Below are positions 1-49,114 of a stretch of 49,114 bases of DNA, piece after piece; within the stretch, counting starts at the first letter, position 1; each line of letters opens with the position of its first letter. The stretch is from Bryobacteraceae bacterium (GTDB taxonomy: Bacteria > Acidobacteriota > Terriglobia > Bryobacterales > Bryobacteraceae), in NCBI GenBank assembly GCA_017883415.1, contig JADGNR010000002.1, positions 1 through 49,114 on the forward strand. Reading direction: 5' to 3'. A model generated the notes under the pieces. The model had not been told where the DNA came from. It saw nothing but the letters and a program-made list of their open reading frames with translations, and did not search any database. Both the position numbers and the translations under genes were made by a program.

Positions 1-1932
1 GCTCTTGATCAGGTACGGTTTGAAGTCGCCGTTCTGGTGGTTATCGTAGGCCACGTAGACGGTGCCGGCATCGTACTGGGAGGCCAGGATGCGCTGCACG
101 TAGGCGTCCTCGGGAACGCCGGCTGGCTTGTCGACTTTGCGCCAGTTCTTGCCGCCGTCCTCGGTCACCTGTACCAGGCCATCGTCGGTGCCGACGTAGA
201 TCAGGCCTTCGGCCTTGGGAGATTCGGCGAGCGCGCTGATGTTGTCATAGAGCGCGGTGGACACGTTCTTCTGGATGGCGTCGATGGGCCATACCTTGCC
301 CATCAGCGGGAGCTTGTTGCGGTCCAACCCGCGGCTGAGGTCGCCGGAGACTTCTTTCCAGGAATCGCCGCGGTCGTCGGAGCGGTAGAGCTTTTGCGCG
401 CCGAAGTAGAGGCGGGTATTGGAGTGCGGGCTGACGATCAGCGGAGCATCCCAGTTCCAGCGCAGAGCCGGGTCGCCCTTCTTGGGCTGGGGCTGGATCG
501 AGATGCGCTCGCCGGTGCGCTTGTCGAAGCGCACCATGCCGCCGTTCTGCATGTTGGCGTAGATGGTATTGGGGTCTTTGGGGTCCACGCGCGAGTAGAA
601 TCCGTCGCCGCCGTTGGTAACGAAGCAATCGTTGTTGGTGAGGGACGTATTCTTGGTCCGGGCGTTGCACCCGAAGCTGTTGTTGTCCTGCGTGCCGCCG
701 TAGACCTGGTAGAACGGCGCGTTCTCGCTCACCGTGACGTCGTACAACTGCGCGGTGGGCAGGTTGGCTTTGAAGATCCAGGTGGCGGCGCGGTCGTAGC
801 TCTCGTAGATGCCGCCGTCGCAACCCACCAGGTAATGTTCGTTATTCTTGGGATCGACCCAGATATCGTGGTTGTCGACGTGCTTGTTGCGCGTGGGAAG
901 TTGGGACAACGTGCGGCCCCCGTCGTCCGACACTTCGATATTGACGCCCTGAATGTAGACGCGGTCGGGGTTGGCGGGGTCCACTTGCACCTTGTTGTAA
1001 TACTGCCCCTGCTGGTCGGAGGTGTTGCGCCGCTCCCAGGTTGCGCCGTTGTCGGTGGTGCGGAACAGGCCGCCGCGGCCCTCGTTGGCTTCCACCTGCG
1101 CATAGATCATGCTGGGATTGGACGGCGCGTAGTTCAGGCCGATGCGTCCCAGGTCGCCGCCTCCGGGAAAGCCGCCCGCGACCTTGGTCCACGACTTACC
1201 CGCGTCGATGGTGTGCCACAAGGCGCTCTCCGGACCGCCGTGAATGATGCCGAAGTAGCGGCGCTGGCGCTGGTGGGTGGCGGCGAACAGGTGGTCGGGG
1301 TTGCGCGGGTCCATGACCACATCGGAGCAGCCGGTGTGCTCGCCGACTTTGATGAGGCTCGGCGACCAGGTCTTGCCGCCGTCGGTGGTCTTATACAACC
1401 CGCGCTCGCCGCCGCCTTTCCACAGGGGCCCGGGCGCGGCCACGTAGACCACGTTGGAATCGCGTGGGTCCACCACGATGCGGGCGATGTGCTCGGTGCT
1501 CTTCAGCCCCACATTGCGCCACGTCCGGCCGCCGTCTTCGCTCTTGTAGACGCCGTCGCCATAGGAGACGCTGCGCTGGTTGTTGTTCTCGCCGGTGCCC
1601 ACCCAGACGATCGAAGGATTCTTGGGATCGATGGTGATGGTGCCGATGGAATACGATCCCTGGCTGTCGAACACGGGCGTCCAGGTGGTGCCATTGTTGT
1701 GCGTCATCCACACGCCGCCCGACGCTTCGGCCACCAGGTAGTGGCTGGCATCGTCGGGGAACACGGCGAACTGCGAAACGCGTCCCGAGATAAACGCCGG
1801 CCCGATCTGGCGGGCCCGCAAACCGGCGAAGGTTTGCGCGTTGATGGGGTCCTGGTTGCGCTGCGGCGGACCTCCCTCTTCCTGCGCGAGGGCAGACAAA
1901 GAAAGACACAATAGGAGCGGAAATAGCCTCAT
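1..1932 (-). CDS. Secreted BNR/Asp-box (sortilin-like) repeat protein, 3' end cut by window
   Basis: The minus strand is open from an ATG at 1932 to the window edge (644 codons, no stop), so the C-terminus is missing. Residues 1-16 (MRLFPLLLCLSLSALA) are a Sec signal peptide. At least seven Asp-box motifs (S/T-x-D-x-G-x-T-W) are visible, e.g. SEDGGRTW, TTDGGKTW, TIDAGKSW, TTDNGATW, SDDRGDSW and TEDGGKNW, each preceded by VDP/IDPKNP-type strand repeats. This is the beta-propeller pattern of BNR/VPS10-like 'glycosyl hydrolase' proteins common in Acidobacteriota. Most such proteins have no demonstrated glycosidase activity, so the substrate is unknown. The protein is probably periplasmic or extracellular. 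The large plus-strand reading frame over the same bases is a GC-driven shadow. Confidence 0.88.
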   Translation of the reverse strand, partial: MRLFPLLLCLSLSALAQEEGGPPQRNQDPINAQTFAGLRARQIGPAFISGRVSQFAVFPDDASHYLVAEASGGVWMTHNNGTTWTPVFDSQGSYSIGTITIDPKNPSIVWVGTGENNNQRSVSYGDGVYKSEDGGRTWRNVGLKSTEHIARIVVDPRDSNVVYVAAPGPLWKGGGERGLYKTTDGGKTWSPSLIKVGEHTGCSDVVMDPRNPDHLFAATHQRQRRYFGIIHGGPESALWHTIDAGKSWTKVAGGFPGGGDLGRIGLNYAPSNPSMIYAQVEANEGRGGLFRTTDNGATWERRNTSDQQGQYYNKVQVDPANPDRVYIQGVNIEVSDDGGRTLSQLPTRNKHVDNHDIWVDPKNNEHYLVGCDGGIYESYDRAATWIFKANLPTAQLYDVTVSENAPFYQVYGGTQDNNSFGCNARTKNTSLTNNDCFVTNGGDGFYSRVDPKDPNTIYANMQNGGMVRFDKRTGERISIQPQPKKGDPALRWNWDAPLIVSPHSNTRLYFGAQKLYRSDDRGDSWKEVSGDLSRGLDRNKLPLMGKVWPIDAIQKNVSTALYDNISALAESPKAEGLIYVGTDDGLVQVTEDGGKNWRKVDKPAGVPEDAYVQRILASQYDAGTVYVAYDNHQNGDFKPYLIKS

Positions 1933-2035
1933 GGACGAAAAGTATAACGCATGGCGCGGAGGGTAGGGCGCCTTGGGCTTGGCCGGTTCGGTTCGGTCTG
2001 GAAGGCGCAAGATCCTGACGTGCCCGGCGGGCTTT

Positions 2036-2112
2036 GTGGGACAGGCCTCCCGGCCTGTCCAGCGCGCAAAGCGCGCCTTCGGCGCGGAGGCAGGCCGGGA
2101 GGCCTACCCCAC
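2036..2112. repeat. 77-bp hairpin element, full copy 1
   Basis: Arms GTGGGACAGGCCTCCCGG and CCGGGAGGCCTACCCCAC are inverted around a GC-rich centre that itself contains GCGCGCCTTCGGCGCG. The same architecture and the same 77-bp length recur at 10266-10342. The copy lies between the BNR gene start and the amidase start, on its own rather than inside a gene. Confidence 0.8.
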
Positions 2113-2141
2113 GGTGATCGGGTATCATGGGTAGCACTCCT

Positions 2142-3902
2142 ATGGACAGACGAACCTGGCTGCAATTCATCAGCGTCCTGGCCGCCGCGCGGCCGGGCGC
2201 TTCGCAACAACGGCCGCCCGTTACCACGCCACCCCCGCCGCCAGGCGCGGTCCCGCCGGGGGGCGGGCCGGGGCGCGGTGGGCCGCCACTGCCCATGCGC
2301 ATTACCAAGGAACAGGTCGAAGGCGCGCTCAAGCTGTTTGGCCTGGAGTTCCAGGATGCCGAAATCGACCTGATGCTGCGGCGGGTGAACCAGTCGCTCT
2401 CCACTTATGAGGGCATCCGCAAGATCGAAGTGCCTTACGGCACGGAACTGGCCATCACCTTTCATCCGGGGCTCCCCGATCGCGTGCCGGCGAAGGGCCC
2501 GCAACGGTTTGAGCCTACCGTTGCGAAATCCGCGGGCAAGGCGCCGGCGAACCTGGAAGACCTGGCGTTCTGGCCGGTTTCCGAACTGGCCCCGCTGGTG
2601 CGCTCGCGCGCGGTCTCCTCCACGGCGCTCACCAGGATGTACCTGGAGCGGATGAAGAAATACTCGCCCAAGCTGCTTTCCGTGGTCACGCTCACCGAAG
2701 AAGCCGCGCTCCGGCAGGCCGCCGCGGCCGACGCGGAAATCAAGCAGGGACATTACCGCGGGCCGCTGCACGGAATTCCCTTCGGGGTGAAGGACCTGTT
2801 CGACACCAAGGGCATCCTGACCACCTGGGGCGCGGAGCCGTTCCAGCAGCGCACGCCGGACGCCGATGCCACGTGCGTGGAACGGCTGTACAAGGCGGGG
2901 GCCGTGCTTATGGCCAAACTGTCGATGGGCGCGCTGGCCATGGGCGACCAGTGGTTCCGGGGACAGACCAAGAGCCCGTGGCCCACCGAAGCGGGCAAGG
3001 CCAAGGGGGAATACGACCGCGGTTCGAGCGGATCTTCGGCCGGCTCGGCCGCCTCCACCGCCGCCGGACTGGTGGGCTTTGCGCTCGGCACCGAAACGCT
3101 GGGTTCCATCGTTTCCCCTTCGACGGCGTGCGGCACCGTGGGCCTGCGCCCCACCTACGGCCGCGTCAGCCGCCACGGGGCCATGGCGCTGAGCTGGACC
3201 ATGGACAAGATCGGGCCCATCTGCCGCGGCGTGGAAGATTGCGCGCTGGTGCTGAACGCCATTTACGGGCCGGATGGGCACGACCGCAGCGTGGGCGCCG
3301 ACCCCTTCCACTGGGAACCGCGCAAGCCGCTGAAGAGCCTGCGCGTGGGAGTCTTGCAGAAAGACTTCGACAGCATGCAGGCGGGCGACCGGAAGAAGAT
3401 CTACGACCAGGCGCTGGCCGATTTGAAGAACGCCGGGGTGGTAATGACTCCGGTGGAGTATAAAGAAGACCTGGCCTCCATCCGCTTCCTGCTGGATGCC
3501 GAGGGCGCCGCGGCATTCGACGATATCACGCGCGATGGCGCGGTGCGCACCCTGCGCATGCAGGGCGCCGGCGACTGGCCCAACACGTTTCGCAGCTCCC
3601 GGCTGATCCCGGCGGTGGAGTACATACGGGCCCAGCGCATACGCTCGCTGCTGGTCGAGAAGTTCGAAAAGTTCATGGCGGACTGGGACGCCATCGTGCT
3701 CGCGCCCAACAATGGCCTCTTGACGACCACCAACCTGACCGGCAATCCGCAAGTGGTGATGAAGTGCGGTTTCCTGAACGGCGTGCCGCAAGCAATCAGT
3801 TTTCTGGGAAAGATTTACGATGAGGGATCGCCCCTGCGCGTAGCGCTGGCCTACGAGCAGGCGACGGAGTGGCACAAGAGGAACCCGGAGCTGTTGGCGT
3901 AG
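2142..3902 (+). CDS. Amidase signature family protein (GatA-like), exported
   Basis: Amidase-signature hydrolase that cleaves an amide bond by a Ser-cisSer-Lys triad; the substrate is unknown. The catalytic Lys lies in PFGVKDLFDTKG near residue 217. The Ser-rich loop is RGSSGSSAGSA (canonical GGSSGGS, here slightly altered) and the nucleophile loop is ETLGSIVSPS. The N-terminus MDRRTWLQFISVLAAA resembles a Tat/Sec signal and is followed by a Pro/Gly-rich linker (residues 25-50), so the enzyme is probably periplasmic and not the tRNA-dependent GatA. An in-frame ATG at 2127 would add five residues; 2142 starts directly at the signal and is preferred. The M24 peptidase gene follows after 8 bases in the same direction, suggesting a peptide/amide degradation operon. 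Confidence 0.85.
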   Translation: MDRRTWLQFISVLAAARPGASQQRPPVTTPPPPPGAVPPGGGPGRGGPPLPMRITKEQVEGALKLFGLEFQDAEIDLMLRRVNQSLSTYEGIRKIEVPYGTELAITFHPGLPDRVPAKGPQRFEPTVAKSAGKAPANLEDLAFWPVSELAPLVRSRAVSSTALTRMYLERMKKYSPKLLSVVTLTEEAALRQAAAADAEIKQGHYRGPLHGIPFGVKDLFDTKGILTTWGAEPFQQRTPDADATCVERLYKAGAVLMAKLSMGALAMGDQWFRGQTKSPWPTEAGKAKGEYDRGSSGSSAGSAASTAAGLVGFALGTETLGSIVSPSTACGTVGLRPTYGRVSRHGAMALSWTMDKIGPICRGVEDCALVLNAIYGPDGHDRSVGADPFHWEPRKPLKSLRVGVLQKDFDSMQAGDRKKIYDQALADLKNAGVVMTPVEYKEDLASIRFLLDAEGAAAFDDITRDGAVRTLRMQGAGDWPNTFRSSRLIPAVEYIRAQRIRSLLVEKFEKFMADWDAIVLAPNNGLLTTTNLTGNPQVVMKCGFLNGVPQAISFLGKIYDEGSPLRVALAYEQATEWHKRNPELLA

Positions 3903-3910
3903 TGTACACC

Positions 3911-5122
3911 ATGAACCGAAGAGTATTCCTGGGCACGGCCGCTGCCGGACTGGCGCGCCTCGCGGCCGCGCAGGAGACGCCGGCCGTTCCCGCGGCGATC
4001 CGCAATCTGCGCCCCATGCTGGACGGCATCCAGCCCATCGACGAAGACGAGCGCCGCGCGCGCCGTGAGAAAGCGCGCCGCCTGATGCACGCGAGCAAAC
4101 TCGGCGCCATCGTGATGGAGGGCGGATCGAGCATGTTCTACTTCACCGGCGTCCGGCGGCCGGCAAACGACGGCTCCGCGCTGGTGTTGGCGGCGCGCGG
4201 CGAGCCGGTGTGGATCGTACCGAAGGACGGCCCGGCGCCCGGCGCCGCCGACGTGCGCGTTTGGGCGGCCGGCGATGGGCCCTACCACTTGATCGCGCAG
4301 GCGCTCGGCACCGGGCGCGTGGGCTTGGAAGAACGCGTCCGCTTCGCGGTCTTCGACGGGCTGCGCAAGCAGGCGCCCGCGCTTGAATTCACCAGCGCCG
4401 ACCCGGTGACGGTGGCCTGCCGGGTGATCAAATCGCCGGCCGAGATTCGGTTGATGCAGCGCGCCAACGATATCACCATCGCGTGCTACAAGGCGGCGCT
4501 CGACACTCTGCACGAGGGGATGACGCAGGGGGAATTGAGCGGCACCATCGCAGCGGCGTATCAAGCGCTGGGCGTGCGGGGCGACGCCATGGTGAGCTTC
4601 GGCAAGTACACGGCGTTTCCCCACGGCAGCATCCAGCCGCAGCAGTTGCGCGAGGGCGACCTGGTGCTGATCGACGATGGCTGCACGGTCGAAGGCTACC
4701 AATCCGACATTACGCGCACCACCATCTTCGGCCAGCCGACCGCGCGGCAGAAAGAGATCTGGAACCTGGAGCGCAAAGCGCAGGACGCGGCGCTGGCCGC
4801 GGCACGGCCGGGCGCCCTCTGCGAAGCGGTGGACGCCGCCGCGCGCCAGGCGATCGCCGATTACGGTTTCGGCCCCGGCTACAAGGTGCCCGGGTTGCCG
4901 CACCGCACGGGGCACGGCATCGGCCTGGACGGGCACGAGTGGACCTACCTGGTGCGCGGCAACAAGACCCGCCTGGAGCCGGGCATGTGCTTCAGCAACG
5001 AGCCGACCATCGTCATCTACGGCGAATTCGGCGTGCGCCTGGAGGATTGCATGTACATCACCAAGGACGGTGCGCGCATGTTCACCAAGCAGAGCCCGGC
5101 CATCGACCAGCCCTTCGGATAA
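3911..5122 (+). CDS. M24 metallopeptidase (Xaa-Pro aminopeptidase-like), exported
   Basis: 403-residue creatinase/prolidase-fold peptidase. The N-terminus MNRRVFLGTAAAGLARLAAA is a Tat-like signal. A creatinase N-terminal domain follows, then the pita-bread catalytic domain. All five dinuclear-metal ligands expected for M24 are visible: the two Asp in LIDDGCTVEGYQSDITRT, His in HRTGHGIGLDGHE, Glu in CFSNEPTIV and Glu in GVRLEDCMYI. The likely role is aminopeptidase on X-Pro peptides in the periplasm. The start at 3911 avoids overlap with the amidase stop (3900-3902). It is co-directional with the amidase and the truncated paralogue at 5128. Confidence 0.88.
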   Translation: MNRRVFLGTAAAGLARLAAAQETPAVPAAIRNLRPMLDGIQPIDEDERRARREKARRLMHASKLGAIVMEGGSSMFYFTGVRRPANDGSALVLAARGEPVWIVPKDGPAPGAADVRVWAAGDGPYHLIAQALGTGRVGLEERVRFAVFDGLRKQAPALEFTSADPVTVACRVIKSPAEIRLMQRANDITIACYKAALDTLHEGMTQGELSGTIAAAYQALGVRGDAMVSFGKYTAFPHGSIQPQQLREGDLVLIDDGCTVEGYQSDITRTTIFGQPTARQKEIWNLERKAQDAALAAARPGALCEAVDAAARQAIADYGFGPGYKVPGLPHRTGHGIGLDGHEWTYLVRGNKTRLEPGMCFSNEPTIVIYGEFGVRLEDCMYITKDGARMFTKQSPAIDQPFG

Positions 5123-5127
5123 TCACC

Positions 5128-5616
5128 ATGCCGCAGACGGAAATCACCGGGACGACCTATCGCCAGCGCATCGGCCGGCTCCAGGAAGCGATGAAGGAAT
5201 TCGGCCTGCAAGCGGTGGTGCTGGAGCCCGGGCCGGCCATGACGTACCTGACCGGGGTGCGTTGGGGCAAGAGCGAGCGCACGTTTGCCGTGGTCCTGCC
5301 GCTGAAAGGCGAACCGGTGTGGACGCTGCCGGGCTTCGAGGAGTTGCGCGCCCGCGAGTTGATCCACGCAGGCGACGATATCCGGATCTGGCAGGAGGAC
5401 GAAAGCCCGTACCAGCGCATTGTCGAGGCGCTGCGCGATCGCGGCGTGGGGTCCGGGCGCGTGGCGATCGATGAGGCCGCGCGCTTTTTCGTATTCGACG
5501 GCATTCGCAAGCTGGCCCCGCAGCTCGATTATGTGGGGGCCTCGGCGGTCCTGAAGGCGGCGGGGGTGGATCCTGCCCAGCCCGCGCGGCCGGGGCGCGG
5601 GGCGGAACGAAAATAG
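5128..5616 (+). pseudogene. Truncated M24 peptidase paralogue (creatinase N-terminal domain only)
   Basis: The 162 residues match the first half of the preceding M24 protein: YLTGVRWGKSERTFAVVLPLKGEP parallels its N-domain (YFTGVRRPANDGSALVLAARGEP), and FVFDGIRKLAPQLDYVGAS parallels FAVFDGLRKQAPALEFTSA. The sequence leaves the family after SAVLKAAG and runs through a Pro/Arg-rich tail to a stop. The whole metal-binding catalytic domain is absent. It starts 5 bases after its intact neighbour. The simplest reading is a tandem duplication whose 3' half was lost at the border of the decayed segment 5617-6628. A stand-alone N-domain with a binding role is possible but unsupported. Confidence 0.7.
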
Positions 5617-6142
5617 TGGTCGGTACCCACCGGCTTAGTGTGTTTCAGTCTTTTCTGGTGCCGCCGAATTCAAACCCGAGGAGCGCTTCGACCTCGTTGC
5701 TTGCCGGCCGGAGGAGCAGGTTCGTATCAAATGCGGGCGACACCCAGCGCGAGTAACGCAAATTCCGGCCTCACGTGCACCCGGACGGAGTGCCGGTCAA
5801 AACCCAGGCCGAGTGCGATCCCTTCGACCCGCGACGTCCGAGTACCACGGGTTTGCCGGAAGTTGCAAACGTCTCCGAGCGGTCCGCGATTTGCAGGTCC
5901 TGAATCGTGTGGGTGTGTTGATCGAAACCAAAATGGATCGCGAACGCGAGCACTATCGTCATATATCGCATAGCCAGTCCGTTCCGTTCTTTTACTCTTC
6001 GTGAACCGAGCTCCAGGTCGGGGCCGTAAGTGCCGGAAGAGCCCCGCCGGGACTTCAAAATCGAAAGTAGTTGTCGCTCCCCATCGCTGAATCCTTTCAT
6101 GAAACAAGGCGGCCCTATTTTCACCCGCAACGGCACCGTCGC
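5617..6142. other. Non-coding, decayed stretch
   Basis: No convincing gene on either strand. Reading frames are short and none keeps a recognisable family signature. The segment is bounded by a truncated M24 gene on the left and TonB-receptor debris on the right, so it probably consists of rearrangement remnants. Confidence 0.5.
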
Positions 6143-6214
6143 GGTGGGACGCCGGGACGCCCGTCGGGCACGCCGTTCTTCATCAACGGGCTGGCCACCT
6201 TCGACCAGGTCACC
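6143..6214 (+). pseudogene. Possible plus-strand fragment of a TonB-receptor gene
   Basis: A short plus-strand stretch reads GTPGRPSGTPFFINGLATF followed by DQVT, which resembles an internal segment of Oar-like TonB-dependent receptors. It has no start or stop of its own and abuts an opposite-strand receptor fragment. Resemblance is by eye only. Confidence 0.35.
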
Positions 6215-6580
6215 AGCGCCGGTGCCGAAGTTGGTGTAATTGAAAACGTTCAGCGCCGTGGCGCGGAACTCCACGTTCATGGTCTCGCGGATCCGGGTCC
6301 GCTTCACGATGCTGGCATCGAAGAAGCGGTTCCAGTTCTGATAGAGCATGCCGCGCCAGCCGAGTTGGCCCGCGGCGGCCGGCCCGAGGTACGGCTTGGT
6401 GGGGTCGAGATCGGCCGGAGTCTTGCCGCCCACGTTGAAGGCGGCCATGGTGTTATCGATGAGCGATTGCGGCAGGAAGAAGACGATCCCCTTGCCGTCG
6501 GAGCCGGTGGTCTTGCGGATGTCCACCGAGTCCTGCAATTGCGACGCGGTGATATTGTGCAGCGGAATCCCGGTGTTGCA
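6209..6580 (-). pseudogene. C-terminal fragment of an Oar-type TonB-dependent receptor
   Basis: The minus frame from 6580 to 6209 encodes the C-terminal region typical of acidobacterial Oar-like receptors: HNITASQLQDSVDIRKT, YLGPAAAGQLGWRGMLYQN, FFDASIVKRTRIRETMNVEF and RATALNVFNYTNFG. In the family this is followed by a final beta-strand ending in an aromatic residue. Here the similarity ends at NFGTGAGD and the frame runs on into unrelated sequence. The roughly 900 upstream residues are absent, since the next gene begins at 6629. It is therefore a gene remnant, not a functional receptor. Confidence 0.75.
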
Positions 6581-6588
6581 GGGGACCC

Positions 6589-6610
6589 CGGGCAGGATTG
6601 CCCGCTCCAC
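6589..6610. repeat. Short palindromic repeat, type B copy
   Basis: The sequence CGGGCAGGATTGCCCG plus CTCCAC recurs at 16353-16374 with one substitution. It is a small imperfect palindrome sitting between the TonB remnant and the gluconate-DH subunit 3 stop. Confidence 0.6.
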
Positions 6611-6628
6611 GCGGCGCGCTTCTCCCAC

Positions 6629-7252
6629 CTACGCCAGCGGGCTGCGCCTCACGGCGTAGTCGATGGCTTCCTGCGGCACGCTGAACTGCGCCATGGCGCT
6701 GTTGCCCATGTAGCCCAGGTCCTTCATGCCCATGGGGCTGGTGTAATACGCGTCCACCACCATGTTGCGCACCCAGGCGAAGAACTGCACGCCCGCCGCC
6801 AGGTCCGCGGGCGCTCGGTCGCGCCATGCGATGAGATCCAGCAGGGCGGTCTGCGCGGGCGGGGGAGCATCCAGGAAATTCTTGCCGTGATTGCGGCGGC
6901 GCATTTCGTCATCGAGCCAGGCGAGGCCGCCGGTGTAAATGGCCTTCATTTCGTCGCTCGCCGCGCACAGGAAATCGATGAACCGGGCGGCGCCGGCTTC
7001 CACCGCGCCGGGGGAACGGTCGTCGGCGGGCACGATGATTCCGCTGAGGCGCTCGATCGTGGCGTATTCGTGCGCGGTCAGCGCCTTGGGCCGGTAGAGG
7101 CCTTCGAGCGACGCTTTCTCCTGCGCCAGCGCATGGTGCACGTGCTGCGCGTCCTGCGCCGCGAGAACCCGCTCGCCCATGGCGGCGAGGCTGACCGCGG
7201 CGCCGATGCGCAGCAGCAGTTCGCGGCGGGAAACATCCGGATCGTCAGACAT
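6629..7252 (-). CDS. Gluconate 2-dehydrogenase subunit 3 family protein, Tat-exported
   Basis: 207 residues. The N-terminal motif SRRELLLRIGAAVSLAAMG is a Tat signal. The mature part (LTAHEYATIERLSGIIVPADD, then GAARFIDFLCAAS) is the pattern of the small gamma subunit of membrane-associated FAD dehydrogenases. In this family it escorts the flavoprotein across the membrane by Tat hitch-hiking and stabilises it. Its ATG overlaps the last 8 bases of the upstream GMC gene, so translation is coupled. No cytochrome c subunit gene adjoins, so the electron acceptor is not evident here. Confidence 0.85.
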   Translation of the reverse strand: MSDDPDVSRRELLLRIGAAVSLAAMGERVLAAQDAQHVHHALAQEKASLEGLYRPKALTAHEYATIERLSGIIVPADDRSPGAVEAGAARFIDFLCAASDEMKAIYTGGLAWLDDEMRRRNHGKNFLDAPPPAQTALLDLIAWRDRAPADLAAGVQFFAWVRNMVVDAYYTSPMGMKDLGYMGNSAMAQFSVPQEAIDYAVRRSPLA

Positions 7253-8969
7253 TGCCTTTCCTCATTTCGCCGGCGAGGTACTCGGAGGCGCGCCAGGCGA
7301 AGGCCACGATGCTCAAGGTGACATTCTTGTCGGGCTGGCTGACAAACGGCGCGGCATCGCACACGAACAGGTTCTTCACCTCGTGCGCCTGGCAGTACTG
7401 ATTCAGCGCGGAGGTCTTGGGATCGCGCCCCATGCGCACCGTGCCGGCTTCGTGAATGATGGCGCCGCCCACCGAGATGCCCGCGGATTCGCGGCCCGGG
7501 TTGGAAGGCCCCATCACGCGTCCGCCCATCGTCTCGATGAGGGAGGTGAAGGTGTCGCGCATGTGGTGGGCCTGGCGGATTTCGTTTTCGCTCCACTTGA
7601 AATGAAATTTCAGAACGGGGATGCCCCAGGCGTCCACGCGCTCGCGATCGATTTCACAGTAGGTGTCGCGGTTGGGGATCATCTCGCCGCGGCCGGCGAA
7701 GTGGACGAAGGCGCCGTACTCTTCGCGGATCTTGTCCTTCAACGGCTTTCCGTAGCCTTCATGGCGGGCGCACGGGCCGTGGAACGAGCCCAACTGCGGC
7801 ATGTTGAATCCGCCGCCGATCTCGATGTGGTAACCGCGCGGGAAGGCGTTTCGGCCGTTGCCCAAGAGCCACCAGGGCACATAGACGTGCATGCCGTCGA
7901 TGCCGTCGGAGTTGTAGCGCGGCATTCCCGCCAGCGCGGGGATATAGCCAGAGAGAGAGAAGCCCGTGGAATCGGTGAGGTTGCGGCCCACCACGCCGGA
8001 CGCGTTGGCCATGCCCGCGGGAAAGCGCGGCGATTTCGAATTCAGCAGCAGGCGGGCCGATTCGCAGGCGCTGGCCGCCACCACCACGGCGCGGCAGCGC
8101 ACCTGCCGCTCGGCGCGGGTGGCCTTGTCGACATAGGAAACGGCGGTCACCTTGCCGGCGGCATCGGCGACCAGCTCGCGCGCCATGGCGCCGGTGAACA
8201 CGGTGAGCTTGCCCGTCTTCATGGCGGGAAAAATCATGGCCTGGCTGGAGGAGAAAGCCGAAGCCGTCTGGCAGCCGCGCCCGCATTGCCCGCAGTAGTG
8301 GCATGCGGCACGGCCATGGATCGACTGCGTGAGCATGGCCATGCGCGACGGAATGCACGGCATGTGCAGCTTGCCGCACGCCTTCTGGATCAGGACCTCG
8401 TGGACGCGCGGCGGAATCGCGGGCAGGAAGTTGCCATCGGGCGCGGTGCGCAATCCCTCTTTCGTTCCGGTGACGCCGATGAAGCCTTCGGCCTTGTCGT
8501 AGTAGGGCGACATGTCCCGGTACGTCACCGGCCAGGGATCGCTCAGGCCGTCTTCCGGCTGGAAATCGTAATCGGAGAAGCGCAGGGAGATGCGGCCATA
8601 GTGATTCGTCCGGCCGCCCAGGATGCGCGAGCGGAACCAGCGGAACTCGTCGCCGGGGGCCACCGAATAGGGTTCGCCGGCAATATCCCAGTAGCCGTTC
8701 GGGGCGGCGAAGTAGCCCCACTGCTGGCGGCCGAAGTAGAGCTCGGCGTGGGCGCCGGCGCCGCGGTGGTCCACCTGGTGGGGCAGGACGTGCTCCTTGA
8801 AATCCTGTGCGGGGTTGAGCATCGGTCCGGCTTCGAGCAGCGCCACGTTCAGCCCCTCGCCGGTGAGCACCTTGACCGCGGTGCCGCCTCCGGCGCCGGA
8901 ACCGATCACGGCCACGTCGAACACCTGCGGCGTGCGTATGACTTGCAGCATCCCGAGACCTTGGTACAT
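7245..8969 (-). CDS. GMC-family FAD oxidoreductase with a Cys-rich (Fe-S-like) motif
   Basis: About 574 residues. The N-terminal FAD-binding fingerprint is DVAVIGSGAGGGTAVKVL, followed by VALLEAGP. The C-terminal GMC signature region includes GTVRMGRDPKTSALNQ and NLFVCDAAPFVSQPDKNVTL. In the middle lies CHYCGQCGRGC (C-x2-C-x2-C-x3-C), a spacing suited to an iron-sulphur cluster; FAD-glucose dehydrogenase-type subunits carry a 3Fe-4S cluster at a comparable place. It oxidises a sugar, polyol or alcohol of unknown identity and pairs with the coupled subunit 3. The ATG at 8969 is chosen because GGAG lies just upstream; a GTG at 8981 or an ATG at 8951 are alternatives. Confidence 0.85.
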   Translation of the reverse strand: MYQGLGMLQVIRTPQVFDVAVIGSGAGGGTAVKVLTGEGLNVALLEAGPMLNPAQDFKEHVLPHQVDHRGAGAHAELYFGRQQWGYFAAPNGYWDIAGEPYSVAPGDEFRWFRSRILGGRTNHYGRISLRFSDYDFQPEDGLSDPWPVTYRDMSPYYDKAEGFIGVTGTKEGLRTAPDGNFLPAIPPRVHEVLIQKACGKLHMPCIPSRMAMLTQSIHGRAACHYCGQCGRGCQTASAFSSSQAMIFPAMKTGKLTVFTGAMARELVADAAGKVTAVSYVDKATRAERQVRCRAVVVAASACESARLLLNSKSPRFPAGMANASGVVGRNLTDSTGFSLSGYIPALAGMPRYNSDGIDGMHVYVPWWLLGNGRNAFPRGYHIEIGGGFNMPQLGSFHGPCARHEGYGKPLKDKIREEYGAFVHFAGRGEMIPNRDTYCEIDRERVDAWGIPVLKFHFKWSENEIRQAHHMRDTFTSLIETMGGRVMGPSNPGRESAGISVGGAIIHEAGTVRMGRDPKTSALNQYCQAHEVKNLFVCDAAPFVSQPDKNVTLSIVAFAWRASEYLAGEMRKGNV

Positions 8970-8999
8970 ATTACTCCACACGCGGACCCGCGGTCCGCG

Positions 9000-9026
9000 G
9001 GGGGCAGGCGAGGACGCCTACCCCAC
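9000..9026. repeat. Half copy of the hairpin element
   Basis: GGGGGCAGGCGAGGACGCCT followed by ACCCCAC is related to the right arm of the 77-bp element (GGCAGGCCGGGAGGCCTACC). It lies in the divergent intergenic region between the GMC and Gfo/Idh/MocA genes. Confidence 0.5.
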
Positions 9027-9047
9027 TGGAGGAGTAAAATCGTCGCT

Positions 9048-10274
9048 ATGAGTGGCCAGAATGCGGGACGCCGCGAGTTTCTGCGCGCGGCGGGCGGATT
9101 GGGAGCATTTACGATTCTGAATTCCCGCCTGGTGCGCGGGAGCGCCGCCAACTCGGCGGTGCGCGTCGGGCTGCTCGGTTGCGGCCGGCGCGGCGGCACG
9201 GATGCCGCCAACATCCTGCAGCATACGGATGCGCGCCTGGTGGCGCTGGCGGACCTGTTCCAGGGCCAGGTGGACCAGGCCAAACAGCGTTTCGACAAGG
9301 TGTCCGAATCCAAAGGCTACGCCAAAGTGGGGCAGACTTTCGTGGGGCCGCAGGCGTGCCGCGAGCTCATGGAATCGAAGGAGGTGGATGCGGTGGTCAT
9401 CGCCACGCCGGCGTACTTCCATCCCGAGCACCTGGAAGCGGCGGTGGCGGCACGGAAGCATGTCTACCTCGAGAAACCGGTGGCGGTGGATGTGGCCGGG
9501 GCGAAGCGAGTCTACGAGTCCGGAAAGAAAGCGGACGGCAAGATCGATATCGAAGTCGGCCTGCAGGTCCGCTCGGCGCCGCCGTTCCAGGAACTGGTAC
9601 GGCGCATCCACGAAGGCGATCTGGGAGAAATCGCGGCGGCCGAAGCGCACTACTACTCGCCCGCGCCGGAGCACCGCGAATGGCCCGGCGCCTCCGGCCA
9701 AACCTTGCGGCTGCGCAACTGGATCGAGGACCGCGTGCTTTCGGGCGACATCATCGTGGAGCAGAATATCCATGTGCTGGACATCTGCAACTGGGTGTTG
9801 AAGGGGCACCCGGTGAAGGCCGTCGGCAGGGGCGGAACCAACGGCCGCGGCGGGCCGGGCGACGACTGCTACTCGCACTTCGATGTCGTGTTTGTCTATG
9901 CCGGCGACGTTCACCTGAGCTTTAATTCGACGCAATTCGGCCAAGGACCGTTCGAGGCAAGCGAACGTTTTTTCGGCACGCGCGGCGCTTCGCAATCGCC
10001 TTATAACGGGCCGCTAGGGATTGTGGGCGAGAAGGCATGGACCTGGGAGGGCACCGACAATCTCGCCCAGGCGGATGCCGAGAAGACGAAGACTTTCATC
10101 GACTGCCTGACGACCGGGGCGTATAACAACCAGGCGGCGAGCGGCGCGGAAGCTTCGCTGACGGCGATCCTGGGACGGCAGGCGGCTTACAGCGGCCGCG
10201 AAGTCACTTGGGAGGAGATGCTGCGCGGGAACGAGCATTGGGATGCGGGGATAGACGTAAGCAAAGTGGGGTAG
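9048..10274 (+). CDS. Gfo/Idh/MocA family oxidoreductase, Tat signal
   Basis: 408 residues. A Tat signal (GRREFLRAAGGLGAFTIL) precedes a Rossmann fold (VRVGLLGCGRRGGTDAANIL). The family hallmark EKPVAVD is present and a C-terminal substrate domain follows. Members reduce or oxidise sugars or cyclitols with NAD(P); exported homologues are frequent in Acidobacteriota and Planctomycetota, with mostly unknown substrates. GGAGGAG lies at 9028-9034, a rather long distance from the ATG. The stop codon TAG (10272-10274) lies inside the left arm of the 77-bp hairpin element. Confidence 0.87.
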   Translation: MSGQNAGRREFLRAAGGLGAFTILNSRLVRGSAANSAVRVGLLGCGRRGGTDAANILQHTDARLVALADLFQGQVDQAKQRFDKVSESKGYAKVGQTFVGPQACRELMESKEVDAVVIATPAYFHPEHLEAAVAARKHVYLEKPVAVDVAGAKRVYESGKKADGKIDIEVGLQVRSAPPFQELVRRIHEGDLGEIAAAEAHYYSPAPEHREWPGASGQTLRLRNWIEDRVLSGDIIVEQNIHVLDICNWVLKGHPVKAVGRGGTNGRGGPGDDCYSHFDVVFVYAGDVHLSFNSTQFGQGPFEASERFFGTRGASQSPYNGPLGIVGEKAWTWEGTDNLAQADAEKTKTFIDCLTTGAYNNQAASGAEASLTAILGRQAAYSGREVTWEEMLRGNEHWDAGIDVSKVG

Positions 10275-10342
10275 GCCTCTCGGCCTGTCCGGTGCGCGGA
10301 GCGCGCCTTCGGCGCGTGGGCAGGCCGGGAGGCCTACCCTAC
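10266..10342. repeat. 77-bp hairpin element, full copy 2
   Basis: Same length and layout as 2036-2112: arms GTGGGGTAGGCCTCTCGG and CCGGGAGGCCTACCCTAC around a centre containing GCGCGCCTTCGGCGCG. It fills the gap between two convergent genes and supplies the TAG stop of the plus-strand gene and bases next to the stop of the minus-strand gene. Confidence 0.85.
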
Positions 10343-10349
10343 TTTTTTT
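10266..10349 (+). terminator. Terminator-like hairpin plus T-run for the Gfo/Idh/MocA gene
   Basis: The hairpin formed by the 77-bp element is followed at 10343-10349 by seven T residues on the plus strand, the form of an intrinsic terminator. The T-run doubles as the Lys-Lys codons at the end of the convergent aminopeptidase gene. Confidence 0.5.
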
Positions 10350-12858
10350 CCAACCGGTCGAGGCGCGCTTTCAGCTCCTTGTTCTCCTTCTCCAGCTCGG
10401 CGATGCGGTCGCGCAAGGGGGAGAGGTTGTCGGCGCTGGAATTCGCGGCCGGAGTAACGGGCGCGCGCAACGCTTCGGCGGCATTGTGCGCCGCCCGGGC
10501 GATATTGGGTTGTCCCTCGGCGGCAGCCAGCCGTTCGAGCGCCGGGATGGCCGACGTTTCCTTGCGGCGCTCGAAGGCGAAGATCGCCGTGTGGCGGTCG
10601 CCGCCCGCGGGATCGTCCAGCGCTTCGAGGAGGCGATCGGTCACCTCCTGCTTCCCTTTGCCCAGCACGGCGAAGGCGTCCAGGGTCCGCGTGCGCACCC
10701 GATCGTCGCTGTCTTTGGACAAGGCGAGCAGCCGGGGCACCGCGGAATCGTCGCCGATCAATTGCAGGGCGCTCACCGCGGTGGCGCGCATTCCCTGGCC
10801 GGGAGAATCCATATCCAGGAACGGCGTCACCAGCTCGACCGCCTTGTCCGGCTTCAGGCGCGCCGCGGCGGTCAGTGCCGCGTAGCGCACGGCGAAGCTC
10901 GAATCGGTGCGCGCGAGCTCGAACAGGCGGTCGATGGTGGCGCTGTTCTTGGGCAATGTGCCGAGCGCGCTGGCCGCCGCCGAGCGCACGTCCTGGTGTT
11001 TGTCGAGCAGCATTTTGAGCAGGACCGGCCGCGTCTCCTCAGTCTTGATACGCCCGAGCGACTGGGCCGCATCGACGCGAATGCCGTAGAACGGGTCGGC
11101 CGTGCCGGCGCGATCGAGCGCAGCAACGACCTCCGCGCCGCTGAAGGAACCGAGCGCGAAGGCGGCTTCCGAGCGATTCAAGGCGCGCGAAGCGTGCTCG
11201 ATCTGCCAGACCCACTCCGCGGCGGGCTTCTTGAAATTGATGGACTTCAAAATGATGTCGCGCGGATCGAAAAGCACCGTGCGCGGGCGCTCGGCGAGGC
11301 CGAAGAAGAAGTCCTCGGATTCCTTGGCTACGCGGAAGCGGAAAGTCTGCGGCGCGTTGTCGCCGAGCACTTCGATCTCAAGCGGCAGGCGGAAGGGCGC
11401 CGGCTTGCCGTCCACCTTCTGGTTCTGCTTCACGGAGAGATGCAGCAGGCGCGTATCGGCATCGTACTCCCAGGAAACTTCGAATTCGGGGTTGCCGGGC
11501 TTATAGACGTATTGATCGAAGAGCCACTCGAGGTCCTGGCCGGTGGCCTCGTTGATGGCTTCCACGAAGTCGCTCGTGGTGGCCACCTGGTAGCTGAACT
11601 TCCTGGTGTAATGCTGGATGGCTTTCCAGAAGCGGGCGTCGCCCAGCTGACCGCGGACCATGTGCAGGGTCCAGCCGCCCTTATTGTAGATGAACGAGTA
11701 GGCGGAGTTGGCCTCCTGGCCATCCTGCGGGACCACGGCGACGGCCAGGCGCGAGGCGGCAATGCCGCGGCCGGCGCGCAATTCGTTCCAGTCGAAGCGG
11801 TCGCGCCCTTCGGCGTGTTCCTCCCACAGCGCTTGAAAGTAGGTGGCGAAGCCTTCGTTCAGCCAGGTGTGCCGCCAGTCGGCGCAGGTGACCAGATCGC
11901 CGAACCACTGGTGCGCCATCTCGTGCGCGACCAGGCTGTCGACGCCGATGCGGCGGTCCTCGAATTCCCGCGCATCCATGATGGCGCTGGCGCCGAGCGT
12001 GGTGTTGCTGGTGTTCTCCATGCCGCCGCCGAACGTGTCCACCGCGGCCTGCGCATACTTCGCCCAGGGATAGGGGACGATGTTGGCGGAGTAGAAATCG
12101 AGCATCTGGGTAGTGCGGCCGAAGGTGCGCGCAATGCCGTCGCTCTGGCCGCGCGGAACGTAGTAGACCACCGGGACCTTCCAGTTCTCCTCGCGCTTGT
12201 CGAACTCGCCCGCCACCAGCGAGACCAGGTATGTGGACATGGGCTTGTCCTGGAGCCAGTGGAAGGTGGTGGTGCCGGCGCGCTTGTCCGCGGCGCTCGC
12301 GACCAGCTTGCCGTTGGAGAGCGCCTCCCATCCGGCGGGCACGGTGACCAGCATTTCGGTGGTGGTCTTGTCGTTGGGAAAATCGTAGTTCGGAAACCAG
12401 TAGCGGTTATTTCCGCCGGCGGTATCGCCATCGGCCCAGATCTGGCTGGGACGGTGGGGATGGTACTTATCGGGGAGGACGAAGAAGAGCCCGCGCCGGG
12501 GCTGGGCGTTATAGCGAACGGCGAAATCGACCGGCGCGCCGCTGGGGTACTGGCGATCAAGCGTGATGTAGAGCCGGTCTTCGGTGGTGTGAAACGCGAG
12601 CGGGCGGCCGGCCACGGTGACGCTTTCGATATTGAGCCCGGCCGAATCGAGCACCGCCTCGCGCAGATCGCCGGCCAGGGGCGACATGCGCAGCGTGGCC
12701 GTGCCAAGGAGTTTGCGCGCCGGAAGATCGAAGGCCAGCTCCAGCTTGAGGTGCTGGAGGTCGAAATCGTGGCTGCGTGCGTAGGACGGCTTCTCGTTGT
12801 AGGGGTTTTGGGCGAGAGCCGGGAGCGCCAGCAGGGCCAGCAGGAATGCGGGTTTCAT
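10339..12858 (-). CDS. M1 family aminopeptidase with C-terminal HEAT repeats and coiled coil
   Basis: 839 residues, exported (MKPAFLLALLALPALA). The gluzincin domain has the exopeptidase motif GGGMEN (near residue 276), the zinc motif HEMAHQ (near 308) and the third ligand Glu in WLNEGFATYF (near 332). It should remove N-terminal residues from peptides in the periplasm. After the catalytic part, residues of about 545-790 form HEAT-like helical repeats (e.g. DVRSAAASALGTL, RVRTRTLDAFAVLG), and the last 30 residues are a Leu-zipper-like coiled coil (RIAELEKENKELKARLDRLE). The HEAT and coiled-coil tail suggests binding of a partner or oligomerisation. The gene is convergent with the Gfo gene. 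Confidence 0.9.
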   Translation of the reverse strand: MKPAFLLALLALPALAQNPYNEKPSYARSHDFDLQHLKLELAFDLPARKLLGTATLRMSPLAGDLREAVLDSAGLNIESVTVAGRPLAFHTTEDRLYITLDRQYPSGAPVDFAVRYNAQPRRGLFFVLPDKYHPHRPSQIWADGDTAGGNNRYWFPNYDFPNDKTTTEMLVTVPAGWEALSNGKLVASAADKRAGTTTFHWLQDKPMSTYLVSLVAGEFDKREENWKVPVVYYVPRGQSDGIARTFGRTTQMLDFYSANIVPYPWAKYAQAAVDTFGGGMENTSNTTLGASAIMDAREFEDRRIGVDSLVAHEMAHQWFGDLVTCADWRHTWLNEGFATYFQALWEEHAEGRDRFDWNELRAGRGIAASRLAVAVVPQDGQEANSAYSFIYNKGGWTLHMVRGQLGDARFWKAIQHYTRKFSYQVATTSDFVEAINEATGQDLEWLFDQYVYKPGNPEFEVSWEYDADTRLLHLSVKQNQKVDGKPAPFRLPLEIEVLGDNAPQTFRFRVAKESEDFFFGLAERPRTVLFDPRDIILKSINFKKPAAEWVWQIEHASRALNRSEAAFALGSFSGAEVVAALDRAGTADPFYGIRVDAAQSLGRIKTEETRPVLLKMLLDKHQDVRSAAASALGTLPKNSATIDRLFELARTDSSFAVRYAALTAAARLKPDKAVELVTPFLDMDSPGQGMRATAVSALQLIGDDSAVPRLLALSKDSDDRVRTRTLDAFAVLGKGKQEVTDRLLEALDDPAGGDRHTAIFAFERRKETSAIPALERLAAAEGQPNIARAAHNAAEALRAPVTPAANSSADNLSPLRDRIAELEKENKELKARLDRLEKK

Positions 12859-12882
12859 GGGGGTTTCGGCTCAATTGTAGCA

Positions 12883-12910
12883 GTGGGGTAGGCCTCCCGG
12901 CCTGCCCCCC
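12883..12910. repeat. Half copy of the hairpin element (left-arm type)
   Basis: GTGGGGTAGGCCTCCCGG followed by CCTGCCCCCC equals the left arm of the 77-bp element. Together with the right-arm-type copy at 12999-13024 it brackets an 88-bp unrelated insert. Confidence 0.75.
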
Positions 12911-12914
12911 AAGT

Positions 12915-12971
12915 ATGGCTACGATCCTGCTACCACCCGACTTCAAAGAGTTCTTGAGGTTGCCGAACTAA
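12915..12971 (+). pseudogene. N-terminal remnant resembling a nucleotidyltransferase gene
   Basis: ATG-to-stop frame of 18 codons, MATILLPPDFKEFLRLPN. It resembles the conserved first residues of DUF6036/AbiEii-like nucleotidyltransferases (LPPDFKEFLRLLN, then EYLLIGGYAV). Everything after the first 16 residues is missing. It sits exactly between the two half hairpin elements. The short length makes the assignment tentative. Confidence 0.4.
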
Positions 12972-12998
12972 AGCCCCCGATGGCCGCACGAAAGAAAC

Positions 12999-13024
12999 GG
13001 GGCAGGCCAGGAGGCCTACCCCAC
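12999..13024. repeat. Half copy of the hairpin element (right-arm type)
   Basis: GGGGCAGGCCAGGAGGCCTA followed by CCCCAC is the right arm of the 77-bp element. On the minus strand it supplies the TAG stop codon of the GHL10-like gene. Confidence 0.75.
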
Positions 13025-14332
13025 TAAAACGGCTTCCAACTGCGGCCAGAGGTTCTGGCGCGAGAGCGTGCCGGCGGAGAAGATGACGATGCCGTCGGGT
13101 TTGGCGGCGCGGGCGGCTTCGATGGCACGGGTCAGTTTTTCGGGCGGGTACGTGTGCGAAGCGGCCTCCTCTTTATACAGGTCCGAAGTGAAGATGCCGG
13201 AGTAGAGCGGCTTCTCGTGGCGCGTCCACTCCATCTGGCGGGCAGTGATCTCGGTGAGGTGCGCGAGATAGGTATCGAAATCGCCGAGGAAGTGGCTGCG
13301 GTAGTTCATGGGCATGAAGGCATCGATCCACGGGGTCCAGTCGCTCCACTTCTGCCCGAGATAGCGCCCGCTCTGAATCGGGTTCTTGAAAACGGCGGCG
13401 GTCATCTGGATTTTAGGATTGATCCGCCGGGCGCGTTCGCATGCCTCGCGCACGAAGCGGGCGATCTGGTCCACACGGTACTCGTAGAAGAAGTAGCGCA
13501 TGTCGGGCGGGCCGCCGGCGAGTGTGCGCCCGTTGAGGAAGAAATCGGCCTTTTCGCGGCGGTCGAACTGCTCCCAGCCGGGGGGCAGCATATCGGGCGT
13601 GGCTTCCCAATTCGCTTCCAGGCGCGGGCGCACGATCTCGACGCGCTGGCGCTCCCGCGGTCCGGTCTCCCAACGCAACAAGGCGTGGCGCGGGAGTTGC
13701 TTCAGGCAGTAATCGCAAAAGCAGTAGGTGTCGGGGGCGACATCGCCCGCATAGCGGACATAATCGTGGTGGATGCCATCGACGGGGTAGCGGGAGACCA
13801 GCTCCTCGATGAGCGGCAGCAGCCATTGATCGGTGTAGCCGGGGCGCTGCGCGGGGCACATCCAGACGGCGTGGTAGGCGCGGTCGAGCAGCGTCTCGGA
13901 GTTGGTGCGCTTGCCTTCGGCGCTCACCTGCGCCCACTCGGGATGCTCGCGGAAGGCGGCGCCGTTTTCGCCTTCGGAGAAATCGATCAGCCAGATATGG
14001 ACTTCGATGCCCTGGCCGTGGGCCTCGCGCACCAGGTTCTCGACCAGGTCGAAGTCTTTGTACCGCGGGGCGATAAGTTGGGGGAAGCGCTGGCTGTGCC
14101 AGCAGACGTTGCCGTTGCCCTCCTTGGCGCACATCACCAGCTTGTGAATGTTGGCCCGTTTGAGCTGGGCGACGAACGCGCGGACGGATTCGACCGAGGC
14201 GCCTGCGTCGGACGCGCCGGCCCACACGGCGTGGACTTCCGGAGGCTGGGCGCCCCGCTGCTGCGCTTTCACTTGCGCCAGGCCGAGCGCGCCGGTGAGC
14301 GCGGCGGCGGCTTGGCGCCGGGTGATATTCAC
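13016..14332 (-). CDS. GHL10-like (DUF187/YngK-type) glycosyl hydrolase-like protein
   Basis: 438 residues with a Tat-like signal (TRRQAAAALTGALGLAQ). A (beta/alpha)8-type sequence follows, with VHAVWAGASDAGAS, a region IEVHIWLIDFSEGENG and the segment YPVDGIHHDYVRYAG, in which the acidic and His residues resemble the family active site. The substrate is unknown but presumably a polysaccharide. Start is GTG (14332), overlapping the TGA stop of the upstream DUF2961 gene as GTGA, so the two are translationally coupled. The stop codon is inside a hairpin-element half copy. Confidence 0.8.
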   Translation of the reverse strand: MNITRRQAAAALTGALGLAQVKAQQRGAQPPEVHAVWAGASDAGASVESVRAFVAQLKRANIHKLVMCAKEGNGNVCWHSQRFPQLIAPRYKDFDLVENLVREAHGQGIEVHIWLIDFSEGENGAAFREHPEWAQVSAEGKRTNSETLLDRAYHAVWMCPAQRPGYTDQWLLPLIEELVSRYPVDGIHHDYVRYAGDVAPDTYCFCDYCLKQLPRHALLRWETGPRERQRVEIVRPRLEANWEATPDMLPPGWEQFDRREKADFFLNGRTLAGGPPDMRYFFYEYRVDQIARFVREACERARRINPKIQMTAAVFKNPIQSGRYLGQKWSDWTPWIDAFMPMNYRSHFLGDFDTYLAHLTEITARQMEWTRHEKPLYSGIFTSDLYKEEAASHTYPPEKLTRAIEAARAAKPDGIVIFSAGTLSRQNLWPQLEAVLVG

Positions 14333-15480
14333 GCGGTCCTCACTTGCGGGATGCGCGCCGCAAGCGGCGGCAGCGCGGGGAAATCGGTGTAGGGGGCGGC
14401 CTGGTACCAGTAACCCACGGAGAAGAAATTATCGCCGCGGTCGTTGCCGTGGCCGTGCTCCATGGTGTGCTTGAGATAGCGCTCGAAGGTCACGGGGTTG
14501 TCGCCGTGCCAGCGGTAGCAGCAGTAGCGGCCGCCGGTGCGCTCCGCGTTGGCGATGAGCGGGGCGCCGTACATGGAGTGGGCGAAGGGCTCGGCGCCGT
14601 CGCGCCCCCCGAAATCCCAACTCCCGAGGAAATAATCTTCCGAGCCGGTGCCGGTGATGGCCGGCTTCGCTTCGTCGTCGACGAAGATCATCTCGTCGCC
14701 TTCGCCCCACCAACCGTTGCTGTTCTGGAGCACGCCGAGCGTCACCCCCATCAGGTGGCCGCGGCCGCGCGCTTCCATATAGACGTAATTCCGCCGGCCG
14801 TCGGGGTTGAGCTGGGCGGCATCGCCCGTCACCGGCACGCAGGGCGCACTCTGCCGGTACTGCGCGTGGAAGTACAGGGCGTCGTCGGGCAGCTTGGGCA
14901 AAGTCAAGTAATCGATATTGGAGTAGAAGGCGCCCACTTCCTGGCGGCCTTCATTAGTAACAGTGAAGCGCGCCGACTTACGATACGGCATGGCGAAATA
15001 GCAGTTGAGCGACTTACCGGGCGAGCAGGCCAGATACTCGGACTGGTAGATCTGGTAGGAGTTCAGGTTGAGGCCGAAGAAGTCGCCGATCGGCGCTTCG
15101 ACGCTGGGCTTGCCATTTCCGTCCCAGTAGCCGCGCAGCACGAGTTCTTTCAGGTGATCTCCGCTACGCGCGGCGATGGTGAACCAGATGTGGCTGATCA
15201 GGCCGGGCCCGTCGGCTTCGAACACCACCTGCGTGGCCCCGGCCGCAATGTTCCAGTAATCGCGATTGCCGCCGGTACGGTCAAAGCTGGATTGCTTCCG
15301 CGATTGGGTGTTGCGCGCGCGGGTGTATGCGGGCAGGAACGAAAGGTTGGGCTCGCCGCTATCGCGAGCCTGCGGCAGCGCGGCCTGGGGGGCGGCGGCA
15401 GCTACACCGCCCGCGGTGAGGAGGCGGCGAAGAAAGCCACGGCGCCCTGGAGAAGGAGTGGTGGGGATCGAGTCAGTCAT
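14329..15480 (-). CDS. DUF2961 / GH172 family protein, Tat-exported
   Basis: 383 residues. The N-terminal GRRGFLRRLLTAGG is a Tat motif. The family signature is clear: DGPGLISHIWFTIAARSG, LVLRGYWDGNGKPSVEAPIG and ITGTGSEDYFLGSWDFGG. Characterised GH172 enzymes act on D-fructofuranosyl or D-arabinofuranosyl linkages using conserved glutamates in this fold. Here the activity is inferred by family only. It is the middle gene of a three-gene operon with an SGNH hydrolase (9 bases upstream) and a GHL10-like protein (overlapping). Confidence 0.88.
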   Translation of the reverse strand: MTDSIPTTPSPGRRGFLRRLLTAGGVAAAAPQAALPQARDSGEPNLSFLPAYTRARNTQSRKQSSFDRTGGNRDYWNIAAGATQVVFEADGPGLISHIWFTIAARSGDHLKELVLRGYWDGNGKPSVEAPIGDFFGLNLNSYQIYQSEYLACSPGKSLNCYFAMPYRKSARFTVTNEGRQEVGAFYSNIDYLTLPKLPDDALYFHAQYRQSAPCVPVTGDAAQLNPDGRRNYVYMEARGRGHLMGVTLGVLQNSNGWWGEGDEMIFVDDEAKPAITGTGSEDYFLGSWDFGGRDGAEPFAHSMYGAPLIANAERTGGRYCCYRWHGDNPVTFERYLKHTMEHGHGNDRGDNFFSVGYWYQAAPYTDFPALPPLAARIPQVRTA

Positions 15481-15489
15481 CCGGTCACC

Positions 15490-16245
15490 TTATCGGGCCA
15501 GCGCCGCGGCGATGGCTTTCGCCGCCAGCGGCGCCATGATGTCGTATCCGGCCGCGTTGGGATGCAGGCCGTCATCGGTAAGTTCGGCGCGGAACATACC
15601 CTTGTCGTCCACCATGGCGGAGAAGTAATCGATATACTCAAGCTGATTCGTTGCGGCGTAATCTCTGAGCCATCGATTCAGGGCGAGGATTTTCTCGGGC
15701 GGCCTGGTCTGGGTTTGCGGCGGCTGGTTGGGGCGGGGATGATAGTCCGAAACCGGCAGCAGCGCAGACAGGATTACCTTGATGCGATTGGCGCGGGCGA
15801 GATCGGCCATGGACATCAGGGCGTTCTCCGAGGCTTCCAGGGACAGCGGGCCGATATTGCCGCCGATATCGTTGGTCCCGGCGAGAATCACCACGGCCCT
15901 GGGCCGCAAGGCGATGACATCGGGGTAGAAGCGGACCAGCATCTGCGGCGTGACTTGCCCGCTGATGCCGCGGTTGATGTACGGTTTGCCGGGAAAGAAC
16001 GGGCTGCCGCGGCGTCCCCAGAAATCGGTGATGGAATCGCCCATGAAGACCACGCGTTCCTCGCCGGCGGCGGGCGGCGGAGTCTCCCGATTGTCGGCGG
16101 CATAACGGCGGGTGTCGCCGAAATCGTTAATGGTGTGGCTGATGCCGTCGAGGGCGGTGCGAAGCCGGGCGACCACGGCCGGCTCCGGCGGGGGTTGCTG
16201 GGCCCATGCGGCGGCTGCTACCAGGAACGCAAGCGTAATGCGCAT
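15490..16245 (-). CDS. SGNH/GDSL-family esterase, exported
   Basis: 251 residues with signal peptide MRITLAFLVAAAAWAQ. The four SGNH blocks are present: FMGDSITDFW (Ser, block I), INRGISGQVTPQ (Gly, block II), LAGTNDIGGN (Asn, block III) and DDGLHPNAAGY (Asp and His, block V). Likely a carbohydrate esterase removing acetyl or acyl groups from glycans, consistent with the GH172 and GHL10 genes downstream. The start at 16245 places the signal peptide at the N-terminus; longer in-frame extensions upstream lie in repeat sequence. Confidence 0.9.
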   Translation of the reverse strand: MRITLAFLVAAAAWAQQPPPEPAVVARLRTALDGISHTINDFGDTRRYAADNRETPPPAAGEERVVFMGDSITDFWGRRGSPFFPGKPYINRGISGQVTPQMLVRFYPDVIALRPRAVVILAGTNDIGGNIGPLSLEASENALMSMADLARANRIKVILSALLPVSDYHPRPNQPPQTQTRPPEKILALNRWLRDYAATNQLEYIDYFSAMVDDKGMFRAELTDDGLHPNAAGYDIMAPLAAKAIAAALAR

Positions 16246-16332
16246 GGTAGCTATTGTATGGCAGGGGCCAGGCAATCCGGGCTGCCGCCGGCGGCCGCCC
16301 GGGGGGCGAGGGATCTCGCATAGCTCGAAAGA

Positions 16333-16374
16333 GCCGCCTGAAAGGCGGGCTGCGGGCAGGATTGCCCGCCCCAC
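16333..16374. repeat. Double-hairpin repeat containing the second type B copy
   Basis: GCCGCCTGAAAGGCGGGC forms one hairpin and is followed by CGGGCAGGATTGCCCGCC (16353-16370) and CCAC. The latter part matches 6589-6610. It sits between the SGNH gene start and the stop of the small exported protein gene. Confidence 0.6.
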
Positions 16375-16382
16375 GGTCGGAT

Positions 16383-16715
16383 CTACCTGGTGAATTCGAG
16401 TTTGGTGGTGGAGCCGCCCAGCTGGATATCGGTGATCACCGAGGTGTCGCCTTCTTTGGTGCTGTCGATCCTGGTTTCGTCGAACTTCTTGTCGGCGTTC
16501 TCGACCTTCACATCGACCGTGAAGGACTTGTCCGAGTCGACCTGGATGAAGGTCGCTTTGGAGCCGGCCAGCTTCAACGTATACTCGCCCGCTTTCAGTA
16601 GCACGTTGCCGGCTTTGGTGGGCGTGGAAAGAACGATTTCATAAGTCTTGGCGCTTGCGGTGGAAAGAGCAAAAACAGCCAGTACACCCGCCATAAAGAG
16701 CGATTTGCGTGTCAT
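16383..16715 (-). CDS. Small exported protein of unknown function
   Basis: 110 residues: signal peptide MTRKSLFMAGVLAVFALSTASA, then an all-beta, Lys/Thr-rich mature part with regular alternation (GNVLLKAGEYTLKLAGSKAT, VDVKVENADKKFDETRI, VITDIQLGGSTTKLEFTR). It looks like a small periplasmic beta-sandwich. AAGGAG lies 13 bases before the ATG. I do not recognise the family. Small exported proteins of this style occur in Acidobacteriota, sometimes in multiple copies. Confidence 0.75.
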   Translation of the reverse strand: MTRKSLFMAGVLAVFALSTASAKTYEIVLSTPTKAGNVLLKAGEYTLKLAGSKATFIQVDSDKSFTVDVKVENADKKFDETRIDSTKEGDTSVITDIQLGGSTTKLEFTR

Positions 16716-16842
16716 ATTACCTTGGTTCTCCTTGAATTGTGTCGCATCTAGAAAGGCGATCCCAGGGCCCGCCAGGTTACGTGCGGGAGTGGGCGGCTTC
16801 GATCCACCCTAAACGGTCTCGCAGTAGGTTATGCTGTTTTCC

Positions 16843-18498
16843 ATGCGAAAGTGGTTGCTGGTCTTTGGCTTGGCGTGCCTGGTTGCGGCGCAGGAAACGG
16901 TGGACGAAAGCGCCATCGCGAAAATCCGCTCCGAAGAGATGGAGCATTCGCAGATCCTGCACACGCTGCACATGCTCACGGACCGGTACGGGCCGCGCCT
17001 CACAGGGTCGCCCAACTACGAAAGCGCTGCCAAGTGGGCCGTGAGCCAGCTCACCGAATGGGGTTTCAAGAACGCCCACCTGGAGCCGTGGGACTTCGGG
17101 CATCCCGGCTGGATGAATGAGCGGGCCGCGGGGTACATGGTGGCGCCGGTGCGCGAGAATCTCAAGTTCGAGGTGCTGGGATGGACGCCGTCGACCAGGG
17201 GCACGGTGACGGGCCCGGCCATCGAAGTGATTGTGCCGCAGGGACCGTTTCCAACGCCGTTGCCGCCTACCGATGCCGCTGCCGCGGGGGGACGCGGTGG
17301 GCGGGGCGCGCCCCAGCGCCTGCCTCCCACCAAAGAGGAGATGATCCAGTGGGTGCAGGACACCAAGGACAAAGTCCGTTGGAAGATCGTGCTGGTCGGC
17401 AAGGCCGCGGTGGTGCCGGTGAATTTCAATCCGCCGCAGTTGCGGCGCGACGATGCCGCGGTGAAGCAGAGCTATGACCCGGACAATCCAAATGCCGGCC
17501 GCGGCGGGCGCGGCGGCGGCACTCCTCCGGCGGAACCCGGCCGGCTTACGGCGGCCCAGGTCACGGAAATGGTGGACGCCATGCTCCTGGAGAACGGCGC
17601 GCTGCTGCGGATCAACGACGCCGGCATGGGCCACGGGCTGATCCGCGCATTTCAGAACCGCACCTACGATTCGGCCAAGGTGGTTCCGACGGTAGTGCTA
17701 CGCAACGAGGATTACGGCCGCATCGAGCGCCTGCTCCAGGACGGCGAAGACGTCAGGCTGGAGTTCAACATCGTCAACCGCGATTACCCCGAGGGCAAGA
17801 CCGCCTACAACGTGGTGGCGGAAATCCCGGGCACGGATAAGGCCGATGAGATCGTGATGCTCGGCGGGCATCTCGACTCGTGGCACGCGGCGACGGGTGC
17901 AACCGACAACGCCATCGGGTCTTCCATGATGATGGAGGCCGCGCGGCTGATTCAGGCACTCAAGCTGAAGCCGCGGCGCACCATCCGGGTGGGCCTGTGG
18001 GCCGGCGAAGAAGAGGGGCTGCTCGGGTCCAAAGCGTACGTGGAGCAGCATTTCGGCACCTTCGAGAACCCCAAGCCGGAGTGGGCCACCCTCGATTGTT
18101 ACTTCAATATCGATTCGGGCACGGGCAGAGTGCGCGGCGCCAATATTTTCGGGCCTCCGGAAGCGGCGGCAGTGCTGCGCCCGGTGCTCGCGCTGTTCGA
18201 AGATTTCGGCGTGGCCGGGGCGAACTCCACCAGCAGCCGGGCGACGGGCGGCACCGACAGCACTTCCTTCAATGCCGCCGGACTACCGGGCATCGGGCTG
18301 GCGCAGGACCCCATCGAGTATCAGAGCTTCACCTGGCACACCAATCTGGACACCTACGAGCGCATCGTGCCCGACGACGCGATGAAGGCCGCCTCCACCA
18401 TTGCGGCGGCGGTGTGGCACGTGGCCAACCGGGAGCAGATGATCCCGCGGTTCGGCAAGGAGCAGATGCCACCGCCGGCGAAAGCGCCAGCGCGATAG
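16843..18498 (+). CDS. M28 family zinc aminopeptidase, exported
   Basis: 551 residues. Signal peptide MRKWLLVFGLACLVAA. A PA-type insert lies between N-terminal strands and the catalytic part. The M28 zinc ligands are visible: His and Asp in MLGGHLDSWH, Asp in GATDNAIGSS, the Glu pair in LWAGEEEGLLGS, Asp in YFNIDSGTG and His in SFTWHTNLDTYE. It removes N-terminal residues from peptides in the periplasm. An upstream in-frame ATG at 16831 would add MLFS. Residues near 150 and 225 are Gly/Arg-rich low-complexity linkers. It is convergent with the cytochrome gene, with 55 bases between. Confidence 0.88.
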   Translation: MRKWLLVFGLACLVAAQETVDESAIAKIRSEEMEHSQILHTLHMLTDRYGPRLTGSPNYESAAKWAVSQLTEWGFKNAHLEPWDFGHPGWMNERAAGYMVAPVRENLKFEVLGWTPSTRGTVTGPAIEVIVPQGPFPTPLPPTDAAAAGGRGGRGAPQRLPPTKEEMIQWVQDTKDKVRWKIVLVGKAAVVPVNFNPPQLRRDDAAVKQSYDPDNPNAGRGGRGGGTPPAEPGRLTAAQVTEMVDAMLLENGALLRINDAGMGHGLIRAFQNRTYDSAKVVPTVVLRNEDYGRIERLLQDGEDVRLEFNIVNRDYPEGKTAYNVVAEIPGTDKADEIVMLGGHLDSWHAATGATDNAIGSSMMMEAARLIQALKLKPRRTIRVGLWAGEEEGLLGSKAYVEQHFGTFENPKPEWATLDCYFNIDSGTGRVRGANIFGPPEAAAVLRPVLALFEDFGVAGANSTSSRATGGTDSTSFNAAGLPGIGLAQDPIEYQSFTWHTNLDTYERIVPDDAMKAASTIAAAVWHVANREQMIPRFGKEQMPPPAKAPAR

Positions 18499-18553
18499 CG
18501 CGCCTGCAAGCAGGCGACGGCAAGCTGAAGCATGCCCCACCGGTTCCAAGTGC
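18499..18553. repeat. Intergenic hairpin between convergent genes
   Basis: CGCCTGCAAGCAGGCG (18501-18516) is a small stem-loop followed by GACGGCAAGCTGAAGCATGC and CCCAC. It may serve as a bidirectional terminator or be another dispersed repeat; there is no T-run. Confidence 0.4.
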
Positions 18554-21337
18554 CTACCGGTAGGCGAATAGCATGGCGTAGACGATCAGGGCGATCATCA
18601 GCATGCCCAGGGTGAGCGCGGTGAAGCCCAGGCGCCGCCAGAATTTCTGCGCGCGGGCGGGCGGGGCGGGCATCAGGGACTGCTCGAGCTGGCCGCTCTC
18701 CACCATCTGCTGGTATTCGCGCGGGCGATCGCGCTGGAACTCTTCGAGCGGCATGCCGCCGGTGAAAATCCCCGTATCGATGGGGAATTTCTCGGGGCGG
18801 AAATGCGTGTTGAAGAAGTGCACCACGAAGATGAAGCTCACCGCCAGCAGAGCTTCGTCGCTATGGATGGTGGTGGCCACATTCACCGCCCAGCCGGGGA
18901 ACAGGCGGGTAAAGAACTCGGGGAACCAGAGCAGCAGGCCGGTGCCGCCGATCACCGCGACGCCCCAAAAGACGGCGAAGTAATCGAACTTCTCCCAGTA
19001 GGTCCAGCGGCCGTAGAGCGGCCGTTCCCCGCGTCCGCCGAACCATTTCAGCGAGGCGGTGAATTCGCGCCAGTCGCGCCCGTTGAACAGCATGCTCTCC
19101 GGGCCGGCGATGAAGCGCAGCCAGCTCCCGCCGCTCTGGCGCTTCTGGCGGATCACGTCGTAGATGTGCAGTCCGAAATAGGTAAAGGTCAGCAGGGCGC
19201 AGAAGCGGTGGATCAGGCCGGCCGCCTCGAAGCCTCCCACCAGGCGGGCCACGAATTTTGCCCAGCCGGCATAAGAGAACTTCAGGATCATGCCGGTCAT
19301 GGCGAGCCCCAGGAAACTGGAGACCACCATCAGGTGGAGGTTGCGCTGAAAGGGCTTGAATCGGCGCACGTATTGCCCGCCGGGGCCGTGGCCATTCTTG
19401 TTCTGTTTGCGGTAGTCGAACGAACGGGGCAGCCAGGCGATGGTATGGGCGCCGGAGACCACCAGCGTACCCACCAGCAGCGTGGTCATGCCCCAGAACG
19501 TGTAGAACAGGAACGGGTACTTCTTGGGATCGTGGTGGGTGGCATGGGTGAGGTATCCGGCGAACTGCCGGTGCGATCCCATGTGGCACTTCCCGCAGGT
19601 GTTGACGATGTTGTTCCGGCTCAGCCGGGAGCGCGGATTGTTCACCGGCAGGATATCGTGCGAGCCGTGGCAATCGTAGCACTTGGCGGTCTGCAGGTAG
19701 CCCAGCTTGGAGACCTTGCCGTGGAACGTCTCGAAATACGCCTCGGTGATCTGCTGGTGGCAGCGCCCGCACTGGTCCATGATGTGTAATCGGAAGTTGG
19801 AGAGGTCGGTGCGCTGGATGCTGTGGGCGGTATGACACCCGGAGCACACGGGCAGCTCCTTATTGGTCTTGGTGACCTCCGGACTGTGGACGCTGGCGTG
19901 GAACATCTCATAGATGCCGCGGTGGCACTGCGCGCAGGTCTGCGCGATGTTGGCGCGGTTCACGCTGGAGCGCGGATCATTGCTGGGCAACTCGTGATGC
20001 GCGGTGTGACAGTCGGCGCAATTGGCGGTCACCGTGAGGCCGCTTTGCAGCAGGCCTTTGCCGTGGATGCTCTCCCGGTAGTGCTCCACGATCTGGTCCT
20101 GCTTCCCGGTGTAGCGCAGGGCCGCCTTTTGGCCCGACAGGTGGCACTTGGCGCAGAGCGCCGGCACGTTGCGGGAAAACGTGGGCGAGCCGGAGTCGGC
20201 CTTACCGCGGGTGCCATGCGGGCTGTGGCAATCCTTGCACCCGGGCGCGTCGGGGCTGCCGGCGGCCGCCAGCGTGCCATGCGTGCTTTCGCGATACTGG
20301 GCGACCACCTTGTCGTGGCAGATGGAGCAGTCCACCTTGGAAGGCATGGTGTCGCAGGGCCGGCCATGGGCAGGCGTGCCCCCGGTGTGGCACTGCACGC
20401 ACGCCTTCTGGGCGTGCTTCGACCCGGCCAGTTCGGCCTGGTTGACGAACAGCGACACGGTCTGGCCGGCGCGCGTTGCCGTCAGGTTCGGGTTGCTGTG
20501 GCAGCGCTGGCAGTCGCGGTCGCTCATGCCCTCGCTATAAAAGACCTTGCGTACTTTGTGCGGCTCGTGGCAATCCACGCAGGCGGGGATGAGGTTCGGC
20601 CCCTTCTCCCATAGCTCGCCGCGAATCACCTTGCGATGCACCGTCTCGATCTGCCCATGGCATTTGGTGCATGTTTTGGCGATGTTGGCCTTGGCGATGG
20701 AGGAGCGGGGGTCGGTGTGCGGCAGCACGAAGTGCGCGGTGTGGCAACTGGTGCAGACCGCCGCGATGGTGAGACCCTTCTCGAAAAGCGCCTGGCCATG
20801 GAGACTGTCCTTGTAATTCTCGAGGATATTGGCTTGCGGAATGTTGTGGGTCAGGCTGACGGGCGTGCCTTCCCGGTGACAGCCGCCGCAGAGGCGCGGA
20901 ATCTCCATGGTCGAAGTGGGAGACTTCGGGTTGGAGGGCCGCAGGATATTGTGTGTTCCATGGCAGCTCTTGCAGCCCGGGGCGAGGGTGTCGCCGTGCG
21001 CCGACGCCTTGCCGTGCAGGCTGGCAGTGTACTGCGACTGCTCCTCGGAATGGCAGGAGCCGCAATCCACTTTGGACAGCTTTTCCGGATGGGGGAAATC
21101 CTTTTTCGCGAGATCGCTGTGGCAGGCTGCGCATTCGAGCGACGCATGGGGCGAGGCCGCCAGGGCGGCTGCGTCGAAGCGCGGTGGCACGCCCGCTTCC
21201 CGTTTGCCGGTGCGGGGTCCGGGTTCGTGGCATCCGGCGCACTCCTCGGAGCCCGGCGGGGTTTTGGACTTCTGCTGACCCGGCAAGGCCACGACCAGGG
21301 TTCCAGCCACGAATATCAGACGGAGGAGGTTCTTCAT
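18554..21337 (-). CDS. 19-haem cytochrome c fused to a membrane cytochrome b-like domain
   Basis: 927 residues. Signal peptide MKNLLRLIFVAGTLVVALPG. Residues of roughly 33-585 contain 19 CxxCH haem c sites (CAGCH, CAACH, CGSCH, CKSCH and so on to CGKCH). Repeating modules of the form SxHG...C..CH.xH...P.S...C..CH indicate internal duplication. From about 615 there are several hydrophobic helices, including FWGMTTLLVGTLVVSGAHTI, LIHRFCALLTFTYFGLHIYD and ALLAVSFIFVVHFF, with His residues placed as in FdnI/cytochrome b-type quinone-reactive subunits. Inference: it moves electrons between the quinone pool and periplasmic redox partners. It has its own promoter at 21389-21417 and lies about 3 kb from the formate dehydrogenase operon. 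Confidence 0.88.
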   Translation of the reverse strand: MKNLLRLIFVAGTLVVALPGQQKSKTPPGSEECAGCHEPGPRTGKREAGVPPRFDAAALAASPHASLECAACHSDLAKKDFPHPEKLSKVDCGSCHSEEQSQYTASLHGKASAHGDTLAPGCKSCHGTHNILRPSNPKSPTSTMEIPRLCGGCHREGTPVSLTHNIPQANILENYKDSLHGQALFEKGLTIAAVCTSCHTAHFVLPHTDPRSSIAKANIAKTCTKCHGQIETVHRKVIRGELWEKGPNLIPACVDCHEPHKVRKVFYSEGMSDRDCQRCHSNPNLTATRAGQTVSLFVNQAELAGSKHAQKACVQCHTGGTPAHGRPCDTMPSKVDCSICHDKVVAQYRESTHGTLAAAGSPDAPGCKDCHSPHGTRGKADSGSPTFSRNVPALCAKCHLSGQKAALRYTGKQDQIVEHYRESIHGKGLLQSGLTVTANCADCHTAHHELPSNDPRSSVNRANIAQTCAQCHRGIYEMFHASVHSPEVTKTNKELPVCSGCHTAHSIQRTDLSNFRLHIMDQCGRCHQQITEAYFETFHGKVSKLGYLQTAKCYDCHGSHDILPVNNPRSRLSRNNIVNTCGKCHMGSHRQFAGYLTHATHHDPKKYPFLFYTFWGMTTLLVGTLVVSGAHTIAWLPRSFDYRKQNKNGHGPGGQYVRRFKPFQRNLHLMVVSSFLGLAMTGMILKFSYAGWAKFVARLVGGFEAAGLIHRFCALLTFTYFGLHIYDVIRQKRQSGGSWLRFIAGPESMLFNGRDWREFTASLKWFGGRGERPLYGRWTYWEKFDYFAVFWGVAVIGGTGLLLWFPEFFTRLFPGWAVNVATTIHSDEALLAVSFIFVVHFFNTHFRPEKFPIDTGIFTGGMPLEEFQRDRPREYQQMVESGQLEQSLMPAPPARAQKFWRRLGFTALTLGMLMIALIVYAMLFAYR

Positions 21338-21388
21338 CGAGGTTTTGGCCTGCTGCGCCGCTCCAATAACAGAGTAAAGGACCCTTTG

Positions 21389-21417
21389 ATCTTATCAACT
21401 GTAGAATTCTACGTCAA
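21389..21417 (-). promoter_or_regulatory. Sigma70-like promoter of the cytochrome gene with internal palindrome
   Basis: On the minus strand TTGACG (21412-21417) and TAAGAT (21389-21394) are separated by exactly 17 bases. The spacer contains the perfect 12-bp palindrome GTAGAATTCTAC (21401-21412), which touches the -35 box. This is the classic place for a repressor or activator site. The start codon follows about 50 bases downstream. Confidence 0.65.
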
Positions 21418-21478
21418 GGCGTGCAGGGCCGAATGTGGGGAAAACCAACAGTCCAGGTGCGGGCGTACCATAGGGCGC

Positions 21479-22078
21479 ATGGGGCAGGTTGCGATGGCGG
21501 CGGCAATCCTGGTGGCCACGACGGCGCTGGCCAGGGCCGGTGTATGTACCGGCGACGGGCAGCCGAGGCACGAGTTCCGGCTTCTGGCGGGCTATTCGCC
21601 CGAGGCGGCCACGTTGATCGGCACGGCCACGGACCGGCGCTTCGGCATGGTGGAGTTCAGTTACACCTACCGCTGCTGGTCGTGGAATGCGGTCTCGATC
21701 GGCTACACCGCCGGTGTAATTCCCGCAGCCTTCGTTTTCCAGCCGCGGCAGACTGTCATCCCCAGCCATGCGGTGTACGGCTTTGCGGTGATGCCCGCGG
21801 GATTCTTTGCCGAATTCGCCCGGAGGCGGCGGGTGCATCCGGTGGCGGAGGCCAATGGCGGCATCCTCGCTTCCACGGAGCCCATTCCGGAGCGCGGCAA
21901 CAATGCGACCGGCTTGAATTTTCTGTTCAATTTGGGCGGCGGAATCCGGTTCGCGGCCGGGCGGGGCGCGATCACGGTAGGATATCGATTTCTGCACATC
22001 TCCAACGCCGGCACGACGGATTTTAATCCCGGCCTGGACAACAATGTGTTTTACTTGAGTTGGTCTTTCCTGCGATGA
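21479..22078 (+). CDS. PagL-like acyloxyacyl hydrolase (lipid A 3-O-deacylase family)
   Basis: 199 residues: signal peptide MGQVAMAAAILVATTALARA, then an amphipathic beta-barrel pattern ending in an aromatic-rich last strand (NVFYLSWSF). Near the C-terminus RFLHISNAGTTDFNPGLD aligns with the PagL active-site segment, in which His and Ser are followed 14 residues after the His by Glu. Here that position is Asp, a conservative change. The likely role is removal of an acyl chain from lipid A in the outer membrane. An alternative start at 21494 gives a shorter signal. The TGA stop overlaps the ATG of the RHH gene (ATGA at 22075-22078). Confidence 0.75.
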   Translation: MGQVAMAAAILVATTALARAGVCTGDGQPRHEFRLLAGYSPEAATLIGTATDRRFGMVEFSYTYRCWSWNAVSIGYTAGVIPAAFVFQPRQTVIPSHAVYGFAVMPAGFFAEFARRRRVHPVAEANGGILASTEPIPERGNNATGLNFLFNLGGGIRFAAGRGAITVGYRFLHISNAGTTDFNPGLDNNVFYLSWSFLR

Positions 22079-22350
22079 GACAGCATCCCTTGCTCCCGCC
22101 TAAGAAGCGCCGGACCACGCTGACGTTGCCGGCCGATTCTCTCACCGAGGCGCAACGAATTGCCCGCACCAGAAAAGTGAGTCTCGGCACCGTTATCGCA
22201 GAGGCGCTTGCCGACGGCTTGCGCCGACAAATTACAGCAGAGCGGAGTGAAGCGGTGATGGAGAGCTACCGGACGGTTTTTTCGGGGTTCTCGGACGAAG
22301 AGATGTCGATCCTCGATGGGGTAATTCTCGAGCCGGCAAAGCGGAATTAG
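22075..22350 (+). CDS. RHH-like antitoxin of a PIN toxin pair
   Basis: 91 residues. KKRRTTLTLPADSLTEAQRI and KVSLGTVIAEALADGLRRQI have the strand-helix-helix pattern of CopG/RHH antitoxins, which bind their own operator and neutralise the partner. The C-terminal half (SDEEMSILDGVIL) is probably the toxin-binding tail. It overlaps the PagL-like stop by 4 bases and is followed after 3 bases by the PIN gene, so all three may be cotranscribed. Confidence 0.75.
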   Translation: MRQHPLLPPKKRRTTLTLPADSLTEAQRIARTRKVSLGTVIAEALADGLRRQITAERSEAVMESYRTVFSGFSDEEMSILDGVILEPAKRN

Positions 22351-22353
22351 CCG

Positions 22354-22893
22354 ATGGTCAATCCTGCTTCCGGTCCCTTCCTCTTCGATACGGGTGCCGA
22401 AAGCTGGCTGGGCCGGGCCGAGCGCCCCGAGGCGCGGCACTGGATGCGCGAGTACCTGTCCCATGATGAGATATACATTTCCGCGGTGACCGTGCTGGAG
22501 CGAATTCGCGGCTACAGCCTTTTGTGGCGCCGTGCCGCGGAGGGCAATAGGGAACGCATCGAAGCGGCGCGGGTCGCCTACCTCTCGACGCTCGGGCGTG
22601 TGTGGCCGCTCGATGGAGCGGTCGCCGTGGTGGCCGGTGAAATCATGGCGCTGGTCCCCGACCCGCCCACACCTCCTCGGCGGCGGCATCAACTCGCAGA
22701 ATCGCGGCAAGAGCGTCTGGCGCGCTGGCGATTTGACGGAATGATCGCCGCTACGGCGCTGGTCGCGAGGATGCCGCTCATCCACAATAACGCCGGCGAC
22801 TTCGAGGGGATACGCAGTGCCATCGAACTCTCACCGGAACGGTTCCCCAACCTGGGTCCGCTGGAGCTGATCAGGTGTGCATCGCTGGCATGA
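22354..22893 (+). CDS. PIN-domain ribonuclease toxin (VapC-like)
   Basis: 179 residues. The PIN acidic residues are visible: Asp in FLFDTGAES, Glu in VTVLERIRG, Asp in WRFDGMIAAT and Asp in HNNAGDFEG. PIN toxins cut specific RNAs with Mg2+. A Pro/Arg/Gln-rich insert (PTPPRRRHQLAESRQERLA) makes it longer than the usual 130-140 residues. The cognate antitoxin is directly upstream. Confidence 0.82.
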   Translation: MVNPASGPFLFDTGAESWLGRAERPEARHWMREYLSHDEIYISAVTVLERIRGYSLLWRRAAEGNRERIEAARVAYLSTLGRVWPLDGAVAVVAGEIMALVPDPPTPPRRRHQLAESRQERLARWRFDGMIAATALVARMPLIHNNAGDFEGIRSAIELSPERFPNLGPLELIRCASLA

Positions 22894-22981
22894 AACCCGC
22901 GACAGGGTCTCGGAGGGGCTGAAAACGTCGACACGTGCGTACGGTGCGCAGGTGCGCATATTCCGTGAAACAATTTAAGCG

Positions 22982-23191
22982 ATGCCTCACAACGCCGGCA
23001 AGGAAGATCTCCACAGCCTCATTGAAAGGCTCCCCGATTCTGAGATTTTGGCGGCCGAGCGATATTTGGAGTTTCTTATTTCGAGGGAAGCGCCCGTCGA
23101 CCCGGAAATGCTGAAGCGGATCGATGCCGCGCGCGCGGAAGCACCCGCCGGAATCCCGCACGACGATATCTTACGTGAGTTCGGACTTTGA
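22982..23191 (+). CDS. Small antitoxin-like protein upstream of a ParE/RelE remnant
   Basis: 69 residues, mostly helical: LHSLIERLPDSEILAAERYL then EFLIS, with an acidic C-terminal helix (DDILREFGL). The pattern resembles short antitoxins paired with ParE/RelE toxins. Its TGA stop overlaps a TTG that begins the toxin frame (TTGA at 23188-23191). Confidence 0.65.
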   Translation: MPHNAGKEDLHSLIERLPDSEILAAERYLEFLISREAPVDPEMLKRIDAARAEAPAGIPHDDILREFGL

Positions 23192-23435
23192 AGCGGTTCG
23201 TTTGGGATCCGGCCGCAAGAGCGGATCTGCGCCGAATTGACCGCGATAACCGCAATGCGGATCTTGCCCGCTCTCGCCCGCTACCGCGAGACCGACGAAG
23301 GCGACGTGAAAATGCTCACCGACCGAGAGGGGCTGTACCGCTTGCGGGGTAGGCAAGTGGCGCGTCTTTTTCGATGTAGAGGCTCCGGATGCTATCCGCA
23401 TCCGTGGTATAGACAACCGAGGCCAAGCTTACTGA
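23188..23435 (+). pseudogene. ParE/RelE-type toxin broken by two frameshifts
   Basis: Three successive frames join into one RelE/ParE-like protein: LKRFVWDPAARADLRRIDRD from TTG 23188; then AMRILPALARYRETDEGDVK and MLTDREGLYRLR; then VGKWRVFFDVEAPDAIRIRG and IDNRGQAY to TGA 23433-23435. The joins need removal of one base near 23248 (GATAAC) and one G from the GGGG run at 23346-23349. Intact, it would be about 82 residues and end in the typical VGKWRVFF core. It is either genuinely inactive, consistent with the debris downstream, or carries sequencing indels. Confidence 0.7.
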
Positions 23436-23603
23436 CTGTCCGGATTTTGGCGTCACGGGAAGGCCAAGAATGCGAAACGGAACCTCAGCCTGACCGAGCG
23501 CGGCGGCTTTCCCTGGATTACCGGCACGATTCCGAGCGGACTGTCCTGAAGCTGCCCCAGGACTTCATGATACATTCGTTGAGGCAAGTTGAAATCAAAG
23601 TTT
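23436..23603. other. Spacer with no recognisable gene
   Basis: 168 bases between the toxin remnant and the tRNA with only short, signature-free reading frames. The tRNA promoter is presumably here, but I see no convincing -35/-10 pair. Confidence 0.4.
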
Positions 23604-23680
<77 letters not shown>

Positions 23681-23753
23681 GATCGCCAGGTGCGGGGTGA
23701 ATGGCCGCTTGGCGCTCCCGTCTTGAATCGGCGCGAGGCTCACCGCCGGGCCC

Positions 23754-23883
23754 GTCTTCACGGCGGCGGCGGTGCTCACCCTGGCGCTGGGGATCGGGGC
23801 GAACACCGCCATCTTCAGCGTGGTGAACGCGGTGTTGCTGCGGCCGCTGCCGTTCGGGCATCCGGACTGGCTGATCCGCGGGG
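23754..23883 (+). pseudogene. Fragment of an ADOP (MacB-like) ABC permease gene
   Basis: The plus frame reads [20 protein letters not shown] followed by [18 protein letters not shown]. This is the highly conserved first transmembrane segment of the acidobacterial duplicated orphan permeases. Neither the start region nor the remaining ~750 residues are present. It begins about 70 bases after the tRNA. Confidence 0.7.
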
Positions 23884-24002
23884 CGGAGAGGAACGACCGG
23901 CAAGCGGGCCCGCAGGCTGGCAGAGAAGCGCGGCGTCGGCCAGAAGGAATCCAAGATCGCTTGAGCGCCGCGGCAGGCGCCAGAGGTGTTCTGGCAGCGG
24001 GA

Positions 24003-24269
24003 TTACTCGGCCTGGCGCGGGGATTCGTCGTGGTAGCGGCGGAGAGTGGCGCGCGCCTGGGCCACCAGCTCGGGGCTGCGGGTTTCGATCAGGTCGCCGG
24101 CTTCGGCGAGGATCGCTTCGAAGATATCCATCAGGTCGCGCAGGCCGGTCTCGCGGTCGATGAGCTCGGCGGTGGAATCCACGAGAGCGGGGTTGGGCTG
24201 GAGGTCGAGCGCGGCGCGCAATGCGCCGGCCGTCGGTTGGTGCGTATGTTTCGCGAAGCCCGGTGTCAT
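24003..24269 (-). CDS. Hypothetical small helical protein
   Basis: 88 residues: [40 protein letters not shown] and [10 protein letters not shown] suggest two amphipathic helices. No family recognised. It is transcribed divergently from the formate dehydrogenase operon, and the bases before its ATG hold no clear ribosome-binding site. It could be a real small gene or chance coding in debris. Confidence 0.4.
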
Positions 24270-24343
24270 AGAAGCATACTGCGCCTGTTGGAGCCCGAAA
24301 GCAAGAGGAGCGCAGTCTTTTACCTATGTGACCCGTTTTAGTC

Positions 24344-24372
24344 TTGACACTGCCGGGAATCGGGTATGTAAT
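24344..24372 (+). promoter_or_regulatory. Promoter of the formate dehydrogenase operon
   Basis: A consensus -35 TTGACA (24344-24349) and TGTAAT (24367-24372) are separated by exactly 17 bases. The start codon follows 37 bases downstream, with AGGGGAGGAAG as a strong ribosome-binding site. Confidence 0.7.
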
Positions 24373-24408
24373 AGCAGCAATCCAAGACACCATCAGGGGA
24401 GGAAGCGC

Positions 24409-27400
24409 ATGACACCTACGCGAAGGACTTTCTTGAAGATCGGCGCCGGGGGGCTGGTGACTTCCGTTCTCGGCTTCGATCTGCAGCCCGCCTACGCGCA
24501 GGCCCGCGAATTGAAGATTTCCCGCACCACCGAGACGCGCTCCACCTGCCCGTACTGCGCGGTAAGCTGCGGCGTCATTATTCACACCCTGGGCGACAAG
24601 GCGAAGAACGTCACACCGCAGGTGGTGCATGTGGAGGGCGACCCCGACCATCCCATCAACCGGGGGACGCTCTGCCCCAAGGGGTCGTCGCTGCTGCAGG
24701 ACATTGTGAACCCGCGCCGTCTGATGAAACCGCAGGTGCGGCGTCCGGGGTCGGACCACTGGGAGGACATCTCCTGGGACGCGGCCATCGACGAGATCGG
24801 CCACTTAGTCAAGAAGACGCGCGACGAAACGTTTGTAACTACCGATGCGCAGGGACGCACGGTCAATCGCTGCGAAGGCATCGCCTGGAACGGCGGCTGC
24901 ACCGACACCAACGAGTTTAATTACCTGGTGGTGAAGGCCATGCGCAGCCTGGGGGTCTGCTACCTGGAAAACCAGGCCCGTGTTTGACACGGCCCCACGG
25001 TCTCCAGTTTGGGGGCCACATTCGGTCGCGGGGCGATGACCAACGGGTGGATCGACATCAAGAACACCGACATGATGTTGATCATGGGCGGCAACCCGGC
25101 GGAGAACCATCCGTGCGGCTTCAAGTGGCCGATCGAGGCGAAGCGGCAGCGCAACGCCAAGATGATCGTGGTGGACCCGCGATTCACGCGCACGGCGGCC
25201 ACCGCGGACCTGTTCCTGCAAATCCGCGCCGGCTCCGATATCGCCTTCCTGGGCGGCATGGTGCGGTACGCGCTCGAAAACAACCGCATCGCGCGCGATT
25301 ACCTGCTGAACTACACCAACGCCGCCTTCATTGTGAAGCAGGGCTTCAAACTGCCGGAAGACGGCCTGTTCTCCGGGTTCGACGCCGCCACCAACACCTA
25401 CAACAGAGCCACCTGGAACTATGAGGAGGGCGGAAGCCTCACCGGGAAAGCGGACACGGCAGGCGACACGAAGACGCCGGCGGCGCCCGCGGCCGCCGTC
25501 GCCGGGGGGCCCGCGCCAGCACCGCCCGGCATGCCGGCCAACACGGCCTACGACTTTTCGCTCGAGCACCCGCGCTCGGTCTATCAGTTACTCAAGCGCC
25601 AATACTCGCGCTACACGCCCGAGATGGTGGAGCGCATCACGGGGATTCCCAAAGACCAGTTTCTGAAGGCCGCCGACCTGTTCACGTCCATACGCAAGGA
25701 CGGGGACATGAAGAAGGCCGGCACCATCATCTACGCCGTGGGCTGGACGCAGCACAGCATGGGCACGCAGATCATCCGCACCGCGGCCATTCTGCAACTG
25801 CTGCTGGGCAACGTGGGGCGCGCCGGCGGCGGAGTCAACGCGCTGCGCGGGCACTCCAACATTCAGGGCGCCACCGATATGGCCGGCGTGTTCGACGTTC
25901 TGCCCGGCTATCTCAAGATGCCCAATCCCACGGACACGGACCTGAAGACCTACCTGGCGCGGGTCACTCCCAAATCTGCCAAGCCGGGGCCGTGGGATTC
26001 GTTCAACTACTGGTCCAATATGCCGCGCTTCACGGTGTCGTACCTCAAGGCCGTGTACGGCGATGCCGCGAAGAAGGAAAACGACTTCGCCTTCCACTAC
26101 CTTCCCAAGATCGATCACAGCTACGCCTGGGCCGAGATTTGGGACAACATGGCACGAGGAGGCGTGAAGGGCCTGCTGGCGTTCGGCATGAACGGCGTAT
26201 CCATTGGCCCGAACTCGCAGAAGAACATCAATGCCCTGAAGAAGGCCGAGTGGCTGGTGGTGTGCGAAATCTATCCCGACGAGACCAGCGAATTCTGGAG
26301 ATCGCCGGGCATCACGCCCGATCAGATGAAACAGATCCCCACCACGGTCTACCGCCTGCCGGGTGCGGGCTTCGCCGAGAAGGACGGCACATTTGTAAAC
26401 TCGGCGCGCTGGCTGCAATGGAAGAACGCGGCGCTGCCTCCGCCCGGGCAGGCGCGGCTGGATCAGGAAATCCTGGCGCGCATCTATTTGAAGGTTCGCG
26501 AGCTATATAAGAAGGAAGGCGGCAAGTTCCCCGACCCGGTGCTGAACGCCGTCTGGGGCTACACCAATCCGCAGAGCCCGTCGCTCACCGAAGTAGCCCG
26601 CGAGATCAACGGGCGTGCGCTGGCCGACGTCACCGACGACAAACTCAACCAGACCATCAAGGCCGGGCAGCAGCTTCCAGGGTTCGCGTGGCTGCGCGAC
26701 GACGGCTCCACCACCAGCGGCAACTGGCTGTACTGCGGATCGTGGACCGAGGCCGGAGCGCAGTCGCAGCGGCGCGGCACGGAAGATCCCTCGGGCCTCG
26801 GCATCTATCCCAACTGGGGCTGGTCCTGGCCGGCCAACCGGCGCGTGATGTACAACCGCGCCTCCTGCGACCTGGACGGCAAGCCGTGGGATCCGGACCG
26901 CAAACAGGTCTGGTGGAACGAAGCGGCGCAGCGCTGGGCGGGCAACGACGTTCCCGATTTCAAAGTGGATTCCCCGCCCAAGGACCACATGGGCCCGTTC
27001 ATCATGAATGCCGAGGGCGTGGGACGGCTGTTCGTGCCGCTGGCCGCGCTGGCCGACGGGCCGTTCCCCGAACACTACGAGCCGTTCGAGAGCCCGGTGG
27101 CCAATCCGCTGCATCCCAACCAGTCGAACAACCCGATGGCCAAGCGGTTCAAATCCCCGGAGGACAAGCTGGGCACGCCCGCCGAGGGCTACAACATCGT
27201 CTGCACCACGTACCGGCTCACCGAGCACTATCACTACTGGACCAAGAACAACCCCATGAACGTCCAGCTTGTGCCGGAGCCGTTCGTGGAAATTCCCGCG
27301 GAGCTGGCCGACGACCTGGGCCTGCACGGCGGCGAAAAGATCAAGCTGACCAGCGCGCGCGGGCACTACATCGCCAAGGCCATGGTCACGCGGCGCATCA

Positions 27401-27591
27401 AGTCCATGATGATCGACGGCAAGAAAACCTATCAGGTGGGCGTGCCCATTCACTGGGGCTATCGCGGGATCGCCGAAGACGAAGGCAAGACCGCGCTGAC
27501 TCCGGCCAACCTGCTGTCGCCGGCGGTCACCGATCCCAACGCCTACACACCCGAGTTCAAAGGTTTCCTGGTGAAAGTGGAGAAGGTCTGA
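24409..27591 (+). CDS. fdnG: Selenocysteine formate dehydrogenase, catalytic alpha subunit (UGA at 24985-24987 read as Sec)
   Basis: Oxidises formate to CO2 at a molybdenum (or tungsten) bis-pyranopterin centre in the periplasm. 1060 residues if the in-frame UGA is read through. A Tat signal (TRRTFLKIGAGGLVTS) leads to the 4Fe-4S ligands Cys47, Cys50, Cys54 and Cys89 (CPYCAVSC ... GTLCPKG). At residue 193 the context is ENQARV-UGA-HGPTVSSLGATFGRG, the invariant Sec site of FdnG/FdoG. After UGA the frame continues for 867 codons with full family similarity (MTNGWIDIKN, GGNPAENHP, GHSNIQGATDM). GGCCCC (24991-24996) and GGGGCC (25012-25017) can form a hairpin right after the UGA, as required of a bacterial SECIS. 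An Ala/Pro-rich insert lies near residues 345-385. The stop overlaps the beta subunit start by one base (TGATG). Confidence 0.93.
24985..25017 (+). promoter_or_regulatory. Selenocysteine UGA codon with putative SECIS hairpin
   Basis: In-frame TGA at 24985-24987, followed by stem GGCCCC/GGGGCC (24991-24996 with 25012-25017) enclosing a loop of about 15 bases. Its distance from the UGA is typical of bacterial SECIS elements, though I cannot verify the SelB-recognised apical bases by eye. Confidence 0.7.
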
Positions 27592-28478
27592 TGTCGACTG
27601 GAGCGCTACGCATTCAGAGAGCCTCGGGCCATGCCGGTCCGATCCCGGGCGAGGACACGCAGCGCCGCATGCAGGTGGCCAAGCTGATCGACACCACCAC
27701 CTGCATCGGCTGCAAGGCGTGCGAGGTGGCGTGCCTGGAATGGAACGATCTCACCTTCCGCGATACGGTCTTCGAAAACAGTTACCAGACCATGCCGGAG
27801 ACCGCGTGGAACTACTGGAACCTGATCAAGTTCAACGAGCACGAGCGCGACGACGGCAGCATGATGTTCCTGATGCGCAAGGACCAGTGCATGCACTGCG
27901 CCGACCCCGGGTGCCTGGCCGCCTGCCCCGCGGAAAACGCCATCGTGCAATACCAGAACGGCATTGTCGATTTCCAGCAGGAATACTGTATCGGCTGCCA
28001 GTATTGCGTGACCGGCTGCCCCTTCAATATTCCCAAGTTCAATTCGCAAACCAAGAAAGTCTTCAAGTGCACGCTGTGTTCCGACCGGGTGGGCCAGGGC
28101 CTGGAGCCGGCCTGCATCAAGGCCTGCCCCACCGGGTGCCTGCACTTCGGAACCAAGGACGACATGAAGGAACTGGCCGAAACCCGCGCGCAGCAACTGC
28201 GCGACCATTCGGGGTACGCCCACGCGGGGGTGTACGACCCGCCGGGCGTGGGCGGAACGGGCGTGATTTACGTGCTGCACGACATCACCAATCCGGAGGC
28301 GTACGGCGGCCTGCCCTCCAACCCGCGCGTGCCGTGGACCGTGCGGATCTGGAAAGGTCCGCTCAAGTGGCTGGGTAACCTGGCCATGATCGGCGGCCTG
28401 ATCGGCGTCACCATGCACTATCTCCGCTACGGGCCGAAGCACGTGGACGGCGGCACGGGAGAGGGAGGGCGCCCATGA
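27591..28478 (+). CDS. fdnH: Formate dehydrogenase iron-sulphur (beta) subunit
   Basis: 295 residues. Four clusters of Cys ligands for 4Fe-4S centres are visible: CIGCKACEVAC, CMHCADPGCLAACP, CIGCQYCVTGCP and CTLCSDR ... ACIKACP. A C-terminal hydrophobic helix (LGNLAMIGGLIGVTMHYL) anchors it to the membrane, as in FdnH. It relays electrons from the alpha subunit to the cytochrome b subunit. The start codon shares one base with the alpha stop; the stop overlaps the gamma start (ATGA). Confidence 0.93.
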   Translation: MSTGALRIQRASGHAGPIPGEDTQRRMQVAKLIDTTTCIGCKACEVACLEWNDLTFRDTVFENSYQTMPETAWNYWNLIKFNEHERDDGSMMFLMRKDQCMHCADPGCLAACPAENAIVQYQNGIVDFQQEYCIGCQYCVTGCPFNIPKFNSQTKKVFKCTLCSDRVGQGLEPACIKACPTGCLHFGTKDDMKELAETRAQQLRDHSGYAHAGVYDPPGVGGTGVIYVLHDITNPEAYGGLPSNPRVPWTVRIWKGPLKWLGNLAMIGGLIGVTMHYLRYGPKHVDGGTGEGGRP

Positions 28479-29095
28479 ACGATGCGATTCTGCGGTACAA
28501 CCTGGTGGAGCGGGTGATGCACTGGATCTCCGCCATCACATACTGCTACGTGCTGCTCACGGGGCTGGCGTTTTATTCGCCGCACCTGTATTGGATCGCC
28601 ACGCTGCTGGGCGGCGCGCCCACCTCGCGCTACTGGCATCCCTGGGTCGCGCTGGTCTTCACCGCGGTGCTGTTCTGGATGCTGCGCGTATGGCTGGGCG
28701 ACATGCGCATCACGCCGCAGGATCGCGTGTGGGGCGATGCCGTCGGCCACTATATCCGCAACGAAGACGAAGACCTGCCGCCCATCGACCGGTTCAACAT
28801 CGGGCAGAAGTACTTTTTCTGGGCGATGCTCTATTCCGGAATCGTGCTGGTGCTGACGGGGCTGGTGCTGTGGTTCCCGGAGCTCATCCCGTGGAGCCTG
28901 CGCAGCTTCCGCTACGTGGCGGTGCTGCTGCACGTGGCCGCGGCGCTGATCAGCATCGGCGCGTTCATCATCCACGTGTACATGGGGACGGCGGTGGTGC
29001 GCGGCGGGTTCACTTCCATCATTCGCGGCGAAGTGTCGCCGGCCTGGGCAAGAACGCATCACCGTCTGTGGTACCACCGAGTCACCGGCCGATGA
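28475..29095 (+). CDS. fdnI: Formate dehydrogenase cytochrome b556 (gamma) subunit
   Basis: 206 residues with four hydrophobic helices (AITYCYVLLTGLAFYSPHL, HPWVALVFTAVLFWMLRVWL, YFFWAMLYSGIVLVLTGLVL, VAVLLHVAAALISIGAFIIH). His residues for haem b ligation lie in ERVMHWISA, RYWHPW, LLHVAA and FIIHVYMG. It passes electrons from formate oxidation to the quinone pool, making this a membrane-bound Fdh-N-type enzyme facing the periplasm. It overlaps both neighbours by 4 bases. Confidence 0.92.
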   Translation: MNDAILRYNLVERVMHWISAITYCYVLLTGLAFYSPHLYWIATLLGGAPTSRYWHPWVALVFTAVLFWMLRVWLGDMRITPQDRVWGDAVGHYIRNEDEDLPPIDRFNIGQKYFFWAMLYSGIVLVLTGLVLWFPELIPWSLRSFRYVAVLLHVAAALISIGAFIIHVYMGTAVVRGGFTSIIRGEVSPAWARTHHRLWYHRVTGR

Positions 29096-29841
29096 TCCGG
29101 TCGGCCTGGGACCGGCGCATCGAGCGTGCCGGTGAGCTGGAGCGGTCGTGTCCCCCGGCTGCGCAGGTGATGCGCTTTTACGGCGAGACCGCCCGGTTTC
29201 AGCGGCAGGTGGCACAGGGCATCGGGGCTGCCGGGCGGCAGGTGGACGAGGCGTTTCTGCTCCGGTACTTCCCGCCCCTGCTGGAACTGGTACGGCGCGC
29301 GGGCACTCCTCCCATGGCCGAAGCGGCGGCGCTGGCGGCCGAGAGCCCCGATTCATGGGATGCGCTGCTGCATTCCCACAACGACCCGTCGGACCCCGGC
29401 CATGCGTTCTTCGGCCGCGTGCTGATGCAGCCGTACCAAGAATGCCTGGCACGCCAGAGCGACATCGCCACCGGCGCCGTGCGCCCCACTTGCCCGTATT
29501 GCGGCGAAAATCCGGTAGTCGCCGTGCTGCGCCAGGAAGGCGATGGCGGCAAACGAGCCCTGGTCTGCTCGCTGTGCGCCACGGAATGGGAATTCCGGCG
29601 GCTGCTTTGCCCGAGCTGTGGCGAGGAGGACCGGGACAAGCTGCCGGTCTACACCGCCGGCGATTTCGCGCACATCCGCGTGGAAGCCTGCGATACGTGC
29701 CGCGTTTACATCAAAGCGGTCGACCTGACGATCAACGGCCTCGCGGTGCCCGTGGTGGACGAGATCGCGAGCGTAGCGCTCGACCTGTGGGCCCACGAGC
29801 GGGGTTACAGCAAGCTGGAACCCAACCTGTTCGGGATGTAG
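29092..29841 (+). CDS. fdhE: FdhE family formate dehydrogenase accessory protein
   Basis: 249 residues. Four CxxC pairs (CPYCG, CSLCA, CPSCG, CDTC) form the rubredoxin-like metal site of FdhE, a cytoplasmic protein needed for maturation of respiratory formate dehydrogenase. The N-terminal half is helical, and the C-terminus (YTAGDFAHIRVEACDTC, AHERGYSKLEPNLFG) matches the family. It starts 4 bases inside the gamma stop and ends 6 bases from the convergent pnp stop. No fdhD or sel genes are in the window. Confidence 0.9.
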   Translation: MIRSAWDRRIERAGELERSCPPAAQVMRFYGETARFQRQVAQGIGAAGRQVDEAFLLRYFPPLLELVRRAGTPPMAEAAALAAESPDSWDALLHSHNDPSDPGHAFFGRVLMQPYQECLARQSDIATGAVRPTCPYCGENPVVAVLRQEGDGGKRALVCSLCATEWEFRRLLCPSCGEEDRDKLPVYTAGDFAHIRVEACDTCRVYIKAVDLTINGLAVPVVDEIASVALDLWAHERGYSKLEPNLFGM

Positions 29842-29847
29842 CCGCGC

Positions 29848-31950
29848 TCAAACCTTCTTGGTCAGCTTCTCGCGCTGCTCCTTGAGCACGGCGCGGCGGC
29901 TGAGCTTGATTTTGTTGCCTTCAAGCGCCAGCACTTTGACCAGAATCTGGTCGCCTTCCTTCAGCTCGTCGCGCACGTCGCGGATGCGGTTCTCGGCGAT
30001 TTCGCTGATGTGCAGCAGGCCGTCGGTCCCCGGAAAGATCTCGACGAAGGCGCCGAAATCCACCAGCCGGACCACCTTGCCCAGGTACGTCTTGCCCACC
30101 TCGGCGGTGGCCGTGATATCGGTGATGATCTGGATCGCCTTGTTGGCCGAGGCTTCATCGGCCGACGCGACGTGGATGGTGCCATCGTCCTCGACATCGA
30201 TCTTGACGCCCGTCTGCTCGATGATGCCGCGGATCACCTTGCCGCCTGGTCCGATCACGTCGCGGATCTTGTCGGTCGGAATATGCAGGGTGTAGATACG
30301 CGGCGCGTACTGGGAGATGGCCGTACGGGCCGCCGGCAGGGCCTCGTACATCTTGTCCAGGATGTGCAGGCGGCCGCGGCGCGCCTGCTCCAGCGCCTCC
30401 TTCATGATGGCGATGGTGACGTGGGGCACCTTGATATCCATCTGCAGCCCGGTGATGCCCTGGCGCGTGCCGGCCACTTTGAAATCCATATCGCCGTAGT
30501 GGTCTTCGGCGCCGGCAATGTCGGTGAGGATGGCGAACTTGTCGCCCTCCAGCACCAGGCCCATGGCGATGCCGCCCACATGGGCGGCCAGGGGCGCGCC
30601 CGCATCCATCAGGGCCAGCGAGGCGCCGCAGACCGTGGCCTGCGAGCTGGAGCCGTTCGATTCCAGGATGTCGCTGACCACGCGCATGGTGTACGGAAAG
30701 ACCTCTTCGGTGGGAATCAGCGCCGTCAGCGCGCGTTCGGCCAGGGCGCCGTGCCCGATTTCACGGCGGCCGGGTCCGCGCATGAAGCCCACTTCTCCTA
30801 CGCTGAACGGCGGGAAATTGTAGTGCAGCATGAAACGCTTGGAAGCTTCGCCGGGCTCCAGGAGCTCAATGCGCTGCTCGTCTTCCTTGGTGCCCAGGGT
30901 GATGGTGACCAGCGCCTGGGTTTCGCCGCGGGTAAACAGCGCCGAACCGTGGGTGCGCGGCAGAACGCCGGTTTCAATGGTGATCTTGCGGACCTCGTCG
31001 AACGCGCGGCCATCCGGGCGGTGGCGCTTGTGCAGCATCTCGTCGCGGAAGATGCGCTCCTTGAGGGCCTCGAAGCACTTGACCGCGTCATCGCGCTTCT
31101 CTTCGGACTGAGCGTCCAACAGTTTCTTCTTCAGGGCATGGACCAGCGCGTAGCTCTCGATTTTCTCGTGTTTCTGGGTGTTGAGCGCGTCGGTCAGATC
31201 GGCGCGCAATTCGACCGTGATATCGTCGTAGAGCGCCTGGTCGAGCGCGTGGGGAACGAATACGCGCTTGGGCTTGCCGGTGAGCTTCACCAGTTGGCGG
31301 ATGCCGGCGGCAATCTTCCGGCAGCACTCGTGGCCGAACGCGATGGCGCCCAGCACATCCTCCTCGGAGACCTGTTGCGCGCCCGCTTCCACCATCACGA
31401 TGCCTTCTTCGGTGCCGGCGACCACGATATTCAGCTTGGATTCGCGGCCTTCCGTGTAGGTCGGGTTGGCGATGTAGCGGCCCTCCTTCATGCCCACGCG
31501 CACGCCGCCCAGCACGTAAGGAAAGGGAAGATCGGAGATCGCCAGGGCGGCGCCCGCACCGGCGATCGCGAGCGAGTTGGGATCCTGCTCGGGATCGGCG
31601 GAAAGCACCATGGCGATGATCTGGGTTTCGTAGAGGAAGCCTTCGGGAAACAGGGGGCGGATCGGACGATCGATCAGGCGGCTGGTGAGAACTTCTTTTT
31701 CCGAGGGGCGGCCCTCGCGTTTGATAAAGCCGCCCGGAATCTTTCCGGCGGCGTACGTGTATTCGCGGTAATCGACCGTCAACGGGAAAAAGCCGGCTCC
31801 CGGTCGGGGCTCATTGGCCATGCACGCGGAGACGAGAACAACCGCGTCTCCGGAACGAACGACTACGGCGCCGTTCGCCTGTCTGGCCACTTTACCCGTT
31901 TCCAGGGTGATCTTCCGGCCGTCCAGGTCAACTTCAACTGTGTGAATCAT
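29848..31950 (-). CDS. pnp: Polyribonucleotide nucleotidyltransferase (PNPase)
   Basis: 700 residues, the usual PNPase length. Two RNase PH-like domains (KIPGGFIKREGRPSEKE; GEVGFMRGPGRREIGHG) are followed by a KH domain (IPTDKIRDVIGPGGKVI) and an S1 domain (GKVVRLVDFGAFVEIFPG, DGLLHISEI). It degrades RNA from the 3' end phosphorolytically. It is downstream of rpsO, as in many bacteria, with a 224-base leader. Confidence 0.97.
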   Translation of the reverse strand: MIHTVEVDLDGRKITLETGKVARQANGAVVVRSGDAVVLVSACMANEPRPGAGFFPLTVDYREYTYAAGKIPGGFIKREGRPSEKEVLTSRLIDRPIRPLFPEGFLYETQIIAMVLSADPEQDPNSLAIAGAGAALAISDLPFPYVLGGVRVGMKEGRYIANPTYTEGRESKLNIVVAGTEEGIVMVEAGAQQVSEEDVLGAIAFGHECCRKIAAGIRQLVKLTGKPKRVFVPHALDQALYDDITVELRADLTDALNTQKHEKIESYALVHALKKKLLDAQSEEKRDDAVKCFEALKERIFRDEMLHKRHRPDGRAFDEVRKITIETGVLPRTHGSALFTRGETQALVTITLGTKEDEQRIELLEPGEASKRFMLHYNFPPFSVGEVGFMRGPGRREIGHGALAERALTALIPTEEVFPYTMRVVSDILESNGSSSQATVCGASLALMDAGAPLAAHVGGIAMGLVLEGDKFAILTDIAGAEDHYGDMDFKVAGTRQGITGLQMDIKVPHVTIAIMKEALEQARRGRLHILDKMYEALPAARTAISQYAPRIYTLHIPTDKIRDVIGPGGKVIRGIIEQTGVKIDVEDDGTIHVASADEASANKAIQIITDITATAEVGKTYLGKVVRLVDFGAFVEIFPGTDGLLHISEIAENRIRDVRDELKEGDQILVKVLALEGNKIKLSRRAVLKEQREKLTKKV

Positions 31951-32174
31951 ATTTTCTTTCTAAAGCCTCCAACCTGGACCGGGACGGGCTCAACGGGCCC
32001 CCCGGCCAGTCACATTCAGGCGCCCGCTTTCCGGGAGCCGCTGAGACTGGAGTTGACAGGATGAGCAGCCCTTCGCCCTCCGAGGCCAAATGCCCCGGCC
32101 GGCGAGGGCCGTATCTGCGGAATTCGAAAGCACCCCCTGCTGCGGGGAATAAACGGCTGCTTCCGACCAATGGA
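31951..32174 (-). other. rpsO-pnp intergenic leader
   Basis: 224 bases, GC-rich, with several possible stems on the minus strand (for instance CCCCGCAGCAGGGG). No gene seen. In other bacteria this gap holds a pnp regulatory hairpin; that role here is inference. Confidence 0.4.
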
Positions 32175-32444
32175 CTAGCGGCGAATGCCAAGCCGTAGCA
32201 GAACCGTCTTGTAGCGCTCTGGATCCGTATCGCGCAGGTAAGTCAGAAGCCGGCGGCGCTTGGCAACCAGGGTCAACAGCCCCTTGCGGGACCCGTGATC
32301 CTTCTTGTGCGCCTGGAAATGCCCTTGCAACATCGATAGACGCTGGCTCAACAGGGCAATCTGTACTTCTGGGGACCCGGTGTCGGTTTTGTGGCGCTGA
32401 TTGGTGGAAAGTACCTGCCGCTTTATTTCAATCGCCAGTGCCAT
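32175..32444 (-). CDS. rpsO: 30S ribosomal protein S15
   Basis: 89 residues, full length. The sequence has the S15 signature DTGSPEVQIALLSQRLSMLQ and the C-terminal RRRLLTYLRDTDPERYKT. It binds 16S rRNA in the small-subunit platform. AAGGAG lies upstream of the ATG. It is followed by pnp. Confidence 0.98.
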   Translation of the reverse strand: MALAIEIKRQVLSTNQRHKTDTGSPEVQIALLSQRLSMLQGHFQAHKKDHGSRKGLLTLVAKRRRLLTYLRDTDPERYKTVLLRLGIRR

Positions 32445-32542
32445 TCTTGGGGTAATGCTCCTTGTCTTCTCTTAATCTCGTTTGGGTACGTCAACCAGAA
32501 TACCACACGGGAGGCCCGGCTCACCTCGTTCGCCTGGCCTCC

Positions 32543-32582
32543 GGGGCTGGGGGCTTGGGGGCTGGGGGCCTGGGGCTGGGGG
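32543..32582 (+). repeat. G-run tract with G-quadruplex potential
   Basis: Five runs of four or five G separated by CT, CTT or CCT (GGGGCTGGGGGCTTGGGGGC and following) lie between rpsO and the next upstream gene. Short imperfect tandem repetition is evident. Confidence 0.55.
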
Positions 32583-32603
32583 AAGGCGGCCCCGCGGGCG
32601 GCG

Positions 32604-33074
32604 TCAGTATACCTGAAAGCAGAACGCCAGCTCGGACTCCGACGGGCTCAGGGAGTATTCGCCGGGTTCCAGGCTTTCATCCACCTCGATCCTATAGATG
32701 TTATCCGGGCTCAGCCGGGTAACCACAATACGGATGGCCTTGGGCTGCTTCTTGGCCGCGAAGAGAATCTCGCGGCGGCCGTTGCGGCTTTCCAGCTTGA
32801 AAAGCTGGAGATGGTCGGGAATCAGCTTGTCGGCCTTCATCAGAAAGATGGGCGAAGCCAGCGGCGTCCGGGCGGAGGAATTGGCGCCGTCGATGACGTG
32901 GGTGATGTCGTCCTTTTTCTTCTCCTGCCGGGCGGTGACGGCCTCGGTCGGGATGAGATTGTCGGCGTGCTTCAGGTAGGGCAAGTCGGGTTTGGGCGGG
33001 GTTGGTCCGTCGTACTTCTGCGCGAAGGCGGCGACAGCCAGGGCGGCGGCGAGCAGGAGCGATCTCGGCAGCAT
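32604..33074 (-). CDS. Exported hypothetical protein
   Basis: 156 residues: signal peptide MLPRSLLLAAALAVAAFAQ, then a beta-rich domain with ADNLIPTEAVTARQEKKKDD, FLMKADKLIPDHLQLFKLES and IYRIEVDESLEPGEYSLSPS. The last third resembles carbohydrate-binding or host-surface type beta domains in pattern only. Family not recognised. It is upstream of rpsO on the same strand but separated by the G-rich tract. Confidence 0.7.
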   Translation of the reverse strand: MLPRSLLLAAALAVAAFAQKYDGPTPPKPDLPYLKHADNLIPTEAVTARQEKKKDDITHVIDGANSSARTPLASPIFLMKADKLIPDHLQLFKLESRNGRREILFAAKKQPKAIRIVVTRLSPDNIYRIEVDESLEPGEYSLSPSESELAFCFQVY

Positions 33075-33128
33075 AGCGGATCTATCTTACCTCCGCGGCC
33101 AAGCTATAATCAGCCGGAGGGAAAAACG

Positions 33129-33944
33129 ATGGACCATGATCTCGACCTGCTGCAAGGGCCCTGGACCGTCGCCGCCCTGGAGGTGGAAGGGCAGAAGATG
33201 CCCGCGGCGATGCTGGCGAATGGCCGGATTGTAATCGAGGGGAACCGATTCACCAGCACCGGCATGGGCGCCGTGTACCAGGGCACGGTCGAACTCCGCG
33301 ACTCCACCAATCCGCGGCAGATCGATATGAAGTTTGACGCCGGCCCGGAGAAGGGCAACATCAATCCCGGCATTTACGAACTGGAGGGCGACACCTTGCG
33401 GCTTTGCCTCGCCACGCGCGGCGCCGTGCGCCCGGCCGGTTTCGCCTCCACTCCCGGCAGCGGCTTCGCGTTGGAAACGCTGATTCGCGGCGGCGCCCTC
33501 CCGGCGGAAAAGGCCAAGGGCAAAGCACGGGCATCGAAGGCTGCGCCGGTGGCCGGAAGCGTCGCGCCCGCGACTGAATTCGAGGGCGAATGGCGCCTGG
33601 TCTCCGGCGTCATGGATGGCGCCGCCATGGATCAATCAATGGTCCAATGGGTGAAGCGCGTGACGCGGGGCAACGAAACCACGGTCCTCGCCGGACCGCA
33701 GGTGATGCTGAAGGTGGAGTTCACCACCGATCCTTCGCAATCGCCCAAGGCGATCGACTACCGCAACCTCGCGGGCGCAAACAAGGGCAAGATCCAGTAC
33801 GGCATTTACGAATACACGGGCGCCGTATTGCGGTTCAATGTTGCTGCGCCGGGCGCCGCCCGTCCCGCCGATTTCCAGGGGGGCAAGGGCTACACGCTTA
33901 CCGAGTGGACGCGCGCGTCGGGAAGCCAGACGACAGGGGCTTGA
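33129..33944 (+). CDS. Two-repeat TIGR03067-like protein of unknown function
   Basis: 271 residues built from two similar halves: LLQGPWTVAALEVEGQKMPA ... GNRFTS ... GIYELEGDTLRLCLA, and FEGEWRLVSGVMDGAAMDQS ... IQYGIYEYTGAVLRFNVAAP. The Q/E-G-x-W-x-V start and G-x-Y-E-Y/L core are the TIGR03067 domain hallmark, a lipocalin-like beta-barrel frequent in Acidobacteriota and Planctomycetota with unknown function. No signal peptide, so cytoplasmic. CCGGAGG lies 12 bases before the ATG. Confidence 0.75.
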   Translation: MDHDLDLLQGPWTVAALEVEGQKMPAAMLANGRIVIEGNRFTSTGMGAVYQGTVELRDSTNPRQIDMKFDAGPEKGNINPGIYELEGDTLRLCLATRGAVRPAGFASTPGSGFALETLIRGGALPAEKAKGKARASKAAPVAGSVAPATEFEGEWRLVSGVMDGAAMDQSMVQWVKRVTRGNETTVLAGPQVMLKVEFTTDPSQSPKAIDYRNLAGANKGKIQYGIYEYTGAVLRFNVAAPGAARPADFQGGKGYTLTEWTRASGSQTTGA

Positions 33945-33969
33945 TATACAATGGGAACGGATATCCAAT

Positions 33970-34200
33970 ATGCAAGTTGCCAAATGGGGAAACAGTTTGG
34001 CGGTCCGGCTTCCTTCCGCCGTGGTAGAGGCGCTGAACCTCAAAGAGGGCGACCGGATCGAAATTCGTGTGGCCGGCAGGCGTAAGTTCGACGTGGTCCG
34101 CGATCGCAGCGTCGAGAAGGCCATAGAACGCATACGCCGGTTACAACGTCCCCTGCCTCCTGGCTTCAAGTTTGACCGCTTCGAAGCCAATGAGAGGTGA
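33970..34200 (+). CDS. AbrB/MazE-type antitoxin
   Basis: 76 residues. The swapped-hairpin AbrB fold is clear: MQVAKWGNSLAVRLPSAVVE and ALNLKEGDRIEIRV. The C-terminal part (FKFDRFEANER) is the toxin-wrapping tail. It binds its own promoter and the PIN toxin encoded by the overlapping next gene. A start TATCCAATATG closely follows the previous gene. Confidence 0.85.
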   Translation: MQVAKWGNSLAVRLPSAVVEALNLKEGDRIEIRVAGRRKFDVVRDRSVEKAIERIRRLQRPLPPGFKFDRFEANER

Positions 34201-34603
34201 AGGGAAACCGTTCTTCGATACGAACGTGATCGTCTACGCCTTTGGCAGGGACGATCCGCGTACCGCGGCCGCTGTGCGACTGCTCGCGGGGGGCGGCGTC
34301 ATCGGGGTGCAAACGCTGAATGAGTTTGTGGCCTTTGCGGTACGGAAGCTAAGGATGCCCTGGAGGGATGTGCTTGAGGCGCTGCGCGCGATTCGCGTTA
34401 TTTGCCCTTCACCGGTTTCCCTCACGTTACAGGTGCACGAAGACGCGCTCCGCATTGCCGGCCGGTACGGATATCACATCTACGACTCCCTGGTCATCGC
34501 CGCCGCATTGGACGCTTCTTGCCGTACGCTTTACTCGGAAGATATGCAGGATGGTCAGACTATAGAAGGATTAACCATCCGTAATCCGTTCCGCCAACTC
34601 TGA
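34190..34603 (+). CDS. PIN-domain toxin (VapC-like) partner of the AbrB antitoxin
   Basis: 137 residues. PIN acidic residues: Asp in FFDTNVIVY, Glu in QTLNEFVAF, Asp in YHIYDSLVIA and Asp/Glu in YSEDMQDG. It probably cleaves RNA. The ATG at 34190 overlaps the antitoxin stop by 11 bases. An earlier in-frame ATG at 34172 is further inside the antitoxin and less likely. Confidence 0.87.
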   Translation: MRGEGKPFFDTNVIVYAFGRDDPRTAAAVRLLAGGGVIGVQTLNEFVAFAVRKLRMPWRDVLEALRAIRVICPSPVSLTLQVHEDALRIAGRYGYHIYDSLVIAAALDASCRTLYSEDMQDGQTIEGLTIRNPFRQL

Positions 34604-34619
34604 AATGCGCCAGGCCTGT

Positions 34620-35144
34620 CTACAGTTCGTAAAAGCTGAGCGCGTTGTCTCCCTGCCTGACCAGGCGGCTGCGGTGGAGCGCGCCGTAGGCATCGCCGAG
34701 TTCCAGCCGGACTGAATGCTGCACCACCGCGAGCGGCGGCGAGTTTTCGGAAAGCAGGTCCAGCACGGCGGCGTATTCGCGCTCGAGGGCGTAGGGCGGG
34801 TCGAGGAAGACGATCCCGGCACGGTGGAGAGGCAGGGTCCGGAGCACCGGGCCGGGGACGACGGTGGCGCGGGGCTCGAGCGCGAGCGACGCCAGGTTGG
34901 CGCGGATGGTTGCCAGCGCGGGGCGATGGCGCTCCAGGAAAAAGGCGTGGGCGGCGCCGCGGCTGAGCGCTTCAATGCCCACCGCGCCGGTGCCGGCATA
35001 GGCATCCAGGAAAACCGCGCCGGCGATGCGCGCAGCCAGGATAGCGAACAGCGTTTCGCGCAGGCGGTCGGGCGTGGGACGGGTGGCGTCGCCGGGAATG
35101 CTCCGCAAGCGCCGCGAACGGAACTCGCCGGCGATGACGCGCAT
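34620..35144 (-). CDS. rsmD: 16S rRNA (guanine966-N2)-methyltransferase RsmD
   Basis: 174 residues. MRVIAGEFRSRRLRSIPGDA with TRPTPDRLRETLF at the start, the SAM site FLDAYAGTGAVGIEALSRGA and the catalytic DPPY in IVFLDPPYALE identify RsmD, which methylates G966 of 16S rRNA. It overlaps the recG stop by one base (TGATG). Confidence 0.93.
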   Translation of the reverse strand: MRVIAGEFRSRRLRSIPGDATRPTPDRLRETLFAILAARIAGAVFLDAYAGTGAVGIEALSRGAAHAFFLERHRPALATIRANLASLALEPRATVVPGPVLRTLPLHRAGIVFLDPPYALEREYAAVLDLLSENSPPLAVVQHSVRLELGDAYGALHRSRLVRQGDNALSFYEL

Positions 35145-37243
35145 CAGCCCACCGTCACCAGGCCATAGCGGCGCTGCCAGTGGTCGCGAATGTAGGCCAC
35201 GGCGCGGCGCAGATCCTCCTCCGAGGGCGGCCTGGCGATGAAATCCACGGCCTCGCGGCGCGCGATCTCGAGGATTTCGCCATCGCGCAGGATATTGGCC
35301 ACGCGCAGGGAGGGCAGGCCCGATTGTTTGGTTCCGAAGAATTCGCCCGGGCCGCGCAGCTTGAGATCCATCTCCGAAATGTAGAAGCCGTCGGTGGATT
35401 CCACCAGCGTGCGTATGCGCTGGCGCGCGGTGTCGTTCATCTTCCCGGTGACCAGGATGCAGTAGCTCTGCGCGGCGCCGCGCCCCACGCGCCCGCGCAA
35501 TTGGTGCAACTGGGCGAGGCCGAAGCGCTCCGCCTGCTCCACCACCATCACGCTGGCGTTGGGCACATCCACGCCCACTTCGATCACCGTGGTCGAAACC
35601 AGGATTTTGGTGTGGCCGTCTTTGAAGCGCTGCATCACGGCCTCGCGTTCCTCGGCCCCCAGGCGGCCGTGCATCAAGCCGACCGGAATCTCGGGGAAGA
35701 CCTCGCGCGAAAGGTGCTCGTACATCTTCTGCGCCGCCTTCATGGCCTGCGTCTCCGACTCCTCGATCACCGGGTAGACGACGTAAGCCTGGCGGCCCTG
35801 ATCGATCTGTTTCTTCAGGAAGCTGTAGACCTGCTCGATGCCGTCGTCGGTGGCATGCCTGGTGATGATGGGCTTCCGGCCGGGCGGCAGCTCATCGATC
35901 ACCGAGACGTCGAGATCGCCGTAGACGGTCATGGCGAGCGTGCGCGGAATGGGCGTGGCGGTCATCACCAGCACGTCGGGGTGGACGCCTTTCTGCACCA
36001 GGCCGAGGCGCTGCATGACGCCGAAGCGGTGCTGTTCGTCGACGATGGCCAGGCCCAGGTTCTTGAATTCGACGTCCTTTTCGAGCAGCGCGTGCGTCCC
36101 GATCGCCACCTGCGCCAGGCCTTCTGCAACCAGTTTCTTGAGCTGCCCCTTTTCGCGGCTGGAAAACGAGCCGGTCAGCAGCGCGGTGACGTAACCCAGC
36201 CGCGAGAGGATCTGCTTGAAATAGAGGCCATGCTGCGTGGCCAGAATCTCGGTGGGCGCCAGCACGGCCACCTGGTAGCCGTTCTCGATGGCGATCACCG
36301 CCGCTTCGGCGGCCACGATGGTCTTGCCGCTGCCCACATCGCCTTGCAGCAGGCGGTTCATGGGATGCGGCTCCCGCATGTCGCCGGCGATCTCCTGGAT
36401 GACGCGCTTCTGCGCCGCGGTGGGCTTGAAGGGCAGCATGGCCTTCACTTTTTCGCGCACGCGATCGTCGATCTGAAACGCAATCCCGGGCAGCGTGCGG
36501 GCCTTGCCGCGCTTCAGCGCCACGCCGCACTCCAGCCAGAAGAACTCTTCGAAGATGAGGCGGAACTGCGCCGGCGAGCGGAACGCGTTGAGCAGGCGCA
36601 GGTCGGAATCGGGCGGCGGAAAATGCGTCTGGCGGATGGCGGTGAAGCGGTCCGGCATCTTGAGTTGCCGGCGGATGTGCTCCGGCAGCAGGTCTTCCTC
36701 GGGAGCCAGCGCTTCGATCGCGCGATGCGTGAACGCGCGCAGCACCCTGGTGGTGAGCTTGGAAACGCCCTCGTAGATGGGCACGATATGGCCGACGTGC
36801 AGCGCGGCCTCGCCCTCGTCGTCGTCGCCCGAGAGGGTTTCGAACTCGGGATGCAGCATGGTCAGCTCGCCCGAGTAGCTGTCGAATTCCACTTTGCCGA
36901 ACAGCGCCACCCTCATGCCCTCTCCGAGCACGTTGGCCAGGTAGCCGCCGTGGAACCACTTGCCCACCAGGATGGCGCGGGACGCGTCCGTGAAGCGCAC
37001 CTCGAACAGGCCCAGGTTGCGGCGCTTGAAGCCGGAAAGCTTCGCCGCGCGCACCTCCGCGATCACGGTGGCCATCTCGCCCGGCGCGAGTTGGGCGATG
37101 GTCTTCATGTTGCTGCGGTCCTCGTAGCGGAACGGGACGTAGCCGAGCAGGTCTTCGACGGTCACCAGCCCCTTGGCTTCGAGCATGGCCGCGCGGGCCG
37201 GGCCGATTCCTTTCACGTAGGTGAGCGGGGTGGTTAGGTCCAT
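35144..37243 (-). CDS. recG: ATP-dependent DNA helicase RecG
   Basis: 699 residues, the normal size. The wedge/OB domain is followed by Walker A LLQGDVGSGKTIVA, the DEQH box IVDEQHRFGV, motif III VMTATPIPRTLAM, and the C-terminal motif region (QRIRTLVESTDGFYISEMDL then KLRGPGEFFGTKQSG). It remodels stalled replication forks and branched DNA. The ATG at 37243 (MDLTTPLTYVKGIG) is chosen because an upstream ATG at 37279 would translate repeat-derived sequence. Confidence 0.95.
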   Translation of the reverse strand: MDLTTPLTYVKGIGPARAAMLEAKGLVTVEDLLGYVPFRYEDRSNMKTIAQLAPGEMATVIAEVRAAKLSGFKRRNLGLFEVRFTDASRAILVGKWFHGGYLANVLGEGMRVALFGKVEFDSYSGELTMLHPEFETLSGDDDEGEAALHVGHIVPIYEGVSKLTTRVLRAFTHRAIEALAPEEDLLPEHIRRQLKMPDRFTAIRQTHFPPPDSDLRLLNAFRSPAQFRLIFEEFFWLECGVALKRGKARTLPGIAFQIDDRVREKVKAMLPFKPTAAQKRVIQEIAGDMREPHPMNRLLQGDVGSGKTIVAAEAAVIAIENGYQVAVLAPTEILATQHGLYFKQILSRLGYVTALLTGSFSSREKGQLKKLVAEGLAQVAIGTHALLEKDVEFKNLGLAIVDEQHRFGVMQRLGLVQKGVHPDVLVMTATPIPRTLAMTVYGDLDVSVIDELPPGRKPIITRHATDDGIEQVYSFLKKQIDQGRQAYVVYPVIEESETQAMKAAQKMYEHLSREVFPEIPVGLMHGRLGAEEREAVMQRFKDGHTKILVSTTVIEVGVDVPNASVMVVEQAERFGLAQLHQLRGRVGRGAAQSYCILVTGKMNDTARQRIRTLVESTDGFYISEMDLKLRGPGEFFGTKQSGLPSLRVANILRDGEILEIARREAVDFIARPPSEEDLRRAVAYIRDHWQRRYGLVTVG

Positions 37244-37245
37244 GC

Positions 37246-37280
37246 CTGTAGGGGCCAGGCGCCAGGAGGCCTGTCCCAAT
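37246..37280. repeat. Degenerate half copy of the hairpin element
   Basis: TAGGGGCCAGGCGCCAGGAGG then CCTGTCCC resembles the arm GGCAGGCCGGGAGGCCTACC. It sits in the short gap between divergent recG and the Gfo/Idh/MocA gene. Confidence 0.4.
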
Positions 37281-37289
37281 CAGTGTACA

Positions 37290-38243
37290 ATGCCCTACGT
37301 GAAAGCAACGCTGATTCTGTTGGCCGCCGCGGTTGCGGGCTTCGCGGCAGATCTGCGGCTGGGCATCATCGGCACCGACACTTCCCACGTCCCGGCGTTC
37401 ACCGCGATGCTGAACGGCGATGCCGCCGCGCCCGGCCACGTGCCCGGCGCGCGGGTGGTGGCGGCCTTCAAGGGCGGCAGCCGGGACATCGACGAAAGCA
37501 TCGAGCGCGTGGATCAGTATGCCGGGGAGGTCCGCGCGAAATGGGGCGTGGAGATTGTGCCCGACATCGAGACCCTGCTGGCCAAGGTGGATGGCGTGCT
37601 GCTGACCAGCGTGGATGGCCGCGTGCACTTGCAGCAGGCGCGGCCGGTGATCGCGGCGCACAAGCCGCTGTTCATCGATAAACCGCTGGCGGCCACGCTC
37701 GAAGACGCGCGCGAGATCGCACGCCTGGCGCAAGACGCCGGAGTGCCCTGGTTCAGCTCGTCGAGCCTGCGCTTCGGCGCCATCGGCGCGGCCATGAAAT
37801 TTCCCGATCTCACCGGCGCCAGCGCCTGGGGGCCCGGACCGCTCGAACCGCATCACTACCTGGACCTGGCGTGGTACGCCATCCACCCGGTCGAGATCCT
37901 GTATACCCTGATGGGTCCGGGATGCGCCAGCGTGACCCGTACTTCGGCGCCGGGCGCGGACGTGGTGGTGGGTTTGTGGAAGGACGGGCGCATCGGCACG
38001 GTGCGCGCCATCCGTCCCTACAGCGATTACGGAGCGGTGGCATACCGCGCCAAAGAGGTGGTGGAGAGCCATCCGAAAGCAGCGGCGGCGGCCGATTATC
38101 GCCCGCTCGTGGTGGAGATCGTGAAGTTTTTCGAAACCGGCAAGCCGCCCGTGCCCAATGCCGAGACGCTGGAGATCTTTGCCTTCCTGGACGCGGCGCA
38201 GCGCAGCAAAGAGCAGGGCGGCAAGCCGGTAACATTGCGGTAG
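37290..38243 (+). CDS. Gfo/Idh/MocA family oxidoreductase, exported
   Basis: 317 residues. A Sec-type signal (VKATLILLAAAVAGFAADL) precedes the Rossmann fold (LRLGIIGTDTSHVPAFTAML) and the family motif IDKPLAATLEDA. The substrate is unknown. The first glycines of the nucleotide fold are altered (GIIGTDTS rather than GxGxxG), so NAD binding may differ. A GTG at 37299 is an alternative start. The gene ends 12 bases before fabI. Confidence 0.8.
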   Translation: MPYVKATLILLAAAVAGFAADLRLGIIGTDTSHVPAFTAMLNGDAAAPGHVPGARVVAAFKGGSRDIDESIERVDQYAGEVRAKWGVEIVPDIETLLAKVDGVLLTSVDGRVHLQQARPVIAAHKPLFIDKPLAATLEDAREIARLAQDAGVPWFSSSSLRFGAIGAAMKFPDLTGASAWGPGPLEPHHYLDLAWYAIHPVEILYTLMGPGCASVTRTSAPGADVVVGLWKDGRIGTVRAIRPYSDYGAVAYRAKEVVESHPKAAAAADYRPLVVEIVKFFETGKPPVPNAETLEIFAFLDAAQRSKEQGGKPVTLR

Positions 38244-38255
38244 AGTGGAAGATTC

Positions 38256-39023
38256 ATGCCGAAACTGCTGGAGGGCAAATTCGCCCTCGTTCTGGGTATC
38301 GCCAACAAGTGGAGCCTGGCCTATGCCATCGCCGAGGCCTTTTCCCGTGAAGGCGCCACGCTCGCGCTGACCTATCTGGGCGAGCGCCAGAAAGGCTCCA
38401 TCGAGGAGCTCTCCACCGGTCTGAACGTGGCCGCCGTTCTGCCCTGCGACGTTACCCGCGACGACGAACTGGCGGCGCTCACCGAATCGTTGGGCCGTAT
38501 GAACCGGCCGCTCCACGCCGTGATGCACAGCCTGGCGTTCGCCAATCGCGAAGACCTGACGCGGCCGTTCCTCGAAACCGGACGCGCCGGCTTCCTGCTG
38601 GCGCAGGACGTAAGCGCGTATTCGCTGGTGGCGGTGGCGCGCGCCACCGCTCCGCTGATGACCGAAGGCGGATCGCTGAGCACGCTCACCTACCTGGGCT
38701 CGACGCGCGTGGTGCCCAACTACAACGTAATGGGCGTGGCCAAGGCGTCACTCGAGGCGACGATGCGCTATCTGGCGAGCGAAATGGGCGAGCGCAAAGT
38801 GCGCGTGAATGCCATCTCGGCGGGCCCCGTGAAGACGGCGTCGGCGCGCGCCATCAAGGGCTTCTCGACCATCCTGGACGGCGCGCAGCGCGCCCCTCTG
38901 CGGCGCAACACGGACCCGGCCGAAGTAGCCGACGCCGCCGTCTTCCTGGCCAGCGACCTGGGCCGCGGCGTGACGGGAAATATTCTCTTCGTGGACGCGG
39001 GCGCGCAGATCATGGGGCTGTAG
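38256..39023 (+). CDS. fabI: Enoyl-ACP reductase FabI
   Basis: 255 residues. The SDR-type fold has the FabI nucleotide motif LVLGIANKWSLAYAIAEAF, MHSLAFANREDL, and the catalytic segment TYLGSTRVVPNYNVMGVAKA (Tyr and Lys). It carries out the NADH-dependent last step of fatty acid elongation. Length and the C-terminal VDAGAQIMGL match the family. Confidence 0.95.
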   Translation: MPKLLEGKFALVLGIANKWSLAYAIAEAFSREGATLALTYLGERQKGSIEELSTGLNVAAVLPCDVTRDDELAALTESLGRMNRPLHAVMHSLAFANREDLTRPFLETGRAGFLLAQDVSAYSLVAVARATAPLMTEGGSLSTLTYLGSTRVVPNYNVMGVAKASLEATMRYLASEMGERKVRVNAISAGPVKTASARAIKGFSTILDGAQRAPLRRNTDPAEVADAAVFLASDLGRGVTGNILFVDAGAQIMGL

Positions 39024-39066
39024 CCAGTTGCCGCTCCGGACGTCCCAAATTTGATACAGTGATATC

Positions 39067-39394
39067 GTGCGGCCGGTAGTTTTTCATCCGAAGGCGCGGG
39101 ATGCGATTCGGCGGTTTTCGAAAGGAAGCGCGGGTACGGTTGGGCCGGGGCCTTTTCCGGCTGCAACTGGGGGAGAGGATCGCAATGCCCAACTCCCGGC
39201 CGATGCCCGCAGTGGCTGCCGGCGTATCGGAACTTCGCGTCAGGGACGAGGATGGCGTCTTTCGAGTGTTTTACTACACGGCGGCGCCGCAAGGCGTTCT
39301 CGTATTTCACGCGTTCGTCAAGAAGACCCAGAGGACACCTCCTCTCGAGATCGCATTGGCGAGGAAACGTTTGAAGGAGCTTCTCGATGCATAG
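39067..39394 (+). pseudogene. HigB-type (Gp49-like) toxin with a one-base frameshift
   Basis: From GTG 39067 the first frame reads MRPVVFHPKARDAIRRF. After the TTTT run (39115-39118) the rest continues in the next frame: RKEARVRLGRGLFRLQLGER, then GVSELRVRDEDGVFRVFYYT and VLVFHAFVKKTQRTPPLEIA to TAG 39392-39394. Removing one T gives an about 108-residue HigB-like ribosome-dependent mRNase. The family core F-H-A-F-x-K-K-T-x-x-T-P is intact. Interpretations: inactivating mutation, sequencing indel, or +1 slippage at TTT-T. The antitoxin follows, overlapping by 8 bases. Confidence 0.72.
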
Positions 39395-39695
39395 AGTCAA
39401 ACCGGTCGTTGCTACGACGCCAGAAGAGTTGGCCGGGGTTCTGGGACTCTCCGCGGCCGCGGCAAAGGAGTGGCAGGTTCAGCATGTGCTGTTAAAGCGC
39501 CTGAAAGAGATCACGTGCCGGCAGAAGATCACGCACGCCGACCTTGCCAGGCGAGCGGGCACATCAAGGACAAGGGTAACAGCGATCCTGAACGGGGATC
39601 TTGAACACGTATCGACGGACCTACTGATCCGCATCCTTGCGTCGCTTGGTTATCGCGTGAGGGTATCGGTAGTCCGATCTGACAGCGCGGCATAA
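39387..39695 (+). CDS. XRE-family HigA-like antitoxin
   Basis: 102 residues. The C-terminal two-thirds is a helix-turn-helix (ITHADLARRAGTSRTRVTAI with LNGDLEHVSTDLLIRIL) of the HigA/XRE type. The order toxin then antitoxin is that of higBA. It starts inside the toxin's last codons, so the pair is coupled. Confidence 0.85.
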   Translation: MHRVKPVVATTPEELAGVLGLSAAAAKEWQVQHVLLKRLKEITCRQKITHADLARRAGTSRTRVTAILNGDLEHVSTDLLIRILASLGYRVRVSVVRSDSAA

Positions 39696-39713
39696 GCTCG
39701 GATCTGGATCCCT

Positions 39714-40013
39714 TCACGCTTCCACGGCCTCCCAACGGCGCGCAAGCTCTCTGAACGCCTGCTCATTGGCGGGCCATTCGTGTAGGGTGGCAGAATCGAA
39801 ATCCGCGCCGTTAGGCCACACGAGCGTCTCGACCTCGGGATCTATCTTCACTTGGTTGAACAGTTCAAGATGATTGCGTAGTGGCCCGTACAGTTCGCCT
39901 GCAAGAACCGGCCGAAAATCAATAGTTTGTTCCGTGCCGTCGTCAAAGCGAACATGGAGCGTGTACGGCGCCACGATCTCGAAGGATCGGACTCGATGAA
40001 TCGGATAACTCAT
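39714..40013 (-). CDS. DUF2442-like protein
   Basis: 99 residues: HRVRSFEIVAPYTLHVRFDD and GTEQTIDFRPVL, then FNQVKIDPEVETLVWPNGAD. This is the compact DUF2442 pattern (a short beta-domain often next to toxin-antitoxin genes, sometimes called NE0471 N-terminal). Its ATG overlaps the stop of the upstream addiction-module gene (ATGA, 40010-40013). Confidence 0.8.
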   Translation of the reverse strand: MSYPIHRVRSFEIVAPYTLHVRFDDGTEQTIDFRPVLAGELYGPLRNHLELFNQVKIDPEVETLVWPNGADFDSATLHEWPANEQAFRELARRWEAVEA

Positions 40014-40228
40014 TGGAGACGGCGGCGCGCGTCTTCCCAGGGGATGAGTTGAACGGCTCCACAATCGATCTGCTGAAGACGCCGATAGATCTCCTCCCGC
40101 CACGCTTCTTCGGCGGCAGCGTCGACAGATTGATCCAGGCTGCCGATCAAAGAGTCGATCAGCGCGGCGCGAACTTCGGGCGCCAGGGCCAGCGCGTCTC
40201 GTAGCACCTCTGCCGCGTCCCGTTCCAT
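40010..40228 (-). CDS. Addiction module antitoxin (TIGR02574 family)
   Basis: 72 residues. LALAPEVRAALIDSLIGSLD, EEAWREEIYRRLQQI and the C-terminal VQLIPWEDARRRLQ are the hallmark of TIGR02574 antitoxins, which usually accompany ParE/RelE toxins. Here the coupled partner is the DUF2442 protein instead. ATG at 40228 is preferred over a longer frame to 40282. Confidence 0.82.
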   Translation of the reverse strand: MERDAAEVLRDALALAPEVRAALIDSLIGSLDQSVDAAAEEAWREEIYRRLQQIDCGAVQLIPWEDARRRLQ

Positions 40229-40296
40229 GATCCATTCTACCGCCGGCCGCCCGATGGATCTTTCTACCTCGCTACCTGCCATAATGGTGGTTCCTT

Positions 40297-41229
40297 ATGA
40301 AAGTGGAAGTCGTTCTCTCGGAGATGGATATCGCCCAGGAGTTCGCCGAGGCGATCGAGGCGCGCGATCTACCGGAAAAATTCTTCTTCTGGTTTCCGCG
40401 GTCGGCCACGGAGTGGGCTGCGCTGACCAGCCACACCGAACTCTATGGCGGGCTGTGGGAGACCTGGAAGGAGATCGCCGCCCATGCCGCCGCGCTGGCG
40501 CAGCATTTCCACGGACGCGCGCCGGTGATCAGTTTCGGCGCGGGCGATGGGGCGCGCGACCGCCTGCTGATGGAAGCGCTCAAAAACGCCGGCTGCGAGT
40601 GCTTTTACTTCCCGGTGGACGCCAGCCAGGCCATGCTCGAACTGGCTTGCGCCGGCGCCGATGACGAAGACATCGAGACGGTGGGGATCAAGGCCGATAT
40701 CTCGAGCCCCGTGCACCTGGTCTATGCCGCCGACGCCGCCGAGCCGCCGCGGCTGTTCATCATCTCCGGCAACACCATCAGCTCGTTCGATCCGCTGGCC
40801 GAGATCCGCTATATCGCCCAGTGCATGAAGGCGCCCGACCGCCTGATCGTCGACGGCGAAGTTTACGACGAGCGCATGTCCATGGCGCGGCGCGACAACC
40901 CGGCGGCGCGCAAGTTCGTCTCCACCCTGCTGGCCAGCGTGGGGATCGGGGACGACGATGGCGAGATCCGCTTCAATCACAAGCACGACGAGCGCCACGA
41001 AGGGCTGCACCTGATCACGCGCAGCTTCCGCGCCGGACGCGACCTCTCGGCGACGGTGGCGGGCCAGGAGATTCCCCTCGAGCGCGGCGAGCGCATCGGC
41101 ATGAATTTCCAGTATGTGTACACGCCGGAGGCATTCCGCTGGCTGCTTACCGAGCACGGCGGCCTGGAGATCGAGACCGAGTATCTCAGCCCGGATGGCC
41201 GCTTTCTGACCGCGGTTTGTAAGAAGTAG
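40297..41229 (+). CDS. EgtD-like SAM-dependent methyltransferase
   Basis: 310 residues. SAM-binding motif VISFGAGDGARDRLLMEAL, then CECFYFPVDASQAMLELACA, and LFIISGNTISSFDPLAEIRY, equivalent to the GxTIGNF segment of histidine Nalpha-methyltransferase (EgtD). The N-terminal segment FFFWFPRSATEWAALTSHTE fits the substrate-side domain. No egtB is next to it, so ergothioneine synthesis is not supported; the acceptor could be another amino acid or small molecule. It stands alone, divergent from the TIGR02574/DUF2442 pair. Confidence 0.75.
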   Translation: MKVEVVLSEMDIAQEFAEAIEARDLPEKFFFWFPRSATEWAALTSHTELYGGLWETWKEIAAHAAALAQHFHGRAPVISFGAGDGARDRLLMEALKNAGCECFYFPVDASQAMLELACAGADDEDIETVGIKADISSPVHLVYAADAAEPPRLFIISGNTISSFDPLAEIRYIAQCMKAPDRLIVDGEVYDERMSMARRDNPAARKFVSTLLASVGIGDDDGEIRFNHKHDERHEGLHLITRSFRAGRDLSATVAGQEIPLERGERIGMNFQYVYTPEAFRWLLTEHGGLEIETEYLSPDGRFLTAVCKK

Positions 41230-41267
41230 AGCGGGGCGAGCCTGCTGGCGGCGTTGGGAGCGGGGCG

Positions 41268-41621
41268 TTATAGCCCTTCATGCGAACGGCGCAGTGCATC
41301 GTCGCATGCAGCACGCAGAGCGGGCAGATCGTCTTTGACAATTGCCCAAAGCCGGTCCTCCCTGATGGCATGGTATTCATGACGCAAACGGTTCCCGAGC
41401 GCCCGGACTTCCTGCCACGGTTGACCTGGGACCAACACGGGCGCGAGGTCCCCCAATTTGGCAGCGGCTTCGCTGATCCGTTCCAAGCATCGCTCCACCG
41501 CATCATAGGTCCTCCGATCTTCCCGGAACGCCTCAAGCTCCATGCCTGCGGTATAGCGCGCGATTGTTTCCGCGTTTTTGACGATATCTTGCAGGCGTCT
41601 TAAAGGCTTTTCAGAAGGCAA
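41268..41621 (-). CDS. HepT-like ribonuclease/toxin (DUF86)
   Basis: 117 residues, beginning at TTG 41621. LQDIVKNAETIARYTAGMEL, DAVERCLERISEAAAKL and VRALGNRLRHEYHAI form the DUF86/HepT helix bundle with the HEPN motif. The Arg expected five residues before the His is Gly here (GNRLRHEY), but Arg remains at -1 and -3. Its start lies 11 bases inside the nucleotidyltransferase gene, as in mntA-hepT operons, where MntA poly-AMPylates the Tyr near the HEPN His. Confidence 0.85.
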   Translation of the reverse strand: MPSEKPLRRLQDIVKNAETIARYTAGMELEAFREDRRTYDAVERCLERISEAAAKLGDLAPVLVPGQPWQEVRALGNRLRHEYHAIREDRLWAIVKDDLPALRAACDDALRRSHEGL

Positions 41622-41919
41622 GGACGCGGTCCTTCTCGATCTCTTCTTGCAAGCGCTGCTCGCGCACGGGCTCTTCCACGACGTCCACTCTGCGATCGAG
41701 GATCTGTGCCAACCGCCCTTCCAGCGCGTCCAGCCGGCCGAAGTAGCGGAAGCCGCCATTCGAGAATTGGTCGCCGAGGCGAACCGCCACATCGATATCG
41801 GAATCTGCCGCGTACTCGCCTCGCGCCACTGAGCCGAACAGAGACAGGCTGGTTACACCCGCCGCGCGAAGCTCCCCTTCGTGCGCGCGCAGAACTCCGA
41901 TGACTCGATCCCGATCCAT
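41611..41919 (-). CDS. mntA: MntA-like nucleotidyltransferase antitoxin
   Basis: 102 residues. The nucleotidyltransferase motif GSVARGEYAADSDIDVAVRL gives the GS-x-ARG and two Asp of the catalytic site; VEEPVREQRL lies toward the end. It inactivates HepT by AMPylation in characterised systems. It is the upstream member of the pair with the HepT gene and is located 45 bases from the stop of the ABC operon. Confidence 0.88.
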   Translation of the reverse strand: MDRDRVIGVLRAHEGELRAAGVTSLSLFGSVARGEYAADSDIDVAVRLGDQFSNGGFRYFGRLDALEGRLAQILDRRVDVVEEPVREQRLQEEIEKDRVLAF

Positions 41920-41964
41920 GACAATATTTCACTCTTGAGTATATGCGTTGAGCTGCCCGCCCAC

Positions 41965-42789
41965 CTACTCCCCGTAGCTGATCTCCGATTGCCGCGCGCA
42001 GATGGCCGCGTACACCAGCACGATCGCCGATACCGCCAGCAGGCCCGGCACGGCAATCCACGCGGGCGTCGGGTCGGCGTCGATCACCATCACGGAAAAC
42101 GGCGGCGGCACGGGGACTTCCACCGGACAGAGGCTCTTCAGGTAGAAAATCACGCTGATCTTCTTCAGCAGCGTGGGGAGAAACGGGTTCAGGTTCTCCC
42201 AGACGAACACCACCGCCGCTGGAATCATGGGGTTCTTGAACAGCAGGCCGCACATCAGGAACACCGCGCCGTATCCCACGCACGCCAGCGCCGCCACCAG
42301 CATGTAGGAGCCGAGTTGGCCGAGGCCCGGACCGTGCACCAGGTAATCCGTCCAGGCCGCGCCGAAATGGCGGCCGATCATGAGAAACGAGGCCGCCGTG
42401 CTGCCCACGAACACCACCATCGCCACCGAGAGCCCGGACAAATATTTGCCTGCCACCAGCAGTTCCCGCCGCATGGGGGTCAGGTAGTAGTAGTGCAGCG
42501 TTTTTTCCAGCATCTCGCCGCGAAACAGGTTGGAGAAAATGCCCATGCAGCCGAAGAAAATCGCCCCGCGCAGGTAAAAGAACAGGAAGATGCCGGCGAA
42601 GACCACGCTGTCGTCCCCCAGGCTATGGTGGCCGTGCGAGCGGCGCAATTCGAAGAGCCAGTGCAGCAGCGTCAGCACCACCGGCATGAGCGCCAGAATG
42701 TAGACCCACCACCCGCGTTTGGAAAGGGCCGTCTTCTTCAGCTCGAGCCGCAGCACGCTCAAGATCTGGCGCAACCACATGCCCTTCAT
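41965..42789 (-). CDS. ABC-2 type permease, second pair
   Basis: 274 residues with about six hydrophobic segments ([95 protein letters not shown]). The cytoplasmic elbow [12 protein letters not shown] resembles ABC-2 permeases. It overlaps the upstream ATPase gene by 4 bases (ATGA) and is the last gene of the six-gene operon. Substrate unknown. Confidence 0.85.
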
Positions 42790-43730
42790 ACCGTGCCCCC
42801 TTCGCCGCCGATCAGGTATTGGTAGACCGAGTTCACGTCGTCGTCGGCCGGCGCCACCGATTCCACCTCCAGGCCCGAATCGAGCACCACGCGGTTGAGC
42901 AGCAGGTAAAAGCTGTCGGCATCGGTGGTGCGCAGCAGCAGGCCCTTGCGGTCGGTCGAGATTTTAGCTTCGACCACGTGGTCCTGCTCGAAGAGCCGCG
43001 CGGCCAGCACATGGGGATGGTCGCAGCGCACCAGGATCTGCATGGGCTGCTCTTTCACCTCGTTGCGCACGCCCTGGATCTGGCCCTCGGCCACCACGTA
43101 GCCATGGCTCAGCAGGATCACCTGGTCGGAGATGCGGTCCACTTCGTGCAGAATGTGGCTCGAGACCAGGACATAGCGGCCCTTCGCGCCCCACTCCTGA
43201 AACAGCGCGATGGTTTCGGCGCGCGCCATCGGGTCCAGGCCGTTCAACGGCTCGTCCAGCACCAGGACCTGGGGATCGTGGGCGATGGCCTGGGCCAGCT
43301 TGATGCGCTGGCGCATGCCCTTGCTGTACGCCGCCACGTGCCGGTTGGCCGCCTCCGTCATCCCCACCTTCTCCAGCGCCGCCTCGGTGCGCTGGTCGCA
43401 CTCCGCCGGGCTCATCCCGTGAATGCGCAGGAACCAGTAGATGAACTGCCGCCCGGTGAGCCCTTTCGGAAAAGCGTCGAACTGGGCGCAGTACCCGATG
43501 ATGCGGCAGAGTTGCTCGGGGTGTTCCGGCGCGATGCCCAGCACGCGGATCTCGCCCTGCGTCGGGCGGATCAGCCCGGTCATGAGATTCATGAGCGTGG
43601 TCTTGCCCGATCCGTTGGGGCCCACCAGGCTGGTGATGCCCGGCGGAATCGACAGGTTCACCTTGTTGATGCCGAGCACCTCGCCATAAAACTTCGAGAC
43701 ACTGGCGAAGGTGATGAGGGATTCGCTCAC
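42786..43730 (-). CDS. ABC transporter ATPase, second pair
   Basis: 314 residues. Walker [12 protein letters not shown]-loop GYCAQFDAF, signature [12 protein letters not shown], Walker [14 protein letters not shown] and His switch [12 protein letters not shown] are all present. A C-terminal extension of about 100 residues ([18 protein letters not shown]) resembles that of bacitracin/NatA-type exporters. Start is GTG 43730, overlapping the upstream permease stop (GTGA). Confidence 0.92.
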
Positions 43731-44629
43731 CGCACCACCTCCGCGCCGCGGATCTTGCGCGCCAGCATGTACAGGCAGACCAGGCACAACACCGCCAGCG
43801 ACGCCCAGCAGCACCACAGCGGCAGTTCTTCGCCCCGCGGCACGCGGAAGAACAGGGCGCCGTTGGTAGTCCCATCCGTGTCTCCGAAAAGCTGCACCCA
43901 CACCGAGCCGATCAGGTGGCTGATATTGAGCAGATGGCCCCACTTGGTGCGCTGCACGCCGTTGATGGTCGCTCCGAATGCGCCGGCTACGAAGAAAACG
44001 CCGAACATCAGCCCGCCGGCGGCCGGCCGCCATTTCACCCAGGCGGAGAGCGCCAGCGCCAGCAGCGCCAGAATCAGAATCCACACCCACGCCCCGAAGA
44101 AAAAGCCGGATGCCAGGTGCGCGTTGTCCCGCATCCAGCTCCAGCCTTCCAGGTAGCCCTCCAGCAGGAAGCACAACAGCCCCGGCACCCAGGTCATGAG
44201 CGACATCAGGATCACCAGGATGGACATCTTCCCCAACACGTACTCGACGCGCGAAAAAGGCCGCGCCAGATAGAGCGAGAGCGCGTTATTGGCGAGATCG
44301 GGCGAAACCTGCCGGGGGCCGATGAACGCCGCCAGGAACAGCGCCATCATGCTCTGCCAGCCCAGCAGCGACATGAAGAAGGTGATGTTGATGGAGATCA
44401 GCCGGTTGGCGCCCTGCACGCCCAGCAGGCCCAGCACGCTGGCGTTGTGCTGCACATAAATAATGAGCGCGCACACCAACGGGTAGGCGAAGCTGGAAAT
44501 GAAGAAAACAGAAAGAAAACGCGAGCGGTGCAGTTCCTCGAAGGCATAGCGCGGAATCACCAGGAAGCGCGACCACGACGGTGTCAGCTCGCCTTCGTAC
44601 GGCCGGTAGGTCTTCTTATAGACGGCCAT
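43727..44629 (-). CDS. ABC-2 type permease, first pair
   Basis: 300 residues, starting [20 protein letters not shown], with about six hydrophobic segments, e.g. [70 protein letters not shown] cytoplasmic stretch [17 protein letters not shown] fits ABC-2 permeases. It overlaps the neighbouring ATPase genes by 14 bases upstream and 4 bases downstream. Confidence 0.85.
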
Positions 44630-45548
44630 CGGCTGCCTCCATGGCTTTCAGGAAGATGTCCTCGAGCGAATCGCGCTTGTGATTGAGGCGGCGGATCTGT
44701 ACGTTCTGCTCGGCCGCGATTTCGTAAAGCCGGCGCACCTCAAGCCCGTCGGGCAGCACCAGCTTGACGCGCCCCTGCGCTCCCGGAGCGGTCTCGCAGC
44801 CCAGCTTTTCCACGGCCTCGAGGAAACACCCGTTGATCGAGCCGCGCGTTTCGATTTCCAGGAAGCGCCGATTGGAGCGGCGCTCCTCCTCCAGGTTGCA
44901 AAACGCGGCGATGTTGCCGTCCTTGAGGATCAGCACCTCGTCGCAACACTCCTCGACGTCGCGCAGCAGGTGCGAGGAGAGCAGCAGGTGCAGATCGCCG
45001 CGGTCGCGGATTTCCTGGATGAGCTGGATCATGCGCAGGCGCGCCGGCGGGTCGAGCCCGTTGGTGGGTTCATCGAGAAACAGCAGTTTGGGCCCGTGGG
45101 CGATGGCCTGCGCCAGTTTGGCGGCCTGCTTCATGCCTAGTGAATAGGTGCCCAGCGCGCGGTAGCGGACTTCTCCCAGGCCGACGTAAAAGAACGCTTC
45201 GTGCGCGCGTTCGAGCGCGTGCTCGCGCGGCAGGCCGGCCAGTTCGGCCATGAGCCGCACAAAATGCACCCCGCTCATGTTGGCGATGAAGGCGTCGTTC
45301 TCGGGCATGTAGCCAATGAGCGAGCGCACTTCGCGCGCGTGCGTCCGGATATCGCGCCCCAGAATCCGCGCCGTGCCCGCCGACGGCTGGTGAAAGCCCA
45401 GCAGCGTGTTGATGAGGGTGGATTTTCCCGCGCCGTTCGGCCCCAGCAGGCCCACCGACCGCCCGGTGAGCCCCGCCTTCAGCTTCTTGAGAATGACGCG
45501 GTCGCCGAAGCGCACTTCCAAGCCGTCGAGCTCAATGACCGGCCCCAT
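44616..45548 (-). CDS. ABC transporter ATPase, first pair
   Basis: 310 residues. Walker [20 protein letters not shown], signature [12 protein letters not shown], Walker [15 protein letters not shown] and switch [19 protein letters not shown]. The C-terminal extension ([20 protein letters not shown]) differs from that of the second ATPase. It begins 3 bases after the stop of the FecR-type gene, so it belongs to the same transcript. Confidence 0.92.
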
Positions 45549-45551
45549 GAC

Positions 45552-48053
45552 TTAACGATACGGTATTCGCGGCGCGTGAGTTCCCTGCATTTGCGCGAAC
45601 GGCAGGGGGATGCCCGTCATGCCGAGAACGTTCCCGCTCATGATGTTCGACAGGCTCGCGCCCAACACGTTGCCGTTGGTGGCCACGGTGATCCGGTCCG
45701 GTTCCCCGTAGGCGGCGATCAGCGTGGGCTTCATGTTGCCCATGCTCGCCATCGGATTCGGCTGGCCCGGACGGCTGGGGACGAACGCGCCCAAAAGGCC
45801 CGTCAGCGGCGCCAGCGTCGTGCCCAGATTCTGGTAAATGACGGCCGAGAAATTCAAATGACGATCCGGCGGCGTCAGCTCCAGGAACCGGGCGGAATGC
45901 TTGATCGACGTGCCGGCGGTCTTCAGTTGCAGGGCGCGCGTCACCAGGGCGCGCGTCGGCCCCACGATCAGATACCCGTCGGCAAACGTATAGTGAAACT
46001 CCGTCAGCGGGTTCATATCGCCGGTGGCGACCATGTAATAGGTCCGGCCGTCGACGGTCTCCTGCGACGTGCGCAGCGGCTTGTGTTGGGAGCCGGCCGC
46101 GTCGCGGTTATGCGTCGCCACCAGCTTCTGCACGGTAGCCTGGAAGCGGTTCGGATCGTATATTTCGACCACCAGCTTGAGCGAAGGCACGGGCATGATG
46201 GGGCCGTCCACCGCCAGCGCGAATTCGCCGCCGAGGCTGCCCGCCAGGTCGTCAATCGCCTGCCGGCCGGTGTCCGATACGCCCGGTTCGCCTGAGCGCG
46301 CCGAGCCATGGAGGAGCGCCGCCACCTGATCCACAATGGGGACCGCATTCTTCACTACGAAGGCCGCTGCCAGCGTGGCTTCCGGCGAAACGTAGTCGAG
46401 CGCGCCCATGGGCGAGGGATCGGCCAGCCAGGCGGCGATCCCCGTGCGTGCGCCGTCGAAGCCCACCGAAGCGCTGGCCACCATCTGGCTGCCCACTTCC
46501 TTCTGCTCGGCGATCAAATAGCGAACGCCCTCGATCCGCACTGGCGCCGTTCCCATCTGCGAGAGGTCGGCGCACAGCAGCAGGCCCGCGCCATCGTGGT
46601 ACGATTCGGCGATGCGCGCGTAGAAGGGCGTGCCCTCAAAGCCGCCCGAGGGCCGATCGAGCACGGCCGCGAATGCCGCTACGGCGTCGCGCACCGGGCC
46701 GAACGCCACCAGGTTGCCGCGCGCTTCCACCGCCAGCGGCGCGCCTTCCATTTTGAGAAATTCGGGGAAACCCGCGCGCTTCGTTTCCGCCAGAAAGACC
46801 GGGCCCCGCGGTCGACCATCCGGCCCCTGGAAACCGGCGATGACGATCTCGTCGCCCAGGTATTCGCTGGCCGCGCGCAGCTTTTCGATCACCGGCTGCA
46901 CGTTGAAGCCGTGGCCTTCCGACCAGGCGCGCAGCTCTGGGCTTTCCATCATCTTCTGGCGGAACACGTCCTGCGCCTCGGCCAGGTATTGCGCCAGGTT
47001 CGGAATGCTGGCGAAGAAGACCGTGGATGCCGGCAGGCGGCCGATGAGCCGGCTCGCATAGCGCCGCCCGGGCAGGTGCAACTGCTGCAGGCTGGCGCGC
47101 AGATCGTCCAACTGTTTCAAAAGCTTTTCCCGGTTACGGCTCCAGGAGATATCTTCCCTTACCGATACCGGCTCCAGGCTCGGATTGGTCACCGCCTGAT
47201 CGCCGGGGTGGAGAACCGTTTCGCGGTTGTCCTGGGAGACGTGCACTTCGCCCTGAATCACGGAGACGCGCGAGCCCTTCGCCCCCGCGCTCACGCTGAA
47301 CACCGTACCGGTGACCGCCACGCGGCAATCGGCGGTGTCCACATACAGATGGCCGGAACTGCGCTTGGCGGCTTGCACGATGACGCTGCCCCGCGCCAGG
47401 TGCACGGTGGTGTCGCGGGCGGATTGCGAAGTCGAGAAACCGGAACGCTCGCGCAGCTCCACCTCCGAGCCGTCGCGCAAGGCGAGCGTGGCGCTGGAGT
47501 CTTTGGCGGTGCGGATCTCGATGCCGTCGGGCAGGTCCTGACCCGCGGCCAGCGGGCGCAACCCCGCGGCGGAGACTTCCCACAGGCTTCCGTTCACCGT
47601 CCGGACAATGGCGTGGCCGGTGCGCATGCCGTACCGGTCGACCGCAAACCAGATCGAAAGGCCGGCCGCCGCCACTACCACGGCAGCCACCGCCCAGCGG
47701 GCTTCGTACCCGCGGCGCGATGCCCGCGGCGCGGGAAGCGTCACGACTTTGCCTTCGAAAACATGGCGGCAGGCCACGCACTGATGGAGATGGTCCTGGA
47801 GCAGCGCGGCGCGCGCCGCCCGGAGGCGGCCGGCGCGGAATTCCGGAATCAGCGCTTGAAAATCGGCGCAGCCGCGGATATGCTCCGCGGGACGGACCGC
47901 AACGGGCCCGTTGCGCTCGCCCGCTTCCCGGGCCAGCTTCGCCCAAACGCGGGCGGCGGCGGCTTCCATCGCCGCCGGGTCGATGCCTTCCTCGCGAATC
48001 TCAGACACGGCTTGCTCCAGGGCAGGATCCATAGGGGTATGTTCGGGGGTCAT
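45552..48053 (-). CDS. Zinc-finger/TM/FecR anti-sigma-like protein with large outer domain
   Basis: 833 residues. The cytoplasmic part has a ZAS-type motif H88-x3-C92-x2-C95 (DHLHQCVACRH). One transmembrane helix follows (WAVAAVVVAAAGLSIWF, about 119-137). A FecR-like beta domain (about 155-300) includes DLPDGIEIRTAKDSSATLAL and LARGSVIVQAAKRSSGHLYV. The C-terminal 480 residues form a periplasmic domain (SRLIGRLPASTVFFASIPNL, LAQYLAEAQDVF, LNFSAVIYQNLGTT) that resembles DUF3352-type proteins by eye. It presumably binds and releases the sigma factor encoded just upstream; start ATG 48053 overlaps the sigma stop (ATGA). Confidence 0.85.
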   Translation of the reverse strand: MTPEHTPMDPALEQAVSEIREEGIDPAAMEAAAARVWAKLAREAGERNGPVAVRPAEHIRGCADFQALIPEFRAGRLRAARAALLQDHLHQCVACRHVFEGKVVTLPAPRASRRGYEARWAVAAVVVAAAGLSIWFAVDRYGMRTGHAIVRTVNGSLWEVSAAGLRPLAAGQDLPDGIEIRTAKDSSATLALRDGSEVELRERSGFSTSQSARDTTVHLARGSVIVQAAKRSSGHLYVDTADCRVAVTGTVFSVSAGAKGSRVSVIQGEVHVSQDNRETVLHPGDQAVTNPSLEPVSVREDISWSRNREKLLKQLDDLRASLQQLHLPGRRYASRLIGRLPASTVFFASIPNLAQYLAEAQDVFRQKMMESPELRAWSEGHGFNVQPVIEKLRAASEYLGDEIVIAGFQGPDGRPRGPVFLAETKRAGFPEFLKMEGAPLAVEARGNLVAFGPVRDAVAAFAAVLDRPSGGFEGTPFYARIAESYHDGAGLLLCADLSQMGTAPVRIEGVRYLIAEQKEVGSQMVASASVGFDGARTGIAAWLADPSPMGALDYVSPEATLAAAFVVKNAVPIVDQVAALLHGSARSGEPGVSDTGRQAIDDLAGSLGGEFALAVDGPIMPVPSLKLVVEIYDPNRFQATVQKLVATHNRDAAGSQHKPLRTSQETVDGRTYYMVATGDMNPLTEFHYTFADGYLIVGPTRALVTRALQLKTAGTSIKHSARFLELTPPDRHLNFSAVIYQNLGTTLAPLTGLLGAFVPSRPGQPNPMASMGNMKPTLIAAYGEPDRITVATNGNVLGASLSNIMSGNVLGMTGIPLPFAQMQGTHAPRIPYR

Positions 48054-48607
48054 GCTACTCCTCCCAGATAAGCTCGAAACTCTTTTTCCAGACGATCGCG
48101 CGTCCGCGATATCGTCACCGCTACCGTCCCGGGCGTGGTCTTGAGCATCCGCGCGATCTCGGGATTGTCTTTGCCGTCGAAGAACCGCAGCATGAACATT
48201 TCCGCAATCCGCGGATTCAGACGCGCCAGCGCGCCGCGCAGCCATTCCCGGATTTCGCCGGAGCTCTGGGCGCGGTCCGGACCGCGATGCGCCGGCTCGG
48301 CCAGCACCGGCTCCAGATCGTCCAGAGGCACATGGCGGATGTTCTGCCGCGTGCGCATCAGGTCGAGCGCCGCATTCACCGCCGACCGATGGAGGAAGCT
48401 GGACATGTGGTCCACCGGCTCCGCGTCGGGATCGCGTTTGAGCATCCGCAAGAAAACGGTTTGCAACACATCCTCGGCATCGTTGACATTGCCGGTGACG
48501 CGGTACGCCGCGCGGAACACCATGGCGTGGTGCTCACGGAAAATCTGTTCCAGCTCCGTTGCGGGCGTCTTCGCCGGTTCCATCTGGGCAGCCATTAGCG
48601 CTTTCAT
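48050..48607 (-). CDS. ECF-type RNA polymerase sigma factor
   Basis: 185 residues. Region 2 IFREHHAMVFRAAYRVTGNV, then DAEDVLQTVFLRML; region 4 LNPRIAEMFMLRFFDGKDNP and EIARMLKTTPGTVAVTISRT. It directs transcription of target promoters and is probably held by the coupled FecR-like protein. ATG 48607 is preferred; a TTG at 48625 would add MEEPDR. It is the first gene of the six-gene operon. Confidence 0.9.
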   Translation of the reverse strand: MKALMAAQMEPAKTPATELEQIFREHHAMVFRAAYRVTGNVNDAEDVLQTVFLRMLKRDPDAEPVDHMSSFLHRSAVNAALDLMRTRQNIRHVPLDDLEPVLAEPAHRGPDRAQSSGEIREWLRGALARLNPRIAEMFMLRFFDGKDNPEIARMLKTTPGTVAVTISRTRDRLEKEFRAYLGGVA

Positions 48608-48633
48608 CCTATCAGGCTCTTCCAACTACAATC

Positions 48634-48678
48634 TCGTACCAGCCCTTCCAAATAGGGGGACGATCCGGGAGGGTACGA
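48634..48678. promoter_or_regulatory. Inverted repeat upstream of the sigma operon
   Basis: TCGTACC (48634-48640) and GGTACGA (48672-48678) are inverted around 31 bases just before the sigma gene. It may be an operator or chance; no sigma70-like -10/-35 pair is clear nearby. Confidence 0.3.
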
Positions 48679-48736
48679 ATTAACAAAAAGCGGCAGCCAA
48701 TCGGCACGATGGACTGACCAACGCGGGCCGGCTGGC

Positions 48737-49090
48737 CTAGGACTCCGGAACGTTGACCACCCGGTTCTTCCATTCGCCGGCATCCGAGGCGGCCCAAATC
48801 AGCACGAGAGCGTCGATCACCTCCCCGATAGGCGCGTACTGGCTCACCAGAAACACGCCCGGACTTGATCTCCCGCTTATCAGGAACTCGCCGAAATGGT
48901 GCGGCATGGTTTGACGGTCGTGAGTGACCAGAATTCGATTCTGCTCTGCCGCGAACGCAAGCACGTCGGGATCAGGAACTCCCTCCAGCTTTGCCTCGTT
49001 CGCCGACAGGAAATCCAACGTCGGTTCCTGGCGGCGGCAACCTTTCACGATCGCGTGGTTGAAATCGGCGTCCGCCACGAAGCGGATCAT
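48737..49090 (-). CDS. DUF5615 PIN-like protein
   Basis: 117 residues: FVADADFNHAIVKGCRRQ (first PIN-like Asp), VPDPDVLAFAAEQNRILVTH then HDRQTMPHHF, and SPGVFLVSQYAPIGEVI. This is the DUF5615 (Mut7-C-like) pattern, probable toxin partner of DUF433 antitoxins. A reading frame ending in TGA at 49094-49096 (MVSRRS from the window edge) just upstream may be the tail of the partner gene, cut by the window. Confidence 0.82.
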   Translation of the reverse strand: MIRFVADADFNHAIVKGCRRQEPTLDFLSANEAKLEGVPDPDVLAFAAEQNRILVTHDRQTMPHHFGEFLISGRSSPGVFLVSQYAPIGEVIDALVLIWAASDAGEWKNRVVNVPES

Positions 49091-49114
49091 CCGTCAGCTT
49101 CGCCGCGACACCAT

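Follow-up and report, generated by a model that had tools for sequence, protein, structure and literature searches.

Genes and sequence features at the cytochrome locus

The window (the whole stretch analysed here, 49,114 nt of a Bryobacteraceae genome) contains, on its minus strand, a gene for a multihaem c-type cytochrome with a C-terminal cytochrome b561-like domain, and a gene for a PagL-like lipid A deacylase, whose start codon was chosen by us, is divergent from it (Table 1). The cytochrome scored over the cut-offs of Cytochrome_C7, Cytochrom_c3_2, Paired_CXXCH_1 and Ni_hydr_CYTB in Pfam and matched the DmsE-type decahaem profile of NCBIfam under that profile's cut-off. The protein was matched in 34 of 150 family genomes, and several relatives carry another divergent gene in the place of the PagL-like gene. 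In one genome, Bryobacterales UBA690 (L064), a gene for a PAS and sigma-54-activator regulator adjoins the cytochrome gene and is convergent with it. Further away in the window lies a formate dehydrogenase-N operon. Its alpha subunit gene, which a mechanical list of open reading frames broke in two, contains an in-frame TGA that fits selenocysteine, with an Rfam SECIS_3 match at this codon, and a tRNA gene was detected with Rfam.

Table 1. Locations of the features described in the text (window positions unless a locus handle is given)
Feature	Location	Strand	Basis or remark
Multihaem c-type cytochrome, C-terminal cytochrome b561-like domain, 927 aa (P0001)	18554-21337	minus	Pfam
GTCCTTTACTC	21372-21382	minus	GTCtttTAnTC in relatives (alignment)
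-10 box TAAGAT, with TG before it	21389-21394	minus	Consensus scan; first base T in 16/18, ungapped
Asymmetric 29-bp element TTTTCCACAnnTTGACGnnnAATTCnACA	21400-21428	minus	Conserved in relatives; covers the -35 box and upstream spacer half
Perfect 12-bp palindrome GTAGAATTCTAC	21401-21412		Sequence; perfect in 2/21 promoters
-35 box TTGACG	21412-21417	minus	Sequence; TTGA in 18/18 promoters (by construction, as these were anchored on TTGA), C in 16/18, G in 17/18
Left 9 bp of the element, CCCTGCACG	21420-21428	minus	Degenerate in own genome
PagL-like lipid A deacylase	21479-22078	plus	Pfam PagL, 6.2e-16
tRNA gene	23604-23677		Rfam
Formate dehydrogenase-N alpha subunit	24409-27591		
SECIS_3 match	24982-25040		Rfam
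In-frame TGA of the alpha subunit gene	24985-24987		Fits selenocysteine
PAS and sigma-54-activator regulator	L064:5795-7138		Bryobacterales UBA690
Unnamed protein	L168:5882-6451, L170:5511-5828, L057:994-1542, L058:2297-2860, L059:2304-2852		
Leader of the Hdr-like operon	L184:1353-1461, L194:1354-1463, L192:1568-1677, L193:1354-1463, L199:2835-2942		

An earlier reading of the window from the sequence alone had assigned the cytochrome gene the promoter TTGACG-17 bp-TAAGAT on the minus strand, with the palindrome GTAGAATTCTAC in the spacer as the operator of a dimeric regulator. The promoter is genuine, judging by its conservation in many orthologues of the family. Its two boxes, separated by 17 nt, match 9 of 12 consensus bases and form the sole promoter-like site that a consensus scan found between positions 18300 and 22300, against a chance expectation of 0.6. 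Given an assumed transcription start some 7 nt downstream of the -10 box, GTCCTTTACTC would lie at about +1 to +11. The sequence and the coordinates of the palindrome were also right, but it does not lie wholly inside the spacer, one base being common to the palindrome and the -35 box. Perfect 12-bp palindromes number 27 in the window, where base composition predicts 19.5, and the prediction for the 141-nt gap between the divergent genes is 0.033. One at such a place is uncommon, but since a reader inspects many places it is no great surprise. TAGAAT within the palindrome was considered as a -10 box on either strand and rejected, as it is unconserved and no -35 box was seen by eye at the right distance.

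Conservation of the promoter and of an asymmetric element overlapping it

A recognisable version of the promoter was present at 17 of 30 orthologue loci and at L058, and no promoter box was recognised by eye at the remaining 13 (L004, L010, L017-L019, L023 and L025-L031, which were not aligned; some are partial or lie inside operons). The orthologous promoters align from TTTTCCACA, which ends 2 bases before the -35 box, to GTCtttTAnTC after the -10 box (alignment A2, from which L015, one of the 18 promoters, was left out), with a spacer of 17 or 18 bp where the -10 box is readable in relatives. The conserved part forms an asymmetric 29-bp element with the layout TTTTCCACA-nn-TTGACG-nnn-AATTC-n-ACA. 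Mean column information in the 18 promoters was 0.83 bits at spacer positions 7-17 and 0.85 bits in the left box, vs 0.29 bits in the upstream flank and 0.26 bits at spacer positions 18-22; after six near-duplicates were dropped (12 left), the values were 0.78 and 0.69 vs 0.28 and 0.24 bits, respectively.

A model built from 17 promoters found one site in the own genome, namely the cytochrome promoter, and cytochrome-operon sites in 17 of 26 relatives. Two of these had not been used in building the model: G060:C58 (E 2.7e-10), at a two-cytochrome operon, and G067:C309 (E 3.9e-9). The model gave no match at the cytochrome in 9 of the 26 cytochrome-bearing genomes, and its strong matches away from the cytochrome were G020:C120 (E 1.5e-10) and G036:C42 (E 2.7e-7). 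Among 80 loci beyond the family, L057, L058, L059 and L064, from the same kind of organism, have TTGACG or TTGACC with the element order, L063 and L024 represent one and the same promoter, and none of the remaining loci shows the element by eye. The pattern TTGACGnnnAATTCnACA matched the own genome at 24 places with up to 2 mismatches vs 4 for the control; the places other than the cytochrome promoter were judged by eye to be coding or to lack a promoter context, except for one in an AT-rich stretch (L035).

The best explanation of this conservation, with a probability of about 60%, is that the cytochrome gene has a sigma-70-type promoter, that the conserved 29-bp element takes in its -35 box and the upstream half of its spacer, and that a sequence-specific protein would read the element.

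Recurrence of the element at an Hdr-like operon

With up to 3 mismatches allowed, 15 of the 237 genomes together contained 20 sites of the element vs 1 for a reversed, composition-matched control. Eleven sites belong to the cytochrome operon, four to an Hdr-like operon and two lie beside an unnamed divergent gene (G036:C42 and the minus strand of G020:C120); three are unexplained (G042, G033 and G107:C593), one of these lying inside a coding frame. Loci that were not read directly were assigned by their places in the cytochrome search, and G236 by identity with L058. The own genome, whose left box is degenerate, gave no site at this threshold. A 33-column model (R2) run against the 237 genomes placed 15 sites at the cytochrome operon, four at the Hdr-like operon and two at the unnamed gene with E ≤ 0.02. 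Of these 21 places 19 had been part of the model, G236 being counted among them for its identity with L058. Three of the 41 weaker rows, up to E 0.3, were cytochrome promoters, and the others were no more numerous than chance would give for 237 genomes.

The Hdr-like sites (G060:C80, G086:C246, G107:C316 and the plus strand of G020:C120) come from three other genera, and the element stands there in reversed orientation upstream of the operon, 17-19 bp upstream of a TTGACA box. The element sits upstream of this separate box, so its central TTGAYG is conserved there although it does not serve as a -35 box. The four upstream regions are orthologous to one another and therefore amount to one independent case, not four. 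The operons of G020, G086 and G060 encode a QmoC-like protein (a profile match under the curated cut-off) and then an HdrA-like protein (by eye), and that of G107 encodes HdrC-like and HdrA-like proteins (by eye), with no QmoC-like match. Hydrogenase subunits were seen by eye downstream in G060 and G086, and a profile scan placed HypD near the operon in G060; in G020 and G107 the stretch read stops before any hydrogenase gene. In a profile scan, the orthologous cluster of G001, the one relative from the same genus as the own genome, gave VhuA- and VhuG-like matches under the cut-offs and a maturation protease over the cut-off. The G001 Hdr-like promoter keeps the left half of the element (TTTTCCACA-TA-TTGAAG) and lacks the right half. 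The own genome has no QmoC-like protein at E 1e-20.

Overlap of the element with the -35 box, and the lack of any further element site in the own genome, would also fit a constitutive promoter in which spacer and upstream conservation stems from polymerase contacts or DNA shape, with no regulator. This is unlikely, as the same order and spacing recurs reversed upstream of another promoter, which polymerase contacts would not explain, and as TTTTnCACAnnTTGAC is no general promoter feature: it matched the own genome at 1 place with up to 1 mismatch vs 4 for the reversed control. Its conservation marks the element as real, and its excess of sites over the control falls at functionally linked genes.

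The palindrome in orthologous promoters and elsewhere

As an operator, the palindrome did not hold up in the comparison. It is perfect in only 2 of 21 orthologous promoters, those of the own genome and G001; two further promoters keep 5 of the 6 pairs and the remainder keep 1 to 4, so that outside the genus the palindrome is unconserved. Pairwise covariation was absent in the 20 promoters compared with shuffled columns (L003, identical to L002, was dropped): positions 6-15, 7-14 and 8-13 were complementary in 5, 6 and 10 promoters vs 4.2, 4.7 and 9.1 expected, respectively. The summed symmetry of 60 vs 53.1 in the column shuffles corresponded to 2.1% of shuffles in a test that ignores relatedness, and relatedness alone can give such a mildly high value.

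The family genomes contain 26 copies of GTAGAATTCTAC (in 24 of 237) vs 4 for the reversed control. We gave this excess no weight, since palindrome and control do not have the same dinucleotides and predicted coding sequence accounts for 14 of the 23 copies read. These 23 loci, with the own locus, make up the 24 copies read by eye, the neighbours being judged without a profile scan and two copies left unread. The only one of the 23 at a cytochrome promoter is that of G001, so the search that had been proposed for the palindrome at other respiratory genes led, beyond the own genome, to a single respiratory promoter. Low conservation, together with the lack of a further respiratory promoter among the copies read, led us to reject the palindrome as a family-wide operator.

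The conserved right half is AATTCnACA, and its mirror bases on the left side are more variable. The perfect symmetry seen in the genus would come about because spacer positions 6, 8 and 14 (numbered from the -35 box), which are under little constraint, carry bases complementary to the conserved TTCnAC of the right half. On these alignments, the perfect palindrome is most likely incidental to the conserved signal, and the locus is a clean example of how comparison can bring this out. Redox control and a dimeric protein, both part of the sequence-only reading, belong to inference.

It is also conceivable, and in our view quite improbable, that within the genus the palindrome itself evolved from the asymmetric element into an operator bound by a dimer, either a repressor or an activator. 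The palindrome is perfect in both genomes of the genus, where the left box is degenerate, it consists of two TTCTAC half-sites head to head, TTCnAC being the conserved right half, and its position is favourable. Against this, the core from the -35 box to TTTACTCT differs at 2 of 47 nt between the two genomes, both outside the palindrome, and with the whole core nearly identical there is little conservation specific to the palindrome. Moreover, the palindrome is present as a single copy in the 5.84-Mb own genome, and elsewhere there is no pairwise covariation.

Putative regulator and comparison with known systems

What stands of the proposed spacer operator with a dedicated regulator is that a conserved element overlaps the promoter and recurs at a second redox operon; the palindrome as the operator is not supported. 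We consider it likely, from the distribution of sites, that the element serves a regulator of a small electron-transfer regulon which reads the asymmetric element instead of the palindrome. The putative protein would bind the element and co-regulate the cytochrome and Hdr-like operons, contacting the -35 region or competing for it at the cytochrome promoter and acting from upstream of the TTGACA box at the Hdr-like promoter. An activator fits the Hdr-like promoter better than a repressor, because the element lies upstream of the -35 box. Tandem binding is plausible, as TTCCACA and TTCnACA form direct repeats 20 bp apart with a similar inverted copy between them. No regulator gene recurring beside the cytochrome or Hdr-like operons was recognised by eye.

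More tentatively, an undescribed regulator in Solibacter-like Acidobacteriota might read the strand-oriented 29-bp element as three related half-sites of about TTCnnCAA (forward, reverse, forward), coupling the multihaem c/b conduit with an Hdr/Vhu-type, possibly electron-bifurcating, hydrogenase; membrane-level electron flow would then be tied to H2 metabolism. Should the element prove to be what it appears, it would offer a handle on transcriptional control in mostly uncultivated soil bacteria and predict that the multihaem cytochrome and the hydrogenase-linked complex switch together. The palindrome belongs to a common class of features, and the element behind it is of modest interest. The literature available to us in part yielded no paper on the motif, from which we do not claim its absence from print, and mentions both TTTTCCACA and DnaA boxes.

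The DnaA box consensus is TTWTNCACA. The left box matches it exactly and in register at 8 of 23 sites by eye, including all four Hdr-like sites, and exact boxes occur near dnaA in the family (4 in 3,483 bp at the own locus, L214, vs 53 in 807,660 bp of background), as would be expected if DnaA bound the left box and set promoter activity. We regard this as very unlikely: AATTCnACA and TTGAYG are conserved with the left box at fixed spacing, so that more than a single box would be read, the 29-bp element differs from a DnaA box in its conserved right half, the own genus has a degenerate left box (CCCTGCACG in the own genome), and of the five dnaA loci one, L213, lacks exact boxes and another, L212, carries two.

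In MerR-family promoters, the operator dyad lies in a spacer of 19-20 bp. The palindrome likewise lies between the -35 and -10 boxes, but the spacer here is 17 bp and the dyad is unconserved; no MerR-like gene was recognised by eye in the gene calls of the window and some relatives. Activator sites of AraC/XylS-type promoters have tandem half-sites overlapping the -35 box, which resemble the arrangement here, where two similar boxes, TTCCACA and TTCnACA, flank the -35 box at a distance of 20 bp from each other, but the middle part of the element is conserved too and no such regulator was found. The FNR/CRP-type site is TTGAT-N4-ATCAA, and TTGAT-AAG-ATCAA overlaps the -10 box of the cytochrome promoter; this reading of TTGATAAGATCAA was rejected, as the spacing is 3 instead of 4 and the site is unconserved (TTGCT in G001).

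Other conserved sequences near the element and in orthologues

The Hdr-like operon is preceded by a leader of some 105 nt that is very strongly conserved in five genomes and was considered as a candidate leader RNA. Four loci searched gave no Rfam match up to E 1, and the consensus fold (-28.8 kcal/mol) showed a compensatory change in 0 of 32 pairs; on these two grounds the RNA reading was set aside, the leader counting as no more than a candidate RNA. The unnamed protein, most copies of which are 180-190 aa and start with MDVRS or MYAPN, is divergent from the element in several genomes. Its L168 copy had no Pfam match, and at G036:C42 the protein and the element occur with no cytochrome alongside. 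Three orthologue loci from other Acidobacteria (L077, L082 and L096) have another promoter-like sequence in common some 106 nt before the expected gene start, consisting of TTGACA and then a conserved run rich in G that ends in TATGTC or a similar sequence.
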